From the NCBI RefSeq assembly GCF_002939475.1, contig NZ_PKFQ01000001.1:3655001-3719000 (forward strand): DNA of 64,000 nt, in the 5' to 3' direction. The notes beneath the pieces are model-generated. The model made no database searches, was not told where the DNA came from, and saw only the letters and a program-made list of their open reading frames with translations. Every line of letters starts with the position of its first letter. Position 1 is the stretch's first letter. Below, piece by piece: positions 1 through 64,000 of this stretch. The DNA is from Streptomyces cinnamoneus (GTDB lineage: Bacteria > Actinomycetota > Actinomycetes > Streptomycetales > Streptomycetaceae). The position numbers were made by a program, and so were the translations under genes.

Positions 1-558
1 GTCGCTGGCGCGGTAGCCGAGGATCTGGGCGGCCGAGGGGTTGACGAGGACGACCTTGCCCGCGGTGTCGACGCCGACCACGCCCTCCGCCGCCGCGCGC
101 AGGATCATCTCCGTCTGGCGCTGCGAACGGGCCAGCTCGGCCTCGGTGTCGAGGGTGCCGGTCAGATCGCGGACGACCAGCATGAGCAGCTCGTCGTCGT
201 AGGAGGCGTGCGGCTCGGCGTACGGCGTGCGGCCGTCGAGGTTGGCGCTGGTCACCTCGACGGGGAACTGGGTGCCGTCCGTGCGTCGCGCGACCATCCG
301 CGTGGGCTTGGTGCGCCCTCCGTCGGGGTCGTCCCGCGGCGGCCGCAGCCCGCCGGGGATGCGCCGCGAGTCGAACTCGGGCAGCAGGTCGAGCAGCCCG
401 CGCCCGACGAGACCGGTGCCCGGCACCTCGAACGTCTCCAGCGCGATGTGGTTGGCGTTGACCACCGTGCCGTTGCAGTTCACCAGCAACAGGGCATCGG
501 GCAGGGCGTCGAGTATGGCTGCGAGGCGAGCAGCGCCTCGGGATGGCCTGCTGCTCAC
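1..558 (-). CDS. PAS-domain signalling protein (5' part, continues beyond window)
   Basis: The N-terminal 186 codons are visible; the rest lies beyond position 1. The start is a GTG at 558 with a strong AGGGAGGAAG ribosome site just upstream. Two PAS-like segments can be read: one near residues 13-110 (LVNCNGTVVNANHIALETFE), the second from about residue 150 (AAEGVVGVDTAGKVVLVNPS). These are typical of Streptomyces multidomain sensors that end in a histidine kinase, a PP2C/SpoIIE phosphatase or a cyclase domain. The output domain cannot be seen, so the enzymatic role is unknown. No transmembrane segment appears in the visible part, which suggests a cytoplasmic sensor. Confidence 0.8.
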   Translation of the reverse strand, partial: MSSRPSRGAARLAAILDALPDALLLVNCNGTVVNANHIALETFEVPGTGLVGRGLLDLLPEFDSRRIPGGLRPPRDDPDGGRTKPTRMVARRTDGTQFPVEVTSANLDGRTPYAEPHASYDDELLMLVVRDLTGTLDTEAELARSQRQTEMILRAAAEGVVGVDTAGKVVLVNPSAAQILGYRASD

Positions 559-772
559 GACGACGCTTCCTCCCTGGTTACCGCACCTTGCCGACCGCTC
601 CGGGTGGGTTCGCGTTCGCTCCGGGGCGTGTCATTGAGGGGAAGTCTAAGGGCTGCCGTGGCGGGCGCTACTGCGGATGACGGGTGGGTCGTGAGGCGCC
701 ACCGGCCCCCTCCGGGGCGTCTCGGGCAGGCCGGACATGCCCCTCGTGTCCGCCTTCTGGGGAACCTTCGGG

Positions 773-1240
773 TCAGCCCTGGGGAGTTTCCTTCGGCGAG
801 CCCTTCGACTCTCCGAACAGAAGGGAGAACTTGTTCCAGCGGGCCACCTCGCACCCGTTCGTCCGCTTGAAGTCGGCGTTCACCGGCCGTCCGGCCCAGC
901 TGCCGGCGACGTGGGCGCGCTCCGGGCCGCCGTAGATCATGGTGCACATCTGGCCTTCCGGCACGGGCGCGAACATGTCCCTGCCCCACTGCGACTGCCC
1001 GTCGAGCTGGTCGCACGCCTCCCTGGCGCGCGGGTGGGTGCCCCCGGAGGGATGGCAGTACAGCTCGTACGTGCGCGGGCGCCTGCCGCTGTCGGCGACG
1101 GTGATCGTGAGGTGGTCGGCGCCGTCCAGCCCGTCCAGCGGGATCGGGGCGGCCACGGCGGGGACGGCGAGCAGGGCCGGTGCGAGCGCCGCCGCGAGGG
1201 CGGGGAGCGCGGCGAGGGCGGGACGGCGGAGGAGCGACAT
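773..1240 (-). CDS. Subtilisin inhibitor-like (SSI family) secreted protease inhibitor
   Basis: This 155-residue protein has an N-terminal signal peptide (MSLLRRPALAALPALAAALA, cleavage after an AVAA-type site) and the SSI fold signature. Paired cysteines are present in ELYCHPSGGTHP with EACDQL, and in QMCTMIYGG with TNGCEVARWN. The reactive loop reads CTM-IY, so the predicted P1 residue is Met, as in classical SSI. SSI proteins are exported dimers that block subtilisin-like and metallo-proteases during development. The start was placed at the ATG at 1240, because the in-frame extension upstream is not signal-like and GGAG precedes this ATG. The C-terminus has a short Lys/Pro/Gly tail (ESKGSPKETPQG), longer than the compact SSI ending. 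Confidence 0.9.
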   Translation of the reverse strand: MSLLRRPALAALPALAAALAPALLAVPAVAAPIPLDGLDGADHLTITVADSGRRPRTYELYCHPSGGTHPRAREACDQLDGQSQWGRDMFAPVPEGQMCTMIYGGPERAHVAGSWAGRPVNADFKRTNGCEVARWNKFSLLFGESKGSPKETPQG

Positions 1241-1284
1241 GGGCGGGGACTCCAGGGGTGCGCGAGGTGGTGCGTACGGGGCCG

Positions 1285-1314
1285 GGGTCTCTCGGACGTA
1301 CGCCCGAGAGACCC
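1285..1314. promoter_or_regulatory. Perfect inverted repeat upstream of the SSI gene
   Basis: Two 11-bp arms (GGGTCTCTCGG and CCGAGAGACCC) are separated by 8 nt, 45-75 bp upstream of the SSI start codon. It could be a leader hairpin or an operator; the sequence does not decide between them. Confidence 0.5.
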
Positions 1315-1471
1315 TCACGCGGACTAACGCGCCCGGACGCCCCGCGTTGCGCGCCGGAAAGACCTTTGCCCAGGACGCCGCGCGCCCGGTACCGTAGGGG
1401 TGCGATTGGTGATCGGCCACAGGGCTGTGTCATCATCTGCAACGCAGCACTCGCGCCCGCGTGGGTGTGCT

Positions 1472-1562
1472 GGAGGCGTCGCCTAGTCCGGTCTATGGCG
1501 CCGCACTGCTAATGCGGTTTGGGACTTAAATCCCATCGAGGGTTCAAATCCCTCCGCCTCCG
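1472..1562 (+). tRNA. tRNA-Ser(GCU)
   Basis: A 91-nt class II tRNA. The acceptor pairs GGAGGCG with CGCCTCC. The anticodon stem CCGCA/TGCGG encloses loop CTGCTAA with anticodon GCT at 1508-1510. It has a long variable arm (TGGGACTTAAATCCCA), a T-arm GAGGGTTCAAATCCCTC and discriminator G. CCA is not encoded. Confidence 0.96.
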
Positions 1563-1568
1563 CAGCCG

Positions 1569-1605
1569 GAAAGCCCCGGCCGTCCCCGAGACGGCCGGGG
1601 CTTTC
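1569..1605 (+). terminator. Terminator after tRNA-Ser(GCU)
   Basis: A 15-bp perfect stem (GAAAGCCCCGGCCGT with ACGGCCGGGGCTTTC) and 7-nt loop begin 6 nt after the tRNA. Confidence 0.8.
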
Positions 1606-1836
1606 GCGTGGAGCCGGTCCCCGTGGCGGGGACGCCCGTCTTGGCGGGGTCTCGCGGTGCGCTCCCCGGCACCTCGGGAGAAGTCGGCCGAACCCCTGCG
1701 GATGTTCGGCCGAAAGTCACCGCTGGTGGCGTTTTCCCAGGTCGGGGGCGGTGCGGGGAATGGATTTCGTCTGACGGCGAGGTTCATGTAATGTTGTTCT
1801 CGCAACGCCGACCGGCCGAAAGAGCCGGGAAGCAGA

Positions 1837-1909
1837 GCGCTCGTAGCTTAACGGATAGAGCACTTGACTACGGATCAAGAGGTTGCAGGTTCGAATCCTG
1901 CCGAGCGCA
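1837..1909 (+). tRNA. tRNA-Arg(ACG)
   Basis: A 73-nt tRNA with acceptor GCGCTCG/CGAGCGC and anticodon stem CTTGA/TCAAG. The loop CTACGGA gives anticodon ACG (read as ICG after TadA deamination; a tadA gene lies at 20873-21361). T-arm GCAGGTTCGAATCCTGC. Confidence 0.96.
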
Positions 1910-1936
1910 CTGTCGGGAGATTCGTCTCCCGTCCGT

Positions 1937-2010
1937 CGCGGGGTGGAGCAGCTCGGTAGCTCGCTGGGCTCATAACCCAGAGGTCGCAGGTTCAAATCCT
2001 GTCCCCGCTA
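1937..2010 (+). tRNA. Initiator tRNA-fMet(CAU)
   Basis: A 74-nt tRNA with anticodon CAT in loop CTCATAA. Two initiator hallmarks are visible: the first acceptor position is unpaired (C1 opposite T), and the anticodon stem ends in three G-C pairs (CTGGG/CCCAG). Confidence 0.95.
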
Positions 2011-2016
2011 CTCTGA

Positions 2017-2050
2017 CCACAGGCCCGGTACGAAAGTACCGGGCCTGTGG
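2017..2050 (+). terminator. Terminator after tRNA-fMet
   Basis: Perfect 14-bp stem CCACAGGCCCGGTA with TACCGGGCCTGTGG around a 6-nt loop (CGAAAG), 6 nt after the tRNA. Confidence 0.8.
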
Positions 2051-2147
2051 CGTTTCCGGACCCGGCCCGGCGGCGGCCGCCGGATTCTCAGACGATTCAC
2101 AGAGTGCCGAAAGGGCCCTCTCACCCGGCGCCGCCACCATCACCACC

Positions 2148-2903
2148 ATGACCACCGCCCCGCCCACCGGGCGCACCCAGCTGCTGCACGACGACGGCAG
2201 CGCCGTACGCGTACTGGTCGTCGACGACGAAGCGCCGCTCGCCGACCTGCTCTCCCTGGCCCTGCGCTACGAGGGCTGGGAGGTGCGGGCGGCCGCCGAC
2301 GGCACCGAGGCGATCCGCACCGCCCGGGACTTCCGGCCCGACGCCGTCCTCCTGGACATGATGCTGCCCGACATGGACGGCCTGTCCGTGCTCGGCCGGC
2401 TGCGCCGGGAACAGCCCGACGTGCCGGTGCTGTTCCTCACCGCCAAGGACTCCGTCGAGGACCGCGTCGCGGGCCTGACGGCCGGCGGTGACGACTACGT
2501 CACCAAGCCCTTCAGCCTGGAGGAGGTCGTCGCCCGGCTGCGCGGACTGCTGCGCAGGTCACGGGCCGCGGTGCCGCGCGCCGAGTCCGTGCTGACCGTG
2601 GGCGACCTGGTCCTGGACGAGGACAGCCACGAGGTCTCGCGGGGCGGCACGGAGATCCACCTCACCGCCACCGAGTTCGAGCTGCTGCGCTTCCTGATGC
2701 GCAACCCGCGCCGCGTGCTCAGCAAGCCGCAGATCCTCGACCGCGTCTGGAGCTACGACTTCGGCGGCCAGGCCAACGTCGTCGAGCTCTACATCTCCTA
2801 CCTCCGCCGCAAGATCGACGCCGGACGGGCGCCCATGATCCACACGCGGCGCGGCGCCGGCTATCTGATCAAGCCCGCCGTCCAGCCCGCCACCATCGCG
2901 TGA
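2148..2903 (+). CDS. OmpR-family response regulator
   Basis: A 251-residue two-component regulator. The receiver domain spans about residues 20-135, with acidic pair D26-D27, phosphoacceptor D70 (DAVLLDMMLPD) and the switch lysine in VTKPF. The winged-helix DNA-binding domain (about 145-242) ends in the typical RTRRGAGYLI-like strand (HTRRGAGYLIK). The start is the ATG at 2148; upstream in-frame codons run through the tRNA cluster and are excluded. It overlaps the kinase gene by GTGA (2900-2903), so translation is probably coupled. The downstream glycosyltransferase pair is likely co-transcribed. Confidence 0.93.
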   Translation: MTTAPPTGRTQLLHDDGSAVRVLVVDDEAPLADLLSLALRYEGWEVRAAADGTEAIRTARDFRPDAVLLDMMLPDMDGLSVLGRLRREQPDVPVLFLTAKDSVEDRVAGLTAGGDDYVTKPFSLEEVVARLRGLLRRSRAAVPRAESVLTVGDLVLDEDSHEVSRGGTEIHLTATEFELLRFLMRNPRRVLSKPQILDRVWSYDFGGQANVVELYISYLRRKIDAGRAPMIHTRRGAGYLIKPAVQPATIA

Positions 2904-4507
2904 GACGCCGGCCGGCCGGCCTCGGCCGCCCCCGGCCGCTGCGCACCCACCTGGTCGTCTCCACCGTCGCGCTGGTCGCGATCGTGTGCGCGGTGATCGG
3001 CACGGTCACCACGATCGTGCTGCGCAGCTACCTCTACGGGCAGCTCGACGGCCAGCTCCGCGACGTGGCCGTGCGGGCGGCCGCGCCGCCCGGCCCGCAC
3101 GGCGGCGGGCTGCGGTTCGTCCGGGGCGGCGGCCGGCCCATCGGCACCGTCGGCGCGGTCCTCGGCGCGGACGGCCGGGTGCGCGACTCGGCCGTCAGCG
3201 CGCCCTGGGAGCCGGGCTACGGCGACGAGTCCCTGGAGCCGCTCACCCCCGCCCAGGGCGCCGCCCTCGCCCGGCTGCCCCGCGACGGCCGTCCGCACGA
3301 CGTCGGCCTGCCCGGCCGGGGCGCGTACCGCGCCACGTCCGTCACCGCCCCCGACGGCACCACCTACCTCGTCGGCATCCCCACCACCGCCGTGCGCGAG
3401 ACCCTCAGCACCCTCGTCCTGGTGGAGGTCTGCGTCAGCGCCACCGCGCTGGTCGCCGCCGGGCTCGCCGCGGGGGCGATCGTACGGATCGCCCTGCGGC
3501 CCCTGCGGCGCGTGGCGTCCACCGCCACCCGGGTCGCGCAACTCCCGCTGCACAGCGGGGAGGTGGCCCTGCTCGAGCGCGTCCCCGAGGCGGAGGCGGA
3601 CCCGAGGACCGAGGCCGGGCAGGTCGGCGCCGCGCTCAACCGGATGCTGGGACACGTCGGTTCGGCCCTCGCCGCGCGGCAGGAGAGCGAGACGCGCGTG
3701 CGCCGGTTCGTCGCCGACGCCAGCCACGAGCTGCGCACGCCGCTGGCGTCCATCCGCGGCTACGCCGAACTCACCCGCCGCGCCGGGCAGGAGCCGGACC
3801 CGGCCACCCGGCACGCGCTCGGCCGCATCGAGTCCGAGGCGCGCCGGATGACGGTCCTGGTCGAGGACCTGCTGCTGCTCGCCCGCCTGGACACCGGGCG
3901 CCCGCTGGCGCGCGAGGACGTCGACCTTCCCCCGCTCGTCGTCGACGCCGTGAGCGACGCCCACGCGGCGGGACCCGGCCACACCTGGCGCCTGGACCTG
4001 CCGGACGCCCCCGTGCGGGTGCCGGGGGACGGCGCCCGGCTGCACCAGGTGCTGGTGAACCTGCTGGCCAACGCGCGTACGCACACCCCGGCCGGCACGA
4101 CCGTCACGGCGCGGGTGCGGCCGGGCGCCGCGTGCGCGGTGGTGGAGGTGGAGGACGACGGCCCGGGCGTCCCGGCCGCGCTGCTGCCCCATGTCTTCGA
4201 GCGCTTCGCGCGCGGCGACGCCTCCCGGTCGCGGGCCGGCGGCGGGACGGGGCTGGGGCTCGCGATCGTCCGGGCCGTCGTCGCCGCGCACGGCGGCGCG
4301 GTGCGGGTGGCGAGCGCGCCCGGGCGGACGGTCTTCACGGTGGAACTCCCGGTGGCGCGCGGCGGGGCGGACGACATTCACAGCCGGCCCACAGGCCGGC
4401 CACACCGGGACGACAGCGCCGGCCGACAGGGTCGGGTCCATGCCCCAGACCACCCGGCGCACCGCACCGCCGTCACCTCTCCCGGCCCGTGGGCCCCTGC
4501 CCCGTGA
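2900..4507 (+). CDS. Sensor histidine kinase
   Basis: A 535-residue membrane kinase, partner of the preceding regulator. A transmembrane helix lies near residues 15-40 (VVSTVALVAIVCAVIGTVTT), followed by an extracytoplasmic sensor of ~130 residues and a second helix (LVLVEVCVSATALVAAGLAA). A HAMP-like linker, the HisKA domain with H276 in SHELRTPLASIRGYAEL, and an HATPase domain (NLLANARTHTP, DDGPGVP, GGTGLGLAIV) follow. The start is GTG at 2900, inside the stop of the regulator gene. The last ~50 residues are a disordered tail encoded in the region that overlaps the next gene by 68 bp. Confidence 0.93.
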   Translation: MRRRPAGLGRPRPLRTHLVVSTVALVAIVCAVIGTVTTIVLRSYLYGQLDGQLRDVAVRAAAPPGPHGGGLRFVRGGGRPIGTVGAVLGADGRVRDSAVSAPWEPGYGDESLEPLTPAQGAALARLPRDGRPHDVGLPGRGAYRATSVTAPDGTTYLVGIPTTAVRETLSTLVLVEVCVSATALVAAGLAAGAIVRIALRPLRRVASTATRVAQLPLHSGEVALLERVPEAEADPRTEAGQVGAALNRMLGHVGSALAARQESETRVRRFVADASHELRTPLASIRGYAELTRRAGQEPDPATRHALGRIESEARRMTVLVEDLLLLARLDTGRPLAREDVDLPPLVVDAVSDAHAAGPGHTWRLDLPDAPVRVPGDGARLHQVLVNLLANARTHTPAGTTVTARVRPGAACAVVEVEDDGPGVPAALLPHVFERFARGDASRSRAGGGTGLGLAIVRAVVAAHGGAVRVASAPGRTVFTVELPVARGGADDIHSRPTGRPHRDDSAGRQGRVHAPDHPAHRTAVTSPGPWAPAP

Positions 4508-5705
4508 CGGGACGGTCGTCCTCGACGTCGTCATCCCCGTCCACAACGAGGAGGAGGACCTCGAAGCCTGTGTCCGCCGCCTCCACGCGCACCTGGCGGA
4601 CACCTTCCCGTACCGCTTCCGGATCACCATCGCGGACAACGCCAGCACCGACCGCACCCCCGAGGTCGCGGCCCTGCTCGACGACGCGATCGAGGAGGTC
4701 ACGGCCGTACGGCTGGAGCGGAAGGGGCGCGGGCAGGCCCTGCACACGGTGTGGACGCTGTCCGAGGCCCCGGTGCTCGCCTACATGGACGTCGACCTGT
4801 CGACGGGGCTGAACGCGCTGCTCCCGCTCGTCGCCCCGCTGATCTCCGGCCACTCCGACCTGGCCATAGGATCCCGGCTGACGGGCGGTTCGCGCGTGGT
4901 GCGCGGACCCAAGCGGGAGTTCGTCTCCCGCGCCTACAACCTGATCCTGCGCACCGGCCTGGCCGCGCGCTTCTCGGACGCGCAGTGCGGGTTCAAGGCC
5001 ATCCGCAAGGACGTCGCCGAACGGCTGCTGCCGCTGGTCGAGGACACCGGGTGGTTCTTCGACACCGAGCTGCTGGTGCTCGCCGAGCGGGCGGGGCTGC
5101 GCATCCACGAGGTGCCGGTCGACTGGGTCGACGACCCGGACAGCTCCGTCCACCTGGTGCGCACCGCCACCGACGACCTGCGCGGCGTCTGGCGCGTGGG
5201 GCGCGCCCTGGCGACGGGCCGGCTGCCGCTGGACCGGCTGGCCCGGCCCTTCGGCGACGACCCGCGCGACCACGCGCTGGACGTGCCGCGCGGCCTGGCC
5301 CGGCAGTTGCTGGGCTTCCTCGTGGTGGGTGCGCTGTCCACGCTCGCGTACCTGGGCCTGTACTGGCTGCTGCGCACCGGCGCCGGCGCGGGGCCGCAGC
5401 CGGCCAACGCCGCCGCGCTGCTGGTCACCACCGTGGGCAACACCGCCGCCAACCGGCGCCTGACCTTCGGGGTGCGGGGCCGCGGGCGGGTCCTGCGCCA
5501 CCAGGCGCAGGGGCTCGTCGTCCTCGGCATCGGCCTCGCCCTGACCAGCGGTTCGCTGGCCGCCCTCGACCTCGCCGGCGGCAGCCCCGGACACGGCGCC
5601 GAACTGTCCGTCCTCGTCGCCGCCAACCTCGCGGCGACCGCCCTGCGCTTCCTGCTGCTGCGCGCCTGGGTCTTTCCGCACCACAGTCAGGGGAACCCCC
5701 GATGA
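4440..5705 (+). CDS. GT2 dolichol-phosphate-mannose-synthase-like glycosyltransferase with GtrA-type membrane domain
   Basis: A 421-residue fusion. Residues ~25-260 form a GT-A fold (VVIPVHNEEEDLEACVRRL, DNASTDRT, metal-binding YMDVDLSTG, SDAQCGFKAIRKD), the DPM1/polyprenyl-phosphate sugar transferase pattern. Residues ~285-415 contain four hydrophobic helices of the GtrA type (LLGFLVVGALSTLAYLGLYW; FLLLRAWVF). Family members load a sugar on polyprenyl phosphate for use outside the membrane. The gene abuts the GT39-type transferase, the expected consumer of such a lipid-linked sugar. The start ATG at 4440 lies within the kinase gene and its ribosome site is weak, so a slightly later start is possible. 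Confidence 0.87.
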   Translation: MPQTTRRTAPPSPLPARGPLPRDGTVVLDVVIPVHNEEEDLEACVRRLHAHLADTFPYRFRITIADNASTDRTPEVAALLDDAIEEVTAVRLERKGRGQALHTVWTLSEAPVLAYMDVDLSTGLNALLPLVAPLISGHSDLAIGSRLTGGSRVVRGPKREFVSRAYNLILRTGLAARFSDAQCGFKAIRKDVAERLLPLVEDTGWFFDTELLVLAERAGLRIHEVPVDWVDDPDSSVHLVRTATDDLRGVWRVGRALATGRLPLDRLARPFGDDPRDHALDVPRGLARQLLGFLVVGALSTLAYLGLYWLLRTGAGAGPQPANAAALLVTTVGNTAANRRLTFGVRGRGRVLRHQAQGLVVLGIGLALTSGSLAALDLAGGSPGHGAELSVLVAANLAATALRFLLLRAWVFPHHSQGNPR

Positions 5706-7756
5706 CCCTCCGCCGTCCCTCACCCGCCCTGCTGGCGCTGCTGGCCGCCACCGCGGTGCTCTACCTGTGGGACCTGAGCGCCTCCGGATACGCGAACCAG
5801 TTCTACTCGGCCGCCGCGCAGGCGGGCGGCACCAGCTGGAAGGCCTTCTTCTTCGGCTCCTCCGACGCCGGGAACGCCATCACGGTCGACAAGCCCCCGG
5901 CCGCGCTGTGGCCGATGGGCCTGGCCGTGCGGCTCTTCGGGCTCAGCTCCTGGGCGATCCTCGTGCCCGAGGCGCTGATGGGCGTCGCCACGGTCGGGGT
6001 GCTGTACGGAGCCGTGCGCCGGTCCTTCGGGCGGGCCGCCGGTCTGCTCGCGGGCGCGGTCCTGGCGCTGACGCCCGTCGCGGCGCTGATGTTCCGCTTC
6101 AACAACCCCGACGCGCTGCTGTGCCTGCTGACGGTGTGCGCGGTGGCGTGCGTGCTGCGGGCGCTGGAGGGTGCGCGCACGTCGTGGCTGCTGGCGGCCG
6201 GGCTGTGCTTCGGCCTCGGCTTCCTCACCAAGACCCTCCAGGCGTGGCTGGTCCTGCCGCCGCTGGCGCTGCTCTACGCGGTGTGCGCACCGGCCAGGCC
6301 CCTGCGCCGGCTGGGTCAACTGCTGCTGGCGGGGCTGGTGATGGTGGTGTCGGGCGGCTGGTGGGTGGCGGTCGTCGAGCTGTGGCCCGCGGCCTCGCGC
6401 CCGTACGTCGGCGGCTCGCAGCACAACAGCTTCCTCGAACTCACCTTCGGTTACAACGGTCTCGGCCGCATCAACGGCAACGAGACGGGCAGCGTGGGCG
6501 GCGGCCCGGCCGGCCCCGGCGGCGGCCGGTGGGGGGAGACCGGGATCACGCGCCTGTTCGGCTCGGACATGGGCGGTCAGATCGCGTGGCTGCTGCCGGC
6601 GGCGTTCGTCCTGCTCGTCGCCGGGCTGTGGCTGACGCGCCGGGCCGGGGACGAGGGCCGGGCCCGGCGGCGGGCGCTGCTCGCCTGGGGCGGGTCGCTG
6701 CTGATGACCTTCCTCATCTTCAGCTTCATGTCGGGGATCTTCCACCAGTACTACAACGTCGCCCTCGCCCCCTACGTGGCCGCGCTCGCCGGCGCCGGCG
6801 CGGTGCTGCTGTGGGAGCGGCGGGCGACGGTCCTGCTGGCGGGCGTGGTCGTCCTGACGGTGGTGTGGGCCCACGTCCTGCTGAGGCGCACGCCCCACTG
6901 GCTGCCGTGGCTGAAGTGGGCGGTGCTCGCCGGGGGCCTGGTGGCGGCCGCCCTGCTGCTGCTCGCCCGCCGTCGCACGGACCGGGTGTCGGCCCGGGTG
7001 GCGGGGGCGCTGGCCGTGGCGAGCGCGCTGGCGGCGCCGCTGGCCTACACGCTGAACACGGTGGACACCGCGCACGGCGGTTCCATCGTGACCGCCGGCC
7101 CGGCGGTGCGCGGCGGCGGTTTCGGCGGCGGCAAGGCGGGGCGCGCCGGGCGGCCAGGCGACGGCTTCCCGGGCGGTCCTCCCGGTGCGGGCGGTCCGGC
7201 CGGTTGCGGCGGGCCCGGCGGCGGGTGGGGCTCCGGTGTGCGCAAGGGCGCGGGGCCCGGCGGTCGCGCCGGCGCCCAGGGCGACTGCCGTCCCGGCCAG
7301 GACGGCCGGCGCGGCGCGGGCGGCGGCGCCAAGGCCCTGCCCGGCGGTCCGGAGGGCGGGCCCGGCGGTCCGGGCGGCATGGGCGGGCTGCTCGGCGGGC
7401 GGCGGGTGAGCGCGCAGGCGGTGGTCGCGCTGAAGCGGGACGCCGGCTCGTACACCTGGGCGGCCGCGGCCGTCGGCTCGCAGAACGCGGCCAGCTTCCA
7501 ACTCGCCGCCGAGCGGCCGGTGATGGCGGTGGGCGGCTTCAACGGAAGCGACCCCTCCCCGACGGTGGAGCGGTTCCGGGCCCTGGTGGAGGACAAGGAG
7601 ATCCACTACTTCGTCGCCTCCGGCGAGGGGGCGGGCCGGCAGCGCGGCGGCACCGGCCGGGGATACGCCGTGGAGATCACCTCCTGGGTGGAGGCGCACT
7701 TCACCGCCACCACCGTCGGCGACGTCGTCCTCTACGACCTGACGGCCCCCCGGTAA
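5702..7756 (+). CDS. Polytopic GT39/ArnT-type glycosyltransferase
   Basis: A 684-residue membrane protein overlapping the preceding gene by ATGA (5702-5705). About eleven hydrophobic helices occupy residues 5-455. The first external loop carries the GT39/ArnT pattern around residues 20-60 (GYANQFYSAAAQ, DAGNAITVDKPP, with the key acidic/Lys-Pro motif). Residues ~470-575 are an unusual Gly-rich stretch (GRAGRPGDGFPGGPPGAGG and similar). A soluble C-terminal part follows (AERPVMAVGGFNGSDPSPT; GEGAGRQRGGTGRGYAVEIT). Family enzymes transfer sugars from polyprenyl phosphates to proteins or lipids on the outer face. With the GT2/GtrA partner it forms a sugar donor/transfer pair, presumably under the upstream two-component system. 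Confidence 0.85.
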   Translation: MTLRRPSPALLALLAATAVLYLWDLSASGYANQFYSAAAQAGGTSWKAFFFGSSDAGNAITVDKPPAALWPMGLAVRLFGLSSWAILVPEALMGVATVGVLYGAVRRSFGRAAGLLAGAVLALTPVAALMFRFNNPDALLCLLTVCAVACVLRALEGARTSWLLAAGLCFGLGFLTKTLQAWLVLPPLALLYAVCAPARPLRRLGQLLLAGLVMVVSGGWWVAVVELWPAASRPYVGGSQHNSFLELTFGYNGLGRINGNETGSVGGGPAGPGGGRWGETGITRLFGSDMGGQIAWLLPAAFVLLVAGLWLTRRAGDEGRARRRALLAWGGSLLMTFLIFSFMSGIFHQYYNVALAPYVAALAGAGAVLLWERRATVLLAGVVVLTVVWAHVLLRRTPHWLPWLKWAVLAGGLVAAALLLLARRRTDRVSARVAGALAVASALAAPLAYTLNTVDTAHGGSIVTAGPAVRGGGFGGGKAGRAGRPGDGFPGGPPGAGGPAGCGGPGGGWGSGVRKGAGPGGRAGAQGDCRPGQDGRRGAGGGAKALPGGPEGGPGGPGGMGGLLGGRRVSAQAVVALKRDAGSYTWAAAAVGSQNAASFQLAAERPVMAVGGFNGSDPSPTVERFRALVEDKEIHYFVASGEGAGRQRGGTGRGYAVEITSWVEAHFTATTVGDVVLYDLTAPR

Positions 7757-7781
7757 AGCGCTTGTACGTCGTAGAGGAAGT

Positions 7782-7823
7782 CTTGTACGGTGTACGACAT
7801 CAACCAGTCGTACACCGTACAAG
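7782..7823. promoter_or_regulatory. Large palindromic operator upstream of the MFS exporter
   Basis: Perfect 17-bp arms (CTTGTACGGTGTACGAC / GTCGTACACCGTACAAG) around an 8-nt spacer. Each arm itself contains a GTAC-N3-GTAC near-palindrome. A partial extra copy (CTTGTACGTCGTA) starts at 7761. It lies 11 bp before the exporter start codon and is the expected target of the TetR regulator encoded downstream (9469-10248). Confidence 0.75.
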
Positions 7824-7834
7824 GGGGGCCCGAC

Positions 7835-9340
7835 ATGACGGCGACGACCGCCGCCTCGCCGCACCGCAGCAGCGAGGAGAAACCGCACCGCAATCCCACC
7901 CGGTGGGTGGTCCTCGGCGTCATCTGCCTCGCGCAGCTGACCGTCCTGCTCGACAACACGGTCCTCACCGTCGCCATCCCCTCCCTCACCGAGGAGATGG
8001 GCGCGGCCACCGCCGACATCCAGTGGATGATCAACGCCTACTCGTTGGTCCAGGCCGGTCTGCTGCTCACCGCGGGCAGCGCCGCCGACCGCTACGGGCG
8101 CAAGAAGATGCTCGCGGCCGGTCTGGTGCTCTTCGGCCTCGGATCGCTCGCGGCCGCGATGTCGCAGACCACCGGTCAGCTGATCGCGGCCCGCGCGGGG
8201 ATGGGCGTGGGCGGCGCGCTGCTGATGACCACCACCCTCGCCGTCGTCGTCCAGGTCTTCGACGACGACGAGCGTCCCAAGGCCATCGGCCTGTGGGGGG
8301 CGGTCGGCTCCCTCGGCTTCGCCGCCGGGCCCCTCATCGGCGGGGCGCTGCTCAACCACTTCTGGTGGGGCTCGATCTTCCTGATAAACCTGCCGGTCGC
8401 CCTGTTCGGCCTGCTGGCCGTCCTCAAGTGGGTGCCCGAGTCGAAGAGCCCCAGCGGCGACCGCCCCGACCTGCTCGGTGCGCTGTTGTCCACCGTCGGC
8501 ATGACGGGCGTCGTCTTCGCGATCATCTCCGGCCCGGTCCACGGCTGGACCTCAGGCCGGGTGCTCGGCTCCGGCGTCGGCGGCGTGGCCGTGCTCGCGC
8601 TCTTCGCCCTGTGGGAGCGCCGCTGCCCGTACCCCATGCTCGACATGCACTTCTTCCGCAACAGCCGCTTCACCGGCGCCGTCGCGGGCGGCATCCTGGT
8701 GGCCTTCGGGATGGGCGGTTCGTTCTTCCTGCTCACCCAGCACCTGCAGCTGGTCCTGCACTACGACCCGCTGGAGACCGGTCTGCGCATGACGCCGCTG
8801 GCCCTGGTCATCGTCGTCCTCAACCTCACCGGCGTCGGCGCCCGGCTGCTGCCGAAGGTCGGCACCCCCGTGGCCATCGCGGGCGGCATGGGCCTGCTGG
8901 CCGCCGGCCTCGCGTCGATCGCGGTGCTGGGAGCCCACGCGTACGGCGGGATGCTGCTGGGCCTGATCCTCATGGGCGTCGGCATCTCCCTCTCCATGCC
9001 CGCCATGGCCAACGCGATCATGTCGGCGATCCCGCCGGAGAAGGCGGGCGTCGGCGCGGGCGTCAACGGCACGCTCCAGGAGTGCGGCAACGGACTGGGC
9101 GTCGCGGTGCTGGGCGCCGTGCTCAACTCGCGCTTCGCGGCGCTGCTCCCCGCGGTCGCCGCGGGGGCCGGGTCGCTGCCGGCGGCGCTGTCGAAGGCGG
9201 ACACGGCCGCGGAGCGCTCGGAGATCCAGGACGCCTTCGCCTCCGGCGTGCAGGCCAGCCAGCTGGTGGGCGCGGGGGCCGTGCTGGCCGGCGGCCTCCT
9301 GGCCGGGGCCCTGCTGTGGCGGGCGGAGCGCAAGCGGTAG
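7835..9340 (+). CDS. MFS drug exporter, DHA2 (EmrB/QacA) type
   Basis: A 501-residue transporter with 14 predicted helices. It has the MFS motif A loop (GSAADRYGRKKML) and motif C-like GSLGFAAGPLIGG; family members export drugs by proton antiport. The ATG at 7835 was chosen because AAGGGGGG lies 6-7 nt upstream. An earlier in-frame ATG at 7790 would put the operator inside the coding region. The neighbouring TetR gene and the operator make this a classic repressor-exporter unit. The substrate is unknown. Confidence 0.9.
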   Translation: MTATTAASPHRSSEEKPHRNPTRWVVLGVICLAQLTVLLDNTVLTVAIPSLTEEMGAATADIQWMINAYSLVQAGLLLTAGSAADRYGRKKMLAAGLVLFGLGSLAAAMSQTTGQLIAARAGMGVGGALLMTTTLAVVVQVFDDDERPKAIGLWGAVGSLGFAAGPLIGGALLNHFWWGSIFLINLPVALFGLLAVLKWVPESKSPSGDRPDLLGALLSTVGMTGVVFAIISGPVHGWTSGRVLGSGVGGVAVLALFALWERRCPYPMLDMHFFRNSRFTGAVAGGILVAFGMGGSFFLLTQHLQLVLHYDPLETGLRMTPLALVIVVLNLTGVGARLLPKVGTPVAIAGGMGLLAAGLASIAVLGAHAYGGMLLGLILMGVGISLSMPAMANAIMSAIPPEKAGVGAGVNGTLQECGNGLGVAVLGAVLNSRFAALLPAVAAGAGSLPAALSKADTAAERSEIQDAFASGVQASQLVGAGAVLAGGLLAGALLWRAERKR

Positions 9341-9357
9341 CAGGCACGGGTACGGTG

Positions 9358-9404
9358 CCGCGGCGGCCGGCCCGGGTCCACGGACCCCGGGCCGGCCGCC
9401 GCGG
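9358..9404 (+). terminator. Hairpin between MFS and tetR genes
   Basis: A very GC-rich stem of ~22 bp (CCGCGGCGGCCGGCCCGG with its complement CCGGGCCGGCCGCCGCGG, one bulge), no T-tract. Probable terminator of the MFS gene. Confidence 0.65.
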
Positions 9405-9468
9405 GCGGTCCGGGGCCGTCCCGTGGTTAGCATTCCAGGCAAGCAAGCAGCGAAAGGAAGTCCCCGCC

Positions 9469-10248
9469 ATGGCGAGCGGTGTTCGCGCGGACAGCTCCCG
9501 GGTCAGCGTCTGGCTCGACGGAGGAACCACTCCGAAGCGGAAAGCGGCGGCCGAGGGCGAGGCCGGGGAGGGTGCGCTCGACCGGGAGCGGATCGTGGCC
9601 GCCACCGTGCGGCTCCTCGACGCCGAGGGTCTGGCGAAGTTCTCGATGCGCCGCCTGGCGGCCGAGCTGGGCGTGACCGCCATGTCGGTCTACTGGTACG
9701 TCGCCAACAAGGACGACCTCCTCGAGTACGCCCTCGACCACGTGTGCGCCGGCATCGCCCTGCCCGACGCGGCGGACGAGAGCACCGACTGGCGCGAACA
9801 GCTGCGGGTCCTGGCGGCCGGGTACCGCCGGCAACTCCTGCGGCACCCGTGGGTGCCCCAGCTGCTGGGCCGCTACCTCAACATCGGCCCGAACGCGATG
9901 GAGTTCTCCAACGCCGTCATCGGGGTGATGCGGCGCACGGGCCTGCCGGACGAGTCGATGGCCGGCGCGCTGTCCGCGCTCTTCCAGTTCGTCTACGGCT
10001 TCACCAGCAGCGAGGTGCTCTACAACGAGAACTGCCGCAGGTCGGGCGTCAGCCAGGACGACCACTACCGCCAGACCCTGAAGACGATCGAGGAGCGCCC
10101 GGACTTCACCGAGAAGTACCGCGACGCGATGAAACTGGCGGAGTCCCGCTTCTCGATGAGCGTCGCCGACATGTTCGAGCGCGACTTCAGCGTCGCCGTG
10201 GACACCGTGATCGCCGGCATCGAGGCCATGCGGGACCGCGGCCGCTGA
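9469..10248 (+). CDS. TetR/AcrR-family repressor
   Basis: A 259-residue protein. The helix-turn-helix lies at residues ~42-90 (RERIVAATVRLLDAEGLAKF; MRRLAAELGVTAMSVYWYVA; NKDDLLEYALDHV). It is followed by an all-helical ligand-binding domain of the TetR_C (tetracycline repressor-like) type. An unusual ~40-residue basic/acidic extension precedes the HTH. The ATG at 9469 has AAAGGAAG upstream. It is downstream of the MFS gene on the same strand with a hairpin between them, so it may have its own promoter. It most likely represses the exporter through the operator at 7782-7823. Confidence 0.9.
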   Translation: MASGVRADSSRVSVWLDGGTTPKRKAAAEGEAGEGALDRERIVAATVRLLDAEGLAKFSMRRLAAELGVTAMSVYWYVANKDDLLEYALDHVCAGIALPDAADESTDWREQLRVLAAGYRRQLLRHPWVPQLLGRYLNIGPNAMEFSNAVIGVMRRTGLPDESMAGALSALFQFVYGFTSSEVLYNENCRRSGVSQDDHYRQTLKTIEERPDFTEKYRDAMKLAESRFSMSVADMFERDFSVAVDTVIAGIEAMRDRGR

Positions 10249-10370
10249 GCCGCGCGGGGACATGCGTGAGGCCCCGGTGCGGTGCGCCCAGGCCGTCCCT
10301 TGCCTTGAAGTCGCGCACCGTCACCGGGGCCGTGGCCCGGGACCCTTCCATGCCGTTCCGGTCCGGGCCT

Positions 10371-10418
10371 CCGGCCGGCCGGGGCGCCCTCCGCTCGTAG
10401 CGCCCCCCGGCCGGCCGG
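10371..10418. terminator. Bidirectional terminator between convergent tetR and MFS genes
   Basis: Stem CCGGCCGGCCGGGGCGC with GCGCCCCCCGGCCGGCCGG, 12-nt loop, directly between the stops of two convergent genes. A weaker repeat (GGCCCCGGTGCGGTGCGC with GCGCACCGTCACCGGGGCC) precedes it at about 10271-10333. Confidence 0.65.
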
Positions 10419-10424
10419 GGTCGT

Positions 10425-12071
10425 TCAGCCGGCCTGCCGGGCCGGCTCTCCGGCGTCCGCGGTGGCGGAGGCCGGGTCGGAGGCGGTGGCCCGCGGGGCA
10501 CCGTTGCCCTTGAGGGCGACCTCCTTGATGAAGAGCGTCACGATGAACGCGATCAGCGCGCACGGTGCCGCGTACAGGAACACGTCACCGATGCCGTGCC
10601 CGTAGGCGCTCTCCATGACGGTGCGGAGCGGCGCCGGCAGCTTGTCGAGGTCGGGGATGCCGCCCCCGCCCGCGCCGCCGTGGCCCATGGCCGCCGCGGC
10701 CTTCGGGCCGAGCGCGGTCAGGCCCTCCTTGACGTAGTCCGGCACCTTGTTGGCCAGCACCGCGCCGAGCGCGGAGACGCCGACCGCGCCGCCGAGGGAG
10801 CGGAAGAAGGTGACGACGGAGCTCGCGGCACCGAGGTCCTTCGGCTCGACCTGGTTCTGCGCGGCGAGGACCAGGTTCTGCATCATCATGCCGATGCCAA
10901 GGCCCGTGAGCGCCATGTAGACCGCCAGGTGCCAGTACGGGGTGTCGTACCGCATCGTGCCCAGCAGGCCGAGGCCCGCGGTGAGCAGCACGCCGCCGCT
11001 GAGCAGCCAGGCCTTCCAGCGGCCGGTCTTGGTGATGATCTGACCGGAGACCGTGGACGAGACGAACAGGCCGCCGATCATCGGGATGGTCAGCACGCCG
11101 GACATCGTCGGCGACTCGCCGCGCGCCAGCTGGAAGTACTGCGAGAAGAAGACCGTGCCGGCGAACATGGCGACGCCGACGAAGAGGCTCGCGAGCGAGG
11201 ACAGGGCGATCGTCTTGTTGCGGAACAGCCGCAGCGGGATGATCGGCTCGGCCGCCTTGGCCTCCGCCAGCAGGAACAGCGCGGCGAGCAGGACCGAGCC
11301 GCCGACCATCGCGTAGGTCTGCCAGGACAGCCAGTCGTAGTCCTTGCCGGCCCGGGTGACCCAGATCAGCAGCAGGGTCACGGAGGCGGTGATGAAGAAC
11401 GCGCCGAGCCAGTCGACCTTGACGTTCCGCTTCACCACGGGCAGCTTCAGCGTCTTCTGGAGGACGATGAGCGCGATGATCGCGAAGGGCACGCCGACGT
11501 AGAAGCACCAGCGCCAGCCGAGCCAGTCGGTGTCGGTGATGACGCCGCCGAGGAGGGGGCCGCCGACGGTGGCAACGGCGAAGGTGGCGCCGAGGTAACC
11601 GCTGTAGCGCCCGCGCTCACGCGGGGAGATCATCGCGGCCATGACGATCTGGGCCAGGGCGGAGAGACCGCCCACGCCTATGCCCTGGACCACGCGGCAC
11701 GCGATGAGCATGCTGGTGTTCTGGGAGAGGCCGGCGACGATCGAGCCGGCGACGTAGACGACGAGGGCTATCTGGACCAGCAGCTTCTTGCTGAAGAGGT
11801 CCGACAGCTTGCCCCAGAGGGGGGTGGACGCGGTCATCGCCAGCAGCGAGGCCGTGACGACCCAGGTGTAGGAGGACTGGCTGCCGTGGAGGTCGTGGAT
11901 GATCTCGGGCAGCGCGTTGGAGACGATCGTGGACGACAGGATCGCCACGAACATGCCGAGCAGCAGGCCGGAGAGCGCCTCCATGATCTGACGGTGCGAC
12001 ATGGGCGCCGCTTCGGTGGATGCCGAGGCTCCGGAGGCGTCCCGCACACCTGCTGGTGTGGACTTGGCCAT
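10425..12071 (-). CDS. MFS drug exporter, DHA2 type (14 TM)
   Basis: A 548-residue transporter with 14 helices. Motif A is WGKLSDLFSKKLL and the motif C region is ATVGGPLLGGVITD. Residues ~455-480 form a Gly-rich loop (AAAAMGHGGAGGGGIPDL) before the final helix. It resembles EmrB/LfrA-type multidrug pumps of Streptomyces. The start ATG at 12071 has GAAGGGAAG upstream. It is 17 bp downstream of the marR gene on the same strand, so the two form an operon controlled by the MarR protein. Confidence 0.9.
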   Translation of the reverse strand: MAKSTPAGVRDASGASASTEAAPMSHRQIMEALSGLLLGMFVAILSSTIVSNALPEIIHDLHGSQSSYTWVVTASLLAMTASTPLWGKLSDLFSKKLLVQIALVVYVAGSIVAGLSQNTSMLIACRVVQGIGVGGLSALAQIVMAAMISPRERGRYSGYLGATFAVATVGGPLLGGVITDTDWLGWRWCFYVGVPFAIIALIVLQKTLKLPVVKRNVKVDWLGAFFITASVTLLLIWVTRAGKDYDWLSWQTYAMVGGSVLLAALFLLAEAKAAEPIIPLRLFRNKTIALSSLASLFVGVAMFAGTVFFSQYFQLARGESPTMSGVLTIPMIGGLFVSSTVSGQIITKTGRWKAWLLSGGVLLTAGLGLLGTMRYDTPYWHLAVYMALTGLGIGMMMQNLVLAAQNQVEPKDLGAASSVVTFFRSLGGAVGVSALGAVLANKVPDYVKEGLTALGPKAAAAMGHGGAGGGGIPDLDKLPAPLRTVMESAYGHGIGDVFLYAAPCALIAFIVTLFIKEVALKGNGAPRATASDPASATADAGEPARQAG

Positions 12072-12088
12072 GGACTTCCCTTCTCGGT

Positions 12089-12562
12089 TCAGACGGGTGT
12101 ACGGGTTGAGGTGGTGGGGGAGGGCGTACGGGGCCGGCAGTCGCCGAAGCTCTCGCGGAGCCGCCGCATCAGGCCGATGAGGTGGCCGACGTCGTCGTCG
12201 GACCAGTCCCGCAGGCAGGAGGCGAGCGCGTCGGTGTAGCGCTCGGAGACCTCGTCCAGCAGCTTTGAGCCGCTCGGGGTCAGGCTCAGCAGCCGGGACC
12301 GCTTGTCGAGGGGGTCGGGCTGCCGGTCGATCCAGCCGCGCTCGGTGGCGTAGGCGACGTGCCGGCTCGTGACCGAGGCGTCGATGGCCAGCAGCTCGCC
12401 GAGCCGGCTCATGCGCATCTCGCCGTGCTGCCTGAGCAGGTTGAGCATGATGGCGGTGGCCGGGGAGCAGTCCTGGGGGAGCGCCCGGCTGAGGCCGCGC
12501 TTGACCGCGCCGATCGCGCTGAGCTGGCGGGCCAGCTCTTCGTACTGCTCCTGTGCGGCCAT
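12089..12562 (-). CDS. MarR-family transcriptional regulator
   Basis: A 157-residue winged-helix regulator. The recognition region is at residues ~60-85 (MRMSRLGELLAIDASVTSRH). The wing carries the signature DPLDKRSRLLSLTPSG, matching the MarR DxRxxxxxLT pattern. The start is the ATG at 12562 after AGGGAACCC; longer in-frame starts would cross the palindromic promoter region. It is first gene of the operon with the MFS exporter and probably autoregulated through the repeats at 12599-12634. Confidence 0.9.
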   Translation of the reverse strand: MAAQEQYEELARQLSAIGAVKRGLSRALPQDCSPATAIMLNLLRQHGEMRMSRLGELLAIDASVTSRHVAYATERGWIDRQPDPLDKRSRLLSLTPSGSKLLDEVSERYTDALASCLRDWSDDDVGHLIGLMRRLRESFGDCRPRTPSPTTSTRTPV

Positions 12563-12598
12563 GGGTTCCCTCGGCTCCCGATCCGGTCGTGGATTTTT

Positions 12599-12634
12599 GG
12601 TTGCTTGGAGCAACCTTACGAAAGGTTGGTTGCT
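12599..12634. promoter_or_regulatory. Overlapping MarR-type operators
   Basis: Two interlocked palindromes: GGTTGCT-TGG-AGCAACC (12599-12615) and AACCTT-ACGA-AAGGTT (12612-12627). A third GGTTGCT half-site follows (12628-12634). They sit 37-72 bp upstream of the MarR start codon, which suits an autorepressor. Confidence 0.65.
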
Positions 12635-12751
12635 GAAGGCAAACGAAAATCCTACAAATCGGGTAAAGGAACCCTCAAGGGTTCCTCGGGTGGCCGTAAA
12701 GCGGTGGCCCCGCGCCCAAGGCGGCACGGCCTTTCGCTAGGGTCCTGGCCC

Positions 12752-12976
12752 ATGGCCAACCCCCATCAGCAGAGCCCCGAGGGCGCTTACGACCCGGCGG
12801 GCAACACCCAGATGTTCCGAGCCTTCGTCGACGAGGGCCCGACCGGGCGGCGGACGCCCGCCGCCCCCGCCTCGTCGCGGGCCCGCGCGAGCTCCGGACC
12901 GCGCCCCGGCATGATCATCGGCGTGATCGTCGCGCTCGCGGTGGTCGCGGGCGCGGTCTGGCTGGCGCTGGGCTGA
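12752..12976 (+). CDS. Small single-span membrane protein, conserved in Streptomyces-type genomes
   Basis: A 74-residue protein with a polar, disordered N-terminus (MANPHQQSPEGAYDPAGNTQ) and one C-terminal helix (MIIGVIVALAVVAGAVWLAL). It is a tail-anchored-like layout with the N-terminus probably cytoplasmic. A TAGGGT -10-like hexamer lies ~15 bp upstream of the ATG, so the leader is very short. No function can be assigned. Confidence 0.75.
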   Translation: MANPHQQSPEGAYDPAGNTQMFRAFVDEGPTGRRTPAAPASSRARASSGPRPGMIIGVIVALAVVAGAVWLALG

Positions 12977-13030
12977 TCCGGGAGCGATCCCGTACCGGGC
13001 GTGCCCGCCCGGCGTCACGGCGCGCGAACG

Positions 13031-13816
13031 TCACTTCCACTCCACCGAGACGTCGCGCGTCTCCACCCGCATGCCCAGGGGCACGCGCCACGCGTCGACG
13101 CAGACCGTCCAGTCGTACTCGACGGCCTGCCGCGGCGGCAGCGGGGCCGGCAGCGGACGGGTGGTGGTGACCGTCGCCCAGTCGGTGCCGAGCATCCCGA
13201 GGACGTGGGTGCCGAGGGTGACGGTCGCCTCGGTCACGGGGCGCCCGCCGGTGTTGGCGAACGTGAGGGAGACGCGCTCGCACCAGCGCCGGCCGTCCGG
13301 CTCCCGGCGCGGCTCGCTCACGTAGAGCTCGGCCGGTCCGGCCGAGGGCGCGGGCGTGCCCGGCACCGCCGGGCCCGGGCCGCCCGGGGCCGTGGGTGCG
13401 CCCCTCCCGGCGCCGGGTGTCGGCGCGGGGCGCGCGGGCTTCGCGGCGCGTCGCGGCGCGCCCGAGGACGGGGCGCTGCCGCCGGTGTGGTCCGTGCGGC
13501 CGCTCGTGGCGGCGGACGGCGGTGATCCGGTCGTCGCCGTGGTGCCGGGAGTGGGTGCGGTGGTCCGCGGGGCCGGGGTGGTGCGCGGTGTCGCGGAGGG
13601 CGTCCCGCCGGGGCCCTCCAGCGGCACGTACTCCACGGCCCCGGTCGGCCGGACCGTTTCGCCTGCCGGTCGGGGCGCGCCGGGGCCGGCGGCTCCCGTG
13701 GCGACATAGCCCTCGCGGTGGCTGCCGCCGCAGCCCGTCGCGAACGCCGCGAGCGCTCCCAGACCCAGCGAGCAGAGCGCGGTCGCCGAGGCGGAGACGA
13801 GCGTCTTCCGTCGCAT
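13031..13816 (-). CDS. Putative secreted lipoprotein
   Basis: A 261-residue protein with a lipoprotein signal (LGLGALAAFATGC, lipobox ending in Cys at ~29). A low-complexity Pro/Thr/Gly/Ala linker of ~120 residues (repeated TTPAPRT, PTPGTT) follows. The compact C-terminal domain of ~95 residues has two cysteines (WCERVSLTFANTGG; YDWTVCVDAWRVPLG) and looks like a beta-sandwich, possibly a cellulose-binding-like or adhesive fold, but no family is recognised with confidence. It lies downstream of sigN on the same strand with a 69-bp gap. Confidence 0.75.
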   Translation of the reverse strand: MRRKTLVSASATALCSLGLGALAAFATGCGGSHREGYVATGAAGPGAPRPAGETVRPTGAVEYVPLEGPGGTPSATPRTTPAPRTTAPTPGTTATTGSPPSAATSGRTDHTGGSAPSSGAPRRAAKPARPAPTPGAGRGAPTAPGGPGPAVPGTPAPSAGPAELYVSEPRREPDGRRWCERVSLTFANTGGRPVTEATVTLGTHVLGMLGTDWATVTTTRPLPAPLPPRQAVEYDWTVCVDAWRVPLGMRVETRDVSVEWK

Positions 13817-13885
13817 CGGCCCAGTGTGGCTGACGGATCGTCAGGTGTACACCGTCCGTGCGCCCCCCGGCCGCCGGGCGTCCCG

Positions 13886-14719
13886 TCAGTCGGAGATGAG
13901 CCCCTCGCGCAGCTGCGCCAGCGTGCGGGTCAGCAGCCGGGAGACGTGCATCTGCGAGATGCCGACCTCCTCGCCGATCTGCGACTGGGTCATGTTGGCG
14001 AAGAACCGCAGCATGATGATCTGCCGCTCGCGCGGCGGCAGCTTGGCCAGCAGGGGCTTGAGGGACTCGCGGTACTCCACGCCTTCGAGCGCCGTGTCCT
14101 CGTACCCCAGCCGGTCGGCCAGCGAGCCCTCGCCGCCGTCGTCCTCGGGGGACGGCGAGTCGAGCGAGCTGGCGGTGTAGGCGTTGCCCACGGCCAGGCC
14201 GTCGACGACGTCCTCCTCCGAGACGCCCAGGCACAGGGCGAGTTCGGGCACGGTCGGCGAGCGGTCGAGCTTCTGGGCCAGCTCGTCGCTCGCCTTGGTC
14301 AGGGCCAGGCGCAGCTCCTGGAGGCGGCGCGGGACGCGCACGGACCAGCTGGTGTCCCGGAAAAAGCGTTTGATCTCACCGACGACGGTCGGCATCGCGA
14401 ACGTCGGGAACTCCACGCCCCGTTCGCAGTCGAACCGGTCGATCGCCTTGATCAGGCCGATCGTGCCGACCTGGACGATGTCCTCCATCGGCTCGTTGCG
14501 GCTGCGGAACCTGGCCGCCGCGTAGCGCACGAGAGGGAGGTTGAGCTCGATGAGGGTGTCGCGGACGTACGTACGCTCGGCGCTGTCCCGCTCAAGCGTG
14601 GCCAGCCGCAGGAAGAGGGAGCGGGAGAGGGTGCGGGTGTCGATGGCTTCGCAGTCGTCGAGCACGGTGTGCGGTGCGTCGTTGGCGAGCACCTTCGCGC
14701 TGCCCAGGTCTACGGACAT
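13886..14719 (-). CDS. sigN: SigB/SigF-subfamily sigma factor, SigN-like
   Basis: A 277-residue group 3 sigma factor. Region 2 is at residues ~55-125 ([55 protein letters not shown]). Region 3 includes VRVPRRLQELRLAL, and region 4 has [21 protein letters not shown]. It directs RNA polymerase to stress or developmental promoters. The ATG at 14719 follows AAGGGGGTGGC. It lies downstream of a close paralogue (sigF-like) on the same strand, and the order sigN-sigF near upp and tadA matches the Streptomyces coelicolor arrangement, which is why the symbol is given. A stress-type promoter lies upstream. Confidence 0.85.
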   Translation of the reverse strand: MSVDLGSAKVLANDAPHTVLDDCEAIDTRTLSRSLFLRLATLERDSAERTYVRDTLIELNLPLVRYAAARFRSRNEPMEDIVQVGTIGLIKAIDRFDCERGVEFPTFAMPTVVGEIKRFFRDTSWSVRVPRRLQELRLALTKASDELAQKLDRSPTVPELALCLGVSEEDVVDGLAVGNAYTASSLDSPSPEDDGGEGSLADRLGYEDTALEGVEYRESLKPLLAKLPPRERQIIMLRFFANMTQSQIGEEVGISQMHVSRLLTRTLAQLREGLISD

Positions 14720-14799
14720 GCCACCCCCTTGAGGTCGCGGACGGGTTCGCAGCGGTCACCCCGGTCGAGGGTACGGCCGGGGGGCTGCGCCTCCACCTG

Positions 14800-14826
14800 A
14801 ATACCGGAGGCTGCGCTGTGGCAAAC
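14800..14826 (-). promoter_or_regulatory. Candidate SigB-type promoter of sigN
   Basis: On the minus strand, GTTTGC (14826-14821) and GGTATT (14805-14800) are spaced 15 nt apart. They match the stress-sigma consensus GTTT-N14-16-GGGTAT/C. The start codon is about 80 bp downstream. Autoregulation by SigN or activation by the neighbouring SigF-like factor is plausible. Confidence 0.45.
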
Positions 14827-14921
14827 GCAGTTCCAGCAGAATGTCACATGTCGGCAACACGCTGTAGCGTCAAGTCGACTTATCTTCCCCATGACCTCGG
14901 GGCGGGTGTCACCCGGAAGGG

Positions 14922-15878
14922 TTAAGCATCGATTCGATTTGCGGAACGCAGACGGGCGAAGCTTCGTGAGAGTAGCCGGGACACATGCATCTGCGACACC
15001 CCCAGCTCCGCGCTGATCTGCGACTGCGTCAAATTGCTGTAGTAGCGCAGCAGAAGGATGCGCTGTTCCCGCTCTGGAAGCTGGACGAGCAGGTGGCGCA
15101 CGAGGTCGCGGTGCTCCACCCCGGCCAGCGCGGGGTCCTCGTAGCCGAGCCGGTCCAGCAGGCCGGGCAGGCCGTCGCCCTCCTGGGCGGCCTCCAGCGA
15201 GGTGGCGTGGTACGAGCGGCCCGCCTCGATGCAGGCCAGCACCTCGTCCTCGGCGATTTTCAGCCGGTCGGCGATCTCGGCGGTGGTGGGCGAGCGGCCG
15301 TGCAGCACGGTCAGGTCCTCGGTGGCGCCGTTGACCTGCACCCACAGCTCGTGGAGGCGGCGCGGGACATGGACCGTGCGGACGTTGTCGCGGAAGTAGC
15401 GCTTGATCTCCCCGACCACGGTGGGCATGGCGAAGGTCGGGAACTGCACCCCGCGGTCGGGGTCGAAGCGGTCGATGGCGTTGATGAGGCCGATGGTGCC
15501 CACCTGGACCACGTCCTCCATCGGCTCGTTGCGGCTGCGAAAGCGCGCCGCGGCGTACCGGACGAGGGGGAGGTTGGCTTCGATCAGGGCGGCGCGCACG
15601 CGGGCGTGCTCGGGCGTGCCGGGCTCCAGGGTGGCGAACTTCTTGAACAGCACCTGGGTGAGGGCCCGGGCGTCGGCGCCCCGGCTCTCCCGGGTGGAGG
15701 GCGGTGCGGCGGGCTCGCCGGGCTCCTCGGGGCCCTCGTGGCGCTCGTGGTCCCCGGGGGTCGCCCGGTCCTCGTGGCCGGCCCGGCGGGGCTGCTCGTC
15801 GGACGCTTCGGTCGGGTCCGCCTCGTCGGTGGGCTTGTCGCGCCGGAGGGGGGCTTCGGGCGCAGTACGGGCCGGCAC
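14922..15878 (-). CDS. sigF: SigB/SigF-subfamily sigma factor, SigF-like
   Basis: A 318-residue sigma factor. It has a ~95-residue acidic, disordered N-terminal extension, then region 2 ([60 protein letters not shown]). Region 4 HTH is [20 protein letters not shown]. SigF of Streptomyces is a late, sporulation-specific factor, and this order and sequence match it. The start is placed at GTG 15878, 8 nt after AAAAAAGGG; GTGs at 15884 and 15887 are too close to that site. A 203-bp gap separates it from sigN. Confidence 0.87.
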
Positions 15879-16091
15879 GGTCACCACCCTTTTTTGGTCA
15901 ACTCATCGGGCAAAAGCGGTCATAGCATCACAAGACATGTCCGCTGTAGCAAGCACCTCGGGTTGGCCGTGTTGACGACGGAAACCGCCCCCCACCGAGG
16001 TGGTGAGGGGCGGTGAAAGGCATGGCCGCGCGGGCCTGCGGCGGTGTGTCGGGCGGCCCGGGCGCCGCGCTGCGGCGGGCGCCGGATGTCG

Positions 16092-16385
16092 TCAGAACGG
16101 GTAGTCGGCGATGACCCAGGTGGCGAATTCGCGCCACTGGCCGACGCCCGCCTGGTGGGCGGGGTGGTCCAGGTACCGCTGGAGCGCGTCGGTGTCCTCG
16201 ACGGAGCAGTTGATGGCGTAGTCGTAGGCGATCGGCCGGTCCGAGATGTTCCAGGCGCACTCCCACGAGCGCAGCTCGGGGATGGCCTTCTCCAGCTCCT
16301 CGAACGCCCGCACGCCCGCGACCACGCGCGGGTCGTCGCGCTCGACGCCCTCGTTGAGCTTGAACAGGACGAGGTGGCGAATCAC
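16092..16385 (-). CDS. Dabb-family (stress-responsive A/B barrel) protein
   Basis: A 97-residue protein with the ferredoxin-like Dabb signature: N-terminal IRHLVLFKLNEGV, central SWECAWNISDRPIAYDYAIN, and DALQRYLDHPAHQAGVG. Members are small dimeric alpha/beta barrels, some with hydrolase or aromatase roles; the substrate here is unknown. The ATG at 16385 is preceded by GAAGAGGGCA. The tiny membrane gene 62 bp upstream on the same strand may be co-transcribed. Confidence 0.82.
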   Translation of the reverse strand: MIRHLVLFKLNEGVERDDPRVVAGVRAFEELEKAIPELRSWECAWNISDRPIAYDYAINCSVEDTDALQRYLDHPAHQAGVGQWREFATWVIADYPF

Positions 16386-16446
16386 AGGCTGCCCTCTTCG
16401 CTTTGCAGGCTCGGCTCCGGCTCTCCCGGCGGAGCGCCGGCCCGGT

Positions 16447-16611
16447 TCAGTTGATCAGCTGGGTCATGAACTCGCCGATGTTCTTGGCGGCGTCCGAGAT
16501 CCCCTCGAAGCCTATCTGGACGAGTTCGGCCGACCGGGCGGGGGAGTGGATGATCGTGTAGGCCACGAAGATGCCGAGTCCCCACAGCACGACCTTTTTC
16601 GTCTGGACCAT
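16447..16611 (-). CDS. 54-residue membrane protein
   Basis: A small gene read directly from the sequence. The protein starts MVQTKKVVLWGLGIFVAYTI and ends AAKNIGEFMTQLIN. One N-terminal hydrophobic helix follows a short basic start; the remainder is amphipathic. The ATG at 16611 has AGGGGAGGCA about 9 nt upstream, a very good ribosome site, which supports a real gene. The function is unknown. Confidence 0.72.
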   Translation of the reverse strand: MVQTKKVVLWGLGIFVAYTIIHSPARSAELVQIGFEGISDAAKNIGEFMTQLIN

Positions 16612-17134
16612 CGCGCACTGCCTCCCCTGCCGTCCCGTGTGCGGTCGCGAGAGTCTATCCGTGCATACGTACGGATGGCTGGTTCGCGTCGGCGTGGCAG
16701 CGCGAGGGCGGTGTGGAGGTACTCACACCCCTCACACCGCTTTTAAGGCCCTAAGGCCCTACGGGCGGGGCCCTTCGCCGCACCGCGCGCCCGGCGCCGG
16801 AGCGGAGGATGGTGGGGGCCCGGCGGATCTGGCAGGAATGCGCCGGGCCTTCGGACGTGGACCTCTCTGCGGGGTCCGGACCGCGCGCATCCCCCCGACC
16901 GCGGTCCGTACTTGGAGCCCGCGTCCTCGTCGGGGGAGGCGGCCCGGCCACCGGCGCCGCCTCCCCCGTCCTGCGCCCGCCGGAGGCCCCGGCTTCGGAC
17001 CGATGCGCGCACGGGTTCGGAGCCGGGGCCTTCCGCGTGTGCGGAACCGCCGGGTCACGGGTGGGCGACGGAGGTGAGACGGACCTTCGGCCGGGGCACC
17101 AGAAAGGCACAGGTGTGCCCGATGAGGGAGGGCG
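16612..17134. other. Gene-free stretch with several inverted repeats
   Basis: No reading frame here has a credible start or composition. It holds GCGGTGTGGAGG with CCTCACACCGC followed by TTTT (16708-16744), a terminator-like hairpin on the plus strand. CGGGGGAGGCGGC with GCCGCCTCCCCCG lies around 16930-16972. AGGCCCCGGCTTCGGA with TTCGGAGCCGGGGCCT lies around 16983-17031. Confidence 0.5.
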
Positions 17135-17509
17135 GTGGGATTCCCCATGGGCGTGTACGAGCTGGCCTTCACCATGCGGCGGCGCGTGGTGGAGGGGGCG
17201 GTCGTCGTCGAACTGCTGGGTGAGATCGACATTTTGGCGGAGCAGGTCCTCGGGCCCCGGCTGGAGGACGTGGCGGGACGGCGCCGGGGTGATCTCGTCG
17301 TCGATCTGAGGGGCGTGACGTTCCTGGACGCCAGCGGGGTGCGGCTGCTGCTCCGGGCGCGCAGGCGCGCGCTGCGGTGCGGGGCGCGGCTGAGGGTGGT
17401 GCGGGGCGGGCCGATGATCTCGAAGGTGATCCGCATCGCCGGCGTGGAGCCGGCGTTCACCTGGCTGGACGCGTTCCCGCCGTCGGCGGTCGGGAGCGTG
17501 CCGGCCTGA
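17135..17509 (+). CDS. STAS-domain anti-sigma factor antagonist
   Basis: A 124-residue SpoIIAA/BldG-like protein. The STAS core reads VVVELLGEIDILAEQVLGPR followed by VVDLRGVTFLDASGVRLLLR. The DASG serine is the expected phosphorylation site used to switch partner anti-sigma kinases. GTG at 17135 and ATG at 17147 (4 codons later) are both possible; GGGAGG sits very close to the first, so the start is uncertain. No anti-sigma kinase gene is adjacent, but the SigN/SigF-type factors 2.4 kb away are plausible ultimate targets. Confidence 0.85.
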   Translation: MGFPMGVYELAFTMRRRVVEGAVVVELLGEIDILAEQVLGPRLEDVAGRRRGDLVVDLRGVTFLDASGVRLLLRARRRALRCGARLRVVRGGPMISKVIRIAGVEPAFTWLDAFPPSAVGSVPA

Positions 17510-17544
17510 GGGGCCGCTCCTGCCGGGCCCGGGGCCGGCGGCGG

Positions 17545-20484
17545 TCAGGCGCCCCGGTCCGCCGGGAACTCCTCCGCCAGGAGCCGCGTCACCTCCCCCG
17601 CCTCCACCGCCCCGCGCCGGTCCAGCACGTCCCGCGCCTCGCGCAGGCAGCCCAGGGCCACCCGGGGCTCGCCGAGGCCCAGCAGCGCCCGGCCCCGTGC
17701 CGCCAGCGCCACGCCCCGGCAGTGGTCGTCGCCCAGCCCGCCCTCGATCGCCAGGGCGCGGTCGGCCGCGGTGAGCGCGTCGCGGTGCCGCAGCTGCTCC
17801 AGGCGGCAGTGCGCCAGCCGGGCCAGGAGCAGGGCCTCCCGGCGCGGGGCGGGCTCCAGGGACAGCGCCTCGCGCAGCCGTTCCACGGCGGTCGCCGACC
17901 GGCCGGCCCGCAGGAAGACGCGGCCCGCCTGGTGGAGCACGTGCGCCAGCGCCGGGCCGTGGCCCGCCCGGCGGGCCCCCTCGGTGGCCTCGCCCGCGGC
18001 GGTCAGCGCCTGGTCGTGGCGGCCGAGGGCGGCGAGGGCGACGGCCGTGTCCGCCCGGGCCTCCAGGGCGTCGGTGACGGCGCCTTCGGCGCGCAGGCGC
18101 TCCTCGGCCGCCACGAGCAGGGGCAGGGCGTCCCCGGCCCGTCCCAGGGCCTCCAGCACGATGCCCAGTTCACGGCCGGCGAGGGTGGCGGCCGGTTCGT
18201 CGCCGGCGGCCTCGGCCAGGCGCAGGGCCGCGCGCAGGTCGCGCTCGGCACGCTCGTAGGTGTCGGGGCCCAGCCGGGGCGCGCCCAGCAGCCACAGGGC
18301 GCGGGCGGCGCTCGCCTCCTCGCCGTGCTGGCGCGCCCTGTCCAGCGCCCGCCCGGCCGGCCCGTCGAGCTCCCCGCGCAGGGCCGTGCCGTCGGTCAGG
18401 CGGGCCCAGACGACGAGCAGGTCGACGGCGGGGCGTACGCAGTCCGGCGTGTCCAGGCGGAGCACCTGACGGAGCGTCGCCACCACGTCGGGATGGGCCC
18501 CGTGCAGCCAGGCGCGGGCCGCGTCGGTGTCGGGGAGGGGGCGCCCGGTGGTGGTCAGACGGTGGTGCAGATGACGCGGTACGGCGCTGTCGGGGCGGAC
18601 GCGGCGCAGCGCGGTGACGGCCGTGGCGAGCTGGTGGTCGAGCAGTCGCAGCAGGGCCGCGTCCCGGACGGGCGGGCTGTCGGTGCGCTCGCTCTGCCGC
18701 CGGCCGAAGTCCCGCAGCAGGTCGTGACGGCCGTACCGGCCCCGGCCGAGCGGCTGGAGGAGTCCCGCGCCGGCGAGCTCACCGAGCAGGGCCGCGGGCC
18801 CGGGGGCGGTATCGGGGCCGCCGAGGAGGGCGGCCGTCGACTCCTCGTCCAGCGCGGACACGTCCGGCAGGGCCAGCAGGCGCAGCGCCCGGGCCGGCGC
18901 CGCGGCGAGGGCGTCGTAGGCCACGCGGAACGCGGCCTCGGCGGGGGCGCCCCCGGCGTGCAGCTCCGTCAGGTGGTCCCGCTCGGCACGGAGCCGGCCC
19001 GCCAGGTCGTCGAGCGTCCAGGAGGTGCGGGCGCCGGGCTGCGTCGCGGCGACGCGCACGGCCAGCGGCAGCCGCCCGCACGCGGCGACGACGGCGCGCG
19101 CCGCCTTCTCGCCCGCACCGGCCCCGGCGTCACCCGCGACCGCCGTCAGCAGCCGGAGCGCCTCCGCCTCCTCCAGCGCCGGCACCTCGACCTCCCGCGC
19201 CCCCGGCAGGCCGCCCACGCCCTCCCGGCCGGTGACGAGGACGGCGCAGCCCGGTGCGCCCGGCAGCAGGGGCAGGACCTGTTCCGCGTCGCGCGCGTCG
19301 TCCAGGACCAGCAGGGCCCGCCGGTCGGCGAGGAGCGCGCGGCAGCGGGCCGCCCGGCGCCCGTCCCCCTCCGGCAGCGCGCCGTCGGTGACGCCCAGCG
19401 CGCGCAGCAGCAGGGCGAGGGCGGCGCCGGTGCCGAGGGGCTCCGCGTCGGTGCCCCGCAGGCCCAGGAAGAACAGCCCGCCGGGGAACGCGGCCCGCAC
19501 GGCGCGGGCCGCGTGCACGGCCAGGGCGGTCTTGCCCGCTCCGGCGGCTCCCGTCAGCACGACGACCGGCGTGCCGCCGCCCGCCGTCAGGGCCTCGCCC
19601 ACCCGGGCGGCGAGCGCCTCCCGGCCGGTGAAGCGGAGGGTCTGCGCCGGCAGCAGGTCCGGCCCGGCCGGCGACGGGCCCACGGCGGTCGCCGGTGGCA
19701 CGGGCGGCCCGCCCGGGCCGCCGGCCAGGACCTGCTCGTGCGCCCGGGTGAGCTCCGGGCCGGGCACGGCGCCGGTCTCCTCGGCGAGCCGCTGCCGGAC
19801 CGCGGCGAACACGGCGAGCGCCTCGGCCGGCCGCCCCGCGCTCCGCAGGGCGAGCATGAGGACGGCGTGGGCGCGTTCGCGCAACGGGTGGAGGGCGGCC
19901 AGGGACCGCAGTCCGGCCACGGCGTCGGCGGTCCGGCCCAGGGCCAGGGCGCACTCGAAGAGGTCCTCGCGCGCGGTGACGCCCAGTTCGGTGAGCCGCT
20001 CCCGCTCGCGCTCGGCGTACGGGCCGGGCAGGGCGGCGAGCGGGGTGCCGCCCCACAGGGCGAGGCCGGCGCCCAGCCGCTCGTACGCCCCCGCGACGTC
20101 GCCGGCGCTCCGGGCCGAGGCGGCGGCCGCCAGGTGCTCCTCGAACACGGTGGCGTCCAGAGCGGCGGCCGGCGTCCGCAGGGCGTACCCGTCGGCTGTG
20201 TCCGTCAGCACGGAGGCCCGACGGTCGGCGTCCGGTTCGAGCACGGCGCGCAGCCGGGAGACGTAGGACCGCAGGGTGGCCGTCGCGTGGGCGGGCGGGG
20301 CGGCGCCCCACAGCGCGTCGACGAGATCGTGCGCGGTGACGGGCCGGCCGCGTCGCAGCAGCAGCACCGCCAGGGCTGCCCGCTGCTGCGGCGGGCCCAG
20401 CGCCAGGGGTCTGCCGTCCCGCTCGCCCCGCACGGGCCCGAGCACGTGGAACCGCAGACGCTGGTCTACCTCGTCACCGGGCAC
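17545..20484 (-). CDS. SARP/AfsR-like regulator (OmpR-type DNA binding, BTAD, NB-ARC, TPR)
   Basis: A 979-residue regulator. Domains in order: winged-helix DNA-binding domain (~10-95, RFHVLGPVRGERDGRPLALG; LRSYVSRLRAVLEP), bacterial transcriptional activation domain (~100-250), NB-ARC ATPase (~300-570; P-loop GAAGAGKTALA near 313, ALLVLDDARDAEQVLPLLPG), winged helix, then TPR repeats (~760-960). GTG at 20484 was chosen because GAGGAG lies 7 nt upstream and the DNA-binding domain begins right after it. AfsR-type proteins integrate signals to activate secondary metabolism. No biosynthetic cluster adjoins, so it may be a pleiotropic regulator. Confidence 0.9.
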   Translation of the reverse strand: MPGDEVDQRLRFHVLGPVRGERDGRPLALGPPQQRAALAVLLLRRGRPVTAHDLVDALWGAAPPAHATATLRSYVSRLRAVLEPDADRRASVLTDTADGYALRTPAAALDATVFEEHLAAAASARSAGDVAGAYERLGAGLALWGGTPLAALPGPYAERERERLTELGVTAREDLFECALALGRTADAVAGLRSLAALHPLRERAHAVLMLALRSAGRPAEALAVFAAVRQRLAEETGAVPGPELTRAHEQVLAGGPGGPPVPPATAVGPSPAGPDLLPAQTLRFTGREALAARVGEALTAGGGTPVVVLTGAAGAGKTALAVHAARAVRAAFPGGLFFLGLRGTDAEPLGTGAALALLLRALGVTDGALPEGDGRRAARCRALLADRRALLVLDDARDAEQVLPLLPGAPGCAVLVTGREGVGGLPGAREVEVPALEEAEALRLLTAVAGDAGAGAGEKAARAVVAACGRLPLAVRVAATQPGARTSWTLDDLAGRLRAERDHLTELHAGGAPAEAAFRVAYDALAAAPARALRLLALPDVSALDEESTAALLGGPDTAPGPAALLGELAGAGLLQPLGRGRYGRHDLLRDFGRRQSERTDSPPVRDAALLRLLDHQLATAVTALRRVRPDSAVPRHLHHRLTTTGRPLPDTDAARAWLHGAHPDVVATLRQVLRLDTPDCVRPAVDLLVVWARLTDGTALRGELDGPAGRALDRARQHGEEASAARALWLLGAPRLGPDTYERAERDLRAALRLAEAAGDEPAATLAGRELGIVLEALGRAGDALPLLVAAEERLRAEGAVTDALEARADTAVALAALGRHDQALTAAGEATEGARRAGHGPALAHVLHQAGRVFLRAGRSATAVERLREALSLEPAPRREALLLARLAHCRLEQLRHRDALTAADRALAIEGGLGDDHCRGVALAARGRALLGLGEPRVALGCLREARDVLDRRGAVEAGEVTRLLAEEFPADRGA

Positions 20485-20668
20485 GGGGGTGCTCCTCGCT
20501 GCGGGCCGGACGGTCTGAGGGGGGTGCGGGCGCGATGCGGGCGGTTCACTCGAATTGCACGATATGGGCGGGTACTTGTCCACCGGAGGCGGGGGAGCGG
20601 GGGACGGCCGTCGGTGGCGGGCGCGCGCCGGGGCCCCCGCGGGGGCCGCACCGGGGGCGCCGGGCAAA

Positions 20669-20709
20669 CGAAAACCGCCCCGGTCCGCGAGGCGGATCGA
20701 GGCGGTTTC
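20669..20709 (-). terminator. Terminator of tRNA-Ser(CGA)
   Basis: AAAACCGCC and GGCGGTTT arms enclose a secondary GTCCGCGAGGCGGAT-like hairpin. It lies just beyond the tRNA 3' end on the minus strand. Confidence 0.6.
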
Positions 20710-20716
20710 CCTGAAG

Positions 20717-20803
20717 CGGTAGCGGTGGGATTTGAACCCACGGAGGAGTTGCCCCCTCACACGCTTTCGAGGCGTGCTCCTTCGGCCGCTCGGACACGCT
20801 ACC
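20717..20803 (-). tRNA. tRNA-Ser(CGA)
   Basis: An 87-nt class II tRNA read on the minus strand. Acceptor GGTAGCG/CGCTACC; anticodon loop CTCGAAA in stem CACGC/GCGTG gives CGA; a long variable arm (GAGGGGGCAACTCCTC) and T-arm TGGGTTCAAATCCCA follow. Confidence 0.95.
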
Positions 20804-20872
20804 GAGAGGAAGCTTAGCGGACGGTGGGCCGTGTTCCGAAATCGGTTCCGGGCGGAATGGGTGTGACGATGC

Positions 20873-21361
20873 TCAACGGGCGCGGAAGAAGCGCGTGAGG
20901 AGCCCGGCGCACTCGTCCGCGAGGACGCCCTCGATCACCTCGGGGCGGTGGTTGAGGCGGCGGTCGCGCACGACGTCCCAGAGGGACCCGGCCGCGCCCG
21001 CCTTCTCGTCGGCGGCGCCGTAGACGACCCGGTCCAGGCGGGAGAGGACGATCGCGCCCGCGCACATCGTGCACGGCTCCAGGGTGACGACCAGCGTGCA
21101 GCCCGTGAGGCGCCACTCGTCGACGGCCCGTGCGGCCTCGCGGATGGCGAGCACCTCCGCGTGGCCGGTGGGGTCGCCGGTGGCCTCGCGCTCGTTGCGG
21201 CCGCGCCCGATCACGGAGCCGTCCGGAGCCAGCACGACGGCTCCCACCGGCACGTCGCCGGTGCCGGGGGCCCGTTCGGCCTCCTCCAGGGCGGCCCGCA
21301 TGGCGGGCCGCCACGGATCCCGTACGGGGTCGTGGGGCTGGGTGTGGACGGCTCCGTTCAT
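20873..21361 (-). CDS. tadA: tRNA-specific adenosine deaminase
   Basis: A 162-residue CMP/dCMP-deaminase-fold enzyme that converts A34 to inosine in tRNA-Arg(ACG), such as the one at 1837-1909. The zinc site is complete: HAE in PTGHAEVLAIREA and PCTMC in TLEPCTMCAGAIVLSRLDRV. The C-terminal part (GVLADECAGLLTRFFRAR) is typical. ATG at 21361. The small gene upstream (21405-21944), a conserved companion of tadA in actinomycetes, is 43 bp away on the same strand. Confidence 0.93.
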   Translation of the reverse strand: MNGAVHTQPHDPVRDPWRPAMRAALEEAERAPGTGDVPVGAVVLAPDGSVIGRGRNEREATGDPTGHAEVLAIREAARAVDEWRLTGCTLVVTLEPCTMCAGAIVLSRLDRVVYGAADEKAGAAGSLWDVVRDRRLNHRPEVIEGVLADECAGLLTRFFRAR

Positions 21362-21404
21362 GGCACCAGTGTGGGCGAGCCCCGCGGAGCGGGCGGCACG
21401 GGTG

Positions 21405-21944
21405 TCAGCGGACGGCCTCCAGCACCTCGCGGCAGCCGAGCGCGTCGGTGATCGTGCCGAGCGCGTCCCCGTCGAGGGCCCGGAGCTCCTTCCCGCTCAC
21501 CCCGAGGTCCGACAGCAGCTCCCCGTCGCCCAGCGGTCCGGAGGGCGCGCGCTCGGCGGCGTCGCCGTCGCCCTCGTCCTCCTCCGGCTCGCCGTCCTCC
21601 GTGCCGTCGAGGTCCAGGCTGTCCAGCTCGTCGTCGGCGTCCTCCTCGCGGCCGATCAGCTCGTCGACGAGCATCGCGCCGTACGAGCTGCGGTTCGCGG
21701 CGACGGCGTCCGAGACGTAGACGCGGGGATCGTCCTCGCCGTCCACCCGGACGATGGCGAACCAGCTGTCCTCCTGCTCGATGAGGGCCAGGACCGTGTC
21801 GTCGTCCACCGAGTTCTCCCGGGCGAGGTCGACGAGATCGGCCAGGGTTTCGACGTTGTCGAGTTCTGTGTCGCTCGCTTCCCACCCGTCGTCGGTGCGC
21901 GCGAGCAATGCGGCGAAGTACACCGTGACTCTCCCACTGGTCAT
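21405..21944 (-). CDS. Conserved tadA-associated protein
   Basis: A 179-residue acidic protein. The N-terminal ~95 residues are a compact domain (VTVYFAALLARTDDGWEASD; FAIVRVDGEDDPRVYVSDA). Next is a strongly acidic low-complexity middle (EEDADDELDSLDL, GEPEEDEGDGD) and a C-terminal helical segment (LLSDLGVSGKELRALDGD). It is commonly annotated as a tRNA adenosine deaminase-associated protein because of this conserved neighbourhood; the biochemical role is not established. ATG at 21944 overlaps a GGTGC-rich leader with no strong ribosome site. Confidence 0.8.
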   Translation of the reverse strand: MTSGRVTVYFAALLARTDDGWEASDTELDNVETLADLVDLARENSVDDDTVLALIEQEDSWFAIVRVDGEDDPRVYVSDAVAANRSSYGAMLVDELIGREEDADDELDSLDLDGTEDGEPEEDEGDGDAAERAPSGPLGDGELLSDLGVSGKELRALDGDALGTITDALGCREVLEAVR

Positions 21945-22148
21945 AGGCGGTGCCGGGTCGGACGGGGACCACCCCGCCCACTCGGAATCGTGGCAGAAAC
22001 ATGGGCGTTGCGAGAGGTCTTCCGCGCTGCGTCGTGCAGCAGTCCGAAGAGATGTCCCTCACGCGAGGCCCGTGCGGGGCCCGTACGGGCGCGGCGGGGG
22101 CGGCGCGGCGGGGGGCCGTCCCCGCCCCCGGGGCGCGGCCCGTCCGGC

Positions 22149-22493
22149 CTACCAGCGGAAGGTTCGCATCCGCATCTGCTGGCGCATCCGGGCCGCCCGG
22201 GCCCGGCGCGGCTGCACCCTGTCCCGCAGCTCCTTCGCCTCGTTCAGCTCGCGGAGGAACTGGGCGCGTCGCCGTCTGCGGTCCTCGGAGCTCTCCGAGC
22301 CGTCCTCCGGTTTCTCCATCCGCTCCGGCCTCGCGGGTTTCCCCCGGGCGGCCGGGCCTTCGGGCTCGCGCGGCGCCCGGGCCTTCTTCAGGAGCCTCTC
22401 CGGGAGCTGCTCCTGCCGCTTCTCCTGGGACTTCGTGGTCGTGCGGGGCGTGCGGGCCGCCGGTCCCGTCCCCCGCCTGTCATGGCCAGCCAT
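22149..22493 (-). CDS. Basic hypothetical protein
   Basis: A 114-residue, highly charged protein. It is Arg/Lys-rich with Glu clusters (SQEKRQEQLPERLLKKARAP; EDRRRRRAQFLRELNEAKEL) and ends in an Arg/Met-rich tail (ARMRQQMRMRTFRW). It is likely helical, possibly nucleic-acid binding, with no recognised domain. ATG at 22493 was chosen because GAGGTGG is 8 nt upstream; a GTG at 22553 after GGGGGAAA is an alternative. It is divergent from upp. Confidence 0.6.
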   Translation of the reverse strand: MAGHDRRGTGPAARTPRTTTKSQEKRQEQLPERLLKKARAPREPEGPAARGKPARPERMEKPEDGSESSEDRRRRRAQFLRELNEAKELRDRVQPRRARAARMRQQMRMRTFRW

Positions 22494-22684
22494 GGGCAGC
22501 ACCACCTCGTGCCGAGGTCCTCGCCCGGCGACAGGCCGGGCGTACGTGCCCACTTTCCCCCTAAGTGGTGGTTTGATGCCAGGGCGGCGACAGACCCTCC
22601 TCGGGACGCCGAAGAGGTACCGGTGAGCCCCCCGCCGACGTACGGGCGGGCGCCCGGGCCTTGAAGCTCGGTTAATGTCGACGT

Positions 22685-23320
22685 ATGCGGATCCACGTCG
22701 TCGACCACCCGCTGGTGGCGCACAAACTCACCACTCTGCGCGACAAGCGCACCGACACCCCCACCTTCCGGCGCCTCGCCGACGAGCTGGTGACCCTGCT
22801 CGCCTACGAGGCCACGCGCGACGTGCGCACCGAGCAGGTCAGCATCGAGTCCCCGGTCACCGCGACCACGGGCGTCCGGCTCTCCCACCCGCGTCCGCTG
22901 GTGGTGCCGATCCTCCGCGCCGGCCTGGGCATGCTCGACGGCATGGTCCGGCTGCTGCCCACGGCCGAGGTCGGCTTCCTGGGGATGATCCGCAACGAGG
23001 AGACCCTGAAGGCCGAGACCTACGCCACCCGCATGCCCGAGGATCTCTCGGGCCGCCAGGTGTACGTCCTGGACCCGATGCTCGCCACCGGCGGCACCCT
23101 CGTCGCGGCGATCAACGAGCTGATCAGCCGCGGCGCCGACGATGTCACCGCGATCTGCCTGCTGGCCGCCCCCGAGGGCGTCGAGGTCATGGAGCGCGAG
23201 CTCAAGGGCGCCCCGGTCACCGTCGTCACGGCCTCCGTCGACGAGCGCCTCAACGAGCACGGCTACATCGTGCCGGGCCTCGGCGACGCCGGCGACCGCA
23301 TGTACGGGAGCGCGGGCTAG
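22685..23320 (+). CDS. upp: Uracil phosphoribosyltransferase
   Basis: A 211-residue salvage enzyme making UMP from uracil and PRPP. The PRPP-binding loop is [20 protein letters not shown], and the uracil-binding C-terminus is [18 protein letters not shown]. The conserved [10 protein letters not shown] is present ([18 protein letters not shown]). Length is normal. ATG at 22685 has no obvious ribosome site, so a very short leader is possible. A strong terminator follows the stop codon immediately. Confidence 0.97.
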
Positions 23321-23362
23321 GGGGTGTCCGATGGGTCAGCACGGGCCCATCGGACACCCCCT
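23319..23362 (+). terminator. Terminator of upp
   Basis: GGGGTGTCCGATGGG pairs perfectly with CCCATCGGACACCCC across a 10-nt loop and begins at the upp stop codon. Confidence 0.8.
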
Positions 23363-23443
23363 AAGCCCGACGAGCGCGGGAACCGGAGGGGACGGCCGTG
23401 GCGGCCCGTCCCCTTCCCCGTTCCCGCTCGGCGCACCCGGTGC

Positions 23444-24166
23444 TCAGCACCTGCTCCCCTTCGCCCCGTCCGCCCGGCCCTGGCCCGGCGAGTCCTTCGG
23501 GGCTCCCGACGAGGGCGCCGGGGCGGAGGCGGACGGCGACTGGTGCGACTGGTCCTCCAGCGCCGTCAGCAGCCGGTCCGCGTCCTCCTTGGGCGTCAGC
23601 GTCTTGTACCCGTCGCCGAGGACGAGGTCGACGTCCTGCCCCTCGCGCTGGTCGCTCTTGGCCTCCGTGCCGGTCAGCTGCGTGCCCAGCACCTTCAGCG
23701 CCCCGTCGAGCGCCTCCCGCGAACCGAGCAGCACGCCCGTGCCGGTGACCTTCTTGTCGTAGTCGGACTGGGCGTTGCCCACCTTGCCGATCTTGAATCC
23801 GCGCCGTTCCAGCTCGTCCGCCGTGATCTTGGCGAGGCCGCCGCGGGGGGTGGCGTTGTAGACGTTGACGGTGATGTCACCGGGCTTCGGCAGCTCCTTG
23901 GGCGCCTTGCGCCCGGCCGCCTGCGCCCCGCCGTTCTTGCAGTCGGTGCTCTTCTTCGCGGGCGCCGCTGCCTCGGTCCCGCCGCCACCGCCGGAGAAGA
24001 CGTCGACGAGCTGGAGCGTCCCCCATCCGGCCAGCCCGAGCACGGCGGCCGTGGCCACCGAGGCGAGCACGATCCTGCGGCGGTTCCGAGGGCGGCGCAT
24101 GTGCGGGAAGCGATGGCCCGTGATGCGGTACTTACCACCCATGCCGGGAGGGGTGAGCATGCTCAT
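23444..24166 (-). CDS. LytR C-terminal-domain membrane protein
   Basis: A 240-residue protein. The N-terminus is cytoplasmic and basic (KYRITGHRFPHMRRPRNRRR), then comes one transmembrane helix (IVLASVATAAVLGLAGWGTL). The extracytoplasmic LytR_C domain (~90-210) contains DITVNVYNATPRGGLAKITA, GFKIGKVGNAQSDYDKKVTG and VDLVLGDGYKTLTP. LytR_C domains occur alone or on LCP cell-wall ligases; this one stands alone, so the role is unknown but envelope-related. The start ATG at 24166 gives the usual N-terminus; a second Met is 2 codons later. A Ser/Pro/Ala tail ends the protein. Confidence 0.82.
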   Translation of the reverse strand: MSMLTPPGMGGKYRITGHRFPHMRRPRNRRRIVLASVATAAVLGLAGWGTLQLVDVFSGGGGGTEAAAPAKKSTDCKNGGAQAAGRKAPKELPKPGDITVNVYNATPRGGLAKITADELERRGFKIGKVGNAQSDYDKKVTGTGVLLGSREALDGALKVLGTQLTGTEAKSDQREGQDVDLVLGDGYKTLTPKEDADRLLTALEDQSHQSPSASAPAPSSGAPKDSPGQGRADGAKGSRC

Positions 24167-24334
24167 GGGCGCAGCGTAGTGCTGGGCACAGCCGCTGCCT
24201 ACTAGATGATCAACGGGTTGCGCACACGCCAACCCAAAAGGGCCAATTGCCGTCCACGACAGGCGTTCGGATGGGGGCGTGAAGGGCTCCGCCCGCGCCT
24301 TCGGGGCAACCCCGTGCGCCCGGGCCGGGGCCGG

Positions 24335-24631
24335 TCAGTCGAGTTCGAGCACGCGCGCGTGAAGCACCTGGCGCTGCTGCAACGCGGCGCGCACCGCGCG
24401 GTGCAGACCGTCCTCCAGATAGAGGTCGCCCCGCCACTTCACGACGTGGGCGAACAGGTCGCCGTAGAACGTCGAGTCCTCGGCGAGCAGGGTCTCCAGG
24501 TCGAGCTGCTGCTTGGTGGTCACCAACTGGTCAAGACGTACCGGGCGCGGGGCGACGTCCGCCCACTGGCGGGTGCTTTCCCGGCCGTGGTCGGGGTACG
24601 GCCGCCCATTTCCGATGCGCTTGAAGATCAC
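24335..24631 (-). CDS. Small conserved actinobacterial protein, ParB/sulfiredoxin-like
   Basis: A 98-residue protein. The sequence (RLDQLVTTKQQLDLETLLAE; HVVKWRGDLYLEDGLHRAVR; ALQQRQVLHARVLELD) resembles the ParB/sulfiredoxin fold, where the G-x-H-R segment (DGLHRAVRA) binds nucleotide. Homologues are sometimes labelled VapB-type antitoxins, but no toxin gene is adjacent, so that label is doubtful. ATG at 24631. Confidence 0.7.
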   Translation of the reverse strand: MIFKRIGNGRPYPDHGRESTRQWADVAPRPVRLDQLVTTKQQLDLETLLAEDSTFYGDLFAHVVKWRGDLYLEDGLHRAVRAALQQRQVLHARVLELD

Positions 24632-25188
24632 ACGGAAAGCCTACCGGGCGAGCGGCTCCGAGCGCAGCCATGGCGCGGGAGTGCGAAGGTGACAATCAGC
24701 CGCATACCGGGAGTGATGGATGGGACCTATGAGCGACGGAACTTCTTTCCCCCGCCCCGGCCCCGCCCTTCCGGTCCCCGCCGCCGGCAGCGCGGCGGGG
24801 TGACGCGTTCACGGGCCCGCCCTCGGCCTCGGCGCCCTGCTCCGGGACGGCGTCTGCCGTCCGGACGCTCCCGGCGCCGGCCGGAGCGGTGCGGGCGCCG
24901 GAGCCGTACGGACGTTACGCACAGGCTGTGGATGCGGTCGGCGTACGAGGAGCTCACCACGACGGCCCCACCCCGGCCGGCCCCCGAGCCGCCGGCCGGG
25001 ACGGCGGCGCGACGGGAGGAGCCGCGACGGGAGCCGCGTGAGGCGGAGCCCTCGCCCGTCGGCCAGGTGGTCCAGCGGCACGTTCACGGCCCTGGCCCGC
25101 TCGGGCGGCACCCGGATCGGCCGGGAGATCTGCCGCTCGCTCTTCGGCGCGACGCGCCGCAGGCGCTGAGGGCCCGCCGCCGGGCGCG
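24632..25188. other. Intergenic stretch with no supported gene
   Basis: About 560 bp of very high GC. Open frames exist on both strands but have Arg/Pro-rich shadow composition and no good ribosome site. One minus-strand segment (RRVAPKSERQISRPIRVPPE) looks a little more protein-like and could be a decayed remnant. No RNA gene or repeat was recognised. Confidence 0.4.
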
Positions 25189-25395
25189 CTACTCGGCGAT
25201 CTCCGTCCGCTCCCACCACTCGTAGACGGGCAGCCTGCCCTCCTCGGTCTCCTGGTGGCGCGGAGTGGACTTGAAGTGCTCGTACCCGCCGCGGTACGGC
25301 ACCTTCAACTCGACGCCGGGGGGCAGGATCGGGACGATCCGCTCGGGAAGCTCGTCCGGACCACCTTCGAGAAAGGCCTTGGCAGCTCTGGTCAT
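25189..25395 (-). CDS. DUF5988-type small protein
   Basis: A 68-residue protein with the pattern LEGGPDELPERIVPILPP, YRGGYEHFKST and LPVYEWWERTEIAE, matching the short DUF5988 proteins of actinomycetes, which are often beside regulators or biosynthetic genes. The function is unknown. ATG at 25395. Confidence 0.72.
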   Translation of the reverse strand: MTRAAKAFLEGGPDELPERIVPILPPGVELKVPYRGGYEHFKSTPRHQETEEGRLPVYEWWERTEIAE

Positions 25396-25470
25396 GGGCC
25401 CAGTCTTCCGGCCGCCGCCAGCGGTCGCGCGGCGACGCGCCGCGTGGCGGCGTGATGCCCGGGCGGCGCG

Positions 25471-26070
25471 TCAGCCTTTCCCCGCTGCCTTCTTGGCTGC
25501 TCGTTTCATCTCCTGCTTGTACGCACGGACCTTCTCCAGGGAGCCGGGTCCGGTGATGTCGGCCACCGAGCGGAACGACCCCTCCTCGCCGTACGGGCCC
25601 GCCGCCTCCCGCCAGCCCTCGGGCCGCACCCCTAACTGCTTGCCCAGCAGCGCGAGGAAGATCTGGGCCTTCTGCCTGCCGAAGCCGGGCAGTTCCACGA
25701 GCCGCCGGAGCAGCTCCCCGCCGGTGGGCGCGTCACGCCACACGGCGCTCGCGTCACCGCCGTAGTGCTCGACGAGGTACTGGCACAGCTGCTGGACCCG
25801 CTTCGCCATCGACCCGGGATACCGGTGCACGGCCGGCTTCTCGGAGAACAGCGCGGCGAACGCCTCGGGGTCGTACGCCGCGATCTCCTGCGCGTCGAGG
25901 TCGTCGCGGCCGAGGCGGGCGGCGACGGTGTGCGGGCCGGTGAAGGCCCACTCCATGGGGATCTGCTGGTCCAGCAGCATCCCCGTCAGGGCGGCCAGCG
26001 GGCTGCGCGAGAGCAGCTCGTCGGCTTCGGGCTGCTGGGCGAGCCGGAGGGGGTGGTCCAGGTGAGCCAT
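25471..26070 (-). CDS. HhH-GPD-family base-excision repair-like protein
   Basis: A 199-residue protein of the uncharacterised actinobacterial HhH-GPD family. LTGMLLDQQIPMEWAFTGPH is the N-terminal helix pair. The helix-hairpin-helix is LVELPGFGRQKAQIFLALLG (~130-150). A later Asp in FRSVADITGP could be the catalytic acid of DNA glycosylases. No iron-sulfur cysteines are present. The C-terminus is Lys-rich (KQEMKRAAKKAAGKG), likely for DNA contact. ATG at 26070. Convergent or divergent neighbours give no extra clue. Confidence 0.85.
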   Translation of the reverse strand: MAHLDHPLRLAQQPEADELLSRSPLAALTGMLLDQQIPMEWAFTGPHTVAARLGRDDLDAQEIAAYDPEAFAALFSEKPAVHRYPGSMAKRVQQLCQYLVEHYGGDASAVWRDAPTGGELLRRLVELPGFGRQKAQIFLALLGKQLGVRPEGWREAAGPYGEEGSFRSVADITGPGSLEKVRAYKQEMKRAAKKAAGKG

Positions 26071-26138
26071 ACGCCGATCCTCCCTCCGGGCGGCCCGCGC
26101 CGCACGCGCTCCCGCTTCCGGCGCGCCGCCGGCCGCGC

Positions 26139-27155
26139 TCACGCCTGCGGCGTCGCGGGCACGTCCTCCCAGCGGCGGCGGGCGCGGCGCAGCGAGCGGG
26201 CGTCGGAGTAGCCGAGCCGGTCGGCGAGGACGGACACGGGCGTGCCGCCCTGCCGCGCCGCCTTCTCGGCCCGCGTCCGGCGGGCCGCGTCCAGCTCCGC
26301 GCGCCAGGTGGTGCCCGCGTCGGCGAGGCGGCGCTGGAGGGTGCGCGGGCTGACGGCGAGGCGGCGGGCCATCGCGTCGAGCCCCACGGTGCCGTCGGCC
26401 AGACTCTCCGTCAGCAGCCGCCGGAACCGCGACTCCCAGGTCTCCGGGGTGGGCAGCGGCAGGGTGTCGGCGTAGCGGCGCAGGATGGCGTGCAGGGCGG
26501 GGTCGGCGGTGGCGATGGGCAGCCGCAGGTCGGAGGTGCGGAAGGTGAAGCTGCCGGTGGCCTGACCGAAGTCCAGCCGCTGCCGGGCGGAGAACAACTC
26601 GGCCAGATCGGCGTGCCGCCGCGGCGCCTCCTGGGCGAAGCCCACGTGGACGGGCCGGACGAGCTGGCGGGTCGCCTCGTTGGCGCGGATGCACAGCACG
26701 GCGAGCGAGAAGCGCTCGGACAGGTCGGTGGCCGGCCCGCCGTCCTGGAAGTGGCTGAAGGCGTAGGTCGTCTCCCGGTCGTTCTCCTCGACCAGTTCCA
26801 GCCGGCAGTTCGTGCTGATGAACGGCAGGTAGCGGAGGGTCAACCGCATGGCCTCGCCCAGCGTGGGGGCGCTCGTGGCGAGGTAGTCCAGGAGGTCGAG
26901 GGCCCCGAGCCGGTACTGGCCCGCCATGGTCAGCGCGGTGTCCTTGACCTCCATGACCCGGTCCGTCAGTTCCCACAAGGCGAACATGGCCGGTGAGGGG
27001 ACCCGGGCGTCCGCCTCGGTCAGCGCATCGCTCGACAGGCTCGCCTCACGGACGATGCCGTGCGGGTCGGCTCCCGTGGCCGCCGCCGACGCGAGGAGGA
27101 ACTTCGCCACGGCGACGGACTCGTGCCGGTCGTTCTCGGGGCACGACTCATTCAT
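26139..27155 (-). CDS. AraC-family transcriptional regulator
   Basis: A 338-residue regulator. The N-terminal ~190 residues match the arabinose-binding-like domain of OruR/ArgR-type AraC proteins (AMFALWELTDRVMEVKDTAL; LGEAMRLTLRYLPFISTNCR; PVHVGFAQEAPRRHADLAEL). The C-terminal HTH pair is at ~245-335 (MARRLAVSPRTLQRRLADAG; VLADRLGYSDARSLRRARRR). ATG at 27155 was chosen; the in-frame extension upstream is Arg/Thr-rich. No ribosome site is evident, so the transcript may be leaderless. The target is unknown. Confidence 0.87.
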   Translation of the reverse strand: MNESCPENDRHESVAVAKFLLASAAATGADPHGIVREASLSSDALTEADARVPSPAMFALWELTDRVMEVKDTALTMAGQYRLGALDLLDYLATSAPTLGEAMRLTLRYLPFISTNCRLELVEENDRETTYAFSHFQDGGPATDLSERFSLAVLCIRANEATRQLVRPVHVGFAQEAPRRHADLAELFSARQRLDFGQATGSFTFRTSDLRLPIATADPALHAILRRYADTLPLPTPETWESRFRRLLTESLADGTVGLDAMARRLAVSPRTLQRRLADAGTTWRAELDAARRTRAEKAARQGGTPVSVLADRLGYSDARSLRRARRRWEDVPATPQA

Positions 27156-27739
27156 GCCGACAATGATCGCCCGAATCGTGGCGCGTCTTGTCCGGTGGGT
27201 GGCGCGCTGTGTCCTTTCTCTCACGCCTCATAGGCACCACAGTGGAGGTCAGGGATTAGCCGAGGGCCGTGTGTGAACGGCCGAATAGCTTTTCGTCCTG
27301 CCCGAGGGGGAGCCAAGGGGGACAGGGGAGTGCGGGCAGGTACGGGGGTCCAGCCCGCACTCCCCTGACGCGCCGGGCGGGCCGCGGTCGGCCGCATGGC
27401 CGGGCGGCCGAATAACGGGCCGAATTCCCCGTGCGGCGAAGACGGGGAATCACTGCGAATGCCCCGCCGGCGACCGCCGACGAAAATGATCAATTACCGG
27501 CGGTGCCGAATGTCCAGGGCCGGACCGGTACTTCACCGAACACATCGCCGCACTCGACGCGCTCCACGCCCTGAAGACCGCCCGGTGGTTCCACGGTCGA
27601 GCGCTTCGGAGCCCTGCCGCCGGCCTCGGCACGGCGGGTGACGGCGGGGGGGGGCTCGCGGGCGTCGTGCTCGCCGACGCTGCCGCGTCCGGCCGGTGCG
27701 GTCCCGGGTGTGGCCGCCGAGGCCGTGGCCCGGGGCGGG
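27156..27739. other. Intergenic stretch with an inverted repeat and a possible gene remnant
   Basis: A perfect 15-bp-arm repeat (CAGGGGAGTGCGGGC / GCCCGCACTCCCCTG) lies at 27323-27367, a terminator-like hairpin. Around 27518-27600 the plus strand reads RYFTEHIAALDALHALKTAR without a start codon, which looks like a fragment of a lost gene. Nothing else is supported. Confidence 0.45.
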
Positions 27740-28237
27740 TCAGGTGAGCTGGTGGTCGTGGTGCTCGGGCGGTGCGGCTTCGGGGGCGGGCGCGGTGAAG
27801 AGCGGCGGCTCGTTCCTGCCGGCCCAGACGCCGTAGAGCCGGCGGATGGCGGCGATGTCGGGCAGGTCCTTGGGGCGGCTCGCGGCGATCTTCCAGCGCA
27901 GCACGTCCCCGAGGCGCATGAAGGGGACGCCGTCGATGACGTCCGCGTCGTCGATCAGGCGGTCGACGGACCAGCCCGGTGTCCAGCGGTCCATGATCTC
28001 GATGTCGGCGGTGGGATGCACGACGCGCCGGCCGTACCCGGAGACCGTGGCCTCGGGCTCGCCGAGCGTGAGCGCCCGCTCCCAGGCGGCCCCGCGCGCG
28101 AGGACGTCCAGGTCGCCCATGCGCGGCCGCAACCCCCGTACGTAGAGCGCGGCCGAGCCGCACACCACGTAGTCCCCCTTCGGCAGGTCCATGGCGGCCA
28201 GGGCGGCGAAGAGCCCGTCGGCGTCGCTCAGCAGCAT
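27740..28237 (-). CDS. Nucleotidyltransferase-fold protein
   Basis: A 165-residue protein with the minimal nucleotidyltransferase core: VVCGSAALYVRGLRPRMGDL followed by DVLARG (the GS...DLD metal-binding pattern). A conserved WKIAASRPKDLPDI helix follows, like that in MNT/AbiEii-related proteins, where the KD pair is typical. ATG at 28237. It is a lone gene; no partner (HEPN or AbiEi-like antitoxin) is adjacent. Its role could be nucleic-acid or small-molecule modification. Confidence 0.78.
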   Translation of the reverse strand: MLLSDADGLFAALAAMDLPKGDYVVCGSAALYVRGLRPRMGDLDVLARGAAWERALTLGEPEATVSGYGRRVVHPTADIEIMDRWTPGWSVDRLIDDADVIDGVPFMRLGDVLRWKIAASRPKDLPDIAAIRRLYGVWAGRNEPPLFTAPAPEAAPPEHHDHQLT

Positions 28238-28636
28238 GCGCCCACCTCGCTCGGCGCGGCGGAAGGGCGTAACCGGGAGGTGGCGAAGGGGACGGGGGCG
28301 CTGTGTTCCACGTGTCTGCTCCGGGCGTCGGGGTGGTCCCAGGAGCCGTCGGCCCGTGCGGGGGCCCCGCGACCACCGATGCGGGAGCCTACGAACCTAC
28401 GAGCCCGGCCTGCCACGTCACAAGCGAATACTGCCGGGCGCCGGGGGCGCACGGAAGCGGGGCGGCGAGGACCGGGCCCTCGACGGCGGGTGCGCCGCCG
28501 CCTCAGGAATGTCACGCGGGCACTCTGGCGCCACACCCCTCCCCGCCCTACCTTGACCGCGGTGGACCCGACCACCCCAAGCGTTGTCATGCCCTCATCG
28601 ACAGCGAGTCCGTACGACTCAGGCGAGAGGTGAGAC
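28238..28636. other. Intergenic region before the metalloprotease gene
   Basis: 399 bp between divergent genes, expected to hold both promoters. No strong palindrome or RNA gene was recognised. A GAGAGGTGAG ribosome site for the metalloprotease sits at its right end. Confidence 0.4.
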
Positions 28637-30685
28637 ATGTACCCCCGCGCAAGACGCCCCCACCGGCCCCGACGGCCAAGCCGCTTACGCCCGTTGGGCG
28701 TCGTCACGCTCCTGCTCGGCCTCCTGGGCGCGGCGCTCGCCGCGGGACCCGCACGGGCGACGGACGACGCCTCCCGGCCCAGGCCGCGCCTCGTCCAGCC
28801 CGTCGACCCGCAGCGCTGGCGCAACCCCGACGACATGACGTGGGCCGAGTACCGCCCGGTCCCCGGCACCGACTGGGCCAACCCCGACGTGAAGCCCACG
28901 CGGCGCACGTTCAAGGGCGCCCTGGTGCTCCTGGACTACCCCGACGAGGAGTTCTCGGTCAGCAAGCCGCCCGGGTCGACCATCTTCGGCAATCCGCTGC
29001 CCAGCGCCTCCGGCGTTCCCCGCGCGCGGCTGCCCAGGTTCTACGAGGACTTCCTCAACAAGCCCGGCACCCTCAACCACGGCCACACCATCAACGAGTA
29101 CTGGATGGAGGACTCCGGCGGCCGCATGGGCGTGGACCTCACGGCCTTCGGCGTCTACCGCATGCCAGGGAAGTCCTACCAGTACGGCATCGAGCCCGGC
29201 ATGAACCCCGGCGCCTGCCCCCAGGGCGACACGTGCGGCAAGGACATCCGGACCGACGGCAAGAGCGCGTGGGTGGCCGACGTGGGGGCCGGGCGGGCCG
29301 GGGAGTTCGACTTCGTCTTCTACCTGACCGCCGGGGTGGACGAGTCGTCCGCCTGGCAGGAGTTCGGCCCGATGAAGTTCGCGTCCCCGCGCGACGTACC
29401 GGCCGCCTGGGGCCCGCCGTCCCCGGTCCCCGGCGGCGGCACCACGGCTGCCACCCGCTATGTGCCGTGGACGTCCTGGCAGGCGGCCGCCCGCATCTGG
29501 CCCAACGCGGCGAACGGCTCGTCCACCCAGACCGAGAGCTCCGGCATGGCCACGTTCGCCCATGAACTCAGCCACATCCTGGGCATAGGCGACAACTACA
29601 ACAACCCCTACGGCACGCCGCTCAGCCGCTCCTACACCGGCATCTGGGGCATGCTCTCCCGGGGCTCCTTCAACGGACCGGGCGGCCCCCACACCCGCTG
29701 GCAGATCCCCGCCACGGCCGGCGGTTCGATGGGTGCCCAGCACGTCCTGCGGGACAAGATCAAACTCGGTATCGTCGACGAGAAGAACGTCCTGCGCCTC
29801 GACCGCGACGCCCTCAAGAACTCCGGCCTCGTCGTCGCCCGCGTCACCGCGCGCTCGGCCCCGCCCGGCGAGAAGGGCCTGGCCGGCGTCAACGTCACCA
29901 TGAAACGCGACCTGTCCCCGGCCTGCGACCGCACCACCGACCCGCTGTGCGACGGAGGCGGCTACGACAACTACACGGTCGAGGTCGTGGACCGCATGGG
30001 CATGGACTCCTTCACACCCGACAGCGGAGTGCTGCTCGCCAAGACCAAGAACGCGGACCGCGCCCCGTTCGCCTGGGTGGTCGACGCCCACCCCGAGGAC
30101 ATAGGCCTGGTGGACTTCACGCGCCCGGACGGCACCCCGCAGAAGATCACCATGGGGGACTACCGGCAGCTGAGCGACGCCCTCTTCCACGCGGGCGCCG
30201 ACTCCGGCAGCTCGTACGAATACGTCGACGAGGCCAACAGGCTCCACTTCTACGTCCTCGACGTGCGCCGGGACGCCACCGGGGTGCTCTCCTACTCGGT
30301 CGGCGTCCGCTCCCTGGACGGCCCGGGCCCGCAACCCCGCGGCCTGGCCCTGGGCAGGGCCAAGGCGAAGGGCAAGCCCGCCGGTGGTCGGGCGCTGTGC
30401 ACCTTCCCCCTCACCAACACGGGCGGGACCACCCCGGGCACCGACCCGTACCTGTCCTCGGACGTCTACCGCCTGACGGCCACGACCACGGGCCGCGGCT
30501 GGTCGGCCTGGCTGCCCACCCACCTGACGTCCACGCCCGCCGGCACCACGGTCCCCGTCGACGTCGCGGTCACGGCGAAGGCGAACGCCGACCGCACCGG
30601 CACGATCACCCTGACGGCCCGCTCGGAAAGCGACCCGGGCAAGACGGTGCGGGGGAACTGCACGGTGCGGAGGTCGGGGAGCTGA
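28637..30685 (+). CDS. Secreted M6-family (immune inhibitor A-like) metalloprotease
   Basis: A 682-residue exported protein. It has a long basic n-region and hydrophobic core (LRPLGVVTLLLGLLGAALAA), with cleavage near residue 41 (ARA). The catalytic motif is complete: H309-E310-x-x-H313 in FAHELSHILGIGDNYN, matching HExxHxxGxxD of M6 peptidases. A Met-turn-like segment follows (GIWGMLSRGSFNGPGG). The C-terminal ~250 residues are beta-rich (NVTMKRDLSPACDR; DNYTVEVVDRMGMDSF), with a fibronectin-like tail. It is predicted to act outside the cell. ATG at 28637 has GAGAGGTG 7 nt upstream. Confidence 0.9.
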   Translation: MYPRARRPHRPRRPSRLRPLGVVTLLLGLLGAALAAGPARATDDASRPRPRLVQPVDPQRWRNPDDMTWAEYRPVPGTDWANPDVKPTRRTFKGALVLLDYPDEEFSVSKPPGSTIFGNPLPSASGVPRARLPRFYEDFLNKPGTLNHGHTINEYWMEDSGGRMGVDLTAFGVYRMPGKSYQYGIEPGMNPGACPQGDTCGKDIRTDGKSAWVADVGAGRAGEFDFVFYLTAGVDESSAWQEFGPMKFASPRDVPAAWGPPSPVPGGGTTAATRYVPWTSWQAAARIWPNAANGSSTQTESSGMATFAHELSHILGIGDNYNNPYGTPLSRSYTGIWGMLSRGSFNGPGGPHTRWQIPATAGGSMGAQHVLRDKIKLGIVDEKNVLRLDRDALKNSGLVVARVTARSAPPGEKGLAGVNVTMKRDLSPACDRTTDPLCDGGGYDNYTVEVVDRMGMDSFTPDSGVLLAKTKNADRAPFAWVVDAHPEDIGLVDFTRPDGTPQKITMGDYRQLSDALFHAGADSGSSYEYVDEANRLHFYVLDVRRDATGVLSYSVGVRSLDGPGPQPRGLALGRAKAKGKPAGGRALCTFPLTNTGGTTPGTDPYLSSDVYRLTATTTGRGWSAWLPTHLTSTPAGTTVPVDVAVTAKANADRTGTITLTARSESDPGKTVRGNCTVRRSGS

Positions 30686-30751
30686 CGCTGAGGCGGGCGC
30701 GGCCCACCGGCTCCTCTTCGGCCCCGCCCGCCCACCCTGCCGTCTGGAACG

Positions 30752-30792
30752 CCCGGCGGCCGCGTCCGGGGTTGCCGGACGCGGCCGCCGGG
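30752..30792. terminator. Bidirectional terminator between metalloprotease and copA
   Basis: 18-bp perfect stem CCCGGCGGCCGCGTCCGG / CCGGACGCGGCCGCCGGG around a 5-nt loop, between convergent genes. Confidence 0.75.
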
Positions 30793-30808
30793 GCGTGCGG
30801 AGCCTGGG

Positions 30809-33088
30809 TCAGCCGAAGCGGCGGAGCCGGAGGCTGTTGGTGACGACGAAGACGGAGGAGAAGGCCATGGCCGCGCCGGCGATCATCGGGTTGAGCATGC
30901 CGGCCGCCGCGAGGGGGAGGGCGGCGATGTTGTAGCCGAAGGCCCAGAAGAGGTTGCCCTTGATGGTGGCGAGGGTGCGGCGGGAGAGCCTGATCGCGTC
31001 GGCGGCCACCATCAGGTCACCGCGGACGAGGGTGAGGTCGCCGGCCTCGATGGCGGCGTCGGTGCCGGTGCCCATGGCCAGGCCGAGGTCGGCGGTGGCC
31101 AGGGCGGCCGCGTCGTTGACGCCGTCGCCGACCATGGCGACCGTACGGCCTTCGGACTGCAGGCGCTTGACGACGTCGACCTTGTCCTGCGGGAGGACCT
31201 CGGCGATCACCTCGTCGATGCCGACCTCGCGGGCCACGGCCTCGGCGACGGCCTTGTTGTCGCCGGTCAGCAGGACGGGGGTCAGTCCGAGGCGGCGGAG
31301 TTCGGCGACCGCCTGTGCGCTGGTGTCCTTGACCTTGTCGGCGACGGTGAGGACGCCGCGGGCCCGGCCGTCCCAGGCGACGGCCACGGCGGTGCGGCCC
31401 TCGGCCTCCGCGGCGGCCTTGGCGGCGGCGAGCTCGGCCGGCAGCTCGATGACCCACTCGGCGAGCAGCTTCTCGCGGCCGACCAGCACCACGTGCCCGT
31501 CCACGACTCCCTGGACGCCCAGCCCGGCGATGTTCTCGAAGCTCTCGGGGACGGGCAGGGTGCCGGTGCGCTCGGCGGCGCCGTCGGCGATGGCCCGGGC
31601 CAGGGGGTGCTCGGAGGCGTGCTCCAGCGCGCCGGCCAGGCGCAGCAGCTCCTGCTCGGTCACACCGGGGGTGGTGACGACCTCGTGCAGGGCCATCTTG
31701 CCGGTGGTGACGGTGCCGGTCTTGTCCAGGACGACGGTGTCGACGCGGCGCGTGGACTCCAGGACCTCGGGGCCCTTGATGAGGATGCCCAGCTGGGCGC
31801 CGCGGCCGGTGCCGACCATGAGGGCGGTCGGGGTGGCCAGGCCCAGGGCGCAGGGGCAGGCGATGATGAGCACGGCGACGGCGGCGGTGAACGCGGCGGC
31901 CGTGTCGCCTGTCACCAGCAGCCAGGTCAGCAGCGTGCCGACGGCGATCAGCAGCACGACGGGCACGAACACACCCGAGATCCGGTCGGCCAGGCGCTGG
32001 ACGGCGGCCTTGCCGTTCTGGGCGTCCTCCACGAGCCTCGCCATGCGGGCGAGCTGGGTGTCGGCGCCGACACCGGTGGCCTCGACGACGAGGCGGCCGG
32101 AGACGTTGACAGTGGCGCCGGTGACGGCGTCGCCCACGGTCACGTCGACGGGCACGGACTCACCGGTCAGCATGGAGGCGTCGACGGCCGAACCGCCTTC
32201 GACGACGGTGCCGTCGGTGGCGATCTTCTCCCCGGGCCGTACGACGAACCGGTCGCCGACGGCCAGTTCCCCTACGGGGACGCGGACTTCGCGGCCGTCG
32301 CGCAGCACGGCCACGTCCTTTGCGCCCAGTTCGAGCAGGGCCCGCAGCGCGGCGCCGGCCTTGCGCTTGGACTTCGCCTCCAGGTAGCGCCCGGCGAGGA
32401 TGAAGGCGGTCACGCCGGCGGCGGCCTCCAGGTAGATGGAGGACGAGCCGTCCGCGCGGGAGACGGCGAAGTCGAAGCCGTGGCGCATGCCCGGCATCCC
32501 CGCGTGGCCGAAGAAGAGGGCCCACAACGACCAGCCGAGCGCGGCGAGCGTACCGATCGACACGAGGGTGTCCATGGTCGCGGCCCCGTGCCGGGCGTTG
32601 GTCCAGGCTGCCGTGTGGAAGGGCAGTGCACCCCAGACGACGACGGGAGCGGCCAGGGTGAGCGAAAGCCACTGCCAGTTGTCGAACTGCAGGGCCGGGA
32701 CCATGGCCATCAGCACGACCGGCACCGAGAGCACCAGCGAGACCAGCAGCCGCTGCCGCAGGGCGTCAAGCGCTCCACCGCTGTGACCGGCCTCCTGTTC
32801 CTGGGGCGTCTCCGCCGCCGCGGGGGCCGTCGGCTTGGGAGGCTCCTGAGCGGTGTAGCCGGTCTTCTCGACGGTGGCGATCAGGTCGGCGACCTCCACG
32901 CCCGGCGCGTAGGCGACCTTGGCTTTTTCGGTGGCGAAGTTGACCGTCGCGGTGACGCCGTCCATCCGGTTGAGCTTCTTCTCGATGCGGGCGGCGCACG
33001 AGGCGCATGTCATGCCGCCTATGGAGAGCTCGACTTCGGCGCCGGACGGGGCAGGTGTCGCCGGCTTCTCGGGGGCCATGCTGGTCAT
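30809..33088 (-). CDS. copA: Cu(I)-exporting P1B-type ATPase (CopA-like)
   Basis: A 759-residue heavy-metal ATPase. One N-terminal HMA domain carries C28-x-x-C31 ([15 protein letters not shown]). Eight transmembrane helices are predicted; the sixth contains CPC ([13 protein letters not shown]). Cytoplasmic motifs: TGES, DKTGT phosphorylation site, [16 protein letters not shown]. The helix 7 and 8 signatures [11 protein letters not shown] and [15 protein letters not shown] indicate Cu+ specificity. ATG at 33088 follows AGGAG, 7 nt away. A CopZ-like chaperone gene is 93 bp upstream, then a CsoR-like operator, so the two genes form a copper-efflux operon. Confidence 0.93.
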
Positions 33089-33181
33089 CGCGTACTCCTG
33101 GGGAGGGCCGGTCCGCGCGGCGTCCATATCAGTGGAGCGGCGCGGCCCGGCGAAAAGGACTGCGGTGCTGCGGGTTTCGGC

Positions 33182-33475
33182 TCAGGCGCGGCCGGCGAGC
33201 TCGTAGCCCGCCTCGTCGACGGCGGCGCGGACGGCCTCGTCGTCCAGCGCGCCGGTGGAGGTGACGGTCACCAGACCGGTGGCGGCCACGGCCTTCACGG
33301 ACGTCACGCCGGGGATCGCGGAGACCTCCTGCGAGATCGCGCCTTCGCAGTGGCCGCAGGTCATGCCGGTCACCTTGTAGACCGTGGTGACGCCGCCCTG
33401 GACGTCGGCCTGGCCGCCGGTGCCGCAGGTGCCGGCGGGGGTGCAGCAGGAGGTGGAGTTCGTCTGGGTGGTCAT
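33182..33475 (-). CDS. copZ: CopZ-like copper chaperone
   Basis: A 97-residue HMA-domain protein. M38-T-C40-G-H-C43 is the copper site (VYKVTGMTCGHCEGAISQEV). An unusual N-terminal extension of ~28 residues holds three more cysteines (TSCCTPAGTCGTG), which could bind extra metal. It presumably delivers Cu(I) to the CopA N-terminal domain. ATG at 33475 after GAAGGAAG. First gene of the copper operon; a palindrome typical of CsoR lies ~95 bp upstream. Confidence 0.9.
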   Translation of the reverse strand: MTTQTNSTSCCTPAGTCGTGGQADVQGGVTTVYKVTGMTCGHCEGAISQEVSAIPGVTSVKAVAATGLVTVTSTGALDDEAVRAAVDEAGYELAGRA

Positions 33476-33566
33476 GGCTGCTTCCTTCACGTCGTCGGTG
33501 CGCGGGTGCGCAGGTCGTCCGAGAGGGCCGGGTCGGTTCCCGGCGCCTCCTGCTGAACGCAACGAT

Positions 33567-33583
33567 ATACCCCTGGGGGGTAT
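33567..33583. promoter_or_regulatory. CsoR-like operator upstream of copZ-copA
   Basis: ATACCCCTGGGGGGTAT is a near-perfect palindrome with the TACCC/GGGTA halves known for CsoR copper repressors. It is well placed to control copZ-copA. No csoR gene is in the window. Confidence 0.65.
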
Positions 33584-33854
33584 CTGTGAAGGGGGGTGAA
33601 CCGGTGACGCCGCGGAGGTGTGCGGAGGAACGGGCGCGGCGCGCCGCCGCCCGCGGTGCCGGAGGCCTCCCCGGCCATGGCGGGGGAGACCTCACCCGCC
33701 ATGACGACGGTGCGGCCCTCGCTCTGGAGCGGGCGGATCGGGCGGATCAGGGAGGGCCGGCGGCATCGTCACCTCGCCGACTGCTGGGATCTCCCAGAGG
33801 CGCAGGATGCCCGGCACCGGCTCGCCGTCCGCGACGGCCACGCGCTGACCCCGG
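33584..33854. other. Intergenic stretch with a possible gene remnant
   Basis: Between the copZ promoter and the end of the copper lipoprotein gene. A plus-strand segment reads RHLADCWDLPEAQDARHRLA then VRDGHALTPVRGG without a good start. It looks like a decayed coding fragment. No other feature seen. Confidence 0.35.
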
Positions 33855-33884
33855 TACGGGGCGGCACCGTGATGCCGCCCCGTA
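33855..33884 (-). terminator. Terminator of the Met/His-rich lipoprotein gene
   Basis: 12-bp stem TACGGGGCGGCA / TGCCGCCCCGTA with a 6-nt loop, just beyond the stop at 33892 on the minus strand. Confidence 0.65.
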
Positions 33885-33891
33885 TGTTGCG

Positions 33892-34854
33892 TCAGCTGAC
33901 GCTCAGGGTCAGCGCCGCGGTGTGGAGCTTCCCGCCGGTCTGGAACTGCAGGAACATCCGCCAGTTGCCGGGCTTGGGCAGCATGGCCTGGAACGACAGG
34001 TCCGGCCCGCCGTGATCACCCGTGACCTTCGTCTCCGGGTGCAGGTGCGCGAACGCCTGGTCGCCCTCGTGGAACGCGGTCAGGTGCGCGTAGGTGTCCA
34101 GGTAGGGCTGCAGATCGGTGACGGGCTCGCCGTCCTTGCTGATGCTGACCGTCGCGGGGTGTGCCATCCCGGCCATCAGCACGCCCTTGACCGTGACCGT
34201 GTAGCCGTCGACCTCGGTGCTGGTGGTGGCCTGCGGCAGCGGCGTCTTCTCGGCGGCGCCGGGGACGGTGACCGTGCGGCTGAGGACGAAGTCCTTGCCC
34301 TTGCCCGGGCCGTCGTCCGGTGTGAACGAGGCGTAGGTGCGCCATGTGCCCGGCTGGAGGGCCGTGAGGGCCGCGGTCCAGGTGCCGTCGTCGGTCATGG
34401 ACGGGTGCAGGTGCTGGAAGCCGGTGAGGTCCGCGCGGACGGCGTAGAAGTGCATCCGCTTGGTCTGGTCGACGGCGAAGGCGGTGACGGGCTTGCCGTC
34501 CGGGCCGGTGATCTGGAACGAGTACGCGCTGTCCTTGCCCGCCGGCAGCTCGGTGGCGGTGGAGGTCAGCTTGTAGCCGTCCTTGGTGTCGGCCAGGCCG
34601 TCGCCCATGCCGGCGTGGTCCATGCCGCCGTGGTCCATGCCGGACGTCGAACCGTGGCCGTGGTCCATGCCGGACGCGGACGCGGAGGGGGACGAGGACG
34701 ACGCCGAGGGGTGGGCGCCGTGGTCCATGCCGGGCATGGACGAGTCGGAGTCCTTGGACGATCCGCAGGCCGCCAGCGTCACCGCGAGGACGACGGCCGT
34801 ACCGGCCGCGACCAGGGTTCGACGGCGGGGAGCGATACGAGAAGTGAACGACAT
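33892..34854 (-). CDS. Met/His-rich lipoprotein, probably copper-binding
   Basis: A 320-residue lipoprotein with lipobox LAAC (AVVLAVTLAACGSSKD). It is followed by a metal-binding low-complexity region with repeated MDHG units (MPGMDHGAH, GMDHGHG, SGMDHGGMDHAGMGD). The rest has two beta-rich domains with His-containing motifs (FQHLHPSMTDDGTW; EGDQAFAHLHPETKVTGDHG) and ends LHTAALTLSVS. It is predicted to sit on the outer membrane face and buffer or sense copper. ATG at 34854; the upstream extension in frame is not signal-like. It neighbours copper efflux and another His-rich gene. Confidence 0.85.
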   Translation of the reverse strand: MSFTSRIAPRRRTLVAAGTAVVLAVTLAACGSSKDSDSSMPGMDHGAHPSASSSSPSASASGMDHGHGSTSGMDHGGMDHAGMGDGLADTKDGYKLTSTATELPAGKDSAYSFQITGPDGKPVTAFAVDQTKRMHFYAVRADLTGFQHLHPSMTDDGTWTAALTALQPGTWRTYASFTPDDGPGKGKDFVLSRTVTVPGAAEKTPLPQATTSTEVDGYTVTVKGVLMAGMAHPATVSISKDGEPVTDLQPYLDTYAHLTAFHEGDQAFAHLHPETKVTGDHGGPDLSFQAMLPKPGNWRMFLQFQTGGKLHTAALTLSVS

Positions 34855-34953
34855 CACAAAGCCTTCGGGGTGTGCGCGCCGTAGCGAGGCGCGCGGTTGA
34901 TCAGGACACGTGGCCCGACGCCGCCCGGACACCGGGCGCGGGCGAGGTGCCTG

Positions 34954-35469
34954 TCAGTTCCGCGCTACGCACTTTCTCAGCAGAAGGTCACGCCCGCACC
35001 CGGGCGGGCCCCGGCGCCCCGTGCCTCCTGCTGCCGCCCGCAGGCGCACCAGCGCCCACCCGACCAGGACGAAGGCCGCGGCGGAGGCCAGGAGCCAGAT
35101 CGTCGGCAGTGGAAGGCGGTCGCGCGGCGCTGTCGCCACGCACTGAGTCCCGTGCCCGCCGGTGCGGGCCTGCGCGTCCATGTGCACGGCTGAGGGGGAC
35201 GCGACCGGCGCGGTTCCGGCGGCCGCCCCGGGCTCACCGTGGGCAGCGTGCTCGGCGGGAACGGCGCCGTGCGGCTCGTGCTCGGCGGGAACGGCGCCGT
35301 GCGGCTCGTGCTCGGCGGGAACGGCGCCGTGCGGCTCCTGTACGGCCGCATGGCAGTCCGTGGCCGCGGAGGCCGGGGCGCCGTGCATGAGGAAGAGCCC
35401 GAGCAGGACGGCGCACGCGGTCAGCAGCCGGGCGAGTGCCCGCCCGGGAGACCGCCTGGTGCTCGTCAC
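34954..35469 (-). CDS. DUF6153-like His-rich membrane protein
   Basis: A 171-residue protein. It has an N-terminal helix or signal (LARLLTACAVLLGLFLMHGA) and a central extracytoplasmic region with three exact EPHGAVPAEH repeats plus HAAHGEPG. A second helix follows (TIWLLASAAAFVLVGWALVR) and a short Arg/Cys tail (CGRDLLLRKCVARN). It matches the DUF6153 layout of Streptomyces. The His-rich loop and the position beside copper genes suggest metal binding. GTG at 35469 has GAAGAGG upstream. Confidence 0.75.
   Translation of the reverse strand: MTSTRRSPGRALARLLTACAVLLGLFLMHGAPASAATDCHAAVQEPHGAVPAEHEPHGAVPAEHEPHGAVPAEHAAHGEPGAAAGTAPVASPSAVHMDAQARTGGHGTQCVATAPRDRLPLPTIWLLASAAAFVLVGWALVRLRAAAGGTGRRGPPGCGRDLLLRKCVARN
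35246..35337. repeat. Three tandem 30-bp repeats inside the His-rich gene
   Basis: The unit (CTCGGCGGGAACGGCGCCGT plus GCGGCTCGTG) occurs three times in a row, in frame. Each copy encodes one EPHGAVPAEH decapeptide. The near-identity of the copies at DNA level points to recent expansion. Confidence 0.8.
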
Positions 35470-35540
35470 TGCTGGTGCCTCTTCCCTGTCGACTTGCCGG
35501 TCAACCCGCGCCGGGTGGGGCGGTGTGTGAGAGATCGGAC

Positions 35541-35560
35541 CATACCCCCGGCCCGTATGG
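35541..35560. promoter_or_regulatory. Palindrome upstream of the His-rich gene, possible metal operator
   Basis: CCATACCCCCGGCCCGTATGG-like sequence with CCATAC/GTATGG arms, resembling the ATACCCC half of the CsoR-like site at 33567. It lies 72 bp upstream of the GTG start. Confidence 0.4.
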
Positions 35561-35670
35561 CTAGGGCTGGTCCGCATCAATGCCGCCCGGCCGGCACCCC
35601 GAGGCCGGCCCCGTGACGCCCCGCGGCACCGCCGCAGGCGCGGCCGCCCCGAGGACGAGGCCGGAGAACG

Positions 35671-35708
35671 CCGAAGGCCCCGGCCGGTTTCCCGGTCGGG
35701 GCCTTCGG
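35671..35708 (-). terminator. Original downstream terminator of tRNA-Ser(GGA), now beyond attL
   Basis: CCGAAGGCCCCG pairs with CGGGGCCTTCGG around an inner GGCCGGTTTCCCGGT-like loop. Its position relative to the tRNA 3' fragment fits the pre-integration tRNA terminator. Confidence 0.65.
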
Positions 35709-35711
35709 TTT

Positions 35712-35783
35712 GTGCCCGGTGAGGCACTGGCGGAGGATACGAGATTCGAACTCGTGAGGGGTTGCCCCCAACACGCTTTCCAA
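35712..35783. repeat. attL: 72-bp copy of the tRNA-Ser(GGA) 3' half
   Basis: Identical over 72 bp to 59270-59341. It contains the tRNA 3' part (minus-strand CCA end at 35728) through the T-arm, variable arm and 3' anticodon stem up to the anticodon loop, plus 16 bp downstream of the tRNA. Beyond 35783 the match stops, so this copy is a truncated tRNA and marks the left end of the element. Confidence 0.93.
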
Positions 35784-35879
35784 ATGTTCGTACGGGGGTC
35801 CGGCGGGGGTCGTAGGTGCCCTGACCTGCGATGGAGCGTCCGGGGCGGCCCTGTCCGGACGGAGCCGGACGGGGGCGAA

Positions 35880-35899
35880 TGAGACCAGAACTGAGACCA
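35880..35899. repeat. Left TGAGACCA direct repeat (possible integrase arm site)
   Basis: TGAGACCAGAACTGAGACCA, a tandem pair of TGAGACCA units 97 bp inside attL. A 19/20 match in the same orientation occurs at 59203-59222, 48 bp inside attR. Terminal direct repeats of this kind often bind the integrase N-terminal domain. Confidence 0.55.
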
Positions 35900-36134
35900 G
35901 CACCGCTGGCCGCCCCTTCGGCGTGAGCTTGGCGAGCTGCTCCCAGTGGCCCGTTCTGCCTTCGCCCTTGAGGCTGGAAATCTGCTCCTCCATAGCCGCT
36001 ACGAGATGCCTTGCCTTGCTGCCTGGTCGACAGTCTTCGGGGTGCCTTGAACACCCCTTGCTGGTACGGCAGATGGTGTTTACTGCCTGTCAGGTGGCCT
36101 GATCACGTGGCGTGAGGATGAGCGGGAGGCGGCA

Positions 36135-37625
36135 GTGGAGCAAGTAGGGGGCGGAAAGGGCGCTCTCCCGAAACCGTCGCATGTCGGAAACGAGCTATCG
36201 GGGCAGGTGGCTGGCCCGGCCATTCAAGCAGGGGCGATCCATGGCGACGTGAACATCACAATGACGGGCCCACCGTCAGCAGTCGAGGCTACCGATGAGG
36301 CCCTCGCTGAGGCACTGCGCAAGTCGTCACAGATCTGGCGAGCCCGGTTCTCCAGTGTCGACTTGGTGAACCTGCCACGGATGGCGATGCTTGCGCAGAG
36401 CAATGCGGTGGCAGCTGCGGCCAGGAAAGCCGGACTCGACAGCACGAGGCCGTTTGGCGGGCAGGGGATGGCGCCGGGGGAGTTCATCCGGATCGTTCGT
36501 CCCTTGTTTGAGACATGGGACGCGGAGGCGGTGACGCTCTGCGAGCGCACGGCAGAGAAAGTGCATCGTGGCCTTCTGGTTTCCTTCGAAGGCGCTATGC
36601 GCTGCAACAATCCACCCGAGGTTCCGCTCAAGGAGCCGACTGGAGTCCTGACCAAGGATCCCCACCTCGTCTTTCGTGTCGGGGCGAGGAAGGTGGTCAT
36701 CACCTTCGACCCGCGTTGGCTGACGACGTCTACGGCGACTACAACGCTTCATGATGCCGCTCGGGAGTCGCTGGTCTTCTCGGGTATCGGAACTGTGGCG
36801 TCGGAAGGAGGAGGGCAGATTCGCATCTCCGCGCTTGTGTTCGGGCAGCCGGAAACCCTGGCGCAGGCTCAGTTTGAGTACGCAAAGAAATCTGTTGTTC
36901 CAGCGCCGCCCGGTTTGACGTCGGCGGACTTTCGTAACGAACTGTCGCGGTCGGAGCTATCGGAGCTCTACAGGGATAAATCATGGGAAAGGGGAACTGT
37001 GAGCCGCAAGAGTATCGCTTTGCTATTTGATGAAGATGAGGTGCTACCCGGGCAGATCGACCGAGAGGTGCTAACTCAGGTCTCGCGGGTTGTCCCCGAG
37101 TATCGGCGTGATCTGGGTGTGGCCGTCGCGAGTCTATTCTTCAACGGTCAAGGTGTTGCGGCTGCTGATCTCGCTGCTCATTTCCTCGCTCGGGAACCCG
37201 CGCTCTGGAAGTCCCTCACGGTGCCTGGACTTACTACTCTGATCGGGTCCTGCAACCTTGCCGTCTCCACCGTTTCCGGGCTCAGCGAGGATCAGGCGGC
37301 GGACCTGCATGCGGCAATGAGTGAAGCAGCTGCCAGTTATCTCGGGTGCGTCGAGGTGGATAGGGATTTGCCCCTGCATAAGCGGCTTCTTCCGGCGCAT
37401 GATGACTACCATGTTGCCGGTGCCGAATTGCGCCTGGTCTATAGTGCGGCAAGGCGTATTCTCGACGAGGCCAATGGTGAGGACCTCGAAATGCCGTTGA
37501 ACGAATGGCGGCAGAGAGGGTTGTTTCGCAGTGTGGAATGGGAAGAGGATCTGCGGCAGTCCGCGGCAGAGGAAAAGGAGGCGTCGATGTTTATCGAGAC
37601 CTGGCTGAATGCGCAGTCTGAATGA
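36135..37625 (+). CDS. Unknown 496-residue protein with N-terminal amyloid-signalling-like motif
   Basis: No catalytic family was recognised. Residues 19-41 (NELSGQVAGPAIQAGAIHGD then VNI) match the style of bacterial amyloid-signalling motifs: short N/G-rich segments with a GP-x-x-Q-x-G core that seed fibrils between paired proteins. The remaining ~450 residues form a mixed alpha/beta region (WRARFSSVDLVNLPRMAMLA; VVITFDPRWLTTSTATTTLH) and a helical C-terminal third (LHAAMSEAAASYLGCVEVDR). There are no signal, membrane helices or NACHT/NB-ARC P-loop. GC and codon use are lower than in neighbours, indicating recent transfer. It is convergent with a gene whose product ends in a matching motif. 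GTG at 36135 after GGGAGGC. Confidence 0.75.
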   Translation: MEQVGGGKGALPKPSHVGNELSGQVAGPAIQAGAIHGDVNITMTGPPSAVEATDEALAEALRKSSQIWRARFSSVDLVNLPRMAMLAQSNAVAAAARKAGLDSTRPFGGQGMAPGEFIRIVRPLFETWDAEAVTLCERTAEKVHRGLLVSFEGAMRCNNPPEVPLKEPTGVLTKDPHLVFRVGARKVVITFDPRWLTTSTATTTLHDAARESLVFSGIGTVASEGGGQIRISALVFGQPETLAQAQFEYAKKSVVPAPPGLTSADFRNELSRSELSELYRDKSWERGTVSRKSIALLFDEDEVLPGQIDREVLTQVSRVVPEYRRDLGVAVASLFFNGQGVAAADLAAHFLAREPALWKSLTVPGLTTLIGSCNLAVSTVSGLSEDQAADLHAAMSEAAASYLGCVEVDRDLPLHKRLLPAHDDYHVAGAELRLVYSAARRILDEANGEDLEMPLNEWRQRGLFRSVEWEEDLRQSAAEEKEASMFIETWLNAQSE

Positions 37626-37757
37626 TTCCCACCGGGTAACCATCAGGAACGCACTGCTGTAGGGGGTTCGCTTACTGGCGCCTGGTTCCGGGATCCCCTG
37701 ACCCGGTCGCGTGATCCGGCGCCACGGCGCTGCGAGCTTTGGCGAGCCCTCTACCGA

Positions 37758-38195
37758 TCAGTCCCTGTCGGAGGAGGCCATGGTGCGTGTCATGTTGAAG
37801 GTGAGACTTGAGAAGTCCCGGCCTTGGAGCACTGGGCCATTCTGGGTGCCGCCGCTGATGTTGTTGTGCACGTTGCCGCCCGAGGAGTTGGCGTGTGCCC
37901 GCTGCCACCACTCATCGAGCAGTACACGGAACTCTCCATCCAGGGCCGCCCGTACGCCGAGGGCGGTGGCCAGTGCCTGCGCGCGCATCGGGTCGGCAGG
38001 CTCCTCCTCCAGTGCGGCGACTTCCAGTTCGCCGGAGCTGACCTGGGGTGTCCCGTCGTCCTGTGTTCCCTGTGCAGCGGCTCGCCCGAACGGGCGCCGC
38101 ACCAGCGCGGCGAGTCCCTGCCACGCCTGACGTCCGGCCTCGCCGCCGAGACCGCCGGCCAGCGCGGTGAGTGCCGCTGCGGTGATTGGGTCCAT
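37758..38195 (-). CDS. Small helical protein with C-terminal amyloid-signalling-like motif
   Basis: A 145-residue protein. The N-terminus is hydrophobic and helical (MDPITAAALTALAGGLGGEA) followed by an amphipathic helix (GRQAWQGLAALVRRPFGRAA), a linker and another helical segment (FRVLLDEWWQRAHAN). Residues ~108-134 carry NNISGGTQNGPVLQGRDF and LTFN, aligning with the N-terminal motif of the convergent neighbour (N-x-[IL]-S-G...G-P-x-x-Q). The layout of helical effector domain plus C-terminal amyloid motif is that described for Bell-type executors in Streptomyces (family knowledge). ATG at 38195 follows GAGGGAG. Confidence 0.78.
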   Translation of the reverse strand: MDPITAAALTALAGGLGGEAGRQAWQGLAALVRRPFGRAAAQGTQDDGTPQVSSGELEVAALEEEPADPMRAQALATALGVRAALDGEFRVLLDEWWQRAHANSSGGNVHNNISGGTQNGPVLQGRDFSSLTFNMTRTMASSDRD

Positions 38196-38417
38196 GCTGG
38201 CACTCCCTCGTTCGGTGACGGAGCCCACCTTAGGTCGGCCTCATAGTCTCCCGAAGCGGTTCCGGCATATCCAGGTCCGGGCCGCTGGATCCAGGTGATG
38301 CCCCGGGCGGTAGAGGCACGTCACCCAGGGCGGAGTCGATGCCGTGGATGTACGCGCGGGCGGTTGTTGGTTGTCGCGGTGCTTCATCCTGAGGAGGGCG
38401 ATGGATGGGCGTCTGCT

Positions 38418-38993
38418 CTACTTCTGCTGGGGCTGCGTAGATGCGGGCTCTTGGGCAAAGGAGACGATGTCTGCGATGCCCGGGTGGTAGCCGTCCGAGG
38501 TGTCCACCACCAGTGTGGGTACGTCGAGGGAGATCGGCACGAACGATTCGTGTGAGTGTTCCCCGGAGACGATCGCTTCGAGAAGGTCGTGATCAGCGTG
38601 TGCGGCGCGATGGCCGCTGTGCTTCACGCGGTGAGCGATCCGATCGTGGGCGACGGCGGCGGAGGTGGTGCAGCGGATGACGCGCAGCTGGGCCAGGTCC
38701 ATGAGGGGTTCCAGGCGCGGCCGCCATAGCTTGTCCTGGAACGCGGCCTCCACGACGATCGTAACCCCCGCGTGGAGGAGGACCCTCGTCACTTCGAAGA
38801 ACGCGTCGAGGGTCGGGTAATTGAGTGGATCTTCGCCGCCACCCTGGTATCCCGGGGTGGACAGGACCATCCCTTGCTTGATCTCGTCACGGATGATGGC
38901 GGGGCAGCCGAGTTCCTGGCCGAGCACATGGGCGAGTGTTGTCTTTCCCGTGCCGGGCGGCCCGCTCACCACGGTCAGCGTCGGTGTGGTCAT
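38418..38993 (-). CDS. P-loop kinase-like ATPase
   Basis: A 191-residue protein with Walker A SGPPGTGKTTLAHVLGQEL and the small-kinase fold of the zeta-toxin/Cpt type (VVEAAFQDKLWRPRLEPLMD, with the lid-like RIAHRVKHSGHRAAHADHDL). It probably phosphorylates a small molecule. It is the last gene of the leftward operon, 29 bp after the methyltransferase gene, and could be a tailoring or self-protection kinase. ATG at 38993 after GAGAGAGGCG. Confidence 0.82.
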   Translation of the reverse strand: MTTPTLTVVSGPPGTGKTTLAHVLGQELGCPAIIRDEIKQGMVLSTPGYQGGGEDPLNYPTLDAFFEVTRVLLHAGVTIVVEAAFQDKLWRPRLEPLMDLAQLRVIRCTTSAAVAHDRIAHRVKHSGHRAAHADHDLLEAIVSGEHSHESFVPISLDVPTLVVDTSDGYHPGIADIVSFAQEPASTQPQQK

Positions 38994-39022
38994 ACGCCTC
39001 TCTCGCTTTTCGACTCGGCATG

Positions 39023-39730
39023 TCAGGGAGGGGTGCGTTTCATGAGCCGGAAGGCGATGAATCCTGGCTCTCGGGAGAGTCTGGCGTAGTCGGCGGGGTG
39101 TTCGTGGGCCATTGTCGGATGCGGGCGGTGCTCGACCAGGCGTTCGATGGCGAACCCGGCGCTGGTGAACTCTTCAATCCAGCTTTGAAGCGGCTGACGC
39201 CAGTAGCGGTGCCGCAGACCGCACGACCAGGTCTCTTCGGCTTCTCGAGCGTCGAAGTAGCTGCCGCTGTCGGCAAGCCAGTCGGCCGTTGGGTGGCTGG
39301 TAGACAGTACGAGTCGGCCTTGGGGGCGCAGCACTCGGAAGAGTTCGCCCAGTGCGGTTGAGCGGTTCCGGACATAGTGGATGACCAGCGCGGCGAGGGC
39401 GATGTCGATCGTGCCGTTGGGCAGCCAGTCGAGCCGGTCTTCGAGGTCGTGCCGACGCACCTGGATGTTGGAGCCGACGCGCGAGCGCGCTCGGTCGACC
39501 ATGTCGGCGCTCTGATCGAAGCCGATGACCTCGGCCCCTCGCGCGATCAGCTCGGTCATGTACAGACCAGGGCCGCACCCGGCGTCCAGGACGCGCTTGC
39601 CGCGTACGTCGCCGAGGAGGGCGAGGACCGTGGGCCGGTCGTAGAAGGCGTTGTAGGCGCTGACGGCGGCCTCCTGGGCGAAGGTCTCGGCGAAGCCGTC
39701 GTAGGCCGCCGTACGGTCACTCGGCTGCAC
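39023..39730 (-). CDS. Class I SAM-dependent methyltransferase
   Basis: A 235-residue enzyme. Motif I is RVLDAGCGPGLYMTELIARG; the acidic motif II region is VIGFDQSADMVDRARSR; motif IV is IDIALAALVIHYV; the post-motif is LGELFRVLRPQGRLVLSTSH. It resembles UbiE/biotin-synthesis-type small-molecule methyltransferases. The ATG at 39730 overlaps the end of the glycosyltransferase gene by 14 bp. The substrate is probably the product of the radical SAM operon. Confidence 0.88.
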   Translation of the reverse strand: MQPSDRTAAYDGFAETFAQEAAVSAYNAFYDRPTVLALLGDVRGKRVLDAGCGPGLYMTELIARGAEVIGFDQSADMVDRARSRVGSNIQVRRHDLEDRLDWLPNGTIDIALAALVIHYVRNRSTALGELFRVLRPQGRLVLSTSHPTADWLADSGSYFDAREAEETWSCGLRHRYWRQPLQSWIEEFTSAGFAIERLVEHRPHPTMAHEHPADYARLSREPGFIAFRLMKRTPP

Positions 39731-40682
39731 GGCCGGTTCCTAGCAGGAGGCTGCCGGCAACCGGTTCTTCATGCCGCGCATTCGCCGCGTCATCGACCGG
39801 GAGGATCCGGTCGAGCAGTGCGGTGCTGGGCGCAGTCGAGTCGACGAAGCCCGGGTGGAGTCCGCGGACCGCGAGTTCGTAGACGTGCGGTGGGACGGGC
39901 TGTTCGCGCTCTATGCGAGCGTCGAGGCGTGCGTCGAACCGCCGGAACCATTCGCGGTAGCTCCTGACGAGCGGATGCGGGTCCGGCCACTTCTCGTACA
40001 GATGGGCGCGGGCGCGGGTGAACGGCGTGGGGCTGGTCAGGTACGCGGAGAAGACGGCGCTGGGTCGCGGAACCTGGTGGTAGACGCATGTGATGTCGTC
40101 GAGGAAGGCGAACTCGTAGCCGGCGGTCCGGCGCAGCGACAGCCACAGGTCCCAGTCCTCGCAGTGCGTCATCTCCTCGTCGAACCGGACGCTGGTGGAG
40201 GCGAAGTTCCGGGTTACGACCGAGCCGGTGTGGATGTAGTTGGCCACCATCAGGAAGGCGTCGTCGAAGGGGTAGTCCTTGCGCAGGAACGCCTCGGGGT
40301 CTCGGGGTGCGGACTCGATCCAGTGGGGGCTGATGAGCGCCCCGCCGTACACCGTCTCGGCGTGGCCGCCTTCCAGGGCGCGGTGGGCCATCTCCAGGTG
40401 GGCCGGGAGGTAGATGTCATCGTCGTCGAGGAATGCGACGTAGTCCCCGCCGGCTGCGGCCAGGCCCGTGTTGCGGGCGTGCGAGACGCCCTGCCGGGGA
40501 TCGATATCGATCAAGGTGATGGGCAGGTCGTGCTTCCAGGCGTCGATGACGGACCGCACGGGCGGGCCGCCGTCGCGCACGACGATGACGTCGAAGTCGC
40601 GGAAGGTCTGGCGTGCCAGGCTGCGCAGAGCGCGGTGCAGAGGCCCTGGACGGTCAGCGGTCGGGATAATGACGCTGATCAC
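39717..40682 (-). CDS. GT2 glycosyltransferase
   Basis: A 321-residue cytoplasmic GT-A enzyme: VISVIIPTADRPGPLHRALR, ARNTGLAAAGGDYVAFLDDD (DxD metal site in FLDDDDIYLP) and MTHCEDWDLWLSLRR (catalytic ED-W motif). No membrane helix. The GTG at 40682 overlaps the stop of the upstream gene by GTGA, with GGAG 7 nt upstream. It likely glycosylates the product of the cluster, or a precursor peptide. Confidence 0.88.
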   Translation of the reverse strand: MISVIIPTADRPGPLHRALRSLARQTFRDFDVIVVRDGGPPVRSVIDAWKHDLPITLIDIDPRQGVSHARNTGLAAAGGDYVAFLDDDDIYLPAHLEMAHRALEGGHAETVYGGALISPHWIESAPRDPEAFLRKDYPFDDAFLMVANYIHTGSVVTRNFASTSVRFDEEMTHCEDWDLWLSLRRTAGYEFAFLDDITCVYHQVPRPSAVFSAYLTSPTPFTRARAHLYEKWPDPHPLVRSYREWFRRFDARLDARIEREQPVPPHVYELAVRGLHPGFVDSTAPSTALLDRILPVDDAANARHEEPVAGSLLLGTGRAAE

Positions 40683-41893
40683 AGGGTGCTCCGGAGGGTG
40701 AGGGGCAGGTTGTCCCGCAGTTCGCACCGCAGGCGGGAGCGGACCATGTCCCGTGCGGGGCAGTCTCCGTCCAGGAGAGCGACAGTGGCGTACGGGATCG
40801 GTGTCATCCGGTAGAACTCGGCTCGGGAAGTGATAGCCGAAGCTTGGCGGGTGCTGATCCGTACGGCCCACGTGATGTGGCCGTCGCGGGTCACTTCGAT
40901 GCCGCGTCCACCTTGGGCGTCGCTGATCAGGATGCTGCCGCCGGGCAGTTCCTCGCAGCCGCCGGCCATCTCGCAGAACAGGCTCTCGGGCGGGTTCGCC
41001 ATGTACTGCCACACGATCCGGTCGGTGGCCGGGTCGATCTCCAGGACGCGGGAGCGACCGTGAGCCTGGCCGTTGTCGAAGACGAGCACGGTGCCGTTGG
41101 GGCGGGCGGAGGGCTGGTGTTGAGCGGAGAGTTCGCCCGGTCCCCAGAACCAGCGCACCGCCTGGGCGTGCAGGTCGAGCACCGCGATCAGGTCGAGGTT
41201 GCGCAGGGAGACCAGGACATCGCCCTCGTCCCACAGCCCTTGGGGATGAGCGCGGAGGATCTCGATGGTGTTGGCGTGCAGAACGTCGCACGGCGAGCCG
41301 GGCAGGTCCCGTAGCCGCCTGGAGATGTCCTGTCCGCGTCGGCCATCCAATCCGTACGTGGTCGGGTCCGGCAGGTGTCCGCCTGTGGCGCGCTGGTCAC
41401 CTTCCTTCTCGATCAGGGCCTTCAGGACCGGGTCCGTGGTGAGGATGTCGTGGAGCGAGTGCGCGGCGTGGACTTCGCCGTCGCTGCTCAGGATGGTGAT
41501 GGTGTTGTCCAGCAGGACGCGGGCGCCGCCTGGCCAGGGCACGGTTCGGGGTTCCTCTGTGAGGGCGTAGATCTCGCCGTTGGGGTGGAGGTCGAGGTCG
41601 TGGTGCACGGGCAGTTCGGCCCGCCAGGCGACGCTGGAGTCCGGGCGGAGCTTGAGCAGCGCGTGCAGCGGGACCATGGCGTACAGGCTTCCGTCGGCAC
41701 CCAGCTCGACGTGGTTCCAGCCGCGCAGGTAAGCCGGCGGTTCGCTCTCGGGTGCGGGCTGGTCGAGGGTGCTGGACCAGGCGTAGGCGACCTGGCCGTG
41801 GCGGTCGATCAGGCAGGCGAAGGGCTGGGGGTAGGAGGCCGACGGGGAGAGCAGGAAGTGGGTGTCGTCCTGGCCGGGGCGTGCTGGTGCCAC
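40679..41893 (-). CDS. Arylsulfotransferase-like (ASST) beta-propeller protein, no export signal
   Basis: A 404-residue protein of the arylsulfotransferase superfamily. It shows the repeated strand pattern of a six-bladed propeller, with VHHDLDLHPNGEIYALTEEP, DVLHANTIEILRAHPQGLWD and GGCEELPGGSILISDAQGGR. The His residues in HHD and HAN match positions used by ASST enzymes to form a sulfo-histidine. There is no signal peptide, unlike most periplasmic ASSTs. It may transfer sulfate or serve as a non-canonical propeller enzyme. 75 bp separate it from the creatininase gene. ATG at 41893 after AAGGAGAAG. Confidence 0.8.
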   Translation of the reverse strand: MAPARPGQDDTHFLLSPSASYPQPFACLIDRHGQVAYAWSSTLDQPAPESEPPAYLRGWNHVELGADGSLYAMVPLHALLKLRPDSSVAWRAELPVHHDLDLHPNGEIYALTEEPRTVPWPGGARVLLDNTITILSSDGEVHAAHSLHDILTTDPVLKALIEKEGDQRATGGHLPDPTTYGLDGRRGQDISRRLRDLPGSPCDVLHANTIEILRAHPQGLWDEGDVLVSLRNLDLIAVLDLHAQAVRWFWGPGELSAQHQPSARPNGTVLVFDNGQAHGRSRVLEIDPATDRIVWQYMANPPESLFCEMAGGCEELPGGSILISDAQGGRGIEVTRDGHITWAVRISTRQASAITSRAEFYRMTPIPYATVALLDGDCPARDMVRSRLRCELRDNLPLTLRSTL

Positions 41894-41968
41894 TGGCTTC
41901 TCCTTTGTCCGCTCACGGGCGAGGCCGACCGGGCCATGCCCTGAGTGCTGTGCTTCAGACGGGCGTGG

Positions 41969-42739
41969 CTACGTGCTGTGGGGCGGGTCGTTGAACTCCA
42001 GGCGGATGGCGGCTTCGAGCTGCCGGGTGACCTGGTCGGCGACCCGCTCGCCCAGGGCGGCGCTGGCCTTGTCGGCGGTGTAGACGATGCCGGACTCGGT
42101 CGCGGCCTCTGACGGCAGCGGGTAGACGTGGTAGTGCATCCGGCGCGGTGCGCGGCTTGTGCTGGGCGCCGCGGTGAGCTGATCGGGCCGGGTGGAGTCG
42201 GGGGCGATGTGCATGACCAGGCTGGACTCGACCATGGCGGCGTGGTGATCGTCCCGTCGGGCGATGCCGGTCTCGGCGGCGAGGTCGTCGCGGAACTGCT
42301 CGTCGACGACGTCCCACCAGGCGACGATCACGACTCGGGCGTCCGGGGCGCGCTCGGTGAACGAGCGGACGGCTTCACACAGGAAGCCGGTGTTGTCGAT
42401 GGCCGAGTTCACGATGACGAACTTGCGGACGCCGTTGTCGGCCAGCGAGGACAGCACGTCCTGGATGAGGTTTATGAAGGTCGTGCCGCTGATGCTGATG
42501 ACCCCGGGGAAGGTGCCGCCGAGGCGGTAGGGCTCGGTCGCGATCCCGTAGCCGATCGAGGGGGTGACGAAGCTGCCCAGGGTGCCGGCGAGCCGCGTCG
42601 CGAAGTAGTCGCTGATCATCGTGTCCGAGGCGAGCGGCAGGTGCGGGCCGTGCGGCTCTACGGCGCCGACCGGCACGAGGGCGTAGCCGTCCTGGGCACG
42701 GTGGTGGAAGTCGGGCCAGGTCATGTCTCCCAGCAGCAT
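41969..42739 (-). CDS. Creatininase-family amidohydrolase (MftE-like), altered metal site
   Basis: A 256-residue protein with the family opening ALVPVGAVEPHGPHLPLASD, giving ligands E28, H30 and D39. The late motif HHAAMVESSLVMH fits the HAGxxETS pattern. The central NGHYEN/NGHGGN motif reads NSAIDN here, so the usual metal-binding His is absent and Glu is replaced by Asp. The family includes creatininase and MftE, the peptidase that trims the mycofactocin precursor after radical SAM action. Its place next to two radical SAM genes suggests a similar peptide- or amide-cleaving role, but the substitution raises doubt about catalysis. ATG at 42739. Confidence 0.83.
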   Translation of the reverse strand: MLLGDMTWPDFHHRAQDGYALVPVGAVEPHGPHLPLASDTMISDYFATRLAGTLGSFVTPSIGYGIATEPYRLGGTFPGVISISGTTFINLIQDVLSSLADNGVRKFVIVNSAIDNTGFLCEAVRSFTERAPDARVVIVAWWDVVDEQFRDDLAAETGIARRDDHHAAMVESSLVMHIAPDSTRPDQLTAAPSTSRAPRRMHYHVYPLPSEAATESGIVYTADKASAALGERVADQVTRQLEAAIRLEFNDPPHST

Positions 42740-42769
42740 CGAAGTCCTCCGTGGTGTCGGCGGTGAAGG

Positions 42770-43741
42770 TCAGGCGTTCGTCCAGCCGAGGCTGGGTACG
42801 TCCCGGGTCCGCAAGGGGGCGGCGAGTTGCAGGTTGAGGAAGTCCTCTTTGTTGCAGCAGCCGCTGGCCGCTTCGCATGGTGCCCACGGCTCGGGCCGCA
42901 GCGGCAGCTCGAAGCCGGGGTCCAGGACGCTGCCGAGCGGTGCACGGTCCAGGGCCGCGTACCTGGAGCACCGGTAGACCTGGCCGTGGATGTCGATGAA
43001 CAGGTAGTCGTGCCCGGCGCGGCAGGGTCGGCCCAGGGGCGAGGACAGGCCGGCCAGGGCGGCCTGGGTGAGCGCGGTGTCGCCGCCGCAGGCGTTCACC
43101 GCGGCCACCACGTCCGCGTCACGCATCGCGGGCACGGTGCGGGACGGGTTACCCGCGTGGTCGAAGGAATCCGAGGGGGCTGCGGGGTCGTAGCCGAGGT
43201 CTACGTTGAAGCGCAGACCAGCAGCGCGTGCAGCGTCGCGTACCCGCTGGATGCCGCTGGTGTCGTGGCTGTCGAAGAGCAGCGTGTTGACGACGACGAA
43301 GCAGCCGTATTCCTCCTGGGCGAATACGGCCGCTTCCAGGAACTTCTCCAGCGGGAGCTGTCCCTCGTGCCAGGTCAGCCACAGCGACAGCTTGCCGAGA
43401 TTCGCTAGGGGCTCCAGCTTGGGCAGCCGCTGCCTGATGAGAGAGCCGTTCGACAGCAGTTCCACGTATCGCACGCCGGACTGTTGGGTGAGCCAAGCGG
43501 CCTTCTCCAGGAAGAACGTGGAGGCGAAGGGCTCCCCGAGGCTGCCCAGGCGCACTTCGACGGGGCGGGGCCGTGAGGCGATCCAATCCACGACGGTGGC
43601 GAAGGTGTCCCGGTCGATGGGGCTCTTCCAGTCGTACCGGTTGCTCTTGGCCCAGTCGCCGGTGGATACGCAGTACGGGCACTTCAGGTTGCACAGGCGC
43701 TGTCCGGCGACGTACCAGATCTTCACGGGGTGATCCGGCAT
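42770..43741 (-). CDS. Radical SAM enzyme with SPASM-like C-terminus (1)
   Basis: A 323-residue enzyme with C17-x3-C21-x2-C24 (GQRLCNLKCPYCVSTGDW), binding the SAM 4Fe-4S cluster. The TIM-barrel part includes VEVRLGSLGEPFASTFF and YVELLSNGSLI. The C-terminal Cys set (LGRPCRAGHDYLFIDIHGQV; YRCSRYA; APCEAASGCCNKEDF) resembles a SPASM/twitch auxiliary cluster domain. Such enzymes typically modify ribosomal peptides or small molecules. ATG at 43741 begins 10 bp after the stop of the second radical SAM gene, so the two are tightly coupled. Confidence 0.9.
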   Translation of the reverse strand: MPDHPVKIWYVAGQRLCNLKCPYCVSTGDWAKSNRYDWKSPIDRDTFATVVDWIASRPRPVEVRLGSLGEPFASTFFLEKAAWLTQQSGVRYVELLSNGSLIRQRLPKLEPLANLGKLSLWLTWHEGQLPLEKFLEAAVFAQEEYGCFVVVNTLLFDSHDTSGIQRVRDAARAAGLRFNVDLGYDPAAPSDSFDHAGNPSRTVPAMRDADVVAAVNACGGDTALTQAALAGLSSPLGRPCRAGHDYLFIDIHGQVYRCSRYAALDRAPLGSVLDPGFELPLRPEPWAPCEAASGCCNKEDFLNLQLAAPLRTRDVPSLGWTNA

Positions 43742-43751
43742 GGTCCCTCCC

Positions 43752-44945
43752 CTACCCGAAGGTGGCGATCGGTCGGAAGTCCCGGTTGGGGAAGTCCGGA
43801 GCCTGGTTGTGGCAGCGTCGGCACAGGAAGTCGTCGGGAGCGTCGGCCACTCCGAACACGCGTCGGCGCAGACCCACTGCTGCGTCGCTGGTCATGAGCT
43901 CGTCGATGGAGCCGTCGCGGATGTTGCCGAAGACTTCGCGCTGGTAGTAGTCGTTGCAGCACAGGAAGAGGTCCCCGGTCACGCTGATGTTGGCGTGCTG
44001 GACGGGCCAGCCGCACCCCGTCAGCCGCCCCTCGACGTGGACATCCTGGGCGTACGGGCCGCCCACGTCGCCGGCCCGGTCGCAGGTCAGGCTCGGGAAG
44101 ACCTCGACCCCGAGTGGCTGGTAGCGGCGGGTGACGCCGTCAAGGTTGCGGGCCAGGTCCTCGGCGACGCCGTTGACGACGATCTGGGTGCGCAGGCCCG
44201 CGTCGATTGCCGCGCGAAGGTTGCGCACCGTGTGCGGGTAGCTCCGTGAGCCGGTCAGCTGTGCGAACTCGTCCGGGTCGGCGCTGGGCATGTTGACGAT
44301 CAGGTGCCGCAGGACGTCGTGTCGCTTCAGTGTGTCGATCTTGTCCTGGGTGAGCGCCGAGGCGTTGCTGTACAGGGCGAGCTGCATGCCGTGCTCGGCC
44401 AGCACGGTCACGCGGTCGTTGAAGTGCTTGTCCAGTGTCGGCTCGTTGAAGAACTGGAAGGTGACGTAGTCGATCGTGCCGACGGCGGTGAGCTTGGCGA
44501 CGATCTCTTCGAACAGGTCCATCGGCATGGTCCGCCGCGGCTTCGGGTCGGTGGCCACGGGACAGTAGCGACACCCCCAGTTGCAGTGGGCGGTGACCTC
44601 GATCTCTCCGGACACCAGCCGGTAGGCCCGGCACAGATCCTCGGGTGCTTGGAGCCAGTTCCGGGCTGCGGCTGCGGTGACCCGGCTGGCGCCGTACTGC
44701 GTCACCAAAGGCTCAGCGGCCTGGGGCTCGGCCGCGCAAGCCCGGAGCATCGCCAGCATCTCGCGATCGCTCTCCCACACGAGCCTGCGGTCAAGGCCCA
44801 CGATCCCGAAGGCCGCGTCTGCCGCAGGGGTATCCCCTTCCGGGAAGGCGGGCCCGAAGGTATCGGTCCAGTAGGTGATCGGCGGGTCGGCTCCCGGGTC
44901 GACGTGTGTCAGGTACGGAGACGTCTGGAGCATGTCCGGCAGCAT
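43752..44945 (-). CDS. Radical SAM enzyme with SPASM-like C-terminus (2)
   Basis: A 397-residue enzyme. A ~110-residue N-terminal extension (NWLQAPEDLCRAYRLVSGEI before the core) precedes C121-x3-C125-x2-C128 (VTAHCNWGCRYCPVATDPKP). The C-terminal auxiliary region holds LTGCGWPVQHANISVTGDLF, LCCNDYYQREVFGNIRDGSI and FLCRRCHNQAPDFPNR, the spacing of a SPASM domain. GTG/ATG choice is clear: ATG at 44945 has GAGGAG 5 nt upstream. It is the first large gene of the operon and overlaps nothing upstream; a 49-bp gap separates it from a small membrane gene. Confidence 0.9.
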   Translation of the reverse strand: MLPDMLQTSPYLTHVDPGADPPITYWTDTFGPAFPEGDTPAADAAFGIVGLDRRLVWESDREMLAMLRACAAEPQAAEPLVTQYGASRVTAAAARNWLQAPEDLCRAYRLVSGEIEVTAHCNWGCRYCPVATDPKPRRTMPMDLFEEIVAKLTAVGTIDYVTFQFFNEPTLDKHFNDRVTVLAEHGMQLALYSNASALTQDKIDTLKRHDVLRHLIVNMPSADPDEFAQLTGSRSYPHTVRNLRAAIDAGLRTQIVVNGVAEDLARNLDGVTRRYQPLGVEVFPSLTCDRAGDVGGPYAQDVHVEGRLTGCGWPVQHANISVTGDLFLCCNDYYQREVFGNIRDGSIDELMTSDAAVGLRRRVFGVADAPDDFLCRRCHNQAPDFPNRDFRPIATFG

Positions 44946-44994
44946 GATCACTCCTCGCGGTAGGACCGGATCGGTTGAACTGCCTTGTTCCACG

Positions 44995-45210
44995 TCAGCT
45001 TTCGGGGCGAGCGTCCGGCACCGTAACGACCGTCGCCTTCGCCGGGTCAAGGGTGTGGGCCTGATTCCCGGCCACGAGGTACCCGGTGGCCACGTGGCGG
45101 CCAAGGATCGCCCCGGGCGCGGCCAGCCCGAGCGCGAGGAGTGCGAGCACCATGCGCGCCGGGTGCGACAAGTCGATCGGGGAGTCGTCGCGAGCGTGCC
45201 GGCCCTTCAC
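44995..45210 (-). CDS. 71-residue membrane protein
   Basis: One helix (MVLALLALGLAAPGAILGRH) between a charged start (MKGRHARDDSPIDLSHPAR) and a polar tail ending TVVTVPDARPES. GTG at 45210 overlaps the upstream gene by GTGA and has GAGGGGG upstream. It is a small gene next to radical SAM genes, so a precursor-peptide role was considered, but the membrane helix and lack of Cys or repeated core residues argue against it. Confidence 0.6.
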   Translation of the reverse strand: MKGRHARDDSPIDLSHPARMVLALLALGLAAPGAILGRHVATGYLVAGNQAHTLDPAKATVVTVPDARPES

Positions 45211-45572
45211 TGCGGGCCCCCTCGCAGCCGTTCCTCGTCGCCGGGCTCGACGAGGGCCAGGCCGAGGAGCGCGCGGCAGGCGCGGGCGACTTCCTGCGCG
45301 TAGACGGCACGGGCGGCGGCGACGGCACCGGATGCGGGTCGGGCGTCGAGCTTCTTGCGCACCCCGTCCACGATCACGGTGACGAGTTCGCCCTGCCCGT
45401 GCGCAGACCAGTCCTTCGTCTCGACGGCCGGGAGCAGGCGCTCGGTGTGCCAGCACAAGGCGGCGATGAGGTTGTCCACGGTGTCAGCGAGCGGCAAGCG
45501 GTCCAGCGCCCGACGGATCACGGCCTGGACCGTCGCCTCGTCGAAGGCATGCTCGTGAACCGGGGCCGTCAC
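45207..45572 (-). CDS. DUF6415-like protein
   Basis: A 121-residue helical protein: VQAVIRRALDRLPLADTVDN, LIAALCWHTERLLPAVETKD and YAQEVARACRALLGLALVEP. It resembles the DUF6415 proteins found beside XRE regulators and biosynthetic genes in Streptomyces; the role is unknown. GTG at 45572 overlaps the upstream gene by GTGA. Confidence 0.65.
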   Translation of the reverse strand: MTAPVHEHAFDEATVQAVIRRALDRLPLADTVDNLIAALCWHTERLLPAVETKDWSAHGQGELVTVIVDGVRKKLDARPASGAVAAARAVYAQEVARACRALLGLALVEPGDEERLRGGPQ

Positions 45573-45778
45573 CGCAGGCCCTCGGCGTGGACAAGGTCGA
45601 GGTAGGCATCGCAGGTCTCGCCGGACCAGGTCGCCGGGTCGCCGTGCGCCGCCACGAACGCCGCCCCCGGGGAGTCCTCCGGCGGGTCCACGAGCGGCTT
45701 CACGGAGGCGCGCAGGCGCTGCTGCAACGTCAGCCTGGGGGCGGGTCCGGGCATGGCGGTGCCAGGGAACACGGGCAT
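45569..45778 (-). CDS. Small hypothetical protein, first gene of the leftward operon
   Basis: A 69-residue protein (LTLQQRLRASVKPLVDPPED; DPATWSGETCDAYLDLVHAE). Small proteins of this type precede DUF6415 genes in many Streptomyces genomes. ATG at 45778. The operon promoter should lie in 45779-46013, shared with the divergent XRE gene. Confidence 0.6.
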   Translation of the reverse strand: MPVFPGTAMPGPAPRLTLQQRLRASVKPLVDPPEDSPGAAFVAAHGDPATWSGETCDAYLDLVHAEGLR

Positions 45779-45976
45779 GGGGGCTCCACGAGGGGTGAGA
45801 GTTCTTGGCGGCGTGGTGGGCCGCCGCTACTCATCGCCTCGGGACACGGCGGCCCACCACGCGCAGGGCAGGCCGGGCCCCGGCATCGAAGTCTTCAAGG
45901 ACCCGGCCAGGTCATCCACCGTAGGACCGTTTCCAGCGGGGTCGCCATGCTTGCGGTATCGACGTTTGAGGCCGTA

Positions 45977-45996
45977 TATCAGTTGACGCGCTGATA
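45977..45996. promoter_or_regulatory. Palindrome upstream of the XRE-DUF5753 gene
   Basis: TATCAG-TTGACGCG-CTGATA, 18 bp before the XRE start codon, between divergent promoters. A likely operator for the XRE protein. Confidence 0.5.
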
Positions 45997-46013
45997 CCTC
46001 AGGGAGGGCAACG

Positions 46014-46871
46014 ATGCCTGCACCAAGGGAACTTGACCCATTGCGAGACCTCGCGTCACTCGCCGGGAAGATGCTTCGTAACCGCCGCAAGGCCAAGGGG
46101 CTGACGCAGGCCGGTCTCGGAGCGCTGATCCCGCTCTCGCAAGCCATGATCGCCGGAATCGAGCTGGGCAAGGAGGTCCCCAGCGCCGAAGCCGGCAAGC
46201 TCCTCGACGATGCCGTGGGCGGGGACGGGGAACTGGCCGCGATGTGGCACCACGTCCGCAAGGACCTCCACACGCAGGCCACGTATCCAGTGTGGTCCCA
46301 CGCCTACCTCATTGCCGAAGCGGAAGCGACCCGCATCCAGCACTTCGCGAACATCGTTCCCGGCGTGACTCAGACCGAGGACTACGCACGCGCGATCATC
46401 ACGTCCGCTGCACCACTGTTCGGCGGCGACATCGAAGACAAGGTCGAGGCGCGGATGGAGCGCAGGATCATCCTCGATCGCGATGACCCCGTGTGGTTCT
46501 GGAGCATCCTGGACGAGTCGGCGCTCTACCGGGTCGTGGGCAGCCACGATGTCATGTGCGCCCAGCTGACCCACCTGCTGGACCTCGCCACGCGCCCCCG
46601 CGTCACGTTCCGCGTCCTGCCCTACGACAGGGGCATGCCCGGCGGAGTGATCTCCATTGGAGCGCTCCTGTTGCTGTCCCGGCCGGGGAAAAACGAGGCA
46701 GTGTACTGGGAGAGCGGCCTCAACGGCGCTTTCTTGGAGGCGCCGAGGGAAGTGGAGGTATACAGGTCCTTCTACGACCATCTGGACCTGGACGTCTTGT
46801 CCCCGCAGGCGTCAACTGATCTGATCCGTAAGGCACGTGAGGAGCACCATGCACGCTGCGAGCATCACTGA
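46014..46871 (+). CDS. XRE-family regulator with DUF5753
   Basis: A 285-residue regulator. HTH at ~15-70 (GKMLRNRRKAKGLTQAGLGA; LIPLSQAMIAGIELGKEVPS). The C-terminal DUF5753 domain (FANIVPGVTQTEDYARAIIT; PRVTFRVLPYDRGMPGGVIS; YWESGLNGAFLEAPREVEVY) is typical of the WhiJ-like family. In Streptomyces such regulators pair with DUF397 proteins, as here. ATG at 46014 after GGGAGGG. It may control the divergent radical SAM operon. Confidence 0.88.
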   Translation: MPAPRELDPLRDLASLAGKMLRNRRKAKGLTQAGLGALIPLSQAMIAGIELGKEVPSAEAGKLLDDAVGGDGELAAMWHHVRKDLHTQATYPVWSHAYLIAEAEATRIQHFANIVPGVTQTEDYARAIITSAAPLFGGDIEDKVEARMERRIILDRDDPVWFWSILDESALYRVVGSHDVMCAQLTHLLDLATRPRVTFRVLPYDRGMPGGVISIGALLLLSRPGKNEAVYWESGLNGAFLEAPREVEVYRSFYDHLDLDVLSPQASTDLIRKAREEHHARCEHH

Positions 46872-47052
46872 ACTGACCTGGCGCAAGTCCAGCCACAGCG
46901 GTAACGGAACCGAGTGCGTCGAAGTCTCTGACGACCTGCCTGGTGTCGTCCCGGTCCGGGATTCGAAGAGGAAGAACGGGCCGTCCATCACCTTCACCGG
47001 CACCGCTTGGACCTCGTTCGTTGAGGAGATCCACGCCAAGCGCTTCGTCTGA
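46849..47052 (+). CDS. DUF397 protein (partner of the XRE regulator)
   Basis: A 67-residue protein matching DUF397: LTWRKSSHSGNGTECVEVSD, VPVRDSKRKNG and FTGTAWTSFVEEI. ATG at 46849 has GAGGAG 4-5 nt upstream and overlaps the regulator gene by 23 bp, so the pair is translated together. DUF397 proteins antagonise their cognate WhiJ-like regulators (family knowledge). Confidence 0.88.
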   Translation: MHAASITELTWRKSSHSGNGTECVEVSDDLPGVVPVRDSKRKNGPSITFTGTAWTSFVEEIHAKRFV

Positions 47053-47060
47053 TCGCGGAG

Positions 47061-47106
47061 CACAGAAGTGGCCACTCCCCAGACGAATTGGGGAGTGGCC
47101 ACTGTG
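47061..47106 (+). terminator. Terminator of the XRE/DUF397 pair
   Basis: CACAG-AA-GTGGCCACTCCCCA with TGGGGAGTGGCCAC-TGTG, a long stem with a short bulge, 8 nt after the DUF397 stop. Confidence 0.75.
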
Positions 47107-47793
47107 TTCGTGCGAACCGACAGTGTATGCAGCGATGAGCCGTCACGGGCAGAGTGCTGCGATCCTCACCACGTCTGCGTCCACCGGCTCCAGACGGAGG
47201 GGGCACCAACGCGGCCTGGCGCGACGTGGAAGCCCTCGCCGATGAACGGGTACGGCAAGTGCCGTCGCAGCCCCGTGGGGGACCGCTTGGCTGGCCCCCC
47301 TACGCTGGCCTGCCTCCGCCACCCCCGGGGCGGAGGCAGCTTTGGATACTCCCCCGGCGGGGGAGTATCCAAAGCTCCAACTTGCTCGGCCTCGGCCGGG
47401 CTGCGGGAGCAATGCTCTTGCGATAACTTGCTCGCCCTCGGGCGACCCGGCGAAGAGCGTCTTCGCCGATAACTTGCTCGGCCGCGTCCGTGCTTGGCGG
47501 AAGCTCTGCTTCCGACCCAATTTGTTGTGCTTCGGGTTGAGGCGGCGGCCAACTGATGCGGTTTACGGTCTGCGGTCCCTGGTCCAGCGGGCCATCCGGG
47601 TGCTGGCTGGAATTGGGGTCGCATCAACGTTTGTTTTGGGGACGGTCTCCATTGTCCGCGCGGGACCCGGTCCCCTGGATGGCGCGAACTTAAGGGAGTC
47701 GAACCCCTGAAACTGTCCGGAGGCGGGGACCGGTCCCGCCTCCGGGCGGACCGCATTCGGTCCGGTAGGGCGTTGACCTGCGAAGACTTTCGG
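47107..47793. other. Gene-free, highly structured region of the element
   Basis: ~690 bp with no supported gene. Hairpins: CTGCCTCCGCC/GGCGGAGGCAG (47310-47339) and an 18-bp-arm perfect palindrome (47338-47376). Three copies of an AACTTGCTCG(G/C)CC motif lie at about 47380, 47424 and 47471, each followed by a small hairpin (for example CGGAAGCTCTGCTTCCG near 47500). On the minus strand a tRNA-like T-arm plus acceptor and CCA is readable at 47680-47715. It could be a replication or transfer origin, or a non-coding RNA locus. Confidence 0.5.
47338..47376. repeat. Perfect palindrome with 18-bp arms
   Basis: AGCTTTGGATACTCCCCC and GGGGGAGTATCCAAAGCT around a 3-nt loop (GGC). No T-tract follows, so simple termination is not the obvious role. 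Confidence 0.75.
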
Positions 47794-48567
47794 TCAGCCG
47801 CTGGGGACGGGTCCGGCCGGTTCTGCCGATGGCCGACGCAGGGCTTGCATGACCTGGGTGAGCCGCTCTTGGCTGATGCGGTGACCAGCGGTCCGGATGG
47901 TCCGGCGGACGGTGTCACGGGTGGGTGTTTCGTCCGCCGTGAAGAGCGGCCGGGCGAGGTCGACCAGTTCGTCGAGGTCTGCCGTGGGCGGTCGGCCGAT
48001 ACGACGGGGACCGGCCGTCTCCTCAGCACTCCCCGGTTCGTCCAGGTCCACGTCGCCGGCGGCCAGGCGGCGAAGCGCCGGAACCGGTTGGGGGCCGTCG
48101 TCGGTCGGGTCGGGGGCGGTTGCGGTATAGCGCGCGACGAGGATGTGCAGGTGCACGGCGCCGGCCAGGGCGAGCGGGGCGAGGGTGGAGAGGACACCGA
48201 CGGTGGCGTCGCCGAGGTGCAGGCCCTCCGGTGGGGCCTGCTGGTTGAGGCGTATGGCGTGCAGGGCGTTGGCCCAGATGCTGGCGGCGGTCGCGGTGCC
48301 GAAGAGCGTCCACACGTAGAGGCGGGCGCCGAAGGACGCGGTCCGCAGGACGAGCAGGGCGCGAACACCGTAGGCGATGAACCCGTCGATCACGAGAGGA
48401 AAGAGGTAGGTCAGGAATCCGCGGACGTGGATGGCGGCGGCCATCTGCTGGAGGGCGTCGTACGAGAGGGCGCATCCAGCGCCGCCGAGGGCCGTGATGG
48501 CGGCGCGGTCCCAGCCGGTCACCTGGCGGCTGGGGGAGGCGGGAGTGCTGAGGGCGAGCGTGGTCAC
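47794..48567 (-). CDS. DUF2637 membrane protein of actinomycete mobile elements
   Basis: A 257-residue protein. Four helices in the N-terminal half (AAITALGGAGCALSYDALQQ, FLTYLFPLVIDGFIAYGVRA, LYVWTLFGTATAASIWANAL, STLAPLALAGAVHLHILVAR) are the DUF2637 core. The C-terminal ~100 residues are a polar HTH-like region (RDTVRRTIRTAGHRISQERL). DUF2637 genes recur in AICEs and plasmids near replication and transfer genes; the function is not established. ATG at 48567. Confidence 0.85.
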   Translation of the reverse strand: MTTLALSTPASPSRQVTGWDRAAITALGGAGCALSYDALQQMAAAIHVRGFLTYLFPLVIDGFIAYGVRALLVLRTASFGARLYVWTLFGTATAASIWANALHAIRLNQQAPPEGLHLGDATVGVLSTLAPLALAGAVHLHILVARYTATAPDPTDDGPQPVPALRRLAAGDVDLDEPGSAEETAGPRRIGRPPTADLDELVDLARPLFTADETPTRDTVRRTIRTAGHRISQERLTQVMQALRRPSAEPAGPVPSG

Positions 48568-48618
48568 GTGGTGGTGCTCCGGTCCCGGTTCGGGGCGTTC
48601 GTGGGGTGTTGGTGGAGG

Positions 48619-48802
48619 CGTTCACGGAGGGGCGTACACGCGAGCCCCCTTCTAAAGGGGGGCTCGCGCGTGAACGCTCGGCGCGTGTACGCCGTGTGCG
48701 GTCGCGTGATCGTCTGACCTGCGGTTTTGTCGCGAGCGTGAGCGGTGTGAACGGTTTTCGGGCCGTGATCCCGTGAGGGGCGCGTGTACGGTCCCGTGAA
48801 CG
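48619..48802. repeat. Iteron-like GTGWACG repeat cluster
   Basis: Seven copies of GTGAACG or GTGTACG within 184 bp: inverted at 48619-48625 and 48633-48639, direct at 48670-48676, 48685-48691, 48747-48753, 48784-48790 and 48796-48802. The first four flank a strong hairpin. It lies just beyond the 3' end of the DnaB-like helicase gene. A replication origin or protein-binding array is suggested. Confidence 0.6.
48638..48672. terminator. Hairpin between helicase and DUF2637 genes
   Basis: CACGCGAGCCCCCT pairs with GGGGGCTCGCGCGTG around a TCTAAA loop, inside the repeat cluster. It could end helicase transcription or be part of an origin. Confidence 0.55.
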
Positions 48803-48825
48803 GTCCGACCGCTCGCGCGGCGGGG

Positions 48826-50361
48826 TCAGCTGACGACGGCGATGTGGCGTGCGGAGGCGTGGTAGCGGGTCTGCTGCCCGCCACCGGTGCCGCCTGCGAT
48901 GCCTTCGGTCTTGGTGGCCAGCCCTGCCTTGACCAGGCTGTCCAGGGTTCGGCGGGCTTTCTCGACGGCGGCTCGGTCGGGGTTGGTCGTGCCGGTCTGG
49001 GCGATGGCGAGATCGCGCACGCTGAGGCCGCCGGGGGCGGCCCGCAGGATGGTGACCGGGTCGAGGGCGGGGTCGACGGTCGTGGTGCCGTGTGCGTGGT
49101 CGTGGATCAGCTGCAGTGGGCCGATCTCGCCGGTCGGCGTCTTGAGGTGGTGCAGCGTGACGGCTGGGTCACCCGCTTCCCCGGAGATGAACAGGACGCT
49201 GCCCGCGCCGGAGGTGATCCAGGTGGAGCCGTAGACGCGGTCGAGTGCCGGCCGCTGGTCTCGCGACGCGTCGGCCGGGGATTTGCGCTGGTGGTGGAGC
49301 TCCATGACTTCGACGCCGTTGCGCAGGGCCCGCATGCGGGCGTTCTGGAAGGCGACGGCCAGGGCGTCGTCGACGAGAGTGCTCACCGCGTCTTTCAGGC
49401 TGTCGATCACGATGGTGTCGGCTTGGTGGGCAGCGGCCAGATCGCTGAGGAGGTCGGGCTCCTTGTCCAGGGTGGCGGGCAGCGGTCCCTGCCAGACCGC
49501 GAGCCGTTCCCGCAGGATCGCCTCGTCCTTCACGCCGATGCGGCGTGCCATGGCGCGGGCGATCTGCTGCGGGCGGTCCATGGCCAGGTACAGCACCCGC
49601 TTGCTGGGCGCGACCGGCATGTCGAGGACGGACTCCTGGAGGCCGATGCGGGCGAGGATGACCTGGTGGGCCAGGGTGGTCTTGCCGACGCCCGGAGCCC
49701 CGACGATCATCAGGCTCTCGCCGGACGCCCACGCGGTCTTCTCCCGAGTGCCCCACAGCGGTTCCTTGTCGGCGCCGGTCTCGGTGACGAACCGCCAGCC
49801 GTCAACCAGGTACCGGGAGAGGCGTCCGCAGCCGGAGGCGAGTGCCCGTTCCCGTTCGGCACCGATGTCCGTCTCGATGGCGGAGCGGATCTCGTCGGGG
49901 TCGGCACCCGGCTCCTGCGTGCGCTGGACGGTGCGGATGCCGTGTTCGCGCAGACGGCGCAGAGCCGCTGCCCTGCGCACGATGTCCGCGTAGTAGGCAG
50001 CGTGGCTGGCCGAGGGCGGGGCGCCGTAGAGCTGGTGGACGTAGACGATCCCGCCGACCCGGTTGATGTCGCCCTGGCGCGTGAGGAGGTCACTCACGGC
50101 GATCGGGTCGGTCGGCTTGTCCTCGCCACGCAGGGCGAGGAGCGCTCGCCAGATGGTCTCGTGGTGCGGGCGGTAGAAGTCGCCCGCGTCCAGCATGGCG
50201 CGGACCTCGTCGATCACGTCGGGTCCGTGCATGCAGGCGCCGAGGACGGCGCGCTCGGCCTCCGCGTCGTGCGGCGGCTGGACGGTCATGTCGGTCGGCG
50301 ATGCGGGGCCTGCCGCCTGGTGGGATGGCATCTCCGGCGGCTGGGCCGTACCCTTTGGCAA
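48826..50361 (-). CDS. DnaB N-domain/RepA-like ATPase, putative element replication helicase
   Basis: A 511-residue protein. The DnaB N-terminal domain is at ~30-130 (DAEAERAVLGACMHGPDVID; GDFYRPHHETIWRALLALRG). A RecA-fold ATPase follows, with Walker A VGAPGVGKTTLAHQVILARI and Walker B-like DTIVIDSLKDAV, of the RepA/AAA_25 type. A C-terminal winged-helix segment (ARRTLDSLVKAGLATKTEGI) completes it. It is likely the helicase for autonomous replication of the excised element. The start is an unusual TTG at 50361 with GAGGAG upstream, preceded by a conserved leader shared with the xis gene. Confidence 0.85.
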   Translation of the reverse strand: MPKGTAQPPEMPSHQAAGPASPTDMTVQPPHDAEAERAVLGACMHGPDVIDEVRAMLDAGDFYRPHHETIWRALLALRGEDKPTDPIAVSDLLTRQGDINRVGGIVYVHQLYGAPPSASHAAYYADIVRRAAALRRLREHGIRTVQRTQEPGADPDEIRSAIETDIGAERERALASGCGRLSRYLVDGWRFVTETGADKEPLWGTREKTAWASGESLMIVGAPGVGKTTLAHQVILARIGLQESVLDMPVAPSKRVLYLAMDRPQQIARAMARRIGVKDEAILRERLAVWQGPLPATLDKEPDLLSDLAAAHQADTIVIDSLKDAVSTLVDDALAVAFQNARMRALRNGVEVMELHHQRKSPADASRDQRPALDRVYGSTWITSGAGSVLFISGEAGDPAVTLHHLKTPTGEIGPLQLIHDHAHGTTTVDPALDPVTILRAAPGGLSVRDLAIAQTGTTNPDRAAVEKARRTLDSLVKAGLATKTEGIAGGTGGGQQTRYHASARHIAVVS

Positions 50362-50483
50362 GGAAACTCCTCACCCGGCAGGCCATATGGGGCGGCAACC
50401 CCGGCCAGGCCGGTCTGATCGTTCAGGGATGGGCGGTTGTGAGGTTTCTTCTTTCGGCCCCCGGTGTTCGTAGCACCGGGGGC
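50362..50483 (-). ncRNA. Structured leader, copy 1 (helicase 5' UTR)
   Basis: Read on the minus strand: hairpin CCGGTGCTACGAACACCGG, then the 19-nt block CGCCCATCCCTGAACGATC (50435-50417), then GGGGTTGCCGCCCC (50402-50389), then a GAGGA ribosome site and TTG start 27 nt further. The same order and blocks occur ahead of xis (51202-51319). The hairpin stem differs by a compensatory T-A to C-G change, supporting an RNA structure. Confidence 0.6.
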
Positions 50484-50638
50484 TTCTGCGTGTCCGGCGC
50501 CGTTCAACGGCGGACGCCGACCACACTACCCCATCTGATGCGCTCCGGAATGAGTTGCATTTGGAATCGAAATGGAGTTAGCTGTTCACCCCGGGCCATG
50601 GTGGTCCGGATCAGGTGTGCCGCGAGGAGGTGTGAGCA

Positions 50639-51184
50639 GTGAGCAGTGACGAAGGTGCCGCCCGCGCCGGCCCCGACCGGCCCCTGCCGGAGAACAACGT
50701 GGCCGAACGCATCAAGCTCGAGCGCGAGATCCGCGGCTGGAGCACGCAGAAGCTGGCGGAGCGGATGGCCGAGGTCGGCCATCCGGTGAACCAGTCCGCG
50801 ATCTGGCGCATCGAGAGCGGCAAGCCTCGCCGTAGGGTCAACCTCGACGAGGCCCTCGGCTTCTGCAAGGTCTTCGACATCCCGCTCGACGACCTGGCCA
50901 GCCCGCCGGGCCACGTCTCCAACACCGAGGTGCGCAGGCTCGTCGGCGAATACGTCGAGCGCTGGAAGGACTGGCGGGCCGCCCGCAAGCCCCTGGACCG
51001 CGCCAAGGCCGACATCGACGACTACATCAAGGCCCACCCCGACCAGGCGGACATGGTCAAGGGCCTGCTCACCTACGAACTCTCCGGCGCCGCCGGTAAC
51101 GACTTCACGCGCTACGACTCCGTACCCGCCCGGCACCGGAGCCTGCTCGGCGACGCCGCTCCTGCCAAGCCCGACGCCGAATAA
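50639..51184 (+). CDS. XRE-family HTH regulator
   Basis: A 181-residue protein. HTH at ~20-80 (RIKLEREIRGWSTQKLAERM; VNQSAIWRIESGKPRRRVNL). The C-terminal part is helical and charged (YVERWKDWRAARKPLDRAKA). It is the type seen beside integrase genes in Streptomyces elements, where it may control excision and replication. It lies between the two leader copies, each of which points away from it toward helicase or xis. GTG at 50639 follows GAGGAGG. Confidence 0.82.
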   Translation: MSSDEGAARAGPDRPLPENNVAERIKLEREIRGWSTQKLAERMAEVGHPVNQSAIWRIESGKPRRRVNLDEALGFCKVFDIPLDDLASPPGHVSNTEVRRLVGEYVERWKDWRAARKPLDRAKADIDDYIKAHPDQADMVKGLLTYELSGAAGNDFTRYDSVPARHRSLLGDAAPAKPDAE

Positions 51185-51201
51185 CCGCTTCACCTGACGC
51201 T

Positions 51202-51319
51202 CCGGCGCTACGAACGCCGGACGGCAGGCAGCACATCAACAACGCCCATCCCTGAACGATCGATACGGCATGGCCTGGGGTTGCCGCCCCTTCACGGCCG
51301 GCCGGGACGAGGATCACCC
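51202..51319 (+). ncRNA. Structured leader, copy 2 (xis 5' UTR)
   Basis: Hairpin CCGGCGCTACGAACGCCGG (51202-51220) with the same CTACGAA loop as copy 1, then CGCCCATCCCTGAACGATC (51243-51261), GGGGTTGCCGCCCC (51277-51290), a GAGGA site and TTG start at 51320. It is an inverted copy of the helicase leader, so both precede their genes in the same sense. Confidence 0.6.
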
Positions 51320-51619
51320 TTGCCCAAGAACGCCCTGCCCGTTTCCCAGATCGCCCATCTCCTCGGCGTCCCGGAGGAGAACCTCCGCACGCTCATGGCG
51401 GAGCGGAACGGCTCCCACGGCGACCCCACGCTCGTCGGGCTCACCGTCGCCGAAGCCGCCCGGCGTATCGGCATCGGCCGCACCAAGATGTACGAGTACG
51501 TCACCTCCGGCGAGATCACGTCCGTGAAGATCGGCAGCCTTCGCCGAATACCCGCAGAGGCGGTGAACGAGTTCCTCGCACGGCGCCTGACCGCCGGCGA
51601 CCTCGCGGCTGCGGCCTGA
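51320..51619 (+). CDS. xis: Excisionase-like HTH protein
   Basis: A 99-residue protein with the MerR/Xis-type winged helix (LTVAEAARRIGIGRTKMYEY; VTSGEITSVKIGSLRRIPAE). This is the DNA-binding excisionase family typical of genes just upstream of tyrosine integrases. The start is TTG at 51320 with GAGGA 8 nt upstream; its MPK start parallels the helicase gene's TTG start and MPK. An in-frame ATG at 51395 is the alternative. The integrase gene follows 11 bp later. Confidence 0.82.
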   Translation: MPKNALPVSQIAHLLGVPEENLRTLMAERNGSHGDPTLVGLTVAEAARRIGIGRTKMYEYVTSGEITSVKIGSLRRIPAEAVNEFLARRLTAGDLAAAA

Positions 51620-51630
51620 GGGGCGGCGAC

Positions 51631-52875
51631 ATGACAAGATCTCGCCAGCCGAATGGTGCCTCATCCATCTACCAGGCTAAGGACGGCCGTTGGCACGGCC
51701 GCGTCACGGTCGGCGTCAAAGACGACGGCACTCCCGACCGGCGCCACGTCTCCAGCAAGACGCGCGCCGAGGTGACCAAGAAGGTCCGTGAACTCGAGCG
51801 GCAGCGCGATGCCGGCACCGTCCGTAAGGCCGGTCAGTCCTGGACGGTCAAGACCTGGCTGACCCACTGGGTGGAGAACATCGCCGCCCTGCATGTCTCC
51901 GAGAACACCATCGACGGCTACCGCGTCGCGGTCTACCACCACCTCATCCCCGGTCTCGGCGCCCACCGGCTGGAGAAGCTGGAGCCGGAGCACCTGGAGC
52001 GCTTCTACAAGAAGATGCAGGACACCGGCAGCGCCGCCGGCACGGCCCACCAGGCTCACCGGACCGTACGCGCCGCCCTGAACGAGGCCGTACGCCGCCG
52101 CCACATCACCGTCAATCCGGCCACTATCGCCAAGGCGCCCCGCCTCGAAGAGGAAGAGGTCGAGCCCTACTCGGTCGAGGAGGTCCAGCGGCTCCTGCTG
52201 GAGGCCGAACGCCACCGCAACACCGCCCGCTGGGTCATCGCCCTGGCCCTCGGCCTCCGCCAGGGCGAGGTGCTCGGCCTCCAGTGGACCGACGTCGACT
52301 GGGAGGCCGGGGTGATCCGCGTCAGCCGCGGTCGGCTCCGCCCCCGGTACAAGCACGGCTGCGGCAACCGCTGCGGACGCAACCCCGGGTACTGCCCGCA
52401 GAAGATCAACATCCGGCGCGAGACCAAGAACACTAAGTCCCGCGCGGGCAAGCGGCCCATCGGCGTGCCGGAGGAGCTGATGAAGCTCCTCCGACGGCAC
52501 AAGGAGGAACAGGACCGGGAACGCCGCCTGGCACGCGACCTGTGGGTGGAGAAGGGGTACGTCTTCACCTCACCGACGGGTGAGCCGCTGAACCCCAACA
52601 CCGACTACCACAAGTGGAAGGACCTGCTGAAGGCGGCCGGAGTCCGCGAAGGCCGCCTCCACGACGCCCGCCACACGGCCGCCACGGTCTTGCTGATCCT
52701 CGGCGTCCCCGACGCGATCGTCGACGCCATCATGGGCTGGGAGCCCGGCAAGTCGGCACGCATGCGCCGCCGCTACCAGCACCTGACGGGCCGCGTCCTG
52801 CAGGACACCGCCGCCAAGGTCGGTGGCCTGCTGTGGGGCTCGGACAAGAGGTATGGCGACTCCAACGAGTGGTAG
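51631..52875 (+). CDS. int: Tyrosine recombinase (integrase)
   Basis: A 414-residue site-specific recombinase. The N-terminal arm-binding domain includes SIYQAKDGRWHGRVTVGVKD. The SAM-like core-binding domain is at ~65-170 (WLTHWVENIAALHVSENTID). The catalytic part has Arg in ALGLRQGEVLGLQW, HDARHTAATVLLILG (HxxR) and nucleophile Y382 in RRRYQHLTGRVLQD. A Cys-rich insertion (KHGCGNRCGRNPGYCPQ) sits between the conserved boxes. It should integrate the element at tRNA-Ser(GGA). ATG at 51631. It is followed by a bidirectional terminator and the convergent hsdR. Confidence 0.93.
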   Translation: MTRSRQPNGASSIYQAKDGRWHGRVTVGVKDDGTPDRRHVSSKTRAEVTKKVRELERQRDAGTVRKAGQSWTVKTWLTHWVENIAALHVSENTIDGYRVAVYHHLIPGLGAHRLEKLEPEHLERFYKKMQDTGSAAGTAHQAHRTVRAALNEAVRRRHITVNPATIAKAPRLEEEEVEPYSVEEVQRLLLEAERHRNTARWVIALALGLRQGEVLGLQWTDVDWEAGVIRVSRGRLRPRYKHGCGNRCGRNPGYCPQKINIRRETKNTKSRAGKRPIGVPEELMKLLRRHKEEQDRERRLARDLWVEKGYVFTSPTGEPLNPNTDYHKWKDLLKAAGVREGRLHDARHTAATVLLILGVPDAIVDAIMGWEPGKSARMRRRYQHLTGRVLQDTAAKVGGLLWGSDKRYGDSNEW

Positions 52876-52965
52876 CACGCCGGAATGCCGCTCACCGCGG
52901 CCGAACCACACTGGAGCACGGGCCAGGTGAGCGCCAGGGAGCGCATTAGGCCCACACAGCGCGAC

Positions 52966-52999
52966 GAGGCCCGGCAACTGCCACGGGTTGCCGGGCCTC
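52966..52999. terminator. Bidirectional terminator between int and hsdR
   Basis: GAGGCCCGGCAAC pairs with GTTGCCGGGCCTC around an 8-nt loop, between convergent genes. Confidence 0.75.
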
Positions 53000-53009
53000 C
53001 GTGCATTCG

Positions 53010-56000
53010 TCAGTCGACGAGGTAGTGGGCTTCGATGTAAGCGACGGTGGAGTCGTACGGTTCCCCGACCGGCTTCAACATGTATCGGCGGAAGACCGCG
53101 GCGGTTGCGCGCCGGGCGCCTCGGTTGCGGGCGTCCGCGTTGTCCCATGCCTGGGCGAGGGTGCGAGTGACCACCTGGTCGATTTCTTCGGCCAGGTTCC
53201 TTTCCGTGACCGTGAGGCCGGACGGTGCGTGGTCGTGGATGATCCGCGACAGGACACCCACATGGTCGTCGTCGAGCACGACTGCTTCGTCGGGGTGCTT
53301 CTCGGCGTTCACGATGGCGCGGGCGATCCGAAGTGCCTCGGACAGGAACTCTAGGGCGTCCTGGGCGTTCTGGATAATCCGGTCTCGCAGCTGCTTGATC
53401 CGCTCCGCGAGGGCCGTGTACTTTGCGGACCCCGGTTCGACGCCCTTGTCGAGGGCGGCCTTGATATGGGCCAGGATCTCCGCCGCGGACGGCGGCCTCT
53501 TGTCCTCGCCGCCGCCCTTGTCGCTCTTGGGGCGGACGAGGGCCAGCAGCTCCTTGAGTATGGCAATGCCCTGGGCGTCCAGGACGAGGGCTTCCTCCTG
53601 GGAGGCGACCACGGAGAATGAGTGAACGTGGGCGTTGATGATGTCCAGGACCATCGGCCCCAGCTCGGCCAGCCGTTCCTTCCTCTCCTCGTCGGACGAC
53701 TTCTTGAACAGGGTCGTGTAGGCGGATCCGAACAGCGCGAAACCGTCACGGTACTTGGCGACCCGCTTGTCGGTGTTGATGAGCGGGTACAGGCGGGCCA
53801 GGAGCCGGTAGTCCCTGGAGAAAACCTCGGCGGCGCCGGGATTGGAGTCCAGGAAGACGTTGATGGCTCGCACGGACTCGTATCCGTGGACAGTGAGATC
53901 CAGGTCGTCCACGTCCGCGAACAGGTCTTCGATACGGGCGAAGATGGTGCGGAATTCGGCGACCAGCTCGGACAGGTCGGTGACGAACCCGCCCCCCTTG
54001 CCGGTCCCCCTTGTGGTCGGGTCGACAACGGCCCGCTGGACTTCCTCGGCCAGGCCGATGTAGTCGACCACCACGCCCGACGTCTTAACGAACCCGGTCG
54101 GAGACACCCAGGTGCGGTTCGGGCGGGTGATCGTCTGGAACAAGGTGTGGGCCTTCAGCGGCTTGTCCAGGTAGAGGACACCCTCGTTGGGGGCGTCGAA
54201 GCCCGTCATCAGCTTCGCGGTCACCACCAGGAAGCACAGCGGGTCGTCGGCGGCGAGGAACCGGCGCTTCTGCTCCTCCTCCTCGGTCTCCGAGAGCTGG
54301 TACGGCCGCATGGCGGGATCTTCATCCTTGGAGTCCGAGACGGAGATGTTCACCTCGGCGGTGATCCGGCCATGCTTCCCGACCTCGGCGAGCACCTGTG
54401 ACGCCTCGAAGCCGGCCAGCAGCTCGTTGATCTTGTCCGTGTACGCCACGGCCAGCTCACGGTTGAACGCCACGACCTGGGCCTTGAGGCCGTTGCGGTA
54501 GGCGCCGGCCAGGTAGTGGTCCACGATGTCCTGACAGACCGCGTGGATGCGTTCGGGGTTGGCGAACACCGAGGTGAGGCGACCGAACTTGCGGGACAAG
54601 GTCTCACGGTCGGGGTCGTCGAGATCGAAGTCGTCGGCGAACTGGTCGAACTCGGCCTGCAACGCCTGGTCGTCTATCTCGAAGGAGACAGGGCGCGGGG
54701 CCAGCATGACCGGTACGGTCGCCTCGTCCAGCAGGGACCGGGACACTGAGTACCGGTGCATCACCCTGCCCGGGTCGGCCTCCTCGCCGAAGAGGGCGAA
54801 GGTGTCGGTGGCGAGGTTTCTGATGGGGGTGCCCGTCATGCCGAAGAACTTCGCGTGTGGCAAGGCTGCGCGCATCTGGCCGGCCAGGGATTTCGACTTG
54901 GCGGACTGGGTGCGGTGTGCCTCGTCGACCAGCACGATGATGTTGTTTCGGGTGGACAGGTGCTTGCCGGCGTCGGCGAATTTGTGGACGGTCGTGGAGA
55001 TGACGCCCCGCACATCGTCAGCCAGTAGGGAGCGCAATTCCTTGCTGGTGGCCGGCTGGTGGAAGTAGGCGTCCCCCATCGCGGAGGTGAACACCCCGGA
55101 GGTCTGCCGGACGAGATGGGTCCGGTCCGAGAGCAGGATGATCGTGGGCGACTCGGTTCGGGTGTCGGCCAACAGCAGCGAGGCGGCGAACACCATCAGC
55201 AGTGTCTTCCCGGACCCCTGGTGGTGCCAGACAAGGCCCTTGGAGCCGCCCTCCAGGACCCGCTCGTGGATCAGGTGCGCGGCCTCCATTTGCGGGTAGC
55301 GGGGCAGATACTTCTTGTCCGCCCCGCCGCCAGCGGTGTCGAAAAGGGTGAAGTTGGCGAGCATGTCCAGGACGGTCGACGGGTTGAGAAGCAGCTGGGC
55401 GGAGCGCTGCACGTCTGCCTGCCCGGACAAGTTCTCGTCGTCGGCGGTAGACCGGAACGGTTGCCACAGATTCGTGGGCGAGCCGACGGCACCGAACCGC
55501 AGCTTTAATCCGTCGGAGGCAACGGCGAAGACATTGGGCGTGAAGAACCACGGGTACTCGGTGGCATACACGTTGTTGATCTCACGGGCGGCGTCGGCCC
55601 AGGCCGACTTCGCGGTCGGCGACTTCACCTCGACCACTACCAGGGGCAGGCCGTTGACCCAGTACACGAGGTCGAAGCGGCGAGAGGTCTTGCCGGGGAC
55701 GGTTATGGTCACCTCGTCCGACACGACCAAGGTGTTGGCAGTCGGGCGTGCGAAGTCGATGACCTTCAGGGCGTGCCACACGCCGTCGGTGTCCCGGAAC
55801 TCCTTATACCCGCGCAGCAGGCGCAGCACCTGCTCGTTGGCCCGTACGAGTCCGCCTTCAACGGCGTTGACCGTGGTGACGATCTCCTCGACCACCGCAT
55901 CCACGTCGAATCCGTCGATTACACCGGGGTTTAACCGGACGATGGCGTCCCGCAGTTGTCCGGCGATTACCGTCTGCGTGGTCTCACGCTGTAGCGACCT

Positions 56001-56084
56001 GCCCGCTGTGAAGCCCCAGCCCATCGGGAGGGACCACTGGATCATCAGGTTCTGGAACTCGCGTTCCCGAATGCCCTTCGCCAC
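53010..56084 (-). CDS. hsdR: Type I restriction endonuclease, R subunit
   Basis: A 1024-residue protein of normal length. The N-terminal nuclease is near residue 140-155 (FDLVYWVNGLPLVVVEVKSP, the PD-ExK lysine motif). The helicase motor has Walker A VWHHQGSGKTLLMVFAASLL (~286), DEAH box VLVDEAHRTQ (~386) and GMTGTPIRN. The C-terminal part couples to HsdM. GTG at 56084 has GGAGG upstream, overlapping the end of hsdS; a 3-bp gap. Restriction requires HsdM and HsdS, but hsdM is frameshifted here. Confidence 0.93.
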   Translation of the reverse strand: MAKGIREREFQNLMIQWSLPMGWGFTAGRSLQRETTQTVIAGQLRDAIVRLNPGVIDGFDVDAVVEEIVTTVNAVEGGLVRANEQVLRLLRGYKEFRDTDGVWHALKVIDFARPTANTLVVSDEVTITVPGKTSRRFDLVYWVNGLPLVVVEVKSPTAKSAWADAAREINNVYATEYPWFFTPNVFAVASDGLKLRFGAVGSPTNLWQPFRSTADDENLSGQADVQRSAQLLLNPSTVLDMLANFTLFDTAGGGADKKYLPRYPQMEAAHLIHERVLEGGSKGLVWHHQGSGKTLLMVFAASLLLADTRTESPTIILLSDRTHLVRQTSGVFTSAMGDAYFHQPATSKELRSLLADDVRGVISTTVHKFADAGKHLSTRNNIIVLVDEAHRTQSAKSKSLAGQMRAALPHAKFFGMTGTPIRNLATDTFALFGEEADPGRVMHRYSVSRSLLDEATVPVMLAPRPVSFEIDDQALQAEFDQFADDFDLDDPDRETLSRKFGRLTSVFANPERIHAVCQDIVDHYLAGAYRNGLKAQVVAFNRELAVAYTDKINELLAGFEASQVLAEVGKHGRITAEVNISVSDSKDEDPAMRPYQLSETEEEEQKRRFLAADDPLCFLVVTAKLMTGFDAPNEGVLYLDKPLKAHTLFQTITRPNRTWVSPTGFVKTSGVVVDYIGLAEEVQRAVVDPTTRGTGKGGGFVTDLSELVAEFRTIFARIEDLFADVDDLDLTVHGYESVRAINVFLDSNPGAAEVFSRDYRLLARLYPLINTDKRVAKYRDGFALFGSAYTTLFKKSSDEERKERLAELGPMVLDIINAHVHSFSVVASQEEALVLDAQGIAILKELLALVRPKSDKGGGEDKRPPSAAEILAHIKAALDKGVEPGSAKYTALAERIKQLRDRIIQNAQDALEFLSEALRIARAIVNAEKHPDEAVVLDDDHVGVLSRIIHDHAPSGLTVTERNLAEEIDQVVTRTLAQAWDNADARNRGARRATAAVFRRYMLKPVGEPYDSTVAYIEAHYLVD

Positions 56085-56087
56085 GCC

Positions 56088-57272
56088 TTAGACCTCCGAA
56101 TCGGCAGACTCAATGTCGATGGTGCGGTCCAGCAATCCCGACAGCAGCGCCGCCCGGACCTGACGAAGACGGCTGGCCTCCGCGCGTGTCGCTACCACCT
56201 GCTCGGCGGCTGCCGCCAGGGGACCAGTCAACCTGGCCTGCTGCGCGACGGGGAGGTCAGGAACGCTCATGTTGCTGGCGCGGGAGAAGCCGAGCGCCTT
56301 GATGGTGATACCGGTGGCCTGCCCTGCAAACTGACCATCCTCGCGTGCCCAGTGACACCACTGGAGTGCGTACTCCGGTGTCGAGACGCCCTCTCGTGCC
56401 CGGATGCGGATGACATGCTTGTCGAAGCCGACGAATCCGTCGACCTCGCCCGCCCAGAGCGCCGCCTGGCCAATCGACCCGCCTTCCACTAGGAGGACGT
56501 CGCCAGGGTGTACGGCATACTTCTCCTGCTCCCGAGGCTCGAAGTTCATGGTCTTCAGATCACTCAGATCGAGCGTCCCGACACCGATGTTGGCCGCACG
56601 CAGGTATGGGTGTACGTGGTCACCAATGGACTGTCGGGCTGACTTCTGCCGCCCGAGCCGCATCTCGAACTTCTCGCCCGCCGGAACCACGGGCACCACG
56701 AGCCTGTTGAAGAGGTTGCGCCGGAGGCCCGACTCGACCTTAGACAGGGCGTCGGCCTCGGCGTCGAGTGCGGTGATCTGGTCGTCGACCGCGTCGAGCA
56801 TCTCGATGATCCGCGCCTGTACCTCGCGGGGAGGGATCGGCAGTTGGATCTGCAAGAGTTGCTCTGGGTTGAGACGCTTGCGCCGTTGGACTGTCCCGCT
56901 TACTCGGTTCTTCATTTCTGCCCACAGTCGCGGTGAGCGACAGACGTGCCTCATCCAGTCGGGCATCAGTTCTGGGCCAAGCGTGAACGTCGGGAACTCG
57001 TTGCTGACGACGAATCCGTCGAACTCGGCAGGTACTACGGTGATCGGGCCTTCCCAGGCGGTCAGTTTCCGCATCACGACCTGGTCAACGTGCAGCACGT
57101 TCATCGCCGCGTACTCTGTGTCTCCGCCGTCGAGTTCGCCTTTTGCGACCAGCCCCTGTCCTGCGTTCAGGACCCCGGCCAGACGGTGGGTGGTTGCAGG
57201 CTCCATCGGTGTGCGCTGGATGTCGAGGCGCATCACCTCTCCGAGCGGACGAATCGGATAGCCGTCACTCAT
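56088..57272 (-). CDS. hsdS: Type I restriction-modification specificity subunit
   Basis: A 394-residue protein with two target-recognition domains separated by conserved helices (EVQARIIEMLDAVDDQITAL in the first spacer, LRQVRAALLSGLLDRTIDIE at the end). TRD1 is at ~15-170 and TRD2 at ~205-340 (PYLRAANIGVGTLDLSDLKT). The two helical spacers set half-site spacing. ATG at 57272 overlaps the end of hsdM by 8 bp. Its sequence is intact, so target recognition is defined even if the methylase is broken. Confidence 0.92.
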   Translation of the reverse strand: MSDGYPIRPLGEVMRLDIQRTPMEPATTHRLAGVLNAGQGLVAKGELDGGDTEYAAMNVLHVDQVVMRKLTAWEGPITVVPAEFDGFVVSNEFPTFTLGPELMPDWMRHVCRSPRLWAEMKNRVSGTVQRRKRLNPEQLLQIQLPIPPREVQARIIEMLDAVDDQITALDAEADALSKVESGLRRNLFNRLVVPVVPAGEKFEMRLGRQKSARQSIGDHVHPYLRAANIGVGTLDLSDLKTMNFEPREQEKYAVHPGDVLLVEGGSIGQAALWAGEVDGFVGFDKHVIRIRAREGVSTPEYALQWCHWAREDGQFAGQATGITIKALGFSRASNMSVPDLPVAQQARLTGPLAAAAEQVVATRAEASRLRQVRAALLSGLLDRTIDIESADSEV

Positions 57273-58838
57273 TGAAGCCCTCGATCCCGGCGGCGACGAG
57301 TACCTCGAGCATCCGTTGCTCGGTCTTCTGACGCTCGGCTCGGGCGACGTTGTACGCCTTGATGAGGGTGTCGAGGTCTTCGGCCTCAGCTGCGGCCTGC
57401 TTGATGTACCTGCCGATGTTGAGGTCGTACCCGTTCGCCACGATCTCCGTGGTGGGGACGAGCCGCACCGAGAGCCCATCTGGTCCATTGGGGTCCACCG
57501 GGTTGCCGGCGGCGTCGAATTTTGAGTGGTAGGCAGTCACCACATCGGCGATGTCCGCCTCAGTCAGGACATGGCGGTTCTTGGCTTTGGTGAACCGCTT
57601 GGAGGCGTCGATGAACAGCACCCCGTTCCGGCGCTCCTCGGCCTTGGTGCCGGGGGCACGGAATACGAGGATGCAGGTCGGGATGTCGGTTGAGTAGAAG
57701 AGGTTCGCCGGCAGACCGATCACGGCTTCCAGGAGGTTGTCGTCCAGGACGCGTTGGCGGATGGCTGCTTCCTGGCCCCTGCGAAGAGGACACCGTGGGG
57801 AAGGACGACACCGGCACGGCCCTTCTTCGGGTCCATGCTTGCGATCATGTGCTGCACAAACGCCCAGTCCGCTGTCGACTGCGGGGCGACCCCGCCGATG
57901 GCACGCGGGTCCTTGGCCCAGGGCTTCCACTTCAGGCTGTAGGGCGGGTTGGCGAGGATCACGTCGAACTGCTTCACGGACCCGTCCGGCTTGGTGAAGC
58001 GCGGGTCCTTCAGGGTGTCGCCGACCTCGACCTTGAACTGGGTGAGGTTGTGCATGAAGAGATTCATGCGTGCTACACCCGCAGTGTCTGGTACGGCCTC
58101 CTGCCCGTACAGCTTGAGCGTGTAGCCACGCCCGCCACGCGTCTTCAGGAGGTTCGCGGAGGCGATGAGCATGCCGCCCGACCCGCAGGTCGGGTCGTAC
58201 ACCGACTCGTACCCCTTGGGTTCCAGGACCTCAACGATCAGCTCGACGACCTCGCGCGGGGTGAAGAACTGGCCGGCGCGGGTGCCGGAGCCGTCGGAGA
58301 ACCGCTTCAGCAGGTACTCGTACGCCCCACCGAGCACGTCATGGGACATGTTGCCCTCATGCATCTTCGGGGTGCGATCCATCGCCTGCATGACCGCCGC
58401 CAACACGTCCCCCGACAGCACCTCCTCGGAGGTCCAGGCCATGTTGCCGAACAGGCGGGAGAACTTGTCAGGGTTGGCCGTCTCGATGGCCTGCAGGGAG
58501 GCGCGGATCCGCTGACCCAGGCCGGGCTGGGTGACGGTGGCGAGGATGGACGACCAGGAGGCACGACGCTCCTGGACGGTACCGGGGTGGATGAACGGGA
58601 TCTCGAACGACTGGTAGTCGCGGTACTCGATCTCTCGGGCTTCCTCGGCAGAGAGGCCGTCCAAGCCCTCATTCTCGGCCAGAAACTCCTGGTGGTGGTG
58701 CTCCCAGGTGTCCGACAGGTACTTCCAGAACATCAGCGGGAAGACGACCGAGGAGTACTGCGCTTCGGGCATCGCCACGCGCAACTCGTCAGCGGCGTCC
58801 CACAAGCGGTTCTCGATCTCCTGCTGGGTCACTGCCAT
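57265..58838 (-). pseudogene. hsdM: Type I modification methyltransferase with a frameshift
   Basis: The full-length frame would encode ~525 residues. The N-terminal part (58838 to ~57783) holds the coiled N-domain, AdoMet motif DPTCGSGGMLIASANL and catalytic NPPYSLKW. It should read GVLF-RRGQEAAIRQRVLDD, but after GVLF the frame shifts: the C-terminal half (RRGQEAAIRQRVLDDNLLEA to the stop at 57265) is in another frame. The break is at ~57782-57784, where GCGAAGAG appears instead of GCGGAAGAG, a 1-base deletion. The upstream frame ends at 57720. It could be true inactivation, a phase-variable state or a base-call error. Confidence 0.82.
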
Positions 58839-59202
58839 CAGTCGGGGTGTCCTTGCTCGTCATAAGGGCGGCGACCGAGGGCCGCGGTGGTCCCACTGGT
58901 CACCCTATTTCGGGCGCGTCCGGCATGTACACGACGGGCGTGTCCTGCTGGGGGAGTAACGATATCCCTCCCCAGGGCCGCGAAAAGTAGCAAACGACCC
59001 GAACAAGCATCGTGATCAGGCGCCTGCTTGTTGATCAAGCTTGCCCGCCCTGCGGATGGGAAGGGGGCGCCTGGCGATCGCTGTCGTGATGCTGCGGCGA
59101 GGCCGGGAAGGAGGCTCGCGCTCGCAGGTCAGCGACGTGCTCCTCGGCGGAGCCCACCGGAAGTCTGTCCGTGGAGCTCCGCAGCCGTCCACCCCGCGCA
59201 AC

Positions 59203-59222
59203 TGAGACCAAAACTGAGACCA
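59203..59222. repeat. Right TGAGACCA direct repeat (possible integrase arm site)
   Basis: TGAGACCAAAACTGAGACCA, one mismatch from the left copy at 35880-35899 and in the same orientation, near the opposite end of the element. Confidence 0.55.
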
Positions 59223-59228
59223 CGGAAC

Positions 59229-59266
59229 GTCGAAGGGCCCCACCGCAAGCGGTGGGGCCCTTCGAC
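59229..59266 (-). terminator. Terminator of tRNA-Ser(GGA), element-derived
   Basis: 18-bp perfect stem GTCGAAGGGCCCCACCGC / GCGGTGGGGCCCTTCGAC around AA, 20 nt beyond the encoded CCA. Confidence 0.75.
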
Positions 59267-59269
59267 ATC

Positions 59270-59341
59270 GTGCCCGGTGAGGCACTGGCGGAGGATACGA
59301 GATTCGAACTCGTGAGGGGTTGCCCCCAACACGCTTTCCAA
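59270..59341. repeat. attR: 72-bp repeat within intact tRNA-Ser(GGA)
   Basis: Identical to attL 35712-35783. It covers the tRNA 3' half (anticodon loop to CCA) and 16 bp beyond, so integration preserved a complete tRNA gene on the right. Confidence 0.93.
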
Positions 59342-59373
59342 GCGTGCGCCCTAGGCCTCTAGGCGAATCCTCC
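59286..59373 (-). tRNA. tRNA-Ser(GGA), intact, with encoded CCA
   Basis: An 88-nt class II tRNA on the minus strand. Acceptor GGAGGAT/ATCCTCC, anticodon loop TTGGAAA in stem CACGC/GCGTG gives GGA. It has a long variable arm (TGGGGGCAACCCCTCA), T-arm CGAGTTCGAATCTCG, discriminator G and genomic CCA. It is the integration target. Confidence 0.95.
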
Positions 59374-59470
59374 GCCGCAAACAATACAAGACCCGGAGCA
59401 GTGCTCGCGAACCCGATTCGCCGAGGGGTCCCTCCGGGGGCCGGGGGTGTCCTCGCACCCTCCGGGATCC

Positions 59471-59478
59471 GCTAGGGT
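59471..59478 (+). promoter_or_regulatory. -10 box of the SRP RNA promoter
   Basis: GCTAGGGT, with TAGGGT as -10, 9 nt upstream of the RNA 5' end. Confidence 0.5.
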
Positions 59479-59486
59479 GGGGGTAA

Positions 59487-59573
59487 GCCCCTCGCGTGGC
59501 GCTATCTCACCCAACTCCCCCAGGGCCGGAAGGCAGCAAGGGTAAGTGGGCTCTGGCGGGTACGTGGGGGGCC
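59487..59573 (+). ncRNA. ffs: Signal recognition particle RNA (4.5S type)
   Basis: Closing helix GCCCCTCGCGT with ACGTGGGGGGC, and the Ffh-binding core GGGCCGGAAGGCAGCAAGGG containing the GGAA tetraloop and AGCA/asymmetric-loop motifs. Its place upstream of dnaX is the conserved one. Ends are set by the helix and are approximate. Confidence 0.9.
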
Positions 59574-59674
59574 CTTGTGTTTCCCGGGCCGTTTCCGCCG
59601 GTCGGCCCTGGTGGGGGGGGCCTGGAAAATGTGAGCGAGGCCACTTGTCAGTGGGGCCCGATATCGTCGTAGGT

Positions 59675-61957
59675 GTGTCGTCCCTCGCGCTCTACCGCCG
59701 CTACCGTCCCGAGTCCTTCGCCGAGGTCATCGGGCAGGAGCATGTCACCACCCCGTTGCAGCAGGCGCTGCGGAACAACCGGGTCAATCACGCGTACCTG
59801 TTCAGCGGGCCGCGCGGCTGCGGCAAGACGACCAGCGCGCGCATCCTCGCGCGCTGCCTGAACTGCGAGCAGGGCCCGACGCCGACGCCGTGCGGCGAGT
59901 GCCAGTCCTGCCTCGACCTCGCGCGCAACGGCCGCGGATCGATCGACGTCATCGAGATCGACGCCGCGTCCCACGGTGGCGTCGACGACGCCCGTGAGCT
60001 GCGGGAGAAGGCCTTCTTCGGACCCGCCTCCAGCCGCTACAAGATCTACATCATCGACGAGGCGCACATGGTCACCTCGGCGGGCTTCAACGCCCTGCTG
60101 AAGGTGGTCGAGGAGCCCCCGGAGCACCTCAAGTTCATCTTCGCGACCACCGAGCCCGAGAAGGTCATCGGGACGATCCGGTCGCGTACGCACCACTATC
60201 CGTTCCGGCTCGTCCCCCCCGGCACCCTCCGTGACTATCTGGGCGAGGTGTGCGAGCAGGAGAAGATCCCCGTCGAGGACGGCGTGCTGCCGCTGGTCGT
60301 CCGCGCCGGTGCCGGCTCCGTGCGTGACTCGATGTCCGTGATGGACCAGCTGCTGGCCGGTGCCGCCGAGGACGGTGTGACGTACGCCATGGCGACGTCC
60401 CTCCTGGGCTACACGGACGGTTCCCTGCTCGACGCCGTCGTCGAGGCCTTCGCGGCCGGCGACGGGGCGGCGGCCTTCGAGGTCGTCGACCGGGTCATCG
60501 AGGGCGGGAACGACCCCCGCCGCTTCGTGGCCGACCTGCTGGAGCGGCTGCGGGACCTGGTGATCCTCGCCGCCGTTCCGGACGCGGCGGAGAAGGGCCT
60601 CATCGACGCCCCGGTCGACGTGATCGAGCGCATGCAGGCCCAGGCCTCCGTCTTCGGCGCCGCCGAGCTCAGCCGTGCCGCCGACCTGGTCAACCAGGGC
60701 CTGACCGAGATGCGCGGCGCCACCTCCCCCCGGCTCCAGCTGGAGCTGATCTGCGCCCGGGTGCTGCTGCCCGCCGCCTTCGACGACGAGCGCTCGGTAC
60801 GGGCCCGGCTCGACCGGCTCGAGCGCGGGGCGGCCGCGGGGGCCCTCGCCGGCGGCGTGGCCGCGGGCGTCCCGGCCGGCGGCGCCGTGGGGTACGTACC
60901 CGGGCCGGAGGCGCACGCTCCGGTGGTGGAGCCGGGCGCGGGGCTGTCCGGCGCGGCCGCGGCCCGTGCCGCGGTGTCGGGCACCGGCGTGCCGACCGCC
61001 GCCGCCCCGCCCGCCCCCGTGGCCCAGGCCCCCGCCGCCCCGGCGCCGGCCGCTCCCGAGCCCGTACAACCGCCCGTGGCCCCCGGCGGCTCCCGCCCCG
61101 GCGCCTGGCCGATGGCCGCGACCCCCGGCCAGCAGCCCCCAGAGCAGCCCGCCACACCGCAGGCCGGTGCCTGGCCCACGGCTGCGGCGAGTCCCGCCGC
61201 GTCCACCAGCGCCCTCACCCCCGCCTCCGCCCCCCAGACGGGCGCCTGGCCTACGGCAGCGACCCCGGCCCCGGCCCAGACGCCGGCGGCGCCCGCCGCC
61301 GGACCCGGCAGTGGCGGACCCCAGGGCGACGCCACACAGGCACGACAGCTGTGGCCGAACATCCTGGAGGCCGTCAAGAACCGCCGCCGCTTCACCTGGA
61401 TCCTGCTCAGCCAGAACGCCCAGGTCGCCGGTTGCGACGGCACCACCCTCCAGGTGGGCTTCTCCAACGCCGGAGCGCGGGACAGCTTCGCCAACAGCGG
61501 CAGCGAGGACGTACTGCGCCAGGCCCTCGGCGACCTCGGCCTGCCGTGGAAGACCGAGCTGCTCGTCGACCCCTCCGGCGGCGGCAACCCGCCCGGCGGA
61601 GGAGCCACGCCCCCGGGTGGCGGCTTCGGCGGCGGTATGGGCGGTGGATTCGGCGGGGGAGCCCCCGCCGCCCCTCCGGCCGCCCCGGCCTACGCCCGGC
61701 CCCAGACGCCGGCTCCCGCGCCCGCACCCCAGCAGGCGCCCCCCGGCCCCGCCCCGGAGGCCCGCCCGGCGCAGTCCGCGCCCCCGGCCGCCGGGCCCTC
61801 GCAGCAGTACCGCCAGCCGGAGCCGCCACCCGTCCCGATCGAGGACGACGTCCCCGCAGAGGACGACCCGGACCTCGACGACACCGCCCTCACCGGGCAC
61901 GACCTGATCGTGCGCGAGCTGGGCGCGACGGTCATCGAAGAGATCGCGAACGAGTAG
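59675..61957 (+). CDS. dnaX: DNA polymerase III gamma/tau subunit
   Basis: A 760-residue clamp-loader subunit. Start GTG at 59675 gives the usual MSSLALYRRYRPESFAEVIG. Walker A is FSGPRGCGKTTSARILARCL. The zinc site C-x8-C-x2-C-x2-C is in NCEQGPTPTPCGECQSC. Walker B is YIIDEAHMVTSAGFNALLK, and SRC-like TIRSRTHHYPF. Beyond ~residue 375 the tau part has a long Pro/Ala/Gly-rich linker, then a C-terminal block (RQLWPNILEAVKNRRRFTWI; ALGDLGLPWKTELLVDPSGG) that contacts DnaB/polymerase. No slippery site for a gamma form was seen. Confidence 0.96.
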   Translation: MSSLALYRRYRPESFAEVIGQEHVTTPLQQALRNNRVNHAYLFSGPRGCGKTTSARILARCLNCEQGPTPTPCGECQSCLDLARNGRGSIDVIEIDAASHGGVDDARELREKAFFGPASSRYKIYIIDEAHMVTSAGFNALLKVVEEPPEHLKFIFATTEPEKVIGTIRSRTHHYPFRLVPPGTLRDYLGEVCEQEKIPVEDGVLPLVVRAGAGSVRDSMSVMDQLLAGAAEDGVTYAMATSLLGYTDGSLLDAVVEAFAAGDGAAAFEVVDRVIEGGNDPRRFVADLLERLRDLVILAAVPDAAEKGLIDAPVDVIERMQAQASVFGAAELSRAADLVNQGLTEMRGATSPRLQLELICARVLLPAAFDDERSVRARLDRLERGAAAGALAGGVAAGVPAGGAVGYVPGPEAHAPVVEPGAGLSGAAAARAAVSGTGVPTAAAPPAPVAQAPAAPAPAAPEPVQPPVAPGGSRPGAWPMAATPGQQPPEQPATPQAGAWPTAAASPAASTSALTPASAPQTGAWPTAATPAPAQTPAAPAAGPGSGGPQGDATQARQLWPNILEAVKNRRRFTWILLSQNAQVAGCDGTTLQVGFSNAGARDSFANSGSEDVLRQALGDLGLPWKTELLVDPSGGGNPPGGGATPPGGGFGGGMGGGFGGGAPAAPPAAPAYARPQTPAPAPAPQQAPPGPAPEARPAQSAPPAAGPSQQYRQPEPPPVPIEDDVPAEDDPDLDDTALTGHDLIVRELGATVIEEIANE

Positions 61958-62214
61958 GACGAGGGGCAGGACGGGCAGGACGCGCAGGACGAGGAGAGCG
62001 GCGAGGGACGCGACGGGCAGGGCCGGGAGCGCGGGGAAAGCGGGAAGAACGAGTAGCGGGAAGGCTCCCGGGCAGGCGCACACCGGCGCGTCCCGGCCAC
62101 TCCCACTCTCCACACGTTCTCCTTCCTGCGGCGTAGGGCGCGCTGCCCGGCTAGCACGTAGGCTCGGGCTACCGAAGCATGAAGAAACAGTTGTCGACAG
62201 CCAGGAGCGAGACC
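61958..62214. repeat. Spacer between dnaX and ybaB with short CAGGACG repeats
   Basis: Four tandem-like units (GGGCAGGACG, GGGCAGGACG, CGCAGGACG and variants) lie at about 61968-62002. No gene. A ribosome site for ybaB ends the region. Confidence 0.5.
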
Positions 62215-62556
62215 GTGATCCCCGGTGGTGGCCAGCCCAACATGCAGCAGCTGCTCCAGCAGGCCCAGAAGATGCAGCAGGACCTCGCGGCGGCCCAGGA
62301 GGAACTGGCGCGCACGCTCATCGAGGGCACGGCGGGCGGTGGCCTGGTGAAGGCCACGGTCACCGGTGCCGGTGAGCTCCAGGGCCTGGTCATCGACCCG
62401 AAGGCCGTGGACCCGGAGGACACCGAGACCCTCGCCGACCTCGTGCTGGCCGCCGTGCGGGACGCCAACGCGACCGCCCAGCAGGTGCAGCAGCAGAAGC
62501 TCGGCCCGCTGGCGCAGGGCCTGGGCGGCGGAGGCATCCCCGGCCTGCCGTTCTAG
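62215..62556 (+). CDS. YbaB/EbfC nucleoid-associated protein
   Basis: A 113-residue protein with the family pattern [40 protein letters not shown] and [15 protein letters not shown]. It binds DNA as a dimer and is almost always between dnaX and recR. GTG at 62215 after AGGAG was preferred over the ATG at 62179, which has no ribosome site. Gly-rich C-terminus ([11 protein letters not shown]). Confidence 0.93.
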
Positions 62557-62634
62557 CCGGTCCGGCCGGAGCGGCGTTCCGGGGGCGTTCCGGGACCCGT
62601 AACCCGGCCGACACGACGGCGAAGCCCTCCGCAG

Positions 62635-62770
62635 CGAAGATCACAGCCCGGAAGATCACAGCCCAGAAGATCGCAGTCCGGTGGGCGCCGTCCCAGAAGT
62701 CCACAGCACAATCGCAGAGGCAGAAGCAGAGGCGGACGCCGAAGCAGAAGCAGAGTCCGAAGGAGAACCC
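62635..62770. repeat. Tandem repeats between ybaB and recR
   Basis: Three copies of GAAGATC(A/G)CAGCCC-like 14-mers (62636-62680) followed by an AG/GC-rich GCAGAGGCAGAAGC-type hexamer array (~62714-62766). No coding role is seen; the array ends just before the recR start. Confidence 0.55.
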
Positions 62771-62775
62771 GATCC

Positions 62776-63375
62776 GTGTATGAAGGCGTGGTCCAGGACC
62801 TCATCGACGAACTGGGCAGGCTGCCCGGCGTCGGTCCCAAGAGCGCGCAGCGGATCGCCTTCCACATCCTCCAGGCCGAACCGGCCGACGTCCGCCGGCT
62901 GGCCCACGCGCTGACCGAGGTCAAGGCGAAGGTCCGGTTCTGCGCGGTCTGCGGCAACGTGGCGCAGGAGGAGCGGTGCCGGGTCTGCCAGGACCCGCGC
63001 CGCGACCTCGCCGTCATCTGTGTCGTGGAGGAGCCCAAGGACGTCGTCGCGATCGAGCGGACGCGAGAGTTCCGCGGCCGCTACCACGTGCTCGGCGGGG
63101 CGATCAGCCCCATCGAGGGCGTGGGACCGGACGACCTCCGCATCCGCGAGCTGCTGGCCCGGCTCGCGGACGGCTCGGTCACCGAGCTGATCCTGGCCAC
63201 GGACCCCAATCTGGAGGGCGAGGCCACCGCCACGTACCTCGCGCGCATGGTCAAGCCCATGGGGCTGAAGGTCACCAGGCTCGCCAGCGGGCTGCCCGTG
63301 GGCGGGGATCTCGAATACGCCGACGAGGTCACGCTCGGGCGTGCCTTCGAAGGGAGACGACTTCTCGATGTCTGA
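62776..63375 (+). CDS. recR: Recombination mediator protein RecR
   Basis: A 199-residue protein acting in the RecFOR gap-repair pathway. Hh[21 protein letters not shown]; zinc finger C-x2-C...C-x2-C ([16 protein letters not shown]); Toprim domain [20 protein letters not shown] and [23 protein letters not shown] at 62776. The next gene overlaps its end by 8 bp. Confidence 0.97.
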
Positions 63376-64000
63376 CGCAACCCTGCACGACGCGAAGCGC
63401 GACCCCGACGACTTCGTGGTCTCCGTCGCGGATTCGGTCGAGAGCTTCATCGTGGCCGTCACCGAGGTGTCCCGCGGCGACGAGCCCGACAGCGCGGTGC
63501 CCTTCCTGCTCCTGGAGCTCTCCCAGCTCCTCCTCACCGGCGGCCGGCTGGGCGCGCACGAGGACTTCGTGCCGGACGAGCGCTACGAGCCGGACGTCGG
63601 GCCCGAGCCGGACGTCGACGAGCTGCGCGAACGCTTCGCGGCCATGCTCGACCCGATCGACGTCTACTCCGAGCTCTTCGACCCGTACGTGCCGCGCAGC
63701 GCCCCCGTGGCCTGCCGGATCTCCGACGACCTCGCGGACATCATCACCGACCTGCGCCACGGGATGGCCCACTACCGCGACGGCCGCGTCAACGAGGCCC
63801 TGTGGTGGTGGCAGTTCTCCTACCTCACCAACTGGGGCCCGACGGCCTCGGCGTGCCTGCGCGCCCTCCAGTCCCTCGTCGCGCACGTACGGCTGGACCA
63901 GCCGCTGGGCGAGCTGGACGGCCTGGACACGGACGCGGTCGGCACGGAGGAGCAGCTGGCCGAGGAGGCGGGCCGGCTCATGGCCGCGGAGATCGGCGGA
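63368..64000 (+). CDS. DUF5063 protein (5' part, runs off window)
   Basis: 211 codons are visible. Conserved patterns include [40 protein letters not shown] and a C-terminal [20 protein letters not shown] then [20 protein letters not shown]. It matches the DUF5063 family found after recR in Streptomyces; the function is unknown. ATG at 63368 overlaps recR. Confidence 0.9.

Follow-up and report, generated by a model that had tools for sequence, protein, structure and literature searches.

It is likely that an antisense RNA, transcribed from the leader of the replication gene (rep) of an integrated element in Streptomyces cinnamoneus, represses rep in cis and the excisionase gene (xis) of the element in trans, and that excision and replication are thereby coupled. 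This prediction was drawn from a 64,000-nucleotide stretch of DNA (the window) and from its comparison with related loci, which supports the strand of the RNA, its hairpins, the promoter and terminator signatures, the absence of these signatures from xis and an element-specific matching of the two leaders. To our knowledge, the way in which excision is coordinated with autonomous replication in actinomycete integrative elements is not settled.

The integrated element and its two leader copies

A 72-bp direct repeat in the window includes the 3' part of a tRNA-Ser(GGA) gene (59286-59373, minus strand). One copy of this att repeat lies within and beside the tRNA gene (59270-59341) and the other at the far end of the element (35712-35783). 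The genes for a helicase, an XRE-type regulator, an excisionase and an integrase all lie between the two repeats, which were taken as the ends of an integrated element of about 23.6 kb. The DnaB-like replicative helicase, here the rep gene, is encoded on the minus strand (48826-50361; PF00772 and AAA_25; PHROG 6012, DNA helicase). The XRE-type regulator (50639-51184; HTH_31 below the Pfam cut-off; PHROG 3, transcriptional repressor), xis (51320-51619; HTH_17 above the cut-off; TIGR01764) and the tyrosine integrase (51631-52875; profile match) are encoded on the plus strand. The tyrosine integrase, xis and att repeats at a tRNA gene are those expected of an actinomycete integrative element (AICE).

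The element also carries a type I restriction-modification set (53010-58838), with hsdR at 53010-56084 and a specificity subunit at 56088-57488. As the methylase of this set is read in two overlapping frames (57720-58838 and 57265-57930), it may be broken. On the minus strand, a radical SAM/SPASM protein (43752-45104) and a creatininase-family protein (41969-42739) are encoded as a group (41969-45104), separated by an ORF (42770-43741) with no Pfam match that appeared radical-SAM-like by eye; the group is perhaps a small peptide-modification cluster carried as cargo.

Two inverted copies of one leader stand in front of rep and xis. The sequence-only reading had described them as sharing several parts in the same order, and this was confirmed by direct reading and a repeat search. 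The rep mRNA leader, the predicted cis target, occupies 50362-50485 of the minus strand (direct reading and model matches), and the second copy, the predicted trans target, occupies 51202-51319 of the plus strand (repeat search, model matches, and loop and hairpin-2 matching). Three pairs of inverted arms, ordered alike in both copies, were recovered by the repeat search: 50461-50479 with 51202-51220 (19 nt, 89%), 50399-50445 with 51233-51279 (47 nt, 79%) and 50389-50402 with 51277-51290 (14 nt, 100%). In the plus-strand xis copy, hairpin 1 lies at 51202-51220, a conserved block at 51243-51261 and hairpin 2 at 51277-51290. Hairpin 2 of the helicase copy, located by the same search, is GGGGTTGCCGCCCC on the minus strand (50389-50402), upstream of the Shine-Dalgarno (SD) sequence. 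The 19-nt block of this copy forms hairpin 3 on the antisense strand, GATCGTTCA-GGGA-TGGGCGGTT (50417-50438, plus strand), as judged from a comparison of folds. Hairpin 1 with its T-containing tail (50456-50488, plus strand; loop TTCGTAG) is the terminator-like end of the predicted antisense RNA, a role suggested by its pair asymmetry and U tract. Also as previously described, the hairpin loop reads CTACGAA in both copies, the 19-nt blocks are identical, the TTG starts lie 27 and 29 nt after the GGGGTTGCCGCCCC block, each protein starts with (M)PK, and the two copies are separated by the XRE gene. In the helicase copy the hairpin resembles a terminator in reverse orientation, and in the xis copy it does not.

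Distribution of the leader and the genes behind it

Had the blocks not recurred outside the window, the similarity would, according to the sequence-only reading, have been a local duplication only; recurrence was, however, widespread. When up to two mismatches were allowed, the 19-mer was found in 78 of the 295 genus genomes searched, while a reversed control pattern gave 7 hits, spread over 6 genomes; the architecture was absent from 8 of the 30 loci inspected from the 19-mer search. An exact 18-base pattern returned nine stretches, six of them Streptomyces loci with the leader and three (L003, L004 and L009) from other phyla, which were judged to be chance matches. Both copies, in the same inverted arrangement, were present at two of the six Streptomyces loci, from S. 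narbonensis (L002) and Streptomyces sp. ISL-36 (L005). A covariance model of hairpin 1, the linker and the block (model R1), built from 24 sequences, matched 118 of 392 genus genomes (E <= 1e-4). In the family, 62 of 150 genomes matched, representing 13 of 17 genera, although at least two of these genomes (G571 and G780) did so by a hairpin-only match. A class-wide search with the model gave matches in 47 of 296 genomes at E <= 0.01; among the 17 loci read from these matches, no member was found outside the Streptomycetaceae, only L073-L075, of the same genus, showed the architecture, and a partial look-alike (L080) was judged to be due to chance.

Nine IMG/VR contigs contained a 17-base pattern, and three matched model R1 strongly. 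The leader was seen in contigs filed as viral (L233, L236 and L238), and in L238 it is accompanied by a weak second copy in inverted orientation. In two circular, DUF3631-encoding Streptomyces plasmids of about 14 kb (L242 and L243), the matches were hairpin-only, and a BLAST search of the xis leader against plasmids gave two short chance-level matches. Rfam searches at gathering score, ctRNA families included, returned only tRNA and SRP RNA from the window and 17 other loci, and a laxer scan of 50100-51700 gave six hits (best E 0.59), all under their gathering scores.

Scanning the window and 86 loci gave 135 R1 matches. Six of them, short and hairpin-only on the opposite strand, were excluded, and the remaining 129 were labelled by hand, from their position and downstream gene, as 87 rep and 42 xis copies; an all-class MAFFT alignment was poor and was left out of the counts. 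The 42 rep/xis pairs were on opposite strands in 41 cases and on the same strand in one (L208), and their hit starts were 327-1204 nt apart (median 860).

The leader precedes replication genes of several families, with the xis copy usually inverted. The 14 further rep representatives comprised six DUF3631 proteins, three DnaB-like proteins and five without a Pfam family above cut-off, among which two MARIR proteins matched PHROG 2149 (replication initiation protein) and one matched other HTH/replication-initiation PHROGs. DUF3631 is named RepAM, the replication initiator of pMEA300, in PMC3218068. The HTH_17 cut-off was exceeded by five of the six proteins behind second copies, one falling below it. 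A RepAM element without a strong second copy (L215) has a small ORF before the leader on the same strand, which by eye is a possible xis within the rep operon. Upstream of several MARIR-type rep genes (L027, L040, L177 and L201), a short ORF of about 28 codons in L027 was seen by eye to end just before the rep start, which suggests translational coupling.

A predicted antisense RNA at the replication gene

For 45 of the 87 rep copies, hand-picked for diversity, hairpin 1, the linker and the block were aligned separately per strand. RNAalifold returned a consensus fold of -31.7 kcal/mol with 18 pairs for the antisense strand, against -5.5 kcal/mol with 7 pairs for the sense strand. The antisense alignment contained 95.6% standard pairs and both-side changes at 10 pairs (shuffle mean 4.2), and its covariation score was 0.315, compared with at most 0.137 when slid. 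The T-A to C-G stem change noted by the earlier reading was real, this pair being CG in 19, UA in 17 and UG in 9 of the antisense sequences and never broken. In hairpin 1 of the rep copies, the non-Watson-Crick cells on the sense strand were 89 A.C and 2 G.U, which means that most of them become G.U when the antisense strand is read; those of the xis copies were 38 A.C, 17 G.U and 13 other. Hairpin 1 was more stable on the antisense strand in 79 of 87 rep copies and also in 36 of 42 xis copies, so this difference between the strands is not by itself enough to distinguish rep.

The conserved block on the antisense strand folds as a G.U-rich hairpin, GAUCGUUCA-GGGA-UGGGCGGUU, which RNAalifold recovered unaided from the 45 antisense rep copies. 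This hairpin 3 folded better on the antisense than on the sense strand in every non-redundant copy (71/71 rep and 35/35 xis), with rep means of -8.2 against -1.3 kcal/mol and mononucleotide-shuffle z-scores of -1.7 against +0.5. Hairpin 2, which adjoins the SD sequence, was strand-neutral in rep copies (41 G.U and 34 A.C on the sense strand; 19 and 46 in xis copies). The earlier claim of a covarying RNA structure therefore held as regards the covariation, but the conserved structured molecule appears from these alignments to lie mainly on the strand opposite the mRNA leader, although the sense helicase leader of the window (161 nt) folds well on its own (z = -3.05). The sense xis leader of the window was no better than its shuffles (z = -0.24). 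For hairpin 1, the linker and the block, the conserved mRNA-strand structure expected of a riboswitch or attenuator was not found.

A promoter signature was found on the antisense strand within the first rep codons. In the window, the putative -10 box is TACCCT (50349-50354, plus strand), across helicase codons 3-5, and the putative -35 box is ATGGCA (50325-50330, plus strand), inside the helicase coding region, with a conserved TG and an 18-nt spacer to the -10 box. The corresponding motif ANNNTA[CT], an antisense TANNNT box, was present no more than 26 nt after the SD sequence in 73 of 87 rep copies (7.9 expected by shuffling) and in 0 of 40 xis copies (3.1 expected), two xis rows without a recognised SD being left out. 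Fourteen rep copies did not contain the exact motif; in 12 of these a shifted box, CATACT or CATAAT, is present as AGTATG or ATTATG, and the remaining ones are L186 and L201, the latter due to a misplaced SD. At the -35 place, with the 18-nt spacer, T was found in 72% and G in 95% of 85 distinct rep sequences, and the motif T was the third codon base in 55 of 57 distinct in-frame cases, over eight codons, T making up only 6.8% of later third bases in rep genes with the motif; as the -35 analysis was anchored on the -10 motif and the codon analysis was conditional on it, the -10 letters there are true by construction, and independent information comes only from the codon position, the -35 and the flanking bases. 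At the MARIR-type loci with a short ORF before rep, the antisense -10 sits in that ORF.

At the other end of the leader, at least three U were present in the eight bases after antisense hairpin 1 in 78 of 87 rep copies, against 6 of 42 xis copies. Hairpin 1 is missing from a single rep copy (L052). When the window was scanned strictly for sigma-70 promoters and terminators, no call was made at the antisense promoter or at the hairpin-1 terminator, and the U tail in the window is short; the one terminator-like match, no better than chance, was hairpin 3 of the xis copy on the antisense strand. Two features of countertranscripts, an opposite-strand promoter at the start of the rep gene and an intrinsic terminator inside the leader, were thus found as comparative signatures, with a negative strict scan of the window for each, and a third, conserved stem-loops on the antisense strand, was also present. 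As a raw count, 25 of the 37 distinct loop strings contain the U-turn motif YUNR when read as antisense, and 4 more contain it on the sense strand only.

These signatures predict a countertranscript of about 125 nt (50361-50488, plus strand) over the SD sequence and the leader, made at rep only, its start being placed from the -10 box and its end from the terminator-like hairpin. The predicted window RNA folded at -68.9 kcal/mol (z = -3.87), with none of 200 shuffles as good. Transcription would start at the rep start codon from a promoter of the form -35 nTGnCn, 18 nt, -10 TANNNT, and the RNA would cross the SD sequence and the whole leader, fold into its hairpins and end at hairpin 1 as an intrinsic terminator. 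Pairing with the rep mRNA leader would then block translation of the initiator or helicase in cis, as plasmid countertranscripts do. By analogy with these (parts of PMC4485353), pairing should be started by loop contacts and single-stranded parts, with the resulting duplex covering the SD sequence. A further SD-closing fold may be added by the rep linkers, whose complementarity to the SD is moderate and exceeds that of shuffled linkers (-8.7 versus -6.3), which was not the case for the xis linkers (-7.2 versus -7.4).

The xis copy, alternative explanations and known systems

The xis copies have neither the antisense promoter nor the terminator signature. The hairpin-1 loop was identical in the rep and xis copies of the same element in 40 of 42 pairs (shuffle mean 18.9; 0/100,000) and in 32 of 34 non-redundant pairs (shuffle mean 13.3), in permutations that ignore phylogeny and with the commonest loop common to 20 of the 34. 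The loops of L149, L156, L040, L058 and L056 were set by hand, as the hairpin finder had misplaced or shortened them, with L058 and L056 counted as mismatches; agreement was 37 of 42 pairs without the hand-set loops. The shared loop types were CTACGAA, CTACCAA, CTGCGAA, GGCCAA, TTGCAG, TTGGAG and CACGAA. The longest shared run in hairpin 2 was likewise 10.4 nt with the own partner against 6.6 nt with other elements (0/20,000 in permutations ignoring phylogeny). For the linker, the runs were 3.9 and 4.0 nt (15,661/20,000), indicating no element-specific matching. The sequence CGCCCATCCC, which is the complement of the hairpin-3 loop and 3' arm, was present with at most one mismatch in 34 of 42 xis and 54 of 87 rep copies, and the pairing second half accompanied it in only 17 of the 34 xis copies and in 50 of the 54 rep copies.

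Predicted duplexes between the own antisense RNA and the xis leader reached -153.5, against -127.7 for non-cognate RNAs and -89.2 for shuffled leaders. The own RNA was not always the best partner, ranking from 0 to 30 of 42, and as the rep and xis leaders are paralogous, their complementarity follows from common descent, which counts against a trans reading. Three weaker second copies (L218, L219 and L226) keep the block and part of hairpin 2 and have no hairpin 1, those of L218 and L219 carrying the hairpin-2 apex of their partner; together with the rep copy of L052, they show that the hairpin-1 loop is not present everywhere. Avoidance of equal loops by elements of the same genome, as would be expected of incompatibility, gave no signal (3 of 26 pairs, 2.8 expected; L052 excluded), and as co-resident elements share loops at the expected rate, no claim of incompatibility is made. 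One genome (G007) contains two RepAM-type elements with an equal hairpin-1 loop (L231 and L232); equal loops can thus coexist when integrated.

From these observations, we infer that the RNA is produced, that it blocks translation by pairing and that it also acts in trans on xis. The xis copy would have lost the promoter and terminator and kept the hairpin-1 loop, the complement of the hairpin-3 loop and arm, and the hairpin-2 apex. As these recognition parts are kept, the same RNA could pair in trans and hold xis down. More copies of the element would yield more antisense RNA, and as one RNA would act on both rep and xis at a dose rising with the copies, excision and replication would be coupled and self-limiting. 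We favour, with some reserve, the wider view of a family-wide antisense RNA of the Streptomycetaceae that serves several initiators and represses the excisionase in trans through a duplicated, promoter-less target, providing copy-number control and a lysogeny-like lock, with loops that diversify between elements and match within them.

The alternative that deserves most attention, an unlikely one in our judgement, is that the antisense RNA is real but acts in cis on rep only, and that the xis copy is a relic or has another use, for example as an xis translation leader. The absence of promoter and terminator from the xis copies, the loss of half of the block from many of them (17 of the 34 with CGCCCATCCC also keep the pairing second half) and the lack of hairpin 1 in some would all fit this alternative. 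However, xis keeps the parts that would contact the antisense RNA, and these track the rep copy of their own element while the linker does not; as a relic should not follow changes of the loop, this tracking counts against a relic. A functionless origin of the pair by gene conversion or a recent duplication at the locus would explain why the copies are clearly paralogous, but the family-wide recurrence and the conservation of loops beside unmatched linkers leave it with a negligible probability.

Two further explanations would place the signal elsewhere than on an antisense RNA. In the one, the XRE protein or another DNA-binding protein would bind the shared blocks before both genes as a double operator, which the inverted shared blocks, typical of operators, and the XRE gene between the copies in the window would suggest. 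This is highly improbable: the conserved parts are constrained by pairing, with a strand-specific use of G.U, the xis copy is located after the stop codon of the XRE gene and is perhaps internal to an operon, and an operator does not account for the antisense -10, the terminator or the strand-specific G.U pairs. It was rejected as the main explanation. The sequence-only reading had proposed one control signal, riboregulator or double operator, for the replication gene and xis; a shared signal that is RNA-based, recurrent and covarying was upheld, and nothing specific to an XRE double operator was found. The other explanation, a sense-strand riboswitch or attenuator in both mRNAs, has in its favour the fold of the sense helicase leader, hairpin 2 just upstream of the SD, which pairs on both strands, and the SD complementarity of the rep linkers. 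A structure on the sense strand may contribute to the mechanism, but the weak consensus fold of that strand over hairpin 1, the linker and the block, the A.C mismatches of hairpin 1 there, a block that hardly folds and a sense xis leader no better than its shuffles make this explanation more improbable still, and it was rejected as the main one.

The antisense RNA reading can be set beside several known systems. Actinomycete integrative and conjugative elements of the pSAM2/pMEA300 type carry an integrase, xis and their own replication functions (PMC3218068, main text), as does the window element, and RepAM is among the genes behind the leader. The window element itself differs in having a DnaB-like helicase in this place, and the word 'antisense' is absent from the main text of PMC3218068. 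Among the matches listed from the open-access literature, most subscription papers lying outside this scope, no description of such a system was found. Antisense control of rep is of a known kind; for the family, its host range, the placement of the promoter and the sharing of the target with xis, no precedent appeared in the Rfam searches or among the open-access matches listed. The prediction provides a concrete RNA whose start, end and targets can readily be tested. It also suggests that integrating elements have taken over antisense control of the plasmid type and brought a second gene under it; the matched rep/xis loops would supply orthogonal RNA regulators for use in Streptomyces.

Countertranscript control of rep translation is exemplified by CopA/CopT of plasmid R1, a plasmid in which tap and repA are also translationally coupled, an arrangement that the short leader ORF before several MARIR-type rep genes resembles. 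Like plasmid countertranscripts, including R1 CopA and, as described in PMC4485353, RNAII of pMV158, the predicted RNA is a small antisense RNA from a rep leader that ends at a GC-rich intrinsic terminator. Plasmid countertranscripts inhibit rep translation, as the RNA predicted here would do. Unlike them, it belongs to integrating actinomycete elements, has its promoter inside the first rep codons, would have a second, promoter-less target copy before xis, and would serve several initiator families. The immunity CI RNA of phage P4 is a small RNA of an integrative element that is processed from a leader transcript and is not antisense; we know of no excisionase gene among its targets. The two are alike in that the replication operon of an integrative element would be held down through its leader, but whereas the CI RNA is cut from the leader transcript, the RNA predicted here would be antisense to the leader and aimed also at xis.
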